Below the pieces are notes generated by a model. It did not search any database. It saw nothing but the letters and a program-made list of their open reading frames with translations, and was not told the DNA's origin. Both the position numbers and the translations under genes were made by a program. Below, piece by piece: positions 1-44,212 of a DNA stretch of 44,212 nucleotides. This stretch comes from Planctomycetales bacterium (GTDB lineage Bacteria > Planctomycetota > Planctomycetia > Pirellulales > Pirellulaceae), in the NCBI GenBank assembly GCA_020426925.1, contig JAGQPC010000355.1:1-44212 (forward strand), given 5' to 3'. Every line of letters begins with the position of its first letter. The first letter of the stretch is position 1.

Positions 1-24
1 TCGTCTCGATAGCGTGCGTACGGC

Positions 25-93
25 GTAGCATGGGCCCCCGGCCCGTGTGACTCCTATGACACTGTCCAAACACGGGCTGGGGGCCCATGCTAC
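25..93. repeat. Long intergenic palindrome (GTAG...CTAC ends)
   Basis: Two 24-base arms at 25-48 and 70-93 are complementary along their whole length apart from one G-U type pair, with a 21-base loop at 49-69. The arms start GTAGCATGGGCCCCC and end with the matching CTAC. No T-run follows either arm, so it does not look like a simple intrinsic terminator. It lies about 75 bases upstream of the sigma factor gene. It may be a member of a dispersed palindromic (REP-like) family; this cannot be proved from one window. Confidence 0.8.
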
Positions 94-168
94 TAAATAA
101 AATCTCGTGAAATCAGCCCGCTACGTTCTGAGAATTCTCACGTTCCTAAAGATAGAAGGAAGCACACA

Positions 169-786
169 GTGAGTCAAAGTTCATCAATTCCGTTTGACAA
201 CTGGCTGATCGAAGCGAGGCGCGGCGACGCGAATCGGCTCGATCATCTATTGGAAGCGTATCGCAATTACTTGCGTTTATTGGCTCGATTGCAGCTAGGC
301 CGCATGTTGCAAATCCGAGTTTCTCCTTCCGATCTGGCTCAAGAATCGATTCTGGTCGCTCGCAAAGCGTTCCATGGATTTCGAGGCGATACCGAACCGG
401 AAATGCTGTCCTGGCTGCGGAGCGTTCTGGCGCAACGTTTGATTGACGCGAATCGCTTCCACTCAGCCGGTCGACGAGATTTTCAAATCGAACATCGGCT
501 CGATGATGCACTCGACCGATCATCCTGCGACATGCGTGCATTCCTATCGCCTGATTCTAACTCGCCAAGTCGAATCGTTTCCAAGCGGGAACAAGAGGTG
601 ATCCTCGCCGACGCGTTGGCTCGACTGCCGGCCGACTATAGCGAAGTGATCGTCCTGCGTCATCTTGACGGAAAATCGTTTGCCCAGGTCGCTGAGACAA
701 TGAATCGCACGGTCCCCAGCGTGAAGAGCATTTGGACTCGCGCGATGACTCGACTGCGAACAGAGCTGGGAGAGGAAATCGGATGA
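169..786 (+). CDS. ECF-type RNA polymerase sigma factor, kinase-linked
   Basis: Probable sigma-70 family ECF sigma factor of 205 residues that redirects RNA polymerase to a small regulon. Region 2 is visible at about residues 25-95 (SDLAQES and FRGDTEPEMLSWLR stretches), and region 4 at about 140-200 ends in a helix-turn-helix (LDGKSFAQVAETMNRTVPSVKS). The start is GTG at 169, preceded by AGAAGGA at 154-160 with good spacing. The stop overlaps the start of the kinase gene as ATGA, which implies translational coupling. Sigma factors of this kind next to Ser/Thr kinases are a recognised planctomycete arrangement, so the kinase is the likely regulator in place of a classical anti-sigma factor. 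That regulatory link is inferred from context. Confidence 0.9.
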   Translation: MSQSSSIPFDNWLIEARRGDANRLDHLLEAYRNYLRLLARLQLGRMLQIRVSPSDLAQESILVARKAFHGFRGDTEPEMLSWLRSVLAQRLIDANRFHSAGRRDFQIEHRLDDALDRSSCDMRAFLSPDSNSPSRIVSKREQEVILADALARLPADYSEVIVLRHLDGKSFAQVAETMNRTVPSVKSIWTRAMTRLRTELGEEIG

Positions 787-3700
787 AGACCAAGCACACA
801 GATGCGATCGCCCGAGACGTGGAATCTCCAGCCGAAGATGAAGCTCGTCTGACTCGCGCGATGGAAGAATACTTGGCGAAACTGGAGGCCGGTGAAGACT
901 TTGACCGTGCGACGTTTCTAGAAAAACACGCGGATCTTGAACCGATGCTTTCTGAAGCGATCGAAAGCATCGATTTTCTGAACGTTTATTCGCACCGTCC
1001 AAGTCAGTTTCCAAAACCCACTCACGATTCGAGTGATTCGGTTCACTCCGAATCTGAAGAGCTGGGCGATTTTCGGCTGGTCCGGGAAATCGGTCGAGGT
1101 GGCATGGGCGTCGTCTACGAAGCAGAACAACGTTCACTTCAAAGGACCGTCGCTATCAAGGTGCTGCCTTTTGCGGCGCTGCTGGACCGCGGTCGATTAG
1201 CGCGATTTCAGAATGAAGCTCGAGCTGCCGCGATGCTTCGACATCCGCACATTGTCGGCGTGTTTTCTGTCGGTTGCGAACGGGGCATCCACTATTACAC
1301 GATGGAGCTGATCGACGGCCAAAGTCTGGCAGAAGTCATCGACCGGTTGCGAAGCGCCCGAGGCGCAGACAACGGCTCGCAAGCGAACTCGAGCGCGGCG
1401 TCCGAAACGGTTCCGATCGCTCGGCTTTCCACAGACTACGCTTCCAATCGCAAATCGTTCTTTCGAGGCGTTGCTCGGCTGGGAATCGAAGCGTGTGACG
1501 CGTTGCAATACGCGCATCAGCGAGGTGTCGTTCACCGCGACATCAAACCTTCGAATTTGTTGCTCGACAACGAGACGCAAGTCCACGTGGCCGATTTCGG
1601 CTTGGCTCGCATCGAAGCTGGTAACGAGCTGACGATGACCGGCGACGTCGTAGGCACGCTGCGTTACATGAGCCCCGAACAACTAGACGGCCGCGTTGTT
1701 GATGAGCGGACTGATGTTTACTCACTGGGCGTGACGCTATACGAGCTTGTGACGGGCAAATTGGCGTTTGATGCCGAGCACCGTCAAGAGCTGACGAAAC
1801 AGATTTTCGAGGCGAATCCGACTCGCCCGTCCAAAATCGAGCCAACGTTGCCGCACGATTTGGAAACAATCGTCATCAAGGCGATCTCCAAAGATCCCAA
1901 TGACCGCTACCGCTCGGCGGAGGAATTCGGAAACGACCTTCGCAGGTTTCTGGATGGGAAGCCAGTGACGGCTCGTAGTCCCAGCCGAGTCGAGTTGACG
2001 CGACGTTGGATCGGCCGCAATCGATTCGTTTCGTCTCTGATGGCGATTGTCGTCGTCTTGTTGTTGGCGTTGTCTGCTGGCAGCACACTCACCGCGATTC
2101 GTCTAGCCAGTGATGCCGAAGACAAACAAGATCGCGCGTACAGCCAAGACTTGCACATGGCCCACGAAGCGGCTCGCAAAGGTGACTTTGTGACGGCAGA
2201 AGAAACGTTGCTCAACTGGATGCCAGAATCAGGCGACGAAGATCGACGGAACTTCGAGTGGTACTACGCCTGGAAGCTGGCTCACAATCCGGCCATTGAA
2301 CGAACGTTTCAGAATCGGTTGACGGTCTACGACGTCGAGTTCCTCCCTGGCGACAAACTGGCAATCGCCCGTTGGTCAGAAGTTCAGCCCATATGGGACC
2401 TGAACCGTGATGCGAAGGCACCTCCAGCAATTCAATTGGAAACGGAAGGCAAGTCGCTGTTGGCGATTCCGGAAGAGAATCTTTTGATTGTCGGTACGCA
2501 CGATGGCGAAATAGAGGAACGGGATGCCCGCACTGGAGAATTGTTGTATCCGCGAGTTCCGCTGGAAATTGCCAATAGCGAAAGGGACTTTTCAGCGCTT
2601 GCCATTAGCCATGATCGTCGATTTATTGCCGTTGGCTCCGGAGTATTTGGGTTCGGTCACACGGGGCACGTTGCAGTTTTCGACCGCAATGAACGTCAAT
2701 GGACATTCGAAACAATTCCATTCGAAAATCCTCCTCGCGTTGCGTTTGGCGCTGATGGTCTCTTGTATGTCGCGGAAAGAAACACGAGCAAACTGTCGGC
2801 AATCGACATTCAGGAAGGACGAACAGTAGAAGATTTCGAACTGCCATTCGACAAGATCAGCGATTTTCGGATTACAAACGATGGTCAACGCGTCGTCGCG
2901 ATCGCTAATCCTCAACATGGCAAATCGGTTGTTGCCCACGTCGTGCTCTGGGATATCGCGCGTCGCAAAGTAATTGCCAGCTCTCCAATCGGCACAATTC
3001 CACTTCGCAGCGTAGCCGTCTCCGGCGACGCTTCCCTGATTGCTGTGGGAGAGAACGAAGGTGTTGTCCGAGTCTTGGACGGAAACGCGTTGAACGTACT
3101 AGCTACTGTTCAGGCTCATTCCGGGGTCGTTAATGATTTGGCGTTCTCCAATGACAGCCTACATCTCGCGACCGCCAGCTCCGATGGTTTCGCTCGTACT
3201 TGGAGCGTAGAAAAACTGACACAAAGCGCGACAGAACAAGTGGCTCTCAAAGAGCCGACGCGATATATGTTTGGCGCCGACTTTCTAACCGACACCGAAG
3301 TTGTTTCGGCCGACAACGATGGACGCTTGATCTTCTGGGACGCAGAAACTGGAGAATCGGAAACGATTTTGCAGTTAGATTACCGAGATACAAATCTACA
3401 TCAGCTCGCCGTTTCGCCAGATCGCGGACTGGTTGCCGTGACGAGCGGTCTGTATCCGCCTAAGAAAACTCCCAGCCTCGTCCATCTGGTCGATGCAAAC
3501 TCGAAAGAGGTGATCTGGGAGAATTCAATTGAGACTGGAATCATGTATTCCATATCGTCATTTTCGCCCGATGGTAGGTTCTTGGCCGTGTCCGCGAAAT
3601 GGCGAGTCCTCATTTACGACGTGGCAAGCGGGCAAGTAGCTCATACAGTCATTAGAGACGGAGCGTGGTTCAAACCCGCAGTGTTCTCACCGGATGGTTC

Positions 3701-3920
3701 GTATCTCGCATGCGGAACGATACGCGGTCAAATCCACCTGCTCCGCTGCTCCGATTTCGCTACGGAACGTGTCATCGACGTAAGAGAAATCATCGACGAT
3801 GCGCAGTTCTCACTAGACAGTCAAACCTTGATAGCCACCGGTATACCATTCTCAACCGAACAGGCATCTTTAGCACAATCGAACCGGTTGGAGAATGGAA
3901 ATCGTTTATCACCGGTTTGA
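783..3920 (+). CDS. Membrane Ser/Thr protein kinase with WD40 domain
   Basis: Eukaryotic-like Ser/Thr kinase of 1045 residues. The Gly-rich loop (IGRGGMG) is at 103-109, the ATP-binding Lys at 126, HRDIK at 251-255 and DFG at 271-273, so the kinase looks active. A membrane helix lies at about 415-440, just after a basic stretch, so the kinase should be cytoplasmic and the rest periplasmic. Degenerate WD40 blades run from about residue 495 to the end (for example AFSNDSLHLATASSDG). I chose ATG 783 because it overlaps the sigma factor stop; the frame is open further up but without support. The last blade breaks off at about nt 3840, and 26 unrelated residues follow before the stop. A better-looking C-terminus lies in another frame (see 3842-4096), so this gene may be frameshifted or rearranged at its 3' end. 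Confidence 0.88.
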   Translation: MKTKHTDAIARDVESPAEDEARLTRAMEEYLAKLEAGEDFDRATFLEKHADLEPMLSEAIESIDFLNVYSHRPSQFPKPTHDSSDSVHSESEELGDFRLVREIGRGGMGVVYEAEQRSLQRTVAIKVLPFAALLDRGRLARFQNEARAAAMLRHPHIVGVFSVGCERGIHYYTMELIDGQSLAEVIDRLRSARGADNGSQANSSAASETVPIARLSTDYASNRKSFFRGVARLGIEACDALQYAHQRGVVHRDIKPSNLLLDNETQVHVADFGLARIEAGNELTMTGDVVGTLRYMSPEQLDGRVVDERTDVYSLGVTLYELVTGKLAFDAEHRQELTKQIFEANPTRPSKIEPTLPHDLETIVIKAISKDPNDRYRSAEEFGNDLRRFLDGKPVTARSPSRVELTRRWIGRNRFVSSLMAIVVVLLLALSAGSTLTAIRLASDAEDKQDRAYSQDLHMAHEAARKGDFVTAEETLLNWMPESGDEDRRNFEWYYAWKLAHNPAIERTFQNRLTVYDVEFLPGDKLAIARWSEVQPIWDLNRDAKAPPAIQLETEGKSLLAIPEENLLIVGTHDGEIEERDARTGELLYPRVPLEIANSERDFSALAISHDRRFIAVGSGVFGFGHTGHVAVFDRNERQWTFETIPFENPPRVAFGADGLLYVAERNTSKLSAIDIQEGRTVEDFELPFDKISDFRITNDGQRVVAIANPQHGKSVVAHVVLWDIARRKVIASSPIGTIPLRSVAVSGDASLIAVGENEGVVRVLDGNALNVLATVQAHSGVVNDLAFSNDSLHLATASSDGFARTWSVEKLTQSATEQVALKEPTRYMFGADFLTDTEVVSADNDGRLIFWDAETGESETILQLDYRDTNLHQLAVSPDRGLVAVTSGLYPPKKTPSLVHLVDANSKEVIWENSIETGIMYSISSFSPDGRFLAVSAKWRVLIYDVASGQVAHTVIRDGAWFKPAVFSPDGSYLACGTIRGQIHLLRCSDFATERVIDVREIIDDAQFSLDSQTLIATGIPFSTEQASLAQSNRLENGNRLSPV

Positions 3921-4096
3921 ACGCACGGCCGATATTTGATGGCCAAGCGTTGTCTGACGCAACTTTCAATCCCGTTATCACCAGCCATTCGACATTTTCG
4001 ATCGAAGGGCAATATCGGTTGGTTCCTGAACCGAACGGTACGGTGGTATTGCTGTTGGGGATTGCCATTTTGGCAAGACGTCTCAAAGTTGCTTAA
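3842..4096 (+). pseudogene. Out-of-frame PEP-CTERM-like tail after the kinase
   Basis: A reading frame two bases off the kinase frame encodes an 84-residue tail that ends in a recognisable PEP-CTERM sorting signal: VPEP at 4022-4033, a hydrophobic stretch (VVLLLGIAILA), then RR and a short end. The tail has no start codon or ribosome site of its own near the junction. It could be the displaced C-terminus of the kinase after a one- or two-base frameshift near 3840, or the remnant of a deleted exported protein. With one frameshift corrected the whole protein would be about 1104 residues. PEP-CTERM signals are known to be handled by exosortases; no exosortase is in this window. Confidence 0.6.
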
Positions 4097-4312
4097 TTCA
4101 ACGCGATCATGACTCGGTCGCGGAGCGCAATCCGCGCCGGCGTTAGCGCATAGTTATCGCCTGGTCCAAGTCAGACCGGGAACGGCTCATGCGCTGAGCG
4201 ATTTTTAGAAGCCGAATCATACGCCGAGCGATCAGAGAGCTTCGCGGTCAATTCGGTCGTAGCTTGCCCGTGCGATTCGCCGAAAGGACAAAAAGCGTAG
4301 ACTCCAGCGGAA

Positions 4313-5374
4313 TCAGTCTGTTGAAAACAACGCATCAATAAATTGAGCGGGATCGAAGAGAGCGAGATCTTCGGGAGACTCGCCGACACCGATGTAGCGA
4401 ACTGGGATTTCGAATTGCTGACGGATCGGGATGACGACGCCGCCTTTGGCAGTACCGTCAAGTTTCGCTAAAACGATTCCTGTACAGTCGACCGCGTCGG
4501 CAAATCCCTTGGCTTGACTGAGCCCGTTTTGTCCTGCAGTTGCGTCTAGAACTAGTAAAACTTCGTGCGGTGCAGTATCGATTTGCTTTTCGATCACTCG
4601 ACGAATCTTCGACAATTCCTGCATCAGATTCGTTTGCGTTTGCAGACGACCAGCCGTGTCGATGACGCAAACGTCGGCGTTCGTTTCGATCGCTTTGGCG
4701 ACGGCACGATGAGCGATACTTGCAGGGTCCACGCCTTGATCGCCTTTTACGATTTCAGCTCCCAGACGATCGGCCCACACGGAAAGCTGTTCCACGGCTG
4801 CGGCGCGAAAAGTATCGCCAGCGCCAAGAACCGTTTTGTATCCTCGATCAATCAGCATTTTCGTGAGCTTCGCAATCGAAGTTGTTTTTCCAGAACCGTT
4901 GACGCCAACGACCAACACGACCGTCGGCTGGTGATTGACTTCCAGTGGTTGCTGGTCCTGAGCCATCAGCTCCAATAGCTTTGCTTTGACCGCAGTGAGG
5001 ACCTCGTCCATTTCAGCTTTTCGACCACGAAAGTCTTTCTTGATTTGCTCTTGGATTTCGCGAGCCGGATTGACTCCCATGTCGGTCCGCACGAGCAGCG
5101 CAAACAATCGATCGAGGAAGTCGTCGTCGACCAGCTGGCCTTCTTGCTTGAACAGATCACGAATGTCCGTGTTCAGAATATCTGAAGTGCGTTTCAGGCC
5201 TGCCCGGAAGCGAGCAAAAAGTCCGCCCTTTTTTGGTTTAGAACCCGAATCGCCTGCGGCTGCACGTGCAGCATCACCCTGCCCTGCCCCCGAACCTGCT
5301 GCGTCATCTGCGGAACCCGTGTTCGATTCCGGAACGTCTTCTTTTGTTTTCGTGAACCGCTTAAACAAACTCAT
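4313..5374 (-). CDS. ftsY: Signal recognition particle receptor FtsY
   Basis: SRP receptor GTPase of 353 residues that docks SRP-ribosome complexes at the inner membrane. After an acidic and Ala-rich N-terminal region (about 1-55) comes the NG domain. The P-loop GVNGSGKTTSIAKL is followed by DTFRAAA, DTAGR, and near the end LAKLDGTAKGG and the GVGE signature. Length and order are normal for the family. It is the last gene of the minus-strand block; its ATG is 27 bases after the nusB stop, consistent with one transcript. The 216 bases beyond its stop hold no convincing intrinsic terminator, only a 6-bp hairpin near 4119-4136 without a T-run. Confidence 0.97.
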   Translation of the reverse strand: MSLFKRFTKTKEDVPESNTGSADDAAGSGAGQGDAARAAAGDSGSKPKKGGLFARFRAGLKRTSDILNTDIRDLFKQEGQLVDDDFLDRLFALLVRTDMGVNPAREIQEQIKKDFRGRKAEMDEVLTAVKAKLLELMAQDQQPLEVNHQPTVVLVVGVNGSGKTTSIAKLTKMLIDRGYKTVLGAGDTFRAAAVEQLSVWADRLGAEIVKGDQGVDPASIAHRAVAKAIETNADVCVIDTAGRLQTQTNLMQELSKIRRVIEKQIDTAPHEVLLVLDATAGQNGLSQAKGFADAVDCTGIVLAKLDGTAKGGVVIPIRQQFEIPVRYIGVGESPEDLALFDPAQFIDALFSTD

Positions 5375-5401
5375 ATCGGCAATGTCACTTTCGCGATGAG
5401 A

Positions 5402-5839
5402 CTATGATTCCGTAGTTGGCTGGTTCTTGTCAGGCTGATTCTTATCGGGAAGCAAGCCGTCAAGAATTCCGTTGACGAACTGAGCCGACTGTTTCGATCC
5501 GTACCGCTTCGCCAACTCGACCGCTTCGTTAATCGCGACTCGACCGGGCGTTTCGGTGTAGAGAATTTCAAACGCGCCCAGCCGAAGGATGTTTCGATCG
5601 GTCGCGGCCATCCGTTCCAAGCTCCAGTTGCTGGCACGCGATTCCAGAATCTGGTCGAGCTCTGGTCGATTACGTCGAGTGCCAGAAAGAATCGAGTTCG
5701 CAAACTCGATGAGCTCTGCGTGATTGTGCAATCGTGCACGCAAGAATTCGTCGGTCGCATTCAGGCTGTGAGTCGGATTCAAATCGTCTTGATACAGCAC
5801 TTGAAGAACAACTTCACGTGCTCGGCTGCGGCGTGGCAT
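5402..5839 (-). CDS. nusB: Transcription antitermination factor NusB
   Basis: NusB, 145 residues, an all-helical RNA-binding protein that acts with NusE (S10) in rRNA antitermination. It has the typical start (RRSRAREVVLQVLYQ), the central DRNILRLGAFEIL segment and the AINEAVELAKRYGS and FVNGILD segments in the right order. The tail is a short hydrophilic KNQPDKNQP repeat with no family counterpart that I recognise. It sits between ribH (144 bases upstream) and ftsY (27 bases downstream). The ribH-nusB neighbourhood is common in bacteria. Confidence 0.96.
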   Translation of the reverse strand: MPRRSRAREVVLQVLYQDDLNPTHSLNATDEFLRARLHNHAELIEFANSILSGTRRNRPELDQILESRASNWSLERMAATDRNILRLGAFEILYTETPGRVAINEAVELAKRYGSKQSAQFVNGILDGLLPDKNQPDKNQPTTES

Positions 5840-5983
5840 GGAATTGCTGGCGGGTGGGAGAACTGTTCCTGGATGAGTCGCCTTGGCGTTGCAAGAAGAG
5901 ACCTCGTTCCTTGACCTTGCGACTCGCCGCCAAATTATACTTCGTTTTTGCGGACGGGACAGGTGCGTTAGAAACTCACGGAA

Positions 5984-6460
5984 TTACAACGATCCGTTCA
6001 GCTTCCCCATCAGGTCGGACATTTCGAGTGCCGCCATGGCGGATTCCGCTCCCTTGTTGCCAACCGTTCCACCGCTGCGGTTGATTGCCTGCTCCAACGA
6101 ATTGCACGTCAGCACACCAAAGATGACCGGCTTCGTGTTTTCCACGGCAAGCCGCCCCAAGGACTGGCTGACTTGATGATTGATGTACTCATCGTGAGTG
6201 GTTTCGCCCTTGATGACTGCGCCAAGGCAAATCACCGCGGTGTGCTTATTGTCTTGCGCATAATGAGCAGCAACGACGGGAAGCTCCCAAGCACCCGGCA
6301 CCCAACTGACCGTAATGTCGTCATCTGCAACGCCATATTCAGTCAACGTCGATATCGCGCCTTCTAGCAAATTCATCGTGATCGAATTGTTGTAGCGAGA
6401 GACAACGATCGCGATGGGGCCACGTCCGTCGACTGATCGCCCTTCAAGCGTCTTTGGCAT
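5984..6460 (-). CDS. ribH: 6,7-dimethyl-8-ribityllumazine synthase
   Basis: Lumazine synthase, 158 residues. It condenses 5-amino-6-ribitylaminouracil with 3,4-dihydroxy-2-butanone 4-phosphate in the next-to-last step of riboflavin synthesis. Family landmarks are VSRYN near the N-terminus, [28 protein letters not shown] (with the conserved His), and [12 protein letters not shown] followed by [14 protein letters not shown]. The start lies 9 bases after the rho stop, so it should be co-transcribed with rho. No other riboflavin gene is nearby and I see no FMN riboswitch, which is expected for a gene inside a housekeeping operon. Confidence 0.97.
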
Positions 6461-6469
6461 GACAGGCTC

Positions 6470-7942
6470 CTATTTCATGTTCATGCTCATCAGGAACTCT
6501 GCATTAGTCTTCGTCTTTTCCAGGCGAGACGTCAACAGCTCCATCGCGTCCGGAGCGTTCATGTCCGAAAGAACTCGACGCAAAATGCAAACTCGTTTGT
6601 ATTCTTCCGGGTCCATCAGCATCTCTTCGCGGCGAGTCCCGCTGCGATTGATATCGATCGCGGGCCAAATGCGTTTATCCACAAGTCCGCGATCCAACAC
6701 GATTTCGAGATTCCCCGTTCCTTTGAATTCTTCGAAAATCACTTCGTCCATTCGGCTGCCGGTGTCGATTAGAGCAGTCGCCACAATTGTGAGCGAACCG
6801 ACCTCTTCGACCTTTCGGGCAGAGCCGAAAAATCGTTTGGGCCGCTGCATCGCGTTTGCGTCCAAACCGCCAGAAAGCACTTTTCCGGATTGAGGACATT
6901 CCGAGTTCCAAGCTCGAGCCAACCGTGTGATCGAATCCAAAAAGATCACGACGTCATATCCGTACTCGACCATCCGCTTGGCTTTTTCCAAAACCATTTC
7001 GGACACTTGCACGTGCCGAGTTGCTGGTTCGTCGAACGTCGAACTAACCACTTCGCAGTTTGGACCTTTGACTTGACGTTCCATGTCAGTGACTTCTTCC
7101 GGACGTTCGTCGATCAACAGCATGATGACGTACGCTTCCGGAAAGTTCTGCAGTACTGACTTCGCCATTTTCTGCATCAAGATTGTCTTGCCGGCGCGAG
7201 GTGGGCTAACAATCAGACCACGCTGACCAAAGCCGATTGGAACAATCATGTCGACAACGCGACCTTCCATTTCGTCGCTGGCCACCTCCATCGTGATTCG
7301 CTGGTTGGGATGCAACGGAGTCAGGTCGTCGAACGAGACCTTTTCTGACATGGTGTTGGGGTCTTGGAAGTTGATCGCTTCGACACGCAGCAACGCAAAG
7401 TAACGCTCGTTTTCTTTCGGCGGGCGAATCTGCCCGGAAACAGTTACGCCTGTTTTCAAACCAAATCGGCGGATCTGGCTTGGCGACACGTAAATGTCAT
7501 CGGGGCACGAAAGATAGTGGTAATCAGGACTTCGCAAGAAACCGAATCCGTCCGGCAAGATCTCCAGCGTTCCTTCACCGTACATCAGACCGTTCATCTT
7601 CACGCGTTCTTTCAGAATGCGAAAAATGAGATCCTGCTTTTTCATCCCAGCAACATCTTGGACATTGTCAGAGCGAGCCTCTTCAATCAGCTCCGCCATA
7701 CTCATGCGCTGAAGCTCAGCGATATGGACGCTTTGTTTACCGTCGTCCATTTCTGCAACGACGTCGGTCGATGAAATCTGTTCTGCGAGAGAAAGAGGTT
7801 CTGTGTTATCGAGCGCCTCAACGTCTTCGGGCCGCCGATGTTGCCTCTGACCATTTCGCGGATGCGGTCGGCGTTGATTGCTATTGCGACCCTTGCGCTG
7901 CGGGCCTGCGTTACGTGGTCGTTTGTTGCCTGCGTCTGACAT
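6470..7942 (-). CDS. rho: Transcription termination factor Rho
   Basis: Rho, 490 residues, the hexameric RNA-dependent ATPase that terminates transcription. The N-terminus (about 1-40) is strongly basic and Arg/Asn-rich. Then come the Rho N-terminal helical domain ([11 protein letters not shown]...), the cold-shock RNA-binding domain ([15 protein letters not shown]) and the ATPase with [12 protein letters not shown] and [14 protein letters not shown] chose ATG 7942 (MSDAGNKRP) because GGAG sits 7 bases upstream of it. The frame is open for 74 more residues, into the coaE gene, but that stretch is low-complexity and unlike Rho. This leaves a 194-base untranslated gap after coaE, in which rho could be autoregulated as in other bacteria; this is inference. 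Confidence 0.95.
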
Positions 7943-8136
7943 GCGTATCTCCGAACGAGACGTCTGCTTCCGCGCGGACGGCGGAAGCTGGAAGGGAAAA
8001 GCAGGAGTCGAATGGATTGGTTGAGGAGTGTTATGGAAAGGAAGTGTCGTGGAAAGGTAATGGGATTCGAGGAAGGGAACGGTTCTCGATGAGTGGACAA
8101 CCTGTGCGACTGGAACCAGCTTTGGAACACAGGAAA

Positions 8137-8739
8137 TCAGTTTTTGTGAATCAAACGTTCCCAAACATCGCGAACCTGAAGCCGAGTCTCGTCGAGTCCC
8201 CGAGAATTGTCAATGAGAATATCTGCTTTCGCTCGTTTCTCTGCTAGCGGTAGCTGTGATTGTTCACGTTGATTGTATTCTTCTCGCGTCCACCCTCGGC
8301 CCTTAACTGCGCGGTCGATGCGTGTTTCTCGATCAACGTCAACGAATACTATATTGTCGCACATTTGATCCCAACCAGCCTTTAACAGCAATGCCGCGTC
8401 AAGAATCACCATCACAGTGCCCTGCTCTTCGAGCTTTACCAATTCTTCGCGAACACGGTTGGCAATTTTTGGATGAGAAACCGATTCTAGAAACGCAAGC
8501 TCGGCGGCTCCCGTATTTTCAGCGAAGACAATTCGTGCGATCGCTTGCCGGTCGAGCTGGCCGTCTACGACAACCCGCGTCCCCCAGCGTTCAGTTAACG
8601 TTTGGATAACGTCCGGTTCAGTTAGCACTTCGTGGCCGACTCGATCCACGTCAATCGATTTCGCACCGAGCGATTGGAATTCCCGTGCGACGACACTTTT
8701 ACCGCTCGCGATTCCGCCCACGATTCCGACGACTATCAT
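8137..8739 (-). CDS. coaE: Dephospho-CoA kinase
   Basis: CoaE, 200 residues, the cytoplasmic kinase for the last step of coenzyme A synthesis. The P-loop GGIASGKS is at about residues 8-15, followed by the substrate segment ([10 protein letters not shown]), the family motif [12 protein letters not shown], and [24 protein letters not shown] near the lid. Length is normal. It is the first gene of the coaE-rho-ribH-nusB-ftsY block. Its promoter should lie in 8740-8960, where a 14-bp palindrome (8778-8810) sits in or near its leader. Confidence 0.96.
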
Positions 8740-8777
8740 GATCAGTGCCTGGTGAAGAAATCTGGTCGCATCAGGCC

Positions 8778-8810
8778 GTAGTGGATCTTGCTAATAGCAA
8801 GATCCACTAC
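8778..8810. repeat. 14-bp perfect palindrome (GTAG...CTAC ends)
   Basis: Arms at 8778-8791 (GTAGTGGATCTTGC) and 8797-8810 are perfectly complementary around a 5-base loop, TAATA. No T-run follows on either strand. It lies upstream of coaE on the minus strand. Like the palindrome at 25-93 it begins with GTAG and ends with CTAC, though the inner sequences are unrelated. Confidence 0.8.
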
Positions 8811-8961
8811 TCAGTTTGAAACTCATGCCACGACCTACTCGGCTTGTAGCCAACCAATCCATTGAGAGCAATACGAACGTGTCAACATTCTGAACGTTAC
8901 GGCTCAACAGTTTCCTAAACGCAACATAATGCCAGGATGTTTCAGAGGTTGAATCATTTCG

Positions 8962-8990
8962 TTGACATTTGCTAGCACGGTGACTAGACT
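8962..8990 (+). promoter_or_regulatory. Sigma-70-type promoter for the 9237 gene
   Basis: A perfect TTGACA at 8962-8967 and TAGACT (4 of 6 matches) at 8985-8990 are separated by 17 bases. Transcription would start near 8997 and give a leader of about 240 bases before the ATG at 9237. Predicted by eye only. Confidence 0.5.
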
Positions 8991-9236
8991 CGGTCTTATA
9001 GCCTTTCGTGGTAGGCACTTAGCGGATTTTCTTCTCAGCGTCGGAACAGAGAATTAGATCTAAAGTCCGGGGCTCGGACGATTGCTGAGTGTGCTTTTCG
9101 AGAAGATTGTGAATTCATCGCCTTTTGGCGCTTGGGGAGCGTGCAGTCTGTGGTTACGCTCTTCAAATTCAGAAAAACAAAATGCCTTTCGCTGGTGGCT
9201 CGGTGGACGACCGAGCTTAGTCGAGGAGTTTAGTTG

Positions 9237-10679
9237 ATGGCAAAGCGTGAGAACCAAGGTCTCCATATCGCTCTGATTTCGTTCGTGATTCTCAGCGTTC
9301 TGCTGATCGTGACGACGTACTATTTTTGGGCCAAAAGTCGTGACCTCGACAGCCAAGTAATCACTCAGAAAAACGCAGCAACCGACGCCAACGCTCGGAT
9401 GAATACGGCCGTGATGGAATCGGAACGTCTGAAGGCGTTCATGGGCTACAGCCCTGAAATCACTGTCGACGACATCGAAAGCGAATTTAACAAGAACATG
9501 CTCACCTACGCAGGTGACAGCTTGCCCGAAGTGAATCGCAACTACAAAGATTTGCCCGCCCATCTGATGGCAAGTATCCAGGAACGATACAAGCGGATTT
9601 CGGATTTGGATTCCGAAAAACAAACGCTCCAGGCTGAATTTGCTCGCCAGAAAGAAGAACTCCAAAAGGCACTTAGCGAAGCCAACGCTGAATTGGCCAA
9701 GAAAGAAAGCAACGTCGAACAAATCGATCAAACAGCCAAGGCGCAAGACGCCAAGCTGACGGCTCAGTTGGCGCAGCAAGCGAAAAAGTTTGGTGACCAA
9801 ATCGCACAGCTCGATTCTACAATCGCCGAATTGAGGACCGAAAACGAAACGTTGACACGAGAAAAAGCAGACCTGACGATCATCCTCCAAGACCGCGAAG
9901 ACAAGATCGCACAGCTCACAAACGAAAACAACTTCGACAAGCCAGACGGAAAGATCCGCTTCGTCAATACAAAGATGCGTACGGTTTACCTTAACCTCGG
10001 TGCGGCCGATGGACTCCGTCGCCAGGTTACGTTCTCGGTCTTCGGTTCGGACGTAAACAATCTCTACAAGGAACACCCCAAAGGAAAAATCGAAGTCATT
10101 CGAGTACTCGGTGCGCACGAATCGGAAGCACGAATCGTGGACGATTACATTGACGATCCGATCCTGAAAGGCGACGTCGTTTACACGCCGATCTGGAACG
10201 CAAACTCAGCACTACGATTTGCTCTGCTGGGATTTTTGGACATTGATGGTGATGGTCGCGACGATCGACAACGAGTTAAAGCGATGATCGCGCGAAGCAA
10301 CGGCAAGGTCGACGCAGAAGACGTTGGCGGAGAAATCCAAGGCAGAATCACAGAGAGCACCCGTTACCTGGTGGTCGACGGCGACGCTCCTGAGCTTACC
10401 GGTGATGACGTCGCTAACATTCGCACAGCCCAATCCCAAATGCGAAATGAAGCGGCGTCGAAAGGCGTGGAGGTGATCGAGCTGGACCGCTTGCTGGAGT
10501 TCATGGGCTTCAACGGTGATAAGCGAGTCATTCCGCTGGGACCTCGAGCAAATTCGATAGACTTTCCAGCAAAACCACTCGACGGAGTTACGAAGCGAAT
10601 TTCGCCGGCGAAAAAAAACAGCCAGTTTCGATCGCGAAAAGCACCAGTCAGTGGCTCGGCATATTCTTCGGCACCGTAG
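9237..10679 (+). CDS. Membrane-anchored coiled-coil protein, unknown function
   Basis: Not assigned to a known family. The 480-residue protein has an uncleaved N-terminal membrane helix at about 10-31, a spacer, and a long Gln/Glu/Lys/Ala-rich coiled coil at about 120-235. The globular C-terminal part starts at about 240 (KIRFVNTKMRTVYLNLGAADG). Near 334 there is a DIDGDGRDD acidic loop like a calcium site, followed by a segment (IARSNGKVDAE ... ITESTRYLVVDGDAP) that recalls a BRCT fold. The tail is basic and Ser-rich. ATG 9237 is chosen over the TTG just before it because GAGGAG lies at 9223-9228. The coiled coil and C-terminal part should be periplasmic or surface-facing. A cell-envelope structural role is a guess. 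Confidence 0.85.
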   Translation: MAKRENQGLHIALISFVILSVLLIVTTYYFWAKSRDLDSQVITQKNAATDANARMNTAVMESERLKAFMGYSPEITVDDIESEFNKNMLTYAGDSLPEVNRNYKDLPAHLMASIQERYKRISDLDSEKQTLQAEFARQKEELQKALSEANAELAKKESNVEQIDQTAKAQDAKLTAQLAQQAKKFGDQIAQLDSTIAELRTENETLTREKADLTIILQDREDKIAQLTNENNFDKPDGKIRFVNTKMRTVYLNLGAADGLRRQVTFSVFGSDVNNLYKEHPKGKIEVIRVLGAHESEARIVDDYIDDPILKGDVVYTPIWNANSALRFALLGFLDIDGDGRDDRQRVKAMIARSNGKVDAEDVGGEIQGRITESTRYLVVDGDAPELTGDDVANIRTAQSQMRNEAASKGVEVIELDRLLEFMGFNGDKRVIPLGPRANSIDFPAKPLDGVTKRISPAKKNSQFRSRKAPVSGSAYSSAP

Positions 10680-10699
10680 GTCGCTTGAAAACCAATTAG

Positions 10700-10723
10700 G
10701 ACGGGCACTCTTTGTTGCCCGTC
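10700..10723 (+). terminator. Possible terminator hairpin after the 9237 gene
   Basis: GACGGGCA at 10700-10707 pairs with TGCCCGTC at 10716-10723 around an 8-base loop. It lies 21 bases past the stop codon of the coiled-coil gene. Only a very short T-run follows, so termination efficiency is doubtful. Confidence 0.4.
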
Positions 10724-10856
10724 TTACGATACGCGTTTCGCAGCGTATGAAGTCGCCGCCGCGCCCGACTTGATTGTCCTGCCCTCAGACGCCAAACTGG
10801 TATTTCCCGCCTGTGTCTCTGTACGCCAGCGTCCCATTTCGAAGGAACTAGCTCTC

Positions 10857-11123
10857 ATGTCGATGACGGCAAATCAGATCCTCGACCGCGAATACTTAGA
10901 ATTGAGAGCCAAGATCCTCGAACTTGCGGCCTCATTCGATCGGCTTGACCGTGCAGCGGAAGGCGGCGATTCGGTTGCAAGCGACGACCGAATGACGAAG
11001 CTGGCCGAAGGAATCAAGATTCTGCAGTCGAGTGGTCAGGGCCGAGCGGAACGAGTTCAAATGCTGTTCTCGCTACCGTATTCGGACACTTGGCGCACCG
11101 ACTTTCGGCTAAATTCGAAATAG
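10857..11123 (+). CDS. Small protein of unknown function, TatD-linked
   Basis: An 88-residue soluble, mostly helical protein with no motif I recognise. The start ATG 10857 has AAGGA at 10842-10846; the frame is open further upstream but the extra part looks like leader. A central region (RDRAAEGGDSVAS-like, acidic and flexible) separates two predicted helices. The stop lies 12 bases before the TatD-like hydrolase gene, and the hydrolase ribosome site (GGAG) overlaps this stop, so the two are very likely co-translated and may work together. Confidence 0.75.
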   Translation: MSMTANQILDREYLELRAKILELAASFDRLDRAAEGGDSVASDDRMTKLAEGIKILQSSGQGRAERVQMLFSLPYSDTWRTDFRLNSK

Positions 11124-11135
11124 GAGAAACCGGCG

Positions 11136-11963
11136 ATGTACTATTTCGATCCTCATATTCACATGGTGTCACGAACGACCGACGACTATGAAACGCTGGC
11201 TCGCATGGGCTGCGTCGGCATGAGCGAACCTGCGTTTTGGGCCGGGTTCGATCGAGGCAGTGCCGATTCGTTCCGCGACTATTTCCGCCAGCTGACGCAG
11301 TTCGAAAAATCTCGCGCGGAACAATCGTGCGTGCAGCATTTTACGTGGCTGTGCATCAATGCGAAGGAAGCCGAAAACGTTGAGCTCTCGCGTGAGGTCA
11401 TCAAGATCATCCCAGAGTTCCTCGACCTACCCGGCGTTCTGGGCATTGGCGAAATCGGCCTGAACAAAAACACAAAGAACGAAGCGACGATCTTCCTGGA
11501 ACATCTCGATCTCGCCGTCGACTACAACCAGCAGATCCTCATTCACACTCCTCACTTGGAAGACAAATACCCTGGCACGCGGATGATTTTGGATATGCTG
11601 TGCGGCGACCAGCGTCTGGACCACCATCGCGTGCTTGTCGACCACGTCGAAGAACACACAATTCGCGTGGTACTCGATCGCGGATTCTGGGCCGGAATGA
11701 CGCTCTACCCGGTCAGCAAATGCACACCAGCACGGGCGGCCGATATGGTCGAGATGTACGGGCCCGAGCGATTGCTGGTCAATTCCGCGGGCGACTGGGG
11801 ACCGTCAAAGCCGACCGCAGTCCCAGATTTCATCATGGAAATGCGAAAACGAGGCCATTCAGAAGCTACGATTCGCAGAGTCGTCTACGAAAACCCTCTC
11901 GAGTTTTTTGGGCAGAGCGATAATTTCAATTTCACTCCACCTGAACTTCCGGAAACCGTATAG
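11136..11963 (+). CDS. TatD-like metal-dependent hydrolase
   Basis: A 275-residue member of the TatD/amidohydrolase-type TIM-barrel group. It has the N-terminal metal motif DPHIHM (His 7 and His 9), GIGEIGLNKN carrying the usual metal-ligand Glu, HTPHLEDK with further His residues, DHVEEHT, and a late NSAGDWG with the catalytic-type Asp. The substrate is unknown. The N-terminal wording (SRTTDDYETLARMG, SEPAFW) recalls the TatD-like hydrolases of ebo clusters, but no other ebo-type gene is adjacent. Coupled to the small gene upstream by a 12-base gap. Confidence 0.85.
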   Translation: MYYFDPHIHMVSRTTDDYETLARMGCVGMSEPAFWAGFDRGSADSFRDYFRQLTQFEKSRAEQSCVQHFTWLCINAKEAENVELSREVIKIIPEFLDLPGVLGIGEIGLNKNTKNEATIFLEHLDLAVDYNQQILIHTPHLEDKYPGTRMILDMLCGDQRLDHHRVLVDHVEEHTIRVVLDRGFWAGMTLYPVSKCTPARAADMVEMYGPERLLVNSAGDWGPSKPTAVPDFIMEMRKRGHSEATIRRVVYENPLEFFGQSDNFNFTPPELPETV

Positions 11964-12041
11964 TTTCATCTGTCGAGCTGAACATTTGTCCCGCCCGACT
12001 TTCTTCCCTGGGATCTGAACTGAAAACGACCTGGCCCATCC

Positions 12042-12389
12042 ATGAAACTAATCATCGCGATCATTCAACCTAGCCGACTGGAAGCTGTCAAAGAAGCACT
12101 AACCGATGTGGAAGTCTTCCGGTTGACGGTCATGGACTGCCAGGGATTTGGTCGGCAAAAAGGCCAAACGGCCGTGTATCGCGGCCGCGAAGTCGCGGTT
12201 AACCTTCTTCGAAAGGTGCAATTGCAGATCGCGGTCAACGAGGAGTTTGTCGAACCGACCATCGACGCCATCATTAAGGGCGGCCGCACCGGAGAATCAG
12301 GCGAAATCGGCGATGGAAAGATCTTCGTGCTCCCGATGGACGATTGCATCCGAATTCGGACGGGTGAACGAGGCAGCGAAGCGATTTAA
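12042..12389 (+). CDS. glnB: P-II nitrogen regulatory protein lacking Tyr-51
   Basis: P-II signal transducer, 115 residues. It normally binds ATP/ADP and 2-oxoglutarate and controls Amt, glutamine synthetase or other targets. The family motifs are present: GFGRQKG at 35-41, YRG with Tyr-46, and the nucleotide-binding GEIGDGKIFV and IRIRTGE. Two things are odd. The T-loop residue that is uridylylated or adenylylated in other bacteria (Tyr-51) is Val here, and residue 49, which is a phosphorylated Ser in cyanobacteria, is Arg. There are also about three extra residues before the GEIGDGK motif. The gene stands alone; the ammonium transporter is 14 kb away. Confidence 0.95.
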   Translation: MKLIIAIIQPSRLEAVKEALTDVEVFRLTVMDCQGFGRQKGQTAVYRGREVAVNLLRKVQLQIAVNEEFVEPTIDAIIKGGRTGESGEIGDGKIFVLPMDDCIRIRTGERGSEAI

Positions 12390-12404
12390 CGACGCAACCA
12401 GCGG

Positions 12405-12434
12405 TTGACACTTCCTGCGGTACTTCACTACCAT
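12405..12434 (+). promoter_or_regulatory. Sigma-70-type promoter for rpmF
   Basis: A perfect TTGACA at 12405-12410 and TACCAT (4 of 6) at 12429-12434 are separated by 18 bases. The start point would fall near 12441, about 25 bases before the rpmF ATG, leaving room for the GAGG ribosome site at 12455-12458. Confidence 0.55.
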
Positions 12435-12465
12435 TCGGGATTACCAAAGGAATTGAGGTGCCCAA

Positions 12466-12660
12466 ATGGCTGTACCAAAGCGTAAACACTCAAACTCTCG
12501 ATCCGGAAAACGTCGTTCGCATGATGCGAAGAAGCCAAAGCAGCTGACCTACTGCCCCCAATGCAGTACGGCGACCCCCACACATGTCGTTTGCCCAACT
12601 TGCGGTTATTATATGGGGCGAACAGTCGTGAACATGGAACATTCAGGTTCGACGTCGTAA
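12466..12660 (+). CDS. rpmF: 50S ribosomal protein L32
   Basis: L32, 64 residues, a small basic large-subunit protein. It starts with the family signature MAVPKRKHSNSRSGKRRS. It keeps the zinc-ribbon cysteines CPQC at 30-33 and CPTC at 43-46, so it is the zinc-binding form. Bacteria often place rpmF ahead of fatty-acid synthesis genes; here fabD and fabG follow, without plsX or fabH. Confidence 0.97.
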   Translation: MAVPKRKHSNSRSGKRRSHDAKKPKQLTYCPQCSTATPTHVVCPTCGYYMGRTVVNMEHSGSTS

Positions 12661-12683
12661 CAATTTCAGGCTTATTTGCTTCA

Positions 12684-12705
12684 AGGGGCGACGGTGGTCG
12701 TCCCT
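12684..12705 (+). other. Hairpin between rpmF and fabD
   Basis: AGGGGCGAC at 12684-12692 pairs with GTCGTCCCT at 12697-12705 (one G-U pair) around a GGTG loop. No T-run follows. It may be a weak terminator, an attenuator or an RNA-stability element between the ribosomal and fatty-acid genes. Confidence 0.4.
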
Positions 12706-12801
12706 CCTTCTGTGTGTAGACGGCAGCCAGACCGTCACGTCTGTCCTTCGAATTTGTCTGCCACCCGAAGCGGGCACGTTGTTGCTTGAGGAGTCTCGAC
12801 T

Positions 12802-13713
12802 GTGGGCAAGGTTGCGTTTCTGTTTCCGGGTCAGGGAGCTCAACAAGTTGGAATGGGGCAAGAACTCTACAATACGCTGCCCGCCGCAAAAGCGTTGTTT
12901 GAACAAGCGAACGAGATTCTCGGATACGACCTTGCAAACGTCTGTTTCGACGGACCAAGTGACAAGCTCAATTCAACCGTTCACAGCCAACCGGCACTAT
13001 TCGTTACCAGCATGGTCGCCTTGGAAAAGATTAAGGCTGAGACCCCCGATCTTATCGACCACTGCGAAGTTGCGGCAGGACTGAGCCTTGGTGAATACAC
13101 AGCGCTGACGTTCGCCGGCGTCATGGGATTTGCAGACGCCCTCCGTGTCGTTCAATGCCGAGGCGAAGCGATGCAGGAAGCCGCTGACAACTGCGACAGC
13201 GGCATGGTCAGCTTGCTTGGACTTGAGGTCGAGAAAATCGAGCAGCTGTGCGACGAGGCTCGACTGGAAGGAGAAGTTCTCCGCATCGCCAACCACTTGT
13301 GCCCAGGCAACATCGTCGTCTCGGGGCAAAAAGCTTCTTGCGAGGCCGTCGCAAAGCTGGCCGAAGAAGCTGGAGCGATGAAAGTGATTCCACTTGCCGT
13401 CGCCGGAGCATTTCACACTCCCGTAATGGACAGCGCCGTGGCACGCTTGACTGAAGCCTTGGCAAACGTGTCAATGAACCCGCCTCGCATCCCTGTCGTG
13501 TCGAACGTCGATGCGGCCTGCCATAACGATCCTGAAGAAATCCGGTCGTTGCTCGTAAAACAGGTTGTCCAACCTGTGCTATGGGAAAAGTCGATCCAAG
13601 TCCTCTTGGACGATGGTGTCGATGAGTTCTACGAAATTGGAACCGGTCGCGTGCTGCGCGGCCTATTGAAACGAATCAGTCGCAAATCGAAGTGTGAGAA
13701 CATCTCGGCGTGA
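12802..13713 (+). CDS. fabD: Malonyl CoA-acyl carrier protein transacylase
   Basis: FabD, 303 residues, moves malonyl groups from CoA to acyl carrier protein to feed fatty-acid elongation. FPGQGAQQVGMG lies at the N-terminus. The catalytic Ser-95 is in GLSLGEYTAL and the active-site His-205 in AGAFHTPVM. The C-terminal EIGTGRVLRGLLKR is typical. The start is GTG 12802 with GAGGAG at 12788-12793. fabG follows after 319 bases that hold a palindromic repeat, so co-transcription is likely but interrupted by the repeat. Confidence 0.97.
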   Translation: MGKVAFLFPGQGAQQVGMGQELYNTLPAAKALFEQANEILGYDLANVCFDGPSDKLNSTVHSQPALFVTSMVALEKIKAETPDLIDHCEVAAGLSLGEYTALTFAGVMGFADALRVVQCRGEAMQEAADNCDSGMVSLLGLEVEKIEQLCDEARLEGEVLRIANHLCPGNIVVSGQKASCEAVAKLAEEAGAMKVIPLAVAGAFHTPVMDSAVARLTEALANVSMNPPRIPVVSNVDAACHNDPEEIRSLLVKQVVQPVLWEKSIQVLLDDGVDEFYEIGTGRVLRGLLKRISRKSKCENISA

Positions 13714-13795
13714 CGCCGAATTGCGTAGTTGAGTTCTGGAGACTGAAAGTTAACAACCCGCTTCACTCTCCTTTCCGAGAATAGTACCTACACAA

Positions 13796-13938
13796 CTTCA
13801 CCCTCCCCTAGGGAGGGTGAAAAACGAGCCTGCGAGTTTTTGAAGAGGGGAAGCCGATGCGAGCCAAGCAGCCGCACCCAACGCCCCCTCCCCGAAGCCT
13901 CGTTCCTCGGCTCCGTCCCTCCCGAGGGGAGGGTGAAG
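13796..13938. repeat. Intergenic element with 14-bp inverted ends
   Basis: The 319-base gap between fabD and fabG holds a 143-base element bounded by CTTCACCCTCCCCT at 13796-13809 and its exact complement at 13925-13938. Inside the left end a second, tight palindrome (TTCACCCTCCC, 3-base loop, GGGAGGGTGAA) spans 13797-13821, so the left arm can fold locally or pair with the far end. The interior is GC-rich with no open frame of note. It looks like a small non-coding repeat (MITE-like or REP-like). Confidence 0.7.
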
Positions 13939-14032
13939 TCTGATGTGTAGCCACTAATTACTTCGGAGGAAATGAAGTCCAAGGCTTAAGGCTGTAACGG
14001 CCGTATTTGAGCATCGATCGAGTGAGGAAAAC

Positions 14033-14785
14033 ATGTCGCTAAAAGTTGATTTGACGGACCAAGTTGCAATTGTCACCGGTGCTTCGCGAGGACTCGGAAA
14101 GGCGATGGCGATCGCGATCGGTCGCTCCGGTGCGAAGGTTGCCTGCGTCGCCCGAAGTGCCGACAAGCTTGCCGAAACTGTCAGCGAAATCGAAAACGCT
14201 GGAGGCGAAGCGATTTCACTCCCCTGTGACGTCGCCGATCGAGACAGCGTCGAAGCGACTGTCGATGCCGTTGTCGAAAAATGGGACCGTCTGGACATCC
14301 TGGTAAACAACGCTGGAATCACTCGCGACACGCTTCTTCCCAGAATGACCGACGAAGAATGGGACGACGTGATCAACACGAACTTACGCAGTGCGTTTCT
14401 GATGAGTCGCGCTGCGTCTCGCCTAATGATGCGAGCACGTTACGGACGGATCATCAACATCACAAGTGTCAGCGGCCTGATCGGAAATGCCGGTCAGACG
14501 AACTACTCGGCGTCGAAGGCAGGATTGATCGGTCTCACGCGGAGTCTCAGCAAGGAGCTTGCGGGACGAAAAGTCACAATTAACGCCGTTGCACCTGGAT
14601 TCATCGAAAGCGACATGACCGCCGCACTCGGCGATTCGATCATGGATCAGGTTAAGAAACAGATTCCAGCCAAACGAATTGGCACTGCGGAGGAAGTCGC
14701 CTCAGCCGTCCTGTTTCTCGCCAGCCCAGCCGCATCGTACATTACCGGGCACGTTCTCACCGTCGACGGCGGAATGACAGGGTAA
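14033..14785 (+). CDS. fabG: 3-oxoacyl-[acyl-carrier-protein] reductase
   Basis: FabG, 250 residues, an NADPH-dependent short-chain dehydrogenase that reduces beta-ketoacyl-ACP. The cofactor motif TGASRGLGKAMA is near the N-terminus, followed by NNAGITRD, the catalytic Ser-145, Tyr-158 (NYSASKAG) and Lys-162, and a closing ITGHVLTVDGGM. Length is normal. The acpP and fabF genes that usually follow are absent; the next gene is an unrelated sigma factor after a repeat. Confidence 0.95.
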   Translation: MSLKVDLTDQVAIVTGASRGLGKAMAIAIGRSGAKVACVARSADKLAETVSEIENAGGEAISLPCDVADRDSVEATVDAVVEKWDRLDILVNNAGITRDTLLPRMTDEEWDDVINTNLRSAFLMSRAASRLMMRARYGRIINITSVSGLIGNAGQTNYSASKAGLIGLTRSLSKELAGRKVTINAVAPGFIESDMTAALGDSIMDQVKKQIPAKRIGTAEEVASAVLFLASPAASYITGHVLTVDGGMTG

Positions 14786-14822
14786 CAGCGCAACGCGAAA
14801 GTTATTGGCTCCAAACTCCGTC

Positions 14823-14890
14823 CGGGAGGGCGACGCTCTCGCGGAGCCCAATCCTTGATGCGGCGGCTCGACAGGAGCCTCGCCCTCCCG
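14823..14890. repeat. Intergenic palindromic repeat after fabG
   Basis: CGGGAGGGCGACGCTC at 14823-14838 pairs with GAGCCTCGCCCTCCCG at 14875-14890 with one mismatch, enclosing 36 GC-rich bases. No T-run follows. It differs in sequence from the other palindromes in the window. It could act as a transcript end or RNA-stability element for fabG, or be a dispersed repeat. Confidence 0.65.
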
Positions 14891-15012
14891 AGAATTGAAT
14901 CCGAACTAACTATACGTTTTAGATTCTTTTCCGATTTTCGCGGGACGCTTTTCTCTGAGCGGTGACGTTACCATAGAGGTTTCCGAACCATTTGCCTGCT
15001 TAGAGCCCTCGC

Positions 15013-15492
15013 ATGGAACCTGCGAAGATCCGCCATTTGATCGATCGGCATGGAGCATCGCTGGTGCTGTACGCCAGGCAGTGGTGTCGAAATCCGGACG
15101 ATGCTGTCCAAGAGGCTTTGATCGCGCTCGTGCAGGAAACTCCGTCGCCAAACGATCCCACTGCGTGGCTATTCAAAGTCACCAAGAGAAAGGCGATGAA
15201 CTTAGCTCGGGCCGATCAGCGGCGGACGAAACATCATCAAGATGCTGCTCGCTGGACCGACTCGTGGTTCGATGCGAAACATGATCAACGTTTAATCGCG
15301 GATGAAGCTGAACGGGCACTCGAGCAACTAACAGAAATAGAACGTCAGATCGTAGTTGCACGGATTTGGGGCGAGCTGACGTTCGAGCAGATCGCGAGCC
15401 TTGTCGACATGTCATCCAGCGCCGTGCATCGACATTTTCACCTGGCGCTCGACACAATGTCGGCGTTGCTGGGCGAGCGAACAAAACACTAA
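15013..15492 (+). CDS. ECF-type RNA polymerase sigma factor
   Basis: A short sigma-70 family protein of 159 residues. Region 2 is at about 10-75 (NPDDAVQEALIALVQ, then TAWLFKVTKRKAMNLAR) and region 4 at about 100-150 (LTEIERQIVVARIWGELTFEQIA, then SSSAVHRHFHLAL helix-turn-helix). It heads a run of four same-strand genes with gaps of 36, 129 and 38 bases. The next gene encodes a single-pass membrane protein, the usual position for an anti-sigma factor. The regulon is unknown; self-regulation is typical but no ECF promoter is clear upstream. Confidence 0.88.
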   Translation: MEPAKIRHLIDRHGASLVLYARQWCRNPDDAVQEALIALVQETPSPNDPTAWLFKVTKRKAMNLARADQRRTKHHQDAARWTDSWFDAKHDQRLIADEAERALEQLTEIERQIVVARIWGELTFEQIASLVDMSSSAVHRHFHLALDTMSALLGERTKH

Positions 15493-15528
15493 CCATCAAC
15501 CAATGGTGCGTTTCCGTCAGGACAAATC

Positions 15529-16143
15529 ATGAATGACGAAAAACCGATGAATCGTTCAACAGATCATGAGCTGGAAGAAGTCTTGCGAACTTTGGTTCCG
15601 CGGTCTCCACAACTAGACGTCGACACGATTCTGGAAAACGCGGCTGAACGACCAGCACCGTCTGTGCCGAAAACGACTGGCTTTTCTTGGTTGGCGATGA
15701 GTGGCGCATGTGCGGCGAGCGCTATGATTGGTGCGGCCATAACTTTTGCGATAATTCAATCCAAAGTCGACGACTTAAGAACGCAAATTGCCACACTCGA
15801 GTCTCAGCGCAATGACGCAAGCCAGCCAGCCGTTAATGAAAGTCCCAGTGTGGAACCGCGGCGAGAAATTGACGATGACGTGCCGCAGTTCGCGTCACAG
15901 TCGAATCCGTATCGTGTTCGCTCGTATTCCAATCTGCTGCCGTCGCAGAATCTTGGAAGCAGAACGCTTGTCGTTGGAAGCCACCTGAAACGGATCGCGT
16001 TCCAAGTCCCGTATGATTCTCCTGCTCAGCAGGATTTGCAGGATTTAGAAATCACAGACGATCCTGCTCGGAGCAAACTCACTCCGAGACAACATGCCCC
16101 TTCGACTCGGGCAACGTTGATCTCGGAATTGCTCGATACATAA
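15529..16143 (+). CDS. Single-pass membrane protein, possible anti-sigma partner
   Basis: A 204-residue protein with an acidic cytoplasmic N-terminus (about 1-50), one membrane helix at about 53-77, a short coiled coil (DDLRTQIATLESQ) and a low-complexity periplasmic part rich in Ser, Pro and Arg. No named anti-sigma domain or zinc motif (HxxxCxxC) can be seen. The role as anti-sigma factor is inferred only from position, topology and the coupled spacing after the sigma gene. AGGACAAATC precedes the start; nearly the same block precedes the gene at 17895. Confidence 0.75.
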   Translation: MNDEKPMNRSTDHELEEVLRTLVPRSPQLDVDTILENAAERPAPSVPKTTGFSWLAMSGACAASAMIGAAITFAIIQSKVDDLRTQIATLESQRNDASQPAVNESPSVEPRREIDDDVPQFASQSNPYRVRSYSNLLPSQNLGSRTLVVGSHLKRIAFQVPYDSPAQQDLQDLEITDDPARSKLTPRQHAPSTRATLISELLDT

Positions 16144-16272
16144 CCGATTGAGGTTTCTGGGGAATCACATGAACCGCTTACGGATAAGGTGCGCGCGATC
16201 GTCGGTCACGTCAGAAAGCTACACATTACTAACAGCCTCAATCTCGAACGCTAACAAACTGAGGAATACGAC

Positions 16273-17856
16273 ATGTCACGAACACTCGAACACCGGAAGT
16301 TTCGGCGGCTGATCAGTTCGGCCTGCGCGTTATTCGTTGTCGCGGCGTTGACGTCACCACTTGCTGCTCAAGGTCCTGACAACGATGACGGGGAAATCGA
16401 ACGCGAAGACGGTTGGATTATTCGCCGAGACACAACCGGCACGATGACTCGCACGCGACAAATGACGCTCCATCCAAAGCTTGAACCTGTGCCCGCGCTC
16501 AAGTACCGCCTGATCCCCGACGAATACGAACGGAACGACGGCAACGCGGCGATCTTCTATCTGAAGGCGATGGGATTTTTGGAAGAATTCCACTCTCGAG
16601 AAATGCTCACGAAGTTCCAGCGGGACCAGGCGCACAAGGCAGAGGCTGAAGGTAAAGACAACTATCCGCCGTATGAATGGCTGACGATGCATCCACGGGA
16701 TTTGCCAACGGCAGAAGTCACTGAGTTTCTGCAATTTGTGAGTTTTCAGGAACCGATTCTTCGTGAGGCATCGTTTCGCAGGAACTTTTCGCTCGATCGG
16801 AATATCAAAGAAGTCGGCAACCCGATCATGTACTTGCTACCGGAAATCAATCAACTGCGTGAAGTTGCTCGGTACCAGAGCATTCGTTTTCGGCTGGCTC
16901 TGGCCGAAAACCGAATCGATGATGCGATTACTTACCTTGGCCAAAACTTTTCGCTGGCCGAACACCTCGGTCATGACGATTTCTTCGTATCCAGCTTGGT
17001 TGGAATTGCAATCGGTGCGATCGCCTGGAACGACGCGCTCTATTTGCTGGAACGCCCGGACGCACCGAACTTGTACTGGGCGTTCGCCTCTCTACCCAAG
17101 CCGATGGTGAGTATCCAACGAGCCTTCGCGTACGAACGCCACATGCTGTTCGAACAAATCAAACAATTGCGAGAAATCGATGAGCACCCTCGCAACGATG
17201 GATATTGGCAAGACTTCATCGATCGCTTAATCGCTAATTCCGATGCTTTTGAACTGGTGCTCAATGCGAATTGGAACGTAAAGGACATGGAAAAGACGAA
17301 AGCTCGGGCTCTAGTCGCGACCGTGGTCGCTGCGGCTTATCCCGGAGCAAAGCAATACTTGGTGAACGACGTGAAGATGAACCTCGACACCGTCAACGCC
17401 TACCCGAAAGCACAAACTGTGTTTCTGGCGCTCAAGATCTATTCGGAACGAACTCGCGACGAACAAATGAAGTGGCAACACGTGCCATACCCGCTGGTGA
17501 ACGAAAGTCCTCTGTACGCGAAGTCCATTCAGCAAATGGAACTGGACAGAAAGCGCATCGGATTGATCACAAAGCCGATCCAAGATTTGTTACCAGCAGT
17601 ACAAGCCGTGAACGCGGCAGTCAATCGCGCACAACAGTACGTAGCGATGGTGCAAATCATTGAGGCAATTCGATACCACGCAGCAACGCACAACGGCCGA
17701 TTGCCTCAGAGCCTCGCCAACTTGGAATTGCCCGTGGTGAACGACCCAATCACGGGACATCCGTTTGAATACCGCCTGAACGGAAACCGAGCAGTCCTTC
17801 GTGGAGCCGAAACGTCCGGTCTCCAAAACCAGTTCATTTTGCAAATTGCAAACTAG
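16273..17856 (+). CDS. Secreted protein of unknown function
   Basis: A 527-residue exported protein not assigned to a family. It has a classical signal peptide (basic start, then ACALFVVAALTSPLAA, cleavage likely after LAA near residue 32). The body is rich in helices and aromatic residues with no catalytic motif I can name. The C-terminus (NDPITGHPFEYRLNG) recalls a short ending seen in other planctomycete secreted proteins. GAGGA is placed well before ATG 16273. It is probably exported by the Sec route and expressed with the sigma factor upstream and the DUF1559 gene downstream. Confidence 0.8.
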   Translation: MSRTLEHRKFRRLISSACALFVVAALTSPLAAQGPDNDDGEIEREDGWIIRRDTTGTMTRTRQMTLHPKLEPVPALKYRLIPDEYERNDGNAAIFYLKAMGFLEEFHSREMLTKFQRDQAHKAEAEGKDNYPPYEWLTMHPRDLPTAEVTEFLQFVSFQEPILREASFRRNFSLDRNIKEVGNPIMYLLPEINQLREVARYQSIRFRLALAENRIDDAITYLGQNFSLAEHLGHDDFFVSSLVGIAIGAIAWNDALYLLERPDAPNLYWAFASLPKPMVSIQRAFAYERHMLFEQIKQLREIDEHPRNDGYWQDFIDRLIANSDAFELVLNANWNVKDMEKTKARALVATVVAAAYPGAKQYLVNDVKMNLDTVNAYPKAQTVFLALKIYSERTRDEQMKWQHVPYPLVNESPLYAKSIQQMELDRKRIGLITKPIQDLLPAVQAVNAAVNRAQQYVAMVQIIEAIRYHAATHNGRLPQSLANLELPVVNDPITGHPFEYRLNGNRAVLRGAETSGLQNQFILQIAN

Positions 17857-17894
17857 TTGTCAGCTATTTTCATACTCGAAACAGGACAAATCAA

Positions 17895-19436
17895 ATGAAT
17901 ATTCACCATTTACTGTTATCCGCGATTTCTATCGTTCTATTTGCAAGCACGTTATGCGGTCAACAAAACAACACGGCGTCGACCGAGTCAGATTTCCGAG
18001 CAGCCAATCCAACAACGATTGTGCTCGTGAAGGTCGATACAAAACAACTGGCAGTCCCCAGCTGGTTAGAAAGCGGCCAACCGGCGGTGATCGGAAAGCG
18101 GTTAGTAGAATTGATCAAAACCGCAGCTGGTCCATCTGATTTTTTCGCAACAGTAGATGTTCCCTACAGCGCTTCGCAGCCGGTTGTCCGGTTACTGGTT
18201 CCCACTACAAATTCGTCCGACACGCAAACAACCAAGACGCTTATTGCAAAACTGTCTGCAACTGAGCCCGTCGTAATAGACGGGTTCGTTGTCGCGTCAC
18301 CAATCGATGATGTCACTGCCGATTTGCCCCACATCGACCATAACGTTCTCAGCATCGATCACACACGATATGCCGCCGCAGAGTCCGCCGTATCAGAGTT
18401 TCCTGTGAAAATACTCATCGTTCCGCCCGCTCATATTTGGGAAACCTACGAAGAATTGCTGCCGGAACTACCCGTGAGTCTCGGCGGTGGCCCGACGTCT
18501 GTGATTACGAAAGGCGTGAAGTGGGCTGCAATCGGAGTGAATCCGCAAGACGGCACCGTTAGCGGCACCATCCAGTCAGAGAACGCGGCCGCCGCGAAAG
18601 TTTTTGCAGAACGCCTGCCTGCGTTTGTTCCGCAACTGCTTCGGCAAATCCCTGACGGTGCAAACCTGTCAACTTGGCAAATCACGATTGAATCGCTGCT
18701 TAAACTAGCGGAAATCTCAGTTGACGGCGACGCAATTCAGCTTGAAGTCGCCAATGACGCAACGCAAGCGGTTCGCCAAGCTGTGACGTCAATTGTTGGC
18801 GAGACCGGTGGCCCGATCGCACTCAATCGCAAACGCAATCAGATGCAGCAACTGGTTCTGGGAATGCTGAATCACGAAAGTGCTTGGGCCAGTTTTCCAC
18901 CGATCAAGAAAATGCGAGGGGACGATGGAAAAAGCGGGCTCAGCTGGCGAGTTCACATTCTCCCGTTCCTGGATGAAATTGAACTCTATCAGAAGTTCAA
19001 GCTCGACGAGCCTTGGGACAGCCCACACAACATCAACCTGTTGGGAGAAATGCCGGACGTGTTTCGCACTTATTCGAATAGCGGCTTAACCGACCCGGTT
19101 CTGAAGCCGGGCTACACAACTTTTGTTGCTCCGGTTGGCGAGGGAACAATCATGGGAGGCAACGAAGTCGTCAAAGTTCGACATATCGTCGATGGAACCA
19201 GCAAAACAGTATTGTTGGTCGAAGTAACTCCAGGCAGAGCCGTCCCCTGGACAGCTCCTAAAGACTACAACTTCCCAATGAACGAGCCCGGCGCAGGACT
19301 CGCGTGGGACAAAAACGGCCAAGTAGGCGTTGCGTTTTGCGACGGGCATTGGCGAGCCATTCCTAAAAGCACGTCCAAGGAAACGCTGCGAAACCTGTTC
19401 ATGATGAACGACGGAAACGCGGTTGACCTGAAATAA
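17895..19436 (+). CDS. Exported DUF1559-domain protein
   Basis: A 513-residue protein with an N-terminal signal peptide (about 1-22) and a C-terminal DUF1559 domain from about residue 310. Features seen are RNQMQQLVLGMLNHESAWASFPP, SWRVHILPFLDE, VRHIVDGTSKTVLLVEV and the near-terminal GVAFCDGHWRAIPKS. Most DUF1559 proteins begin with a type IV pilin-like helix; this one has no GFTLVE motif, only an ordinary signal peptide and an unrelated N-terminal domain of about 280 residues. The function of DUF1559 is unknown. It is the last gene of the sigma factor operon and converges on the M50-like gene. Confidence 0.85.
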   Translation: MNIHHLLLSAISIVLFASTLCGQQNNTASTESDFRAANPTTIVLVKVDTKQLAVPSWLESGQPAVIGKRLVELIKTAAGPSDFFATVDVPYSASQPVVRLLVPTTNSSDTQTTKTLIAKLSATEPVVIDGFVVASPIDDVTADLPHIDHNVLSIDHTRYAAAESAVSEFPVKILIVPPAHIWETYEELLPELPVSLGGGPTSVITKGVKWAAIGVNPQDGTVSGTIQSENAAAAKVFAERLPAFVPQLLRQIPDGANLSTWQITIESLLKLAEISVDGDAIQLEVANDATQAVRQAVTSIVGETGGPIALNRKRNQMQQLVLGMLNHESAWASFPPIKKMRGDDGKSGLSWRVHILPFLDEIELYQKFKLDEPWDSPHNINLLGEMPDVFRTYSNSGLTDPVLKPGYTTFVAPVGEGTIMGGNEVVKVRHIVDGTSKTVLLVEVTPGRAVPWTAPKDYNFPMNEPGAGLAWDKNGQVGVAFCDGHWRAIPKSTSKETLRNLFMMNDGNAVDLK

Positions 19437-19466
19437 AGGACGGGCAGCGTTTCGCGACTGCTGAAT

Positions 19467-20048
19467 TCAAATTCGATTCGAAAACGTAACCTCGAGTATC
19501 ACAACGACGACCAGCACGAGCACAGACCCGACGGCCGCTCTTGAGCTGACGGGTTTACCTGACAATCCGAAATGGCGGCCAAGGCCGTGCCACAGCCAGA
19601 GTCCGGATGGGACGGTCACCAAACCGAACAGCCAAAGATTCCAAATCGGTGATCCGTGTTGTTGAAGGTCACCGGCGTCGCCCACGTGATCGAACGAGCC
19701 AACTCCGATGTATGCACCGTTCGCGATTAGACAAAAGCCCGCGAAGAATTGGACGAGATGCCAACCGCGAAATCGTCCAATTCGCCACACAATCGTAACG
19801 GCTACAGGAAAGATCGCACCGACTAACGGACCGGCCCAGCACGTGAACAATGGTCTAGGATTGACCGAAAAGTCGGTGCGAGATATTGCCAGCGGGTGCA
19901 GCACGACTCTTTCGACAGATCCACCTGTCAGCAAACCCGCTGCGACGTGCCCGCACTCGTGAACCACTATCATCAACAACCAACAGGTGGGAACGAACGA
20001 CGCGATCAGTACAACCCGCGGCCAGTTCTCACCTGCTTTTTTGGTCAT
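19467..20048 (-). CDS. M50-like membrane metalloprotease
   Basis: A 193-residue polytopic membrane protein with HECGH at residues 30-34 inside the second half of the first helix, the zinc motif of site-2-type (M50) proteases. About five further hydrophobic segments follow. The third metal-ligand motif of large M50 proteases (an LDGG-type sequence) is not evident, so it fits the short M50B-like group, possibly with an alternative acidic ligand such as the Asp residues in GSFDHVGDAGD. Substrate unknown. It is divergent from the methyltransferase gene and convergent with the DUF1559 gene. Confidence 0.75.
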   Translation of the reverse strand: MTKKAGENWPRVVLIASFVPTCWLLMIVVHECGHVAAGLLTGGSVERVVLHPLAISRTDFSVNPRPLFTCWAGPLVGAIFPVAVTIVWRIGRFRGWHLVQFFAGFCLIANGAYIGVGSFDHVGDAGDLQQHGSPIWNLWLFGLVTVPSGLWLWHGLGRHFGLSGKPVSSRAAVGSVLVLVVVVILEVTFSNRI

Positions 20049-20164
20049 TCGTTTGAAACCGGCCTGCGTTCTGAATTGAGATTGGCGTCGCCTCTGTCTC
20101 AGATTCTATCCATACGGTAGCTTAACATGTTGTTGCCGAAAATTGCATTTAGCTGCCATACCCG

Positions 20165-21343
20165 ATGTCGCTCCACACCGAACATTTGAAATGGCTGATT
20201 GGGCCCGAGGGTCACCAGTCCATTCTCACGGCGATGAATGATGCAGCGGAATGGCGAAAGCATTCGAAACGTCTGCCTGCGGATCGAGCGGCACTTGTTG
20301 CTGAACAAGCAGAACTGCGGCAACGTGCGGCGGCAAAATTCCCACTCCACGATCAGATGTTTTTTACTCGCATCGGACTGCAGCAAGCAACCGATGCGAT
20401 GATCGCTACGTACAAGGCGAATCGCTTTCGCGGCCATGCAGTTGTGGCCGACTACTGCTGCGGAATCGGCGGCGATCTGATTCATTTTGCGCAAGTGTCC
20501 GAAGCGTGTGGTTTCGATCTGGATCCGGATCGAGTCTTGCTCGCCAACGCAAATTGCAAAGCAGCGGGAGTCAACGCGACAGCTAGAGTAGCCGACGTTT
20601 GCGCTCTTGATACTCGTGATGTGTCGGCTTGGCACATCGATCCAGATCGTCGCGCAACCGGAAACCGCACCGTCCGAATCGACGCGTTTCAACCAAGCGC
20701 AGAAGCAATAACGCGAATGCTACAACGAAACGTCAACGGAGCCATCAAACTAGCCCCAGCGACACCGACGGACGATTTGGAGTGGGCAACCGATGTCGAT
20801 TTGGAGTGGATAGGACACAGCCGATCCTGCCAGCAATTGGTCGCCTGGTTCGGCGGGCTCGTTCAGCATGCAAATCAACGAGTCGCAACGGTCATCGACA
20901 ATCAGGGAAACACGATCTCTTTTGCCTCAGTCGACGAGTCTGCACCGGCGGCAGAGGAAGTCGGTGCTTTCGTTTTCGAACCGCATCCAACAATTCTGGC
21001 TGCAGGCTTGGCCGGAGCAATTTCGAATCGCCTGAACCTGCAGACTCTGATCCCCGGCGGAGGCTATTTGACGGCAGCGACGTTGGTGGATTCTAAAGAC
21101 GACGCGGCACGCTTTCTCACGGCGTTCCGAGTGCTCGAGTCCGATTCGTTTCGGCCAAAGCGAATTCGCAAACGATTGCAAGAACTGAACGCGGGGATCG
21201 TCGAGGTCAAACAACGTGGTGTCAAAGTCGATTTGGCGACGCTGCAAAGGCAGTGGCGAGGATCAGGCGAGAGCAACCTGACCGTGCTGATCACCCGCAG
21301 AGGAAAGTCGATGATCGCCATTATCGCTGAGCGAGTCGTCTAG
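20165..21343 (+). CDS. Class I SAM methyltransferase, THUMP-like type
   Basis: A 392-residue protein. SAM motif I is seen as VADYCCGIGGDLIHFA, followed by the acidic strand end CGFDLDPDR, and a catalytic-site-like HIDPDRRATGNR. The C-terminal third (LIPGGGYLTAATLVDS, FRPKRIRKRLQELN, VLITRRGK) fits the THUMP-like region found in a group of bacterial methyltransferases of uncertain substrate. RNA is the likely target by analogy. The start is the ATG at 20165; no clear ribosome site is seen. Confidence 0.8.
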   Translation: MSLHTEHLKWLIGPEGHQSILTAMNDAAEWRKHSKRLPADRAALVAEQAELRQRAAAKFPLHDQMFFTRIGLQQATDAMIATYKANRFRGHAVVADYCCGIGGDLIHFAQVSEACGFDLDPDRVLLANANCKAAGVNATARVADVCALDTRDVSAWHIDPDRRATGNRTVRIDAFQPSAEAITRMLQRNVNGAIKLAPATPTDDLEWATDVDLEWIGHSRSCQQLVAWFGGLVQHANQRVATVIDNQGNTISFASVDESAPAAEEVGAFVFEPHPTILAAGLAGAISNRLNLQTLIPGGGYLTAATLVDSKDDAARFLTAFRVLESDSFRPKRIRKRLQELNAGIVEVKQRGVKVDLATLQRQWRGSGESNLTVLITRRGKSMIAIIAERVV

Positions 21344-21477
21344 TGCTTACGTTCTTGTATTCACCTGTTTTGAGAACAGATTAGGCGTTACGCTAGGCGG
21401 CAGCACGACGTTTTCATGCGCCTTTATCGCGTACAAGCCCTAGAACCTCACGTCAGACCTAAGATCGGATCAAAGAA

Positions 21478-23133
21478 TTGCTGACTTCAATCTACGAACA
21501 GCTGAACAACTGGATGCAGACAGCTGTCGACTATGCATGGGGAACTCCGCTGGTTGTCGTGCTGATTGGCGGAGGGCTGTTCCTGACGCTTTATTCAGGT
21601 TTCAGGCCGCTGTTACGTCTCGGCCACGCGTTGCGAGTTCTAACCGGTGCCTTTGATCGCGACCACGATCCAGGTCAGATCACGCACTTTCAAGCTTTGT
21701 CCACGGCACTCGCGGCAACAATCGGAGTTGGCAACATTGGTGGCGTCGCCGTTGCAATTACAACTGGCGGAGCGGGAGCCGTATTCTGGATGTGGGTCGC
21801 TGCGGCAGTCGGCATGACAACAAAATTCTACTCGTCATCGCTGGCACAGTTGTATCGCAAAGAACATCCAGACGGCACAGTTCACGGCGGTCCAATGTAC
21901 ACGATTGAATTAGGTCTGGGCCGCGCATGGAAACCGCTGGCAATCATGTTTAGCGTCTTTGGAATCGTCGGCTGTCTGCCAATGTTCCAGACGAATCAGC
22001 TGGCATCAATTCTAGACAATCAACTCGGAGTCCAAGCAATATTCACGGCGTCGTGTGTTACCGTGCTGGTTGCCATAGTCGCGTTTGGGGGAATCACAAG
22101 AATCGGGCGACTGACGGCAAGACTCGTCCCAAGCATGTGCATTCTTTATTTGTCACTCGGACTTGCACTAATCGTGATGCGTATCCACCTGCTGCCTGGG
22201 GTAATCGCTCAAATCTTTACTGAAGCGTTTACCGGTTCGGCCATGGGTGGTGGCATCGTAGGTACTGGAGTCGCTCATGTAATCCGAACTGGTGTGAAGC
22301 GAGCCGCATTTTCCAATGAGGCGGGTGTTGGAACTGCAGCACTAGCGCACGGCGCTGCGAAAACCTCGGAACCAATCCGCGAAGGGCTGGTTGCAATGGT
22401 CGGGCCATTTATCGATACGATTATCGTCTGCACGATAACGGCGTGCGTGATATTAGTGGCCATCGGGACGGTTGTCATCGAAGGCTTGCCAGTCAATACC
22501 ATTGTCCAGGTGGATGGAGAAGCTGTCGGCGTAGAATGGAACGATGAAAAGACCGAAGCAACATTCTTTGTTCCGTCAGGAAGACACTCCATCACGTGTC
22601 CGTCTGGTGACATAAAACTTGTCGGCACAGACGATGACATTGAGGCCGTTGAAAACGCTCAGGTTGTGCGAGCAGTCTTTCGACCAATTCCACAAACGCC
22701 TATGAGAAACTCCACTAGGCGAAATGCGGACGATAGGTCAGATGATGTGACGCAAGCTCCTCCACCATTAAAAGATGTCGCGCTCACAGCAGCGGCGTTT
22801 TCTAGCGTACTCGGTGAATGGGCGGGATATGCGTTGGTCGTAATCGTGGCACTATTCGCCATTTCGACGATGTTGGGCTACTCGTTTTACGGTCGACAGT
22901 GCTTCGCCTACTTATTCGGCGCAAACCGAAGTTCGGTGTACACCGTGATCTATCTAATCGGACTGTTCTTAGGCGGAGTGCTCCAACCCGATCTTGTCAT
23001 CAACACGATCGACACCGCATTTGCGATGATGGCCGTGCCGAACATGATAGCCACGGTCTGGTTGGCCCCCAAAGTCATGAAGGCAGCCAACGACTATTTC
23101 CGTCGACTGGGCGATGGCGAGTTCCATTCGTAA
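21478..23133 (+). CDS. Sodium:alanine symporter family (AGCS) with insert
   Basis: An amino-acid:sodium symporter of 551 residues in the inner membrane. The family segments FQALSTALAATIGVGNIGGVA, GAVFWMWVAAAVGMTTKFY, GGPMYTIE, FSNEAGVGTAALAHGAAKTSEPIREGL and LGYSFYGRQCFAYLFG are in order. It is about 100 residues longer than usual because of a soluble insert at about 334-428, between two late membrane helices. The insert begins LPVNTIVQVDGEAVG and contains FFVPSGRHSI, a pattern like the PEGA surface domain, then a hydrophilic linker. The start is uncertain: TTG 21478 gives a typical N-terminus, ATG 21514 is the alternative. Confidence 0.9.
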   Translation: MLTSIYEQLNNWMQTAVDYAWGTPLVVVLIGGGLFLTLYSGFRPLLRLGHALRVLTGAFDRDHDPGQITHFQALSTALAATIGVGNIGGVAVAITTGGAGAVFWMWVAAAVGMTTKFYSSSLAQLYRKEHPDGTVHGGPMYTIELGLGRAWKPLAIMFSVFGIVGCLPMFQTNQLASILDNQLGVQAIFTASCVTVLVAIVAFGGITRIGRLTARLVPSMCILYLSLGLALIVMRIHLLPGVIAQIFTEAFTGSAMGGGIVGTGVAHVIRTGVKRAAFSNEAGVGTAALAHGAAKTSEPIREGLVAMVGPFIDTIIVCTITACVILVAIGTVVIEGLPVNTIVQVDGEAVGVEWNDEKTEATFFVPSGRHSITCPSGDIKLVGTDDDIEAVENAQVVRAVFRPIPQTPMRNSTRRNADDRSDDVTQAPPPLKDVALTAAAFSSVLGEWAGYALVVIVALFAISTMLGYSFYGRQCFAYLFGANRSSVYTVIYLIGLFLGGVLQPDLVINTIDTAFAMMAVPNMIATVWLAPKVMKAANDYFRRLGDGEFHS

Positions 23134-23291
23134 ATATCGGTTGACACTTGTGACGGTTAAACGGACTGATTCTTAGTTGCGACACGTTTCGCTTGGTCTC
23201 CAACGTGTTTACAAAAAGCTATGATTGTGAGCCTACCAAAGGCACAATCCCTGCAACCGACACTTCGCCTCGCACAAGGCCCGGCTCACCA

Positions 23292-24284
23292 ATGTCCAAC
23301 GAACCGATTCGCGGTATCTTCACGCCCAACATTGCTCCGCTCGATCAAAACGGGAATATCAACGAGCCCGAACTGCGTAAGTACGTCGATTGGCTGATCG
23401 AGCGAGGCGTCCACGGATTGTATCCGAACGGGTCGACTGGCGAATTCATACGTTTCAACGCGGAAGAGCGACGGCGCATCGTTGAGATCATTGCCGATCA
23501 CACGAAAGGGCGAGTTCCAATTCTCGCGGGTGCCGCCGAGGCCAACACACGCGAGACGATTCAAGCGTGCGAACATTATTCCGACCTAGGAGTCCGAGCG
23601 GTCGCGATTGTTTCGCCGTTCTACTACAAGCTCAGCCCGGAAGGCGTCTACGCCTACTTCAAAGAGATCGCGGATAACTCGCCGATCGACATTACGCTGT
23701 ACAACATTCCCATGTTTGCCTCGCCGATCGATGTCGAGACCGTCCGGCGTTTGGCGGACGAGTGCCCGCGCGTCGCCGCGATCAAAGATTCGTCTGGCGA
23801 TGTACCGCACATGATGAGAATGATTGCGGCCGTTCGTCCCAACCGACCCAATTTCAGTTTCTTGACCGGCTGGGAAGCCGCACTGATGCCCATGCTTCTG
23901 ATCGGATGCGACGGTGGAACGAACGCGACGAGCGGAATCGTTCCTGAGGTCACGCGCCGACTTTACGACTTAACGATGGGCGGCAAACTGGAACAAGCAC
24001 GTGACTTGCAGTACCGGCTGCTGCGATTGTTCGACGCGATGCTGTATTCTTGCGAATTCCCGGAAGGTTTCAGAACAGCGCTGAACCTTCGCGGCATTCG
24101 TACGGGGCCAGGCCGCCAACCGCAATCTCCTCTCCAGCAAGAAGACCTTCGCAAACTGCAGGACCAGTTGTACGGATTGCTCACCGAAGAAGGTTGGACG
24201 GACGACCTGCCGACAACCGAAGACCAGATCGCGAGCATCGTCAAACAAGTATTGGCTGATCTGAGCAAACGTGGAATTGTTTGA
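23292..24284 (+). CDS. DapA-family aldolase/lyase
   Basis: A 330-residue member of the dihydrodipicolinate synthase / N-acetylneuraminate lyase family, a TIM barrel that works through a Schiff base. It carries GSTGEF at 47-52, Tyr-137 (LYNIP) and the Schiff-base Lys-165 (AAIKDSSGD), with the same Tyr-Lys spacing as authentic family members. The exact substrate cannot be told from these residues. No dap or sugar-acid gene is adjacent. The ATG at 23292 (MSNEPIRG) is preferred over an upstream GTG because family similarity begins there. The C-terminus has about 30 extra residues. Confidence 0.88.
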
Positions 24285-24776
24285 CAGGCTAAGCTCAGCG
24301 AGCGGCCGACAGTCGAACGCAAGTTTTGAAGTTGCGCAAAGCCACCGACGCGACTGGCATAATTTCCTCCGCACAATTCCGCGGTGAGCCTCGTAGTCAA
24401 ACTGCAAGCCTAACACTCGATGTTAATCTTTTCCGATTGAGCAAGCTCTTCGTGCGAGGAATCGCTCGTCGCAGACACTGCCAACAATATGCAGATGCGG
24501 TCGATTCATCCGAATCGTCATCAATTACCACCGCAGATTCGTAACTGCCGGCAGGGTTTACCAAAACGAGGGCAAACGGCCTCGGTTTGTCAGGATTAAC
24601 TTCTGTTTCATTTGAATTCACAGCACGCGCTTTCCCGATGTCATCTTGTACTGCGGAGTGTCGTAAAGTGAGCGAAAGCTGACTCACGATACTTTGCCCC
24701 ACCATAGATTACCCTCCAATTCAGCGTGTCCGTCGCGCTGATCTCTCGCTGTACCAAAGGATTGGGAGTCCCACAA
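24285..24776. other. Long leader region ahead of the porin gene
   Basis: 492 bases without a convincing gene. A 102-codon minus-strand open frame (24397-24705) has no recognisable motif. An extended -10-like TGGCATAAT at 24355-24363 could start a transcript with a leader of about 400 bases, but there is no good -35. No tRNA or riboswitch was recognised. Confidence 0.5.
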
Positions 24777-26147
24777 ATGAGATGTATGTCTTGGGCATGT
24801 GCCTTTGCGTTCGCGGGTAGCCTTTTTATAGGCAGTGCCCATGCGCAAGGTCTACGCCAGCCGCTGTCGGTGCGACCGGCTGCGTTTAACTACGAACACT
24901 ATTTGCAAGATGAAGTCGCTTCGCCTAGCGATGCAGCTGCCGCCGCAGAGTCGGTTGTTGTAGAAGAGGCACCAGCAGATCCTGAATCTGCCCCGGCGGC
25001 TGAAGCTCCTGCTGCTGCGGCTCCGGCTGCCAGCTCAGGCTGTAATTCTTGCAGCACGTGCGCACCATCGTGCTGCACTCCATGCTGCAACACAGGCTGT
25101 GGATGCGGCGGCGGATTGGGAGAAGCATTCTCGCTGTCCGACAGCCTCCTTGGCTCGTGCTCGCCATGGACCATTGGCGGTTGGGTCCAAGCTGGCCACC
25201 ATAACAAGGCCAATAACGGAAACCTACCAGCATTCAACAATCACCCAACGAACTTCAACCTGCACCAAGGTTGGTTCTTCGTCGAAAAAGCGGCTGCGCC
25301 GACTAACGGAGACATCGACTGGGGTCTCCGAGCGGACATCATGTACGGTGTTGACGGAGCTGACACGCAAGCTTTTGGAAATACACAAGACGCCAACAAT
25401 CTAGCTCGTGGCTACGACACAGGCTGGAATCACGGCATCTACGGATGGGCGTTGCCACAACTTTACGGTGAAATCGCTGGCGATGGCTGGTCGGTTAAAG
25501 CCGGACACTTCTATACGCTAGTTGGCTACGAAGTCGTTCAAGCACCACAAAACTTCTTCTACAGCCATTCGTACACACAGTATAATAGTGAGCCGTTCAC
25601 TCACACGGGCGTTCTGGCTACCTACCAGTTGAACGACTGGATTGAAAGCTACGCAGGCTGGACGCTTGGTTGGGATACTGGCTTCGATCAGTTCGGAGAC
25701 GGCAACGCTTGGCTCGGTGGTTTCAAAGCAACGCTTAGCGACGACATCAGCGTAACCTACATCAGCACCATCGGTAACTTCGGTGCCCGTGGTGATGATG
25801 GATATATGTCCAGCGTTGTCGTCAACACCGCTTTGACTAGCGATATTGACTACATCTTCCAGTCTGACTTCTTACGAGTTGACGGCACTGGTGAAGATAC
25901 GTTCGGCATTAACCAGTACCTGATCTACAATGTCAGCGATACGCTGGGACTTGGAACGCGAATGGAGTGGTACAAAACCGACTTCTTCGCCACGAATAAC
26001 TCGACATCCGCCTACGAGTGGACCATCGGTGCCAATGTTCGGCCACATGCCAACTTCACCGTTCGACCGGAACTACGCCAAGAGTGGGTTCCTGGCCTGA
26101 ACTACGACCAAACGATCTTCGGTGTTGACGCCTACGTCACCTACTAA
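24777..26147 (+). CDS. Outer-membrane beta-barrel porin, BBP2 type
   Basis: A 456-residue exported protein. The signal peptide ends at AHA (about residue 21). A Glu/Ala/Pro-rich linker leads to a cluster of nine cysteines at about 88-112 (CNSCSTC, CCTPCC, CGCGGG). The rest alternates aromatic-rich strands (for example GGWVQAGHHNK, GLRADIMYGVDGADTQ, VKAGHFYTLVGYE) and ends in an aromatic residue, as outer-membrane barrels do; this matches the OmpL-like BBP2 family of planctomycetes. ATG 24777 is chosen because GGGAG sits at 24764-24768 and the signal peptide begins there; the frame is open 17 codons further up. The substrate is unknown. A strong terminator follows. Confidence 0.88.
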   Translation: MRCMSWACAFAFAGSLFIGSAHAQGLRQPLSVRPAAFNYEHYLQDEVASPSDAAAAAESVVVEEAPADPESAPAAEAPAAAAPAASSGCNSCSTCAPSCCTPCCNTGCGCGGGLGEAFSLSDSLLGSCSPWTIGGWVQAGHHNKANNGNLPAFNNHPTNFNLHQGWFFVEKAAAPTNGDIDWGLRADIMYGVDGADTQAFGNTQDANNLARGYDTGWNHGIYGWALPQLYGEIAGDGWSVKAGHFYTLVGYEVVQAPQNFFYSHSYTQYNSEPFTHTGVLATYQLNDWIESYAGWTLGWDTGFDQFGDGNAWLGGFKATLSDDISVTYISTIGNFGARGDDGYMSSVVVNTALTSDIDYIFQSDFLRVDGTGEDTFGINQYLIYNVSDTLGLGTRMEWYKTDFFATNNSTSAYEWTIGANVRPHANFTVRPELRQEWVPGLNYDQTIFGVDAYVTY

Positions 26148-26175
26148 GATCCGATTCGCGACCAGCGAAAACCAG

Positions 26176-26205
26176 AAAGGCTGCTCAACCGAGCAGCCTT
26201 TTTTT
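26176..26205 (+). terminator. Intrinsic terminator of the porin gene
   Basis: GGCTGCTC at 26179-26186 pairs with GAGCAGCC at 26191-26198 around AACC, extended by AAA/TTT, and is followed by seven Ts at 26199-26205. It lies 28 bases after the porin stop and is the clearest intrinsic terminator in the window. Confidence 0.92.
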
Positions 26206-26387
26206 ATGCTTCTGCCATGCCCACGCTTTAATCCGACCGTGCGCGCAATCCAGGCATCGACTGAACGCTGCCGTCTGACCGCCGCCAAAAACAATCGAAT
26301 CTCAACATTCTGATTGTCTCGCAAGTCGTTTTGCTTCAATCACTTGCGAACTCACGTACGGCGCACTTCGCGTGACCAACAGCTTTG

Positions 26388-26404
26388 TTGGTACGCATGT
26401 TGCT
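26388..26404 (+). promoter_or_regulatory. Sigma-54 promoter for the ammonium transporter
   Basis: TTGGTACG at 26388-26395, four bases, then TTGCT at 26400-26404. It matches the sigma-54 consensus (TTGGCACG-N4-TTGCT) at all but one position, and the invariant GG and GC are exactly 10 bases apart. Transcription would start near 26415, about 80 bases before ATG 26495. This fits nitrogen-limitation control of an amt gene and argues against any start codon upstream. Confidence 0.72.
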
Positions 26405-26494
26405 CCTACGGTGTGCCCAACAGAACGAAGCGGTATCAGGGCCCGAGATCGCTTAGTTCACGAGTCAATCCTTCTGATTAAAGGCATGGTCAAA

Positions 26495-27874
26495 ATGAAA
26501 AAACATCTGCTCAATCAAATGACGGGCCGACGTCTACTGGCCCCCGGACTACTTCTCTCCCTAATGCTCGTTAGTGGAGCGCACGCTCAGGACGGAGCTT
26601 CCGAACTGGCTTATGCGTTTGACAACGGGATGCTGTTTTTGTGTGCAGTACTCGTGTTGTTTATGCAAGCAGGATTCGCGCTAGTTGAATCAGGGCTCAA
26701 CGCCGCAAAGAACTCTGTAAACATTCTGTCGAAAAATGTGATGGACTTGGCAATCGGTGCCCTGCTCTTTTTCGCAATCGGCTACGGAATAATGTATCCA
26801 GGCAACTACGGCGACGTTGCCAACGGCTACTTTTCGTTCGGTGGATTCGGATTGTACACAGCGGCCGAAGACGCGTCGCTAAGTGCCGAAGTAGACTGGT
26901 TCTTCCAAGCGGTCTTCGCAGCCACCGCAGCCACGATCGTGTCGGGTGCCGTCGCAGGCCGAATGCAATTCAAAGCGTACCTGGTCTACAGTGCGGTCCT
27001 AACCGGATTGATTTACCCGATCAGCGGCTACTGGAAATGGGGCGGCGGATGGTTGACCAAATTCGATGGCGGCATGGCATTCCAAGATTTCGCTGGCTCT
27101 GCGGTCGTGCATGGCGTCGGTGGATTCGCAGCGCTCGCTGGAGCAATCATTTTGGGACCACGTATTGGCCGATTCACCAATGGAAAATCGATTCCAATGC
27201 CAGGCCACAACCTTACATTTGCCACGCTTGGAGCGCTGATCCTCTGGGTCGGTTGGTACGGGTTTAATCCTGGAAGCCAACTCGCATTTTCCACCAAAAG
27301 TGACATCGACGCGGTCATGCTGATCGCAGTAAACACGACTCTAGCTCCAGCCGCCGGTGCACTCGTTGCAACCATGCTCAGCTGGATCTTGTTCAAGAAG
27401 CCCGACCTCACGATGAGCCTCAATGGAGCTCTCGGCGGCCTCGTCGGAATCACCGCTTGCTGCGATTGCTTCACACCCGCGTGGGCAACTGTCGTCGGAG
27501 CCGTCGCCGGTGCACTCGTTATGCTTGGCGTCATGGTGCTGGACAAGCTACGAATTGACGACCCCGTCGGAGCCTTCCCGGTCCACGGCTTGTGCGGAGT
27601 ATGGGCTTGCTTGGCAATCGGAATCCTGCCGAACACTCATCTGGCAGATGGCAACACAAACTTCGCCATTCAGGCCATCGGAACACTTGCCATCTGCGGA
27701 TGGTCATTCGTGACGATGGGAAGCCTTTTCCTTGCCCTGAAAGCAATCGGAATTCTGCGAGTTTCCGCAGCCGAAGAGCACGCCGGGTTGGACGTCAGCG
27801 AACACGGCATGCGAGCTTACGACACTTCGGAGCCGATTGGAGTTCCATCTCCTGCTGTTCCGACACCGGCCTAA
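26495..27874 (+). CDS. amtB: Ammonium transporter
   Basis: Amt-family channel of 459 residues in the inner membrane. A signal-peptide-like N-terminus ends in SGAHA (about residue 31). Eleven or so membrane helices follow. The pore His pair is present at His-206 (GSAVVHGVGGFAAL) and His-364 (FPVHGLCGVWACL), with the family segments LVESGLNAAKN, FFQAVFAATAATIVSGAVAGR and LGWYGFNPGS-like text. The frame is open back to 26372, but ATG 26495 is preferred: AAAGG at 26480-26484 is well spaced and the predicted sigma-54 start point lies downstream of 26372. No P-II gene is adjacent. A terminator follows. Confidence 0.95.
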   Translation: MKKHLLNQMTGRRLLAPGLLLSLMLVSGAHAQDGASELAYAFDNGMLFLCAVLVLFMQAGFALVESGLNAAKNSVNILSKNVMDLAIGALLFFAIGYGIMYPGNYGDVANGYFSFGGFGLYTAAEDASLSAEVDWFFQAVFAATAATIVSGAVAGRMQFKAYLVYSAVLTGLIYPISGYWKWGGGWLTKFDGGMAFQDFAGSAVVHGVGGFAALAGAIILGPRIGRFTNGKSIPMPGHNLTFATLGALILWVGWYGFNPGSQLAFSTKSDIDAVMLIAVNTTLAPAAGALVATMLSWILFKKPDLTMSLNGALGGLVGITACCDCFTPAWATVVGAVAGALVMLGVMVLDKLRIDDPVGAFPVHGLCGVWACLAIGILPNTHLADGNTNFAIQAIGTLAICGWSFVTMGSLFLALKAIGILRVSAAEEHAGLDVSEHGMRAYDTSEPIGVPSPAVPTPA

Positions 27875-27915
27875 CTGATTCTTCTTTGGCTCTTTGCCTG
27901 GAGCCCAGAAGGATT

Positions 27916-27965
27916 CCCCAAGACTCGGGAAAGCGTCCGCCTCGCTTTCTCGAGTCGGGGTTTTT
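27916..27965 (+). terminator. Intrinsic terminator of the amt gene
   Basis: A long stem formed by CCCC..GACTCG.GAAAGCG (27916-27935) and CGCTTTCTCGAGTCGGGG (27943-27960), with one small bulge and one mismatch, is followed by five Ts at 27961-27965. It ends the amt transcript. Confidence 0.85.
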
Positions 27966-28342
27966 CTTCATTATCTCGATCACTCTGATCAAATTTAGCT
28001 GCACGCAAAGATCCTATGGCTGGAGATGCTCTTCTGGCCGGCCGCCCACAGTCTTTCAAGCGACTAGGATTTTATTCCGTACAGACAAGTAAGTCCGCTC
28101 GAGAACTGGTGCCGTAATTCGAATGATCAAGCACTTCAACATCTGCAGCACTTCAATTGGGTTTGGTTTTGGTCTCTCATTTGCTTCAGTCCTCTGTCAT
28201 GGATTCAATGGCAATAACAGACCCCAACTTGCCGTCAACTTACGCAACACAAGCCTAACCTTGTTGCTCCTTGGCTCGTAATCCTTGAAGACAACAAGGA
28301 TAGCGGACAGCCTTAGATGCTACGAAATAGAATGCGACAACC
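27966..28342. other. Leader region of glgC
   Basis: 377 bases between the amt terminator and glgC without a gene. A second, weaker sigma-54-like site is at 28169-28185 (TTGG, then TTGCT, with GG and GC 10 bases apart, but the rest of the -24 box does not match). CCTTGTTG at 28259-28266 can pair with CAACAAGG at 28292-28299 to form a leader hairpin just before the glgC start. Neither is certain. Confidence 0.4.
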
Positions 28343-29704
28343 ATGGACCCCAATAAGACCATCGCCTTAGTTCTTGCCGGCGGCGCTGGATCACGGCTAC
28401 ATCCGCTTACGAAAGACCGCGCCAAGCCGGCCGTACCATTTGGCGGCAAGTACCGAATCATCGACTTTGCCTTGTCCAACTGTCTACACTCTGGCATCCG
28501 CAAGATACTTGTACTCACTCAATACAAGTCGCATTCATTGCAGATGCACCTTCGTGACGGATGGTCGATATTCAATCCCGGAATCGGCGAATACATCACA
28601 GTTGTGCCGCCTCAACAACGAACAGGTACATCGTGGTACCAGGGCACGGCAGACGCGGTCGCTCAGAACCTCTATTTACTCGACCGTAGCGACGCCGACT
28701 TCGTGGTCATACTTTCTGGCGATCACATTTACCGTATGGACTATGCTGCAATGGTCAACTTCTGCGTGGCAAGGAACGCGGCTACGGCGGTGGCCTGCAT
28801 GCGAGTGCCAAGTCGCGATGCAAGTTCCTTTGGTGTGCTTCAGATTGATTCCGAAAACCGAGTCATTGATTTTCAGGAAAAACCCGAGGCACCCGCGGTC
28901 ATTCCAGGCGATGAAAAGCATTCACTCGTCTCGATGGGAATCTACGTCTTTCAACGGACTACTTTGTGCAAAGCGTTAAAGGACGATCAGAACTCACCAA
29001 TATCATCGCATGACTTCGGAAAAGATATCCTGCCCAAACTTGTTCAAGATAGACAGGTCTACGCGTACTCCTTCGGCGAATCGAGCGGCCGGGTAACCGT
29101 GGATGGCTATTGGCGTGATGTTGGCACGATTGACGGATATTTTAAAGCCAACATGGACTTACTCAGGTTTTCTCCTCCACTGGATCTCTATCAATCCAAT
29201 TGGCCGATTCGCACATCGGAAACACAAGCGCCACCGGCGCGAGTTCTGCCCGGTCGGTCGGGGAAAACTACTGAAGTGAACAACGTTATCGCAGGTGCAG
29301 GGACCGTCGTGACAGGAGGATCAGTCTGGAACTCAGTATTATCTGGTAACGTTCGCGTGGAAGAGGGAGCGACCGTGAAGCACTGCGTGCTACTTGACGG
29401 CGTTACCGTCGGCGAGGGTGCCAAATTGAGGAATTGCATCGTCGACAAGAATGTTGTCATCCCCGCAGGTGAATCCATTGGGTATGCGCACAATGACGAT
29501 CGAAAACGCTTTCCGGTGTCGGAGTCCCGCGTCGTAGTTGTTCCCAAAGGGCATGACTTCGGATGCGTTTCTAAATCGGATCATAACGAGACCGTTCGTA
29601 TAGCGTCGGCCTCAAGTGACACGAAAACGCTAACGCGTCGCGATGTTGCCAGAGATCCGGAGAAGCACGAGCCGACACAATCGCAAACAGATTCCTTCAG
29701 GTAA
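28343..29704 (+). CDS. glgC: Glucose-1-phosphate adenylyltransferase
   Basis: ADP-glucose pyrophosphorylase of 453 residues, the committing enzyme of bacterial glycogen synthesis. The nucleotidyltransferase motif LAGGAGSRLHPLT is at about 10-22, followed by KPAVPFGGKYRIIDF, the substrate and metal motif LSGDHIYRMDY, FQEKP and GYWRDVGTIDGY. A left-handed beta-helix with hexapeptide-like repeats (VLSGNVRVEEGATVKHCVL) forms the C-terminal domain. About 40 extra polar residues follow that domain and are not typical. No other glycogen gene is adjacent. The ATG at 28343 has no clear ribosome site. Confidence 0.95.
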   Translation: MDPNKTIALVLAGGAGSRLHPLTKDRAKPAVPFGGKYRIIDFALSNCLHSGIRKILVLTQYKSHSLQMHLRDGWSIFNPGIGEYITVVPPQQRTGTSWYQGTADAVAQNLYLLDRSDADFVVILSGDHIYRMDYAAMVNFCVARNAATAVACMRVPSRDASSFGVLQIDSENRVIDFQEKPEAPAVIPGDEKHSLVSMGIYVFQRTTLCKALKDDQNSPISSHDFGKDILPKLVQDRQVYAYSFGESSGRVTVDGYWRDVGTIDGYFKANMDLLRFSPPLDLYQSNWPIRTSETQAPPARVLPGRSGKTTEVNNVIAGAGTVVTGGSVWNSVLSGNVRVEEGATVKHCVLLDGVTVGEGAKLRNCIVDKNVVIPAGESIGYAHNDDRKRFPVSESRVVVVPKGHDFGCVSKSDHNETVRIASASSDTKTLTRRDVARDPEKHEPTQSQTDSFR

Positions 29705-29913
29705 AACGCATTCACCACTGCAGTCAATGAGCAAACTTGGACCATCATATTCCCACGAGGGTTTGGGTGGGGTAGCTCCCTAAGCGTTAAGCCTACCTCA
29801 TCCAGATCCTCACCTCGCAGGCGGTTTTCGGAGATTGGATTTCGCACCGCATCTATCAGAGATAGTTCTAAGTCGGAGCAACTTTTTACTTTGTTTTTTA
29901 AGGACTTAGAAAA

Positions 29914-30765
29914 ATGGAAAAAACAGGATTCTTGATCGACATGGATGGAGTCATCTACCGTGGGAACCAGCTCATATCGGGCGCTGATGTCTTCGTTCAA
30001 ACCCTACTCAAACACAATTTGCCGTTTGTTTTTCTCACGAACAATAGCCAAAGAAGCCGTTTGGACGTTACGACAAAGCTACGGCGGATGGGGATTGACG
30101 TTGAGGAAAAGCACGTATTTACCTGCGCGATGTCGACGGCGAGGTTTCTCGCAAAGCAGAAACCCAACGGAACCGCGTATGTCATTGGTGGCAGTGGCCT
30201 ACTCAATGCACTCCACAAAAATGGCATTGCCGTTGTGGACAGCCAACCCGACTTCGTGGTTGTGGGAGAGGGCCGAACAATCACGCTTGAAATGCTGGAG
30301 GCGGCCGTCCAAATGATTTTGGATGGAGCAAAACTAATTGCTACGAATCTCGATCCGAACTGCCCGACAAGTGATGGCGGGACTCGTCCAGGTTGCGGTG
30401 CAACAGTTTCTTATCTGGAAACAGCTACGGGCGTTTCTGCATTCAGCCTGGGCAAGCCAAGTCCGTTGATGATGCGAGCAGCGCGAAAAGAACTTGGCTT
30501 ATCTACGTCTCAAACAGTGATGATCGGCGACACGATGTCGACCGATATCCTTGGTGGCGTCGAAATGGGCTACCGTACCATACTCGTTCTGTCTGGGGGC
30601 ACGAAAGAAGAGGACATCAAGCGGTTTGCATACGCACCCGATTGCGTTGTCGAATCTCTTCATGCACTTTGCCACAACGGAGACATCCGACTGTCGCTGC
30701 CCGCGCCGGACCCCACCGACGACAGCGTCAACCTCAACGAATGGAGAATGATGCACGCAACTTGA
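29914..30765 (+). CDS. HAD-superfamily phosphatase, NagD-like
   Basis: A 283-residue HAD type IIA hydrolase. The nucleophile motif LIDMDGVIYRG has Asp-9 and Asp-11. FLTNNS supplies motif II, Lys-181 (GKPSPLMM) motif III and Asp-206 (MIGDTMSTD) motif IV, so all four catalytic motifs are intact. The cap domain between them is of the NagD/pNPPase type. Substrate unknown; sugar or nucleotide monophosphates are typical for the group. AAGGA at 29900-29904 precedes the ATG. It lies 209 bases after glgC, so a shared transcript is possible but unproved. Confidence 0.9.
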   Translation: MEKTGFLIDMDGVIYRGNQLISGADVFVQTLLKHNLPFVFLTNNSQRSRLDVTTKLRRMGIDVEEKHVFTCAMSTARFLAKQKPNGTAYVIGGSGLLNALHKNGIAVVDSQPDFVVVGEGRTITLEMLEAAVQMILDGAKLIATNLDPNCPTSDGGTRPGCGATVSYLETATGVSAFSLGKPSPLMMRAARKELGLSTSQTVMIGDTMSTDILGGVEMGYRTILVLSGGTKEEDIKRFAYAPDCVVESLHALCHNGDIRLSLPAPDPTDDSVNLNEWRMMHAT

Positions 30766-31135
30766 ACTGCATTGCCAGCGTATCAAGTGCAATCGAGACG
30801 CTCGAAACGAAGCCTACGGACGAAGGCACGAAGGCGAAGGCAGCCTTTCCTTTTAACAATTCTTGCGACTCAAGTCTCAATCCTCCAGTCGCTGACCTGG
30901 GCACATTCGTGTGGCTGGTTTTGTTGCTGCTGCCAAGAATTCGATAACGCCGAAATCAGAAGTTGAGTAGTGGGAAATCACAGTAAACAGAGCTGCCAAT
31001 CGCTCCCGACATTGATCGGTATGCTATGGACCTATCCTCGAGGTGCTTTACGCTGGTTACAGTGATAGAATCAAGCCATCTAGCGAGTGAATCTGAATCG
31101 CTAAGGCAATGCTCTCCCTCGGCTGCTCGAAAAAG
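30766..31135. other. Intergenic region before the giant kinase
   Basis: 370 bases without a supported gene. An out-of-frame extension of the phosphatase region reaches 30947 but shows no motif. I see no palindrome, tRNA or clear promoter. Confidence 0.4.
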
Positions 31136-34100
31136 ATGGCGACTGATTTCAACGAAAGTGAACTAGGGCTGGTTGACCGAATCTGTGACGAATTCGAAAG
31201 CCAGTGGACTGCTGACAAACAACCTCGACCAAAACTGGCAGACTTCATTGCGCGCGTGCCTGAAGCTCTGCGTGAACAAGCAGTCAGACGATTGCTAGAA
31301 GTCGATGTCGAGCTTCGACGGAAGGCAGGTGAACAGCCGAAGCGTGACGCCTACTTGGCCGAATTCCCTGCGGACCAGACAATTATCGACAGCGTCATTG
31401 CTGATCACGACACCACACTAGCACCGATTAGGAATGAGCCATCGGACTCGAAGCAGTGGATTGGCAAGTACGAAATAATTCAGGCATTGGGCAAGGGCGG
31501 TCAGGCGGTAACCTACTTGGCTCGCGATCCCGACCTACAACGTAAAGTAGTCATCAAGGAATACCATTCTTGTGTAAGCGAATCGGAACGTGAAGCGGTG
31601 CTCAATGAAGGCCGAGCGCTGGCTCGCGTGAGCAGCAAATACGTTGCCAGCTGCCTGACGGTTGAGCGTATTGGTGATGCGGTCTATCTGGTAATGGAGT
31701 ACATTCGTGGCCAAACTCTGCAAGAGGCTGGCCGAGATCGCAAGCTCGATTTCCACAAGGCAGCGGAGCTGGTTGCTCGAATCGGCGAGGGACTCTACGA
31801 CGTTCACCTGTGCGGATTGATTCATAGGGACATCAAACCGGCCAACATTCTCATTGCACCCGATGGGACGCCTCGAATTGTCGACTTCGGACTGGCCGCG
31901 TCGATGGTGAACGATGATCGGGAACAGATCGGCGGCACCCTGCCGTTTATGGCTCCCGAACAGGCTGTCGGAGATGGTGACCGGATCGATCAACGTACGG
32001 ATATCTTCGGGTTGGGAGCGATTCTGTATTGGCTTACGACTGGGAAGCCACCTTACAGAGCAAGCGGCAAGGAAATCTGGGATCAGGTCAAGAGTGGCAG
32101 CTACGATAAACCGTCTGATCTGAATTCATCCATTCCCGCGAAGCTAGAATCCGTGTGCTTGAAAGCGATGGCTTTCGAACCTACGGCACGATATAGCTCT
32201 GCATTTGAACTGAGCCGAGAACTACGGGAATACTGTGGGCACGATACCTCAGTAACGTCATCGGTCGGTTCAGGTGGGCAGCAGGTACCCGCCGTTCCGC
32301 TAGGCCCAAATCCATATCCTGGCCTCTCCGCATTTACTGTCGACGACGCGAACAATTTCCATGGTCGCCAGACGCAGATCGAACGACTCAGCGCAGCATT
32401 CAGCGAGCTCGTCTCGCCGGCATCCCGGCGCAAGAACGTCCCACGGTTACTGCCTATTCTAGGTCCGTCGGGATCCGGCAAATCGTCGTTGGCTCAAGCG
32501 GGGCTTTTGGCACGTCTCAAGTCCGGAAGCAATGAGGCATATCGGACAATCGTGATGACTCCTGGCAATCATCCTTTGGAATCGATTGCCACTGCGTTTG
32601 CAAAACTCGTCACTGACGACCCTCATCCAATCGGGAAAATCCACGAATTTGAAACTGAGCTGCGTCGCAAAAGCGATAAAGATGCACACGAAGGGCTGCG
32701 ACGAATCGTTTCCTTGATAACGCAATCGAACCCTGCGCCGATTTGCTTGTTGATTGACCAATTTGAGGAAACGTTTTCGCTATGTGAAGACGCCGACGAA
32801 CGACGAGCATTCATAGATGGACTAATCGAGGCCACACAAGATTCACACGGAATACTGAGCGTCATATTCACACTCAGAACCGACTTCATCGGCTATTCCC
32901 AAGACTATAGCGCCTTAAACGCGGCGATCGCGGAGCGTGGCGTCATCGTCCCGGCAATGAATGAGGACGAATTGAGATTGGCAATTGCCCAACCGGCCGA
33001 ATCCGCCGGGTATCTTTTGCCACCAGCAATAATTGATCTCTTGATCTCGCAAACGAAAGGAAGAGAAGGCGCCCTGCCGCTACTGCAGTTTGCCTTAAAC
33101 CAAATCTGGGAGGGACTGTTCAACGGTGACCGCCCCAGCAAGACGCTGAGGCGGATTGGTGGCGTTGGTGGCGCGCTTGCCGGAAAAGCTCAGCTGATCT
33201 ACGATTCCCTCACGGCCCATGAGCAGAAGATTGCCCGGCAAGTTTTTCTGAACTTAGTGCACCTTGGAGAAGGCACAAGAGACACTCGGAGGCGTGCTGA
33301 CGTCTCGAACATCGTCGCTGACGGCGAGTCAGAACAAGATGTCCGCACTGTAGTCAACCAGTTTTCCTCCAGTTCGGCTCGGCTGCTTACTCTGTCCAGC
33401 AGCGACGATGGGTCGAAGACAATAGAAATCACACACGAAGCACTGCTGGACCATTGGTCAACGCTTGGCGAATGGCTAAATGTGTCGCGGGACGATATTC
33501 GCTTGCAGAGACGGCTTGATGACGCTGCTCGACATTGGCGGGCAAGCGGGCGACCTGAAGGGCTACTTTGGCGGTCTCCCGATTTGGATTTGGCTCGGGA
33601 CTTGTCAACTTCAACCAGCGTGCACCTGACGTCGAGGCAACGCGAGTTTTACGATGCTTGTGAGCTGCAAAATCGGCGACGCCATCGCCGAGCGAAACTT
33701 TGGAGAAACGTTGTTGCCGCAACGGCCATAGCGTTTGCACTCTTGACAGCCGGATTAGTCGTGCAGTCGTACAGCCTTCACCAAGAGGGTGTACGCGCCA
33801 GGCAGAATGCGGAACTCGCGGAAAGAGCGCGGGAACAAGCCGAAAGGGCCAACGCAGAGGTTCGAGATTCCCTGGAAGTCGTCGAGCACCAGCGAAACCT
33901 CGCCAGGGAAGCGGGACAGCTTGCAACTGCAAACGCAAAAATCGCCAAGGACCAAACAGCCTTGGCTAACGAGCGGCTCGAAGAAGCCAAGCACGCACAC
34001 TATCGATTGCAGCTCGATCGAGTCCAAGATTTGCTCTCCACCGATCCGTTGCAAGCAATTGATCTTCTTCACGATACGGACGTTTGCCCGGTGGATCGCC

Positions 34101-37100
34101 GGGAATTTATGTGGGGATATCTGGACGCAGCCAGTCGCCGCAATGTAACGCCGCTTTACGGTCACCGTGAATACATATGGGCCGCCGCATACTCACCCGA
34201 CGGTAAGCGTGTCGCTACAGGTGCCGGTGGAATGGACGGTTCGGTGAAGATTTGGAATGCCACAACCGGAGAGCTTGAGCGCACGCTAAGCGCGAATGAG
34301 CAGGGAATCTGGAGCGTGCAGTTCTCGCCAGACGGTAACAGCTTGCTAAGTTGCCACAGCTCGAAACTTCTTTTATGGGACCTCGAAGATGAAACTCGGG
34401 GGCCCGAGCCGCTAGTCACAGACGCGAAACACATCATGAGTGCGAACTTCGCGCCAGATGGCTCGAAGCTTGTCTATGCAACGTTACTCAACGGAATAGT
34501 GGTGTGGGATTGGCCAACACGGACGGTGTCCGAACTAAGCTTGGAGGCTCCCAAGCGAGACGGAAGCGACGTCACCTTGAAGGGAGTCCGCGGCGTGCAG
34601 TTTTCGCCTGATGGTCAATACCTCGGCTGTACGGCACAGGGAATCGTCGTGATCTGGAATGTCGACTCAGGCGACATTGTCGACCAGATCGAAAATAAGA
34701 ATCGAGTTTCTGCGGCCATCGACTTCTCTCCGGACAGTGAACATGTAGCGTTCGCATCAGTTCAGGAACTGACAATCCGCGATTTTGTGAAACAACAAAC
34801 GGTCGGGCGACATCGAGGGCACACACAAGAGATCTACGACTTGGCTTATTCACCGGACGGATCCAAAATCGCGACCACTAGCTTCGACTCCTCGATCAAA
34901 CTGTGGGATATTTCGTCAATCAATCAGTTTGTGAACGTTGGGAAACATACGGGATACGCCTTGGCAATAGCGTTTTCTCCCGACGGAAAACACATTGTTT
35001 CTGGTGGAGCCGACGAAACGGCAAGGATTTGGAGTGTTGATTTCGGCGCCAAGTACGAAATCCCAAACGCAGGATGGCAGTTTCTAATCACGGAAGACTC
35101 CAAACGCTTGCTCACCGTTGGTGGAAACAATCAGCAGATTTGGTCGCTCGCTACGGGAGAGCTACTGCATCGCATGCCAATCGACGTTGCAGTTCGAAAC
35201 GTTATTGATCGCAATCCAAGTGTGATCGCAGTTCCAACCGGGCGAGCATTTGTCGTGAGACAGGCGTTCGATGGCCAGCCCCGCGATGAAGTGCTCGACG
35301 CAAACTTATCGCCTTTCTTGCACGATTTTGGACAAGCACACGTTTTTCCAGACGGCAAACGCGTGCTCGCGATCTCCAATTCCGCAAGTCCTGCGTTAAT
35401 CGATCTGGAAGATGCAACGTTGACGCCAATTCAAACACCAGAGCAAATCTACTGCACATCCGTGTCAGCCGATGGCAAGTTATTTGGGTTGGCCGCATAT
35501 GGCACGTTGCAACTCCACGATGCCGATGGCAATGTGAAGAGTAAAATATCTCCGTCTAGTCGGTTCGTGCCTGTGTCGTTAGCGGTCACACCTGAAAAAG
35601 TTGTCGTGACTAGTAACACTGACCTATTCGCATTCAACGTGAACGAACAGAGCCAACTTGAAGACGGCGGCCGCATCAAGCTGAAATACCGTCCAATCAA
35701 AGTCGTTGTCAGCGAGGACAACGCCTACGCAGTCACAACCAGTACAACAAGGGTTCACGTTTGGAATCTCCAAGATCTGACTGAACAATCGATGGCACGA
35801 TTCAAACTGGTTGACATTGCATCGTCACAAGAAGAGCTGATCGGAGTAACAAAAGACGGCGATGCACTCCGTTGGAAGCAAATCTCCGATCTCAGCAACG
35901 CACCAGAGACAGTGAAATTCGACCATCCAAGCCCGCCAACTGAAGTCGCGCTGTTGCAAAATGGGGAGATTTTGTCGGCCCACTACGACGATGGTTATCA
36001 TCGCTTGTGGAGTACACATGATGGCAGCTTGGTCCTGGCAAATGACATGGCATCAAACCATCGGCGAATGACTATCGCAGCGGGCCTGTCCGGTGAAACC
36101 AGCATTACGGTGGCTTGGGAACCAAAGATCGCCGTCGTTGATGGAACAACATTCGAAACGCAACATGATTTGTATCCTGGGCGTTTTCTCGAGCAAGTAA
36201 GTGTCTCACCGGATGGTAAATTCTTAGCAACGCAAGTCGAAACGGGTGTTGAGCTTTGGGACACGCAGCAGGGCACGCTCCTAGGGACCTTTCACGGCCA
36301 CACGTTTGCGGGCGAGCTGGCGCAAGCGTTTGACGCGAATTGGAGAAAACTCGCGTTGCTCGATCGAACCAAGAAACTCACGCTATGGGACGTAGCTAGT
36401 GCGAAACCCGTTGGTGATCCAATCCCACTTGCAGGAGATCCCTGGTCGCTTTCATACTCGCCCGATGGCAAAACGCTCGCTGTGGCGTGCGCAGATTATA
36501 GCAACGTTTACCTAATCGACGGCGAGACGGGCAAACTGCAAGGTCAGCTCGAAGGACACACTCGAAGTGTTTATGCAGTTCGATTTCGGTCAAATGGCAA
36601 CTTAGTAACAACAAGCGACGATGGTTATGTCCGAATTTGGAATACGCAAAATCGGCAAAGCCTGTTCAGCGTCTTCGTTGACGGCAAAGAACGCCGACAT
36701 TCGGACTTCGAGCTGAACCAAGTCGGATCTTGGCCGACAACTGGACCACTGTTCTTTTCCGCGAAGGGTCAGTTCATGGGCCAACAAGGAAGTTCATCCA
36801 CGGTCCGCATTTGGGATCTCGACTCCCGCCAGCTGCTAGGAATGATCAACGATGGCGGGCGATTTGGCACGGTGGTACTCGGCCAGTTTTCTCCAGACAG
36901 TTCAGCGATAGCATTGCTGCACGAAAGCGGTCGAATCACGCTTTGGAGCTTCGACAAACTTCAGCTTGTGGCTACGATCACCCCTCCCGCAAACCACGCC
37001 GTTAGAAACCTCAAATTCAGTCACGACGGAAGGACTCTACTAACCACGCATTCAAGTCAGGTCTCGCTGTGGGACACACTAACAGGTCGCCAATGGAAAT

Positions 37101-38764
37101 CTTTCGAAACAAAGCAGACCGCATCAGCAGCTTTTTCACCAAATGAGGAACGCTTGGTGATTAGCCACTACGATGGCAGTATCACAGTTATTGGAGCATC
37201 ACCGCGCACGACTTCGTCCGTCGCGGCCACTCGTTCGGACGGAGTCACGGCCTTGACGTTCACACGCGATGGCAAAAACGTAATCACAGGAAATGAACAT
37301 GGGATGATGGCGATCCAGAACGCTACGACAGGCGAAGTTGTGCGGTCGTTTCGTGGGCACGAAGGAGCCGTTCGAGACGTCGCAGTCTCGGCCGATGGAG
37401 TCTTCCTCGCATCCGTGGGTGACGACCAGACATGCCGAATCTGGGACATCCAAACGTGTGCGTTAGTCCATACTTTCGATGACTTCTCGTCGAAAGTCAC
37501 GAGCGTCTGCTTTACTCCTGATGGAAATAGCATCGCAATAGCAAGATACCTACAAGCCAACCTACTTAGCCTCGATACGCATCAAGAAGTCCGAGAATTC
37601 AAACAAGCGAGCCTGACATTCGATGTCGCAATTAGTCCATCCGGGACGCACGCGGCACTAGCATCGACTGTCGAAACCGTGGATGTGGCGGATATATCGC
37701 CAAATTCACTTTACACACAACGTCTCGTCGGACACGAAAATGGAGTGCTTGCCGTCAAGTACTCACACAATGGAAAACATTTAGCAACAGCAAGTGCAGA
37801 CAAAAGTGTACGCCTTTGGGATACAGCAACGGGAAGCGAAGCCATAGTGCTGCTCGGTCACGATGACTGGGTCCGCGATGTCGACTTTCACCCGAACGAC
37901 CAAGTTATTGCGTCTGTTGGCGAAGACGGGAAATTGATTCTGTGGAATGGCAATACGGGACAAATCGAAGCAAATATCGACGCACACGCTGGAACGATTT
38001 GGAAAGTTGAATTCTCGCCGGACGGAAAGTTGCTGGCATCTTGCGGACGCGATGGCATGACACGGATTTGGGATGTTAAATCGAAAACTGAAAGGCTTGC
38101 CTTGGCTGGAGTAGGCGACAGTGGCAGTCAAGATGTACTTGGCGGCCTTGACCTTTCAATTGAATCGAAAGCACTGACAATCGTGACAGATCTATTCGAG
38201 GCCAAGGGTCACCGCAGTGCAGTATTGCAGGCGATTAATGCAGACGAGTCGTTGTCTCCCGCTCTTCGCTCGCGCTGCATTTTGCTCGCCCACCGCCGGC
38301 GATCGCTCGCAGACGGGAGAACATCGTCACAATCCGCGCCGGCGGCATACGCAACCATCGCATCACGTTTGAACAAAGACATCTGGGAGAAAGTACGAGA
38401 ACCAGGCTCGGAACCAACTGACGAAGAACTCAATCGGATGCGATCAATCTGCAAACAACTCCCGAAAGGAATGTACTTCAATACGCTGGGCACCGCAGAA
38501 TTCCGAGCCGGAAACTATCAAGCAGCAATTGAAGCTGCCAACGTCTCTGTATCCAAAACACCTGCTGAGCTAAACCTCGACTCTCCTCATCCTGGCGACA
38601 TTGCAATCCTTGCTATGAGCCATTTGAAGCTTGGAAATCTCAAAGACGCCAAGCAATACCGCGATCAATTCCAAGAGTTGATGAAGCAAGACAATTGGCA
38701 ATCTGACAAAGAATGCACCTCATTTCAAAATGAAGTTACAGCAATGTTCGGCGACGCGCAGTAA
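31136..38764 (+). CDS. Giant Ser/Thr kinase-STAND NTPase-WD40 receptor
   Basis: A 2542-residue multidomain signalling protein. In order: a planctomycete kinase lead domain (about 1-105); a Ser/Thr kinase with Gly-rich loop at 119-122, Lys-141, HRDIK at 230-234 and DFG at 250-252, all intact; an nSTAND1-like NTPase from about 395 (NPYPGLSAF, then GPSGSGKSS Walker A at 443-451 and LLIDQFEE Walker B at about 538-545); one membrane helix at about 858-880 preceded by a basic stretch; a coiled coil at about 884-955; roughly thirty WD40-like blades from about 1009 to 2315; and a helical TPR-like end. By the positive-inside rule the kinase and NTPase are cytoplasmic and the WD40 part periplasmic. An ATG at 31109 would add nine residues; neither start has a good ribosome site. 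Confidence 0.9.
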   Translation: MATDFNESELGLVDRICDEFESQWTADKQPRPKLADFIARVPEALREQAVRRLLEVDVELRRKAGEQPKRDAYLAEFPADQTIIDSVIADHDTTLAPIRNEPSDSKQWIGKYEIIQALGKGGQAVTYLARDPDLQRKVVIKEYHSCVSESEREAVLNEGRALARVSSKYVASCLTVERIGDAVYLVMEYIRGQTLQEAGRDRKLDFHKAAELVARIGEGLYDVHLCGLIHRDIKPANILIAPDGTPRIVDFGLAASMVNDDREQIGGTLPFMAPEQAVGDGDRIDQRTDIFGLGAILYWLTTGKPPYRASGKEIWDQVKSGSYDKPSDLNSSIPAKLESVCLKAMAFEPTARYSSAFELSRELREYCGHDTSVTSSVGSGGQQVPAVPLGPNPYPGLSAFTVDDANNFHGRQTQIERLSAAFSELVSPASRRKNVPRLLPILGPSGSGKSSLAQAGLLARLKSGSNEAYRTIVMTPGNHPLESIATAFAKLVTDDPHPIGKIHEFETELRRKSDKDAHEGLRRIVSLITQSNPAPICLLIDQFEETFSLCEDADERRAFIDGLIEATQDSHGILSVIFTLRTDFIGYSQDYSALNAAIAERGVIVPAMNEDELRLAIAQPAESAGYLLPPAIIDLLISQTKGREGALPLLQFALNQIWEGLFNGDRPSKTLRRIGGVGGALAGKAQLIYDSLTAHEQKIARQVFLNLVHLGEGTRDTRRRADVSNIVADGESEQDVRTVVNQFSSSSARLLTLSSSDDGSKTIEITHEALLDHWSTLGEWLNVSRDDIRLQRRLDDAARHWRASGRPEGLLWRSPDLDLARDLSTSTSVHLTSRQREFYDACELQNRRRHRRAKLWRNVVAATAIAFALLTAGLVVQSYSLHQEGVRARQNAELAERAREQAERANAEVRDSLEVVEHQRNLAREAGQLATANAKIAKDQTALANERLEEAKHAHYRLQLDRVQDLLSTDPLQAIDLLHDTDVCPVDRREFMWGYLDAASRRNVTPLYGHREYIWAAAYSPDGKRVATGAGGMDGSVKIWNATTGELERTLSANEQGIWSVQFSPDGNSLLSCHSSKLLLWDLEDETRGPEPLVTDAKHIMSANFAPDGSKLVYATLLNGIVVWDWPTRTVSELSLEAPKRDGSDVTLKGVRGVQFSPDGQYLGCTAQGIVVIWNVDSGDIVDQIENKNRVSAAIDFSPDSEHVAFASVQELTIRDFVKQQTVGRHRGHTQEIYDLAYSPDGSKIATTSFDSSIKLWDISSINQFVNVGKHTGYALAIAFSPDGKHIVSGGADETARIWSVDFGAKYEIPNAGWQFLITEDSKRLLTVGGNNQQIWSLATGELLHRMPIDVAVRNVIDRNPSVIAVPTGRAFVVRQAFDGQPRDEVLDANLSPFLHDFGQAHVFPDGKRVLAISNSASPALIDLEDATLTPIQTPEQIYCTSVSADGKLFGLAAYGTLQLHDADGNVKSKISPSSRFVPVSLAVTPEKVVVTSNTDLFAFNVNEQSQLEDGGRIKLKYRPIKVVVSEDNAYAVTTSTTRVHVWNLQDLTEQSMARFKLVDIASSQEELIGVTKDGDALRWKQISDLSNAPETVKFDHPSPPTEVALLQNGEILSAHYDDGYHRLWSTHDGSLVLANDMASNHRRMTIAAGLSGETSITVAWEPKIAVVDGTTFETQHDLYPGRFLEQVSVSPDGKFLATQVETGVELWDTQQGTLLGTFHGHTFAGELAQAFDANWRKLALLDRTKKLTLWDVASAKPVGDPIPLAGDPWSLSYSPDGKTLAVACADYSNVYLIDGETGKLQGQLEGHTRSVYAVRFRSNGNLVTTSDDGYVRIWNTQNRQSLFSVFVDGKERRHSDFELNQVGSWPTTGPLFFSAKGQFMGQQGSSSTVRIWDLDSRQLLGMINDGGRFGTVVLGQFSPDSSAIALLHESGRITLWSFDKLQLVATITPPANHAVRNLKFSHDGRTLLTTHSSQVSLWDTLTGRQWKSFETKQTASAAFSPNEERLVISHYDGSITVIGASPRTTSSVAATRSDGVTALTFTRDGKNVITGNEHGMMAIQNATTGEVVRSFRGHEGAVRDVAVSADGVFLASVGDDQTCRIWDIQTCALVHTFDDFSSKVTSVCFTPDGNSIAIARYLQANLLSLDTHQEVREFKQASLTFDVAISPSGTHAALASTVETVDVADISPNSLYTQRLVGHENGVLAVKYSHNGKHLATASADKSVRLWDTATGSEAIVLLGHDDWVRDVDFHPNDQVIASVGEDGKLILWNGNTGQIEANIDAHAGTIWKVEFSPDGKLLASCGRDGMTRIWDVKSKTERLALAGVGDSGSQDVLGGLDLSIESKALTIVTDLFEAKGHRSAVLQAINADESLSPALRSRCILLAHRRRSLADGRTSSQSAPAAYATIASRLNKDIWEKVREPGSEPTDEELNRMRSICKQLPKGMYFNTLGTAEFRAGNYQAAIEAANVSVSKTPAELNLDSPHPGDIAILAMSHLKLGNLKDAKQYRDQFQELMKQDNWQSDKECTSFQNEVTAMFGDAQ

Positions 38765-38982
38765 GAGCACCACGTAAAAACATGGCAGGTACTTCGAAAT
38801 GGCAATCGCATCGATTACTCCGCCTGCGTCATGAAAATGGCACTGGCCTGCCCGAGCGCAGTTAACGACGATTGACGCCCAACCCAACCCCAACGGGGGG
38901 GGCGCAAGACAAGTCGCTGGTGCTACTATCGATTGCGTCTATCATGGCTGAATGGAGTCCCCTCATTTCGCAGTGGTGAACG

Positions 38983-41900
38983 ATGCCGCGTCAACGACAC
39001 AGAACGTTCGAATCGCTAGAAACGCGCCGATTGCTTGCAGTCGTCGATCTGGAACTTGGCAGGAATAGTTACTTCCCCCTTGCGACGCCTGTAACCGTTC
39101 GGCAGGAAAACTTCAACGATTCAGACTCAATGGAAAATGTCTTCCGTTTTTCCGCTGAACCGGGCGAGGTGATTTCTGCGGCGATCAATAGGTTTTCCGC
39201 CAAGACAACTTCGGCACTGGCAAGCATCGTCGATCCAACGGGCAACATACTTGTCTCTGCGCCGCTCGATCGCGAAGTCCTCCTTGAACAAATCACAACA
39301 ACTTCCGGTGTCCACGAAATCATCGTAAAAGACCTTTCGGGCTCCGGTAGGCTAGAATTCGCACGAAATGCATTTCACGAAAGTCCATCGAACAAGAACT
39401 CACCATCAGAAGCACAGACCATCGATGTACATAGTGGAGTCCCTGTTTTCGGGTTCGTCGATTCAAATGCAGTCGACTGGTTCGAATTCGCGCTGGCCGA
39501 TGGCGAACACGTTTCCGTTACGGTCGCCGGTAGCCGGCGGAATCCAGAGTTTGCGATCTACGACACGGATGGCGCGACGCGCCTTGCGAATTCACGCCAT
39601 GCGCCCCGACAAAGTGATAACGACGCAACATTTACCATCGCGAACTTCATTGATTTAACAACGGACGGAACTCTGAATACATATTTCGTCGCGATCGAAA
39701 CACCTGGCCAATACGCACTGCGATTTGACGCTGGAACAGTCGAGCATCCCGAAACGTTGCGGTCGAGCGGTCCCCATCGATTTCATGCAGCGGAAGACAC
39801 ACCGGTGCAAATCACTATCGACCAAACGCTGCCAGTCGAGTTCGTTCCGGTCGAAGTTCGAATCTTCGACGGACTCGGTGAAGAAGTAGAGTCGCATCAA
39901 ATCGAAGAAAACCAAACCGTCATGTTCAATCCACAATCGACGGGCGAATACACCATTTTGTTACGGCAGCAGAGTGACACATACTATCGACTGCAGATTT
40001 CGGGCGACTCGCAACTTCCTTTTGGCGCAGCGGATGAACAATCGGATCTTGGCTTCGTTCGACCTGGGACGCAGATCCCGATCGAGTTTACTCAGACGCT
40101 CCGTCATCCGATCGGCACATCATTCGTCGATGGCGAACCAGTTGAACTGCAGGCAGACGGCCTGTTTGCCATGCTGACGATCCCGGCACTCGAAGATGGT
40201 GAACATACTCTTGTGATTCCTTCGGGAACAGTTGCGGCCGTCGATGGAACTCTGAACAACGAAATCGTCCGCACGTTCAGTATCGACAGTGTCGCTCCCA
40301 CTCTCACGCTTCGGGGCATTGCTGCAGGCGATGTTCTTCCAATCGGTACACATACGTTTGAACTGAAATATGACGAACCGGTCGCGACTCCGTTTTACGA
40401 GATTAGACAAGTGTCCAATCAGCAGCTCGTACGTGGTACGGTCCGCCAAATCGTTGACGAAAGCACGATTCATGTAGCAGTCCCATTTACGTCTGAGGGC
40501 GAATACAAATTCACTGTCGGAGCAGCTACCGACGCAGCAGGAAACGAGTCCGAATTCGCAGCGCCGGTGTTTGCCGTCGACAAGCCTGAAGATCCGATGC
40601 CAATCCCGTTTTCACGGACGGGTCTCGATGGTGCACTTACGTTCGACGCTTCATCAGCTGGATACTTGCACTCCCCTGACGACGTCGACTCCGAATACAT
40701 CGACCTACTCGCAGGCCATACGATTTCCGTGCGTTATTCGGTTACTGCAACAAACGGCCCGACGCAATTGCGGCTACGTAAACAAGACGCTCCAGCAACG
40801 ACCGTCGAATTTCACACTACCGAAACCGACGAAACACACGCAGTTCACAATATTAACATCATCGAATCAGGGCGATACTTCGTCGAGGTATCAGGCGACG
40901 GACCTGCCGAATACGACATCGACATCACAGTCGATCTCATCGATGTTAGTAATGTCTTTCCGCTGACCAAAGAAACTGCGTTCGCACTCGATGATTTGCT
41001 AAACCAGAAAAGCGGCCTCGCATCTTTGACAAGCGTACTTCCGGACTCTGAGGAATCCAAATCGTCACATTGGTTTAAGTTCACGGCAGACGCAGAAGAA
41101 CTGATTTCGATCGTCGCGAGCGATGTGACGCTTGGCCACGTGGTACTCGAAGTTCTCGATGCAGACGGCAACGTTCTGGACGTTGGGGTACCACAGAACA
41201 TCTGGAACGGAGCACTCGCCGAGTTCATCGCACCTGACGCAAAAGAGTATGTCATTCGAGTGACCGGCAAGAACACTCCATTCAATCTTGTGGTTGCTCG
41301 AAAACGACGTTTTGAATCGAGCACCGAATATGCCGTGGGCCTGCGCGAAGGCACGAGCATCATGGGCAGTCTAGGGCAACTGCAGCCTGGCCGCCTGTTT
41401 GCTGGGGCAACCACGATTTATGAAACGTATCCGACTTCGAACGAAGCGTGGCCGGTCCTCAATGAATTTCCGTCCGCCTACAGTTATGTGATCGATGCCG
41501 GACTGGCCGCGACTCCCTATTCACTATTGCTGAGCGTCACTGGAGTCGACGGAATCCTAGAATACGAAATGCAAACAGGCCAACTCATTCGGAGAATTGC
41601 CACGCCAGTTGGATACAAGGCACCAGCATTTGCTGACGGAAAGATCTATGGATTAGACAGGCCTCACATCGACATCATCGATTATGTCACGGGCAGTCGG
41701 GAGCGTAGCGTAGAATTGCTGCAAGACGTTGATGACGGACTCACGATATCCAACGGACAGCTATACGTAGGGACAGGCTTTGGCAATATGGGAAGAATCG
41801 ACCTCGGCACAGGAGAAATCGAAGAACTCGTCCCAGGAGAATTAATAAAGTTCATTAGCGACATCGATGGCCTAACAACCTTCGACGGAGATTTTGTTGC

Positions 41901-43320
41901 GGTTGACGGAGTGGTCGCAAATCGTTCGTCCACGCGTCTAGACCCACAGCGATTGAATGGCATTCCATTCGTCGAACATGAAGGCGTAGCTAGTACTGGG
42001 GGCTTGGACAGCAGCTCCGCGCAACATCGTGCCGAGTTGCGTGCGGGCAACGCGTACTCGTTGCATATCGCTATCCCAAACAGCGTCCCGCCGCTTCTCC
42101 AGACGCTAAACGCTAACGCAACAATTCTGGCGCCAAACGGAGACGTTGTTACTCAAGGAGAATTGCGAACCGGCGAGCTAACGCTAAACTTCGATGCCGC
42201 GTTGTCTGGCGAATACACAATTCAGATCGAAGCCGTGAACGACACGTCTGGCGAATACGAACTGCGTTTAGACGGTGCCATTTCCAGCCCTGCGTTCCGC
42301 GCGGATCTAATCGATGATGGTACCGTGCGAAGTCCCATCGAACTCGACCATGATCGCGTCATCATCAAATTCAACGAACCGATCGACGCGACATCGCTAT
42401 CGGCCAGCGATTTGCAAGTCAACGATTCGCCTGCGTCGGAGGTTCAAGTCCTGTCGCCGAACGTCGTCGAATTTACGTTCGAGCTGACGGACGCAGCAGA
42501 ATACACTATCGCATTGGCCGAAGGCAGCGTAATAAGCTCCCTGGGAATCCCGATTCAACCGTTCAGTGCTACTGTCAACCTCGATCATGTTGCACCTACG
42601 ATCGTAACGACAGTGTCAGATCCTGAATTTGACATTGCGGCGAGGACTGCGAGATTCGAATTCCAATTCTCCGAGATCGTTAAGGCAACTTCGTCTCGAG
42701 TTGGACTGTACACCGACGGGAATTTCACGTTTCCAGAGGTGACGATTATCGATCAGGGCGCAACGCAAATCATGCTGGTTCCTGTTCCGACCGAGGGAAC
42801 CATTGAACTAGAAATCTACGGGAACATGTGGGTTGACGCTGCCGGCAACCAATCCGACGTTGACAACGATAGCGTGGCTGGCGGGACTCGGCGCATTGCT
42901 ATTACTGGCGATGTGAATCGAGACACCGTTGTCAACGCAGACGACGTCGACGCGATTTGTGCAGCGATTCGATCCGCCAATCGCGATCAGCGATTCGATG
43001 TGAATGGCGACAGTGCCGTCAATCAAGAAGACTTCGACATGATGATCTATGACGTTTTGAAGACCGGGCCGGGCGACGCCAGCTTGGACGGTGTGTTCGA
43101 TTCATCGGATCTTGTGTTCGTTTTCCAACAAGCCAAATACGAAGACGGAATCACGGACAACGCCACTTGGGCGGACGGAGATTGGAACTGCGATGGAGAA
43201 TTCGACAGTCGCGATTTTGTCACGGCTTTCCAACAAGGAAATTACGTTCGATCGGCTCGACAAGCTCAGATCGTTCGTACGCAAATCGCCTTCGACTACG
43301 ACGACGAGCGGCTACGGTAA
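38983..43320 (+). CDS. Giant secreted protein with dockerin-like end
   Basis: A 1445-residue extracellular protein. It starts with the planctomycete export signature (FESLETRRLLA at about residues 8-18) in place of a classical signal peptide. The body has several beta-sandwich-type segments: PPC-like repeats (HEIIVKDLSGSGRLEF, SGRYFVEVSGDGPAEYDI, SGEYTIQIEAVNDTSGEYEL) and Ig-like parts (SIDSVAPTLTL, VNLDHVAPTIV). A propeller-like stretch lies near 880-960 (QLYVGTGFGNMGRIDLGTGEI). The C-terminus at about 1307-1430 carries paired dockerin-type calcium loops (GDVNRDTVVNADDVD, DVNGDSAVNQEDFD, GDWNCDGEFDSRDF). Function is likely adhesion or binding at the cell surface. It lies 218 bases after the giant kinase gene. 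Confidence 0.85.
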   Translation: MPRQRHRTFESLETRRLLAVVDLELGRNSYFPLATPVTVRQENFNDSDSMENVFRFSAEPGEVISAAINRFSAKTTSALASIVDPTGNILVSAPLDREVLLEQITTTSGVHEIIVKDLSGSGRLEFARNAFHESPSNKNSPSEAQTIDVHSGVPVFGFVDSNAVDWFEFALADGEHVSVTVAGSRRNPEFAIYDTDGATRLANSRHAPRQSDNDATFTIANFIDLTTDGTLNTYFVAIETPGQYALRFDAGTVEHPETLRSSGPHRFHAAEDTPVQITIDQTLPVEFVPVEVRIFDGLGEEVESHQIEENQTVMFNPQSTGEYTILLRQQSDTYYRLQISGDSQLPFGAADEQSDLGFVRPGTQIPIEFTQTLRHPIGTSFVDGEPVELQADGLFAMLTIPALEDGEHTLVIPSGTVAAVDGTLNNEIVRTFSIDSVAPTLTLRGIAAGDVLPIGTHTFELKYDEPVATPFYEIRQVSNQQLVRGTVRQIVDESTIHVAVPFTSEGEYKFTVGAATDAAGNESEFAAPVFAVDKPEDPMPIPFSRTGLDGALTFDASSAGYLHSPDDVDSEYIDLLAGHTISVRYSVTATNGPTQLRLRKQDAPATTVEFHTTETDETHAVHNINIIESGRYFVEVSGDGPAEYDIDITVDLIDVSNVFPLTKETAFALDDLLNQKSGLASLTSVLPDSEESKSSHWFKFTADAEELISIVASDVTLGHVVLEVLDADGNVLDVGVPQNIWNGALAEFIAPDAKEYVIRVTGKNTPFNLVVARKRRFESSTEYAVGLREGTSIMGSLGQLQPGRLFAGATTIYETYPTSNEAWPVLNEFPSAYSYVIDAGLAATPYSLLLSVTGVDGILEYEMQTGQLIRRIATPVGYKAPAFADGKIYGLDRPHIDIIDYVTGSRERSVELLQDVDDGLTISNGQLYVGTGFGNMGRIDLGTGEIEELVPGELIKFISDIDGLTTFDGDFVAVDGVVANRSSTRLDPQRLNGIPFVEHEGVASTGGLDSSSAQHRAELRAGNAYSLHIAIPNSVPPLLQTLNANATILAPNGDVVTQGELRTGELTLNFDAALSGEYTIQIEAVNDTSGEYELRLDGAISSPAFRADLIDDGTVRSPIELDHDRVIIKFNEPIDATSLSASDLQVNDSPASEVQVLSPNVVEFTFELTDAAEYTIALAEGSVISSLGIPIQPFSATVNLDHVAPTIVTTVSDPEFDIAARTARFEFQFSEIVKATSSRVGLYTDGNFTFPEVTIIDQGATQIMLVPVPTEGTIELEIYGNMWVDAAGNQSDVDNDSVAGGTRRIAITGDVNRDTVVNADDVDAICAAIRSANRDQRFDVNGDSAVNQEDFDMMIYDVLKTGPGDASLDGVFDSSDLVFVFQQAKYEDGITDNATWADGDWNCDGEFDSRDFVTAFQQGNYVRSARQAQIVRTQIAFDYDDERLR

Positions 43321-43409
43321 ACAACGGTATTGAGCGAACCCGGGATTTGCTTTTCAACGGGCAGCGATCGATGTACCATGGAGGGAACCTTCTAGACAGG
43401 CGTTAAACA

Positions 43410-44126
43410 ATGGCTACCGAAATCACTTCCTCCGTCCCGTCGGCCGATACAGCAATCAGCTCTGTGCCGTCTCTGCAAAACGGCGATCGGATGACGCAAG
43501 CCGAGTTTCTGCGTCGCTATAATGCGATGCCTCACGTCCAACATGCGGAATTGGTTGAAGGACGAGTTTACATGCCATCTCCCGTTTCAGCCGTAAGACA
43601 CGGCGAACCTCATTTTGACCTGAACGGATTACTGTTTTGCTACCGAGCCATGACACCGGGCGTTTTGGGTGGTGACAACTCAACGTTGAAACTCGACACC
43701 GACAATGCACCTCAGCCGGACGGGTATTTGAGAATCGCAGAAGAAGTTGGAGGCCAATCAAAAGTCGTCAACGGCTTCATTGAAGGAGCACCAGAACTGA
43801 TTCTCGAAATCGCAGCAAGCAGCGTCAGCTACGACCTGCATGAAAAACGAAACGCCTATCGTCGCAACGGAGTGCAAGAATACGTGGTCTTGCGGACAGA
43901 AGATTCAGCCATCGACTGGTTCGTGCTTGCCGACGGAGAGTACAAGCCGCTGCCACTCGACGACGACAACATCTACCGCAGCCGTGTATTTCCCGGGTTA
44001 TGGCTTGATGTTGCCGCAACTCTGAAGGGCGATGCAAAACAAGCTCTGGATGTGTTGCACCAAGGCATCGGCCACGAATCGCACCAGGCATTTGCCAGCT
44101 CGATGAAGCCAATAAACGCTCAGTAA
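43410..44126 (+). CDS. Uma2-family (DUF820) PD-(D/E)XK-like protein
   Basis: A 238-residue soluble protein of the Uma2 family, predicted restriction-endonuclease-like fold of unknown biological role. Family marks are MTQAEFLRRY, HAELVEGRVYMPSPVS, the PDG of QPDGYLRI, the ELILEIAASS strand with the catalytic-type Glu, and DLHEKRNAYRRNGVQEYVVL. The core Asp and Glu positions look intact. The extra 25 N-terminal residues are Ser/Thr-rich and not typical. No toxin, antitoxin or transposase gene is adjacent in what remains of the window. Confidence 0.9.
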   Translation: MATEITSSVPSADTAISSVPSLQNGDRMTQAEFLRRYNAMPHVQHAELVEGRVYMPSPVSAVRHGEPHFDLNGLLFCYRAMTPGVLGGDNSTLKLDTDNAPQPDGYLRIAEEVGGQSKVVNGFIEGAPELILEIAASSVSYDLHEKRNAYRRNGVQEYVVLRTEDSAIDWFVLADGEYKPLPLDDDNIYRSRVFPGLWLDVAATLKGDAKQALDVLHQGIGHESHQAFASSMKPINAQ

Positions 44127-44212
44127 CGTAACCTGATCGAGACCATCATTCGTCGTCTGGCGTCATCGCGGTCCGTAGCCATGCCTGAGCGAACCGCCAA
44201 TCACGTTCGACG

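Follow-up and report, generated by a model that had tools for sequence, protein, structure and literature searches.

A planctomycete protein joining a Hanks-type kinase, an nSTAND1 NTPase, and a predicted extracytoplasmic WD40 array

Domain organization and genomic setting

The window analyzed here is a 44,212-nt stretch (positions 1–44,212, forward strand) of contig JAGQPC010000355.1 of a Planctomycetales bacterium. It contains an uninterrupted reading frame (31109..38764, +) for a protein of 2551 amino acids, in which a Ser/Thr kinase, an nSTAND1 NTPase, a hydrophobic helix, a coiled coil, WD40 repeats, and a TPR-like end follow one another, confirming the overall observation of a first-pass annotation of this DNA. 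That annotation placed the start at 31136, which is the in-frame M10; its residue numbers are therefore 9 lower, and its K141, K449, and 858–880 correspond to K150, K458, and 867–889 in the numbering used here. The Pfam matches for kinase, NTPase, and WD40 were all well above chance expectation.

The N-terminal leader (aa 1–120; 31109..31468, +) matched no Pfam family. It is of the type found ahead of planctomycete kinases, and alignments with the best planctomycete kinase relatives start within it, at approximately query residue 10–25. The Hanks-type kinase domain follows (aa 121–363; 31469..32197, +; Pfam Pkinase, E 3.6e-40). The catalytic Lys and the HRDxKxxN, DFG, and APE motifs are all present as VVIK (K150), HRDIKPAN (239; D241), DFG (259; D259), and APE (282), and the glycine loop reads GKGGQA; the kinase is intact, as had been claimed. 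A Foldseek search with the kinase model gave PknB/Stk1 (4eqm) as the best match.

The nSTAND1 NTPase with its winged-helix part (aa 402–817; 32312..33559, +) scored 349.9 bits against Pfam PF20703 (cut-off 27.1) and covered profile positions 1–378 of 379. Walker A (GPSGSGKS, G452–S459) contains K458, so the earlier claim of an intact P-loop also held, and Walker B is DQFEE (D550-Q-x-E-E). The remaining motif residues are R590, P657 in GALPLL, and H776, taken by analogy with other STAND proteins to be the sensor Arg, the GxP motif, and the winged-helix His, respectively. The motif columns were invariant or almost so in an alignment of 10 relatives. Searching the NTPase sequence against the PDB returned nothing beyond P-loop noise. 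Structure prediction by domain, which had been proposed as a check, folded both domains confidently: an AlphaFold model of residues 106–1005 (26 sequences) had a mean pLDDT of 82.9, with kinase and NTPase mostly >85.

WD40 and other propeller models from Pfam were numerous from about residue 1018 to 2371. An iterated profile made from the protein's own blades found 25 of them over 1021–2327, and the undetected gaps could hold about 5–6 more, giving ~30 in total. By spacing, the array consists of a seven-bladed first propeller (aa 1021–1316; 34169..35056, +), two less regular middle propellers with gaps and partly degenerate blades (aa 1330–2027; 35096..37189, +), and a fourth in which 6 blades were found in 7 slots (aa 2045–2327; 37241..38089, +). 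AlphaFold modeled residues 1330–2529 with confident beta blades at roughly 1690–2330 (propeller 4 pLDDT mostly 75–97) and poorly at about 1360–1690 and elsewhere. The Foldseek matches to this model were proteins with several propellers; full-length Apaf-1 (3sfz) ranked 16th. The pTM values of the two AlphaFold models, 0.57 and 0.42, are too low for the relative placement of domains to be read from them. At the C terminus, a tentative TPR-like helical end (aa about 2454–2525; 38468..38683, +) is suggested by low-confidence helices and a sub-threshold TPR_2 match (E 9.5e-5, 22.7 bits, cut-off 27), and the tail searched alone gave only weak TPR matches. On the sensor side of the first-pass annotation, the coiled coil and the WD40 array stood, and the TPR-like end is weakly supported. 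No FGE-sulfatase sensor was found among the best 25 of 59 Pfam matches, where the C-terminal part gave WD40/propeller families only, and the protein has no sensor domain of known specificity. Fungal NLRs carry homogenized, fast-changing WD40 sensors. Homogenized or hypervariable repeats were ruled out here: the WD40-coding DNA has direct repeats of 33–35 nt only and no tandem repeats.

According to the ORF list the gene stands by itself, separated by 343 bases from 30765 upstream and by 218 bases from 38983 downstream, although a 184-aa frame upstream extends to 30947. Promoter and terminator scans gave matches no better than chance level. The neighbors are transport, cofactor, and sugar genes, including, upstream, a nucleotidyltransferase with a GlmU-like end, a HAD hydrolase, an ammonium transporter, and a porin; a DUF1559 protein is also part of the gene content and, together with the kinase leaders, points to Planctomycetota. 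The downstream frame (38983–43320, +) encodes 1445 aa with pre-peptidase C-terminal (PPC), Ig-like, and type I dockerin matches, the last of interest outside cellulosome bacteria. Next to it lies a Uma2-family putative endonuclease (43410–44126, +; PF05685), also matched by the PADLOC candidate PDC-S03. A second kinase-WD40 protein (732–3920, +; 1062 aa) is encoded 27 kb upstream, with Pkinase at 115–394, a WD40 part at about 540–1035, and no NTPase detected. In the host genome (9.15 Mb; completeness 82.7%, contamination 6.2%) there are 152 Pkinase matches and about 120 frames that bear a kinase, many of them long.

Predicted membrane topology

The protein has one hydrophobic segment consistent with a transmembrane helix (aa 867–889; 33707..33775, +), with a Kyte-Doolittle peak of 2.16 compared with 1.11 for the next separate peak, and hydropathy gave no second helix that would return the chain anywhere in the 2551 aa. 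Its N-terminal flank is basic (RRRHRRAKLWR), with 7 K/R in the preceding 15 residues versus 2 after, so that the N-in/C-out orientation predicted in the first-pass annotation was supported along with the helix itself. The helix is followed by a putative coiled-coil stalk (aa 890–985; 33776..34063, +) that matched no Pfam family; AlphaFold models the membrane segment as helical and continues with a long helix over residues 896–978 (pLDDT about 50–70). The WD40 part is accordingly predicted to lie outside the cytoplasm.

An nSTAND1 alignment was used to search genome contigs, with one genome per species, and at least 80 loci were recovered; those listed come from Cyanobacteriota, Chloroflexota, Actinomycetota, Planctomycetota, Myxococcota, and others. 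A helix lies shortly after the NTPase in 78 of the 83 ORFs listed (at a median of 50 residues from it), and among these 78 there are 75 with more K/R on the N-terminal side of the helix (mean 5.3 versus 2.4). The position is kept even though the sequence at that place is not conserved. By these counts, a predicted placement of the sensor and the switch on opposite sides of the membrane is the rule in the family. A sensor beyond the membrane, which had been presented as unusual, is instead the predicted norm for nSTAND1, and periplasmic WD40 had already been predicted for planctomycete kinases (PMC11032199). A cyanobacterial member of the window's NTPase clade (L083:9641–12382, +) ends in pentapeptide repeats, lacks a transmembrane helix, and is apparently soluble.

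Single-span planctomycete kinases with WD40 and FGE domains predicted in the periplasm have been described (PMC11032199), and a 2017 paper reported kinases associated with WD40 in both Planctomycetes and Cyanobacteria (PMC5587647). Our protein resembles the STK-WD40/TPR class of Planctomycetota in phylum, inside kinase, single helix, and long, predicted-periplasmic WD40 array beyond the helix. It differs in having nSTAND1, the main text of PMC11032199 mentioning neither NTPase nor AAA, and its 25 detected blades compare with 19 Pfam domains in the longest WD40 array described there, from Uabimicrobium.

Relatives, effector exchange, and origin of the fusion

The NTPase-helix core is found with different N-terminal effectors. 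A kinase precedes the NTPase in 27 of the 83 ORFs listed, mostly in Chloroflexota and mostly with a TM-WD40 tail; 15 have caspase-like leaders, 4 have TIR, and 37 matched no probe (HTH-like regions in actinobacteria, short leaders). Pfam confirmed both kinase and nSTAND1 in all four kinase-bearing ORFs submitted to it, and the HRD, DFG, and Walker motifs are retained in most or all kinase-nSTAND1 ORFs checked (n = 28). By sequence resemblance, the leaders of planctomycete relatives from this family and the wider phylum are TIR, caspase-like, or DUF4062-type. The full kinase-nSTAND1-TM-WD40 arrangement is shared by many Chloroflexota and by one planctomycete of the same family (L198:4733–10041, −); in the latter the WD40 part is divided between two overlapping frames, by assembly error or a real frameshift. 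At E 1e-60, 3 other genomes of the 241 in the family were positive; in a phylum-wide search few candidates were scored per genome, which makes absence there weak evidence.

In the NTPase trees, the window sequence falls in a fully supported clade with L198 (genome G538), which bears a kinase, L052 (genome G024), and sequences from Nostoc (L082), Pseudanabaenaceae (L083), and Spirulina (L084). A kinase is missing in four of the six members, and the cyanobacterial neighbors suggest that the NTPase moved between phyla. The kinase tree places the Chloroflexota kinases fused to nSTAND1 in a separate clade (100*) and the window kinase among planctomycete kinases from proteins built differently, the two nearest belonging to a kinase-TM-TPR/CHAT and a kinase-TM-TPR protein. 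The hypothesis that every kinase-nSTAND1 fusion goes back to one event was rejected (AU p 8e-29 against one clade, for a kinase-bearing group picked after an earlier tree had been seen), and the L198 kinase is only 32% identical to that of the window. On these sequence comparisons, kinases have been joined to the nSTAND1 core repeatedly, in agreement with the conclusion that similar kinase architectures, including the kinase-WD40/TPR type, may have several origins and arose repeatedly (PMC11032199). Four Myxococcota proteins of about 1000 aa (L124, L138, L145, and L148; kinase-nSTAND1-TM) with no WD40 repeats detected sit on a long branch of their own and represent a third independent joining of a kinase, here with a different tail.

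In the window's own planctomycete family, the kinase-STAND-TM core also bears an FGE-type sensor. The host genome encodes two kinase-nSTAND1-FGE proteins (L162:4324–8841 and L165:3134–7936), and three proteins of 1900–2050 aa from the same family (L201–L203) are kinase-nSTAND1-TM-FGE, with the helix between NTPase and FGE. The C-terminal FGE-sulfatase domain of all five is C-type-lectin-like, and L203 additionally carries a laminin-G-like domain.

PMC8195603 (2021) names nSTAND1 and gives S/T/Y-kinases as one effector type of STAND-FGE proteins. The nSTAND1/NACHT-FGS counter-invader proteins of that paper share the effector-STAND-sensor order with ours, a kinase being one named effector, and the host genome holds the kinase-nSTAND1-FGE form of the class. 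The window protein differs in that its sensor is WD40, not FGE, and no DGR or EAD partner gene was seen; its helix between switch and sensor is a feature not discussed in the PMC8195603 passage on the class. With WD40 in place of FGE, it would work like these proteins yet is not filed with them.

The Chloroflexota kinase-nSTAND1-TM-WD40 proteins (L085, L089, L096, and others, from Anaerolineae and elsewhere) have the same domain order and predicted topology, but their kinases and NTPases lie in other clades, so the fusion is independent. APAF-1 and related NLRs share the order of N-terminal effector part, STAND NTPase, and WD40 propeller sensor; unlike the window protein, they have an AP-ATPase (NB-ARC), are cytosolic, and use a CARD adaptor in place of a kinase. 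PknB-type receptor kinases, source of the best fold match, share the cytosolic Hanks kinase, single helix, and external sensor but sense through PASTA domains and lack an NTPase ahead of the helix. The exact four-part combination is not named in the literature examined, although many sequences carry it. Because many other bacteria share this design, the protein is not a new system, contrary to its first description as a candidate for an undescribed one, and kinase effectors already appear in PMC8195603. It is a further, large example of a widespread class in which an effector and nSTAND1 are followed by a transmembrane helix and a repeat or lectin-like sensor.

The general point about the family is the more useful one. 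A helix after nSTAND1 with a positive-inside bias, across phyla and effector types, means that such NLR-like proteins should be treated as candidate outside-in receptors and not assumed to be cytosolic. Kinases have joined the core repeatedly and independently, which suggests that activation by proximity makes them a natural output for a STAND switch.

Proposed mode of action and alternatives

We consider the protein to be most likely a receptor kinase of the inner membrane, with one span and a STAND switch, that works from the outside in. General environmental or cell-surface signaling ranks first as its role, with a function in immunity or cell death as a possibility. By analogy with STAND proteins (PMC7159879) and Hanks-type receptor kinases, the partner bound by the WD40 tower and helical end outside the cytoplasm would be a ligand or a protein of the envelope or of a neighboring cell, and the coiled-coil stalk and helix would relay binding to nSTAND1 on the inner face. 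The NTPase would then swap ADP for ATP and oligomerize, gathering the kinase domains for trans-autophosphorylation and phosphorylation of cytosolic targets. Phosphorylation, the output first proposed, is accepted as likely. In favor of the receptor reading, planctomycete kinases were recovered in Triton/SDS fractions in Tuwongella (PMC8567305). The poorly modeled middle third of the WD40 array counts against the receptor reading, as does the fact that eukaryotic WD40 domains are mostly cytosolic scaffolds.

The gene had also been put forward as a candidate defense system. No defense island was seen at the window gene or beside its homologues; apart from Uma2, two genes away, no defense genes adjoin it, and no defense system recurs among the 104 genes neighboring kinase-nSTAND1 homologues, where a few genes matched defense models, most of them generic ones (ABC ATPases and a single kinase). 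Of the 33 PADLOC matches, the best 25 all map to the kinase domain or begin within it, and most are generic; the identities PD-T4-6, mad6, and MkoA were rejected as generic kinase matches, and the partner genes that a PADLOC system has beside its specific match are absent. The first-pass annotation had set housekeeping contexts with dead active sites against its own reading: the contexts do look ordinary, but the active sites are intact. A defense role is possible but unsupported, the possibility coming from the TIR and caspase-like effectors on the same core and from the counter-invader prediction in PMC8195603.

It is rather unlikely, in our judgment, that the WD40 tower detects phage or an attacking neighbor and that STAND assembly directs the kinase toward growth arrest or death, as proposed for the conflict systems predicted by Kaur, Aravind, and co-workers. 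TIR and caspase-like domains, which occupy the same effector slot, are typical suicide effectors, and the distribution within the family is patchy. STAND-FGE proteins with kinases, predicted to be counter-invader systems (PMC8195603), occur in the host genome and its relatives. Against this, the PADLOC matches reflect kinase domains in general, the surroundings are the ordinary genes described above, nothing recurs beside homologues, and the absence of DNA tandem repeats gives no sign of fungal-NLR-like sensors. A wider proposal seems to us similarly unlikely: that nSTAND1 proteins are mainly transmembrane STAND receptors, with the NLR-type switch beneath the membrane, the sensor on its outer side, and a freely exchanged inner output (kinase, caspase-like, TIR, or HTH-like), and that the window protein is a receptor kinase/NLR hybrid surveying the outside for attackers.

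We give little credence to a constitutive membrane scaffold, in which the tower would hold envelope proteins and the kinase and NTPase would localize or turn over the complex without switching: WD40 proteins are mainly scaffolds and the many kinases in long frames point to a lineage-wide expansion, but a passive scaffold needs neither the nucleotide-binding nor most of the catalytic residues that are conserved across phyla. Less probable still is a membrane-attached APAF1-like protein with cytosolic WD40 and a hydrophobic segment that is not a simple span, for although soluble APAF1 shares the NTPase-then-WD40 order (PMC7159879), 3sfz is among the fold matches, and L083 lacks a helix, the conserved helix position and charge bias of the family and the single span argue against it.

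For the receptor kinase that we favor, no conserved partner gene was found among the same 104 neighboring genes. The commonest family there was FHA, with 4 ORFs in 3 loci, all Chloroflexota (L088, L096 with two, and L126). FHA domains read phosphothreonine, and their presence beside these three homologues fits the expectation for Ser/Thr kinase signaling; it is possible that they act as phospho-readers of the kinase-nSTAND1 protein.
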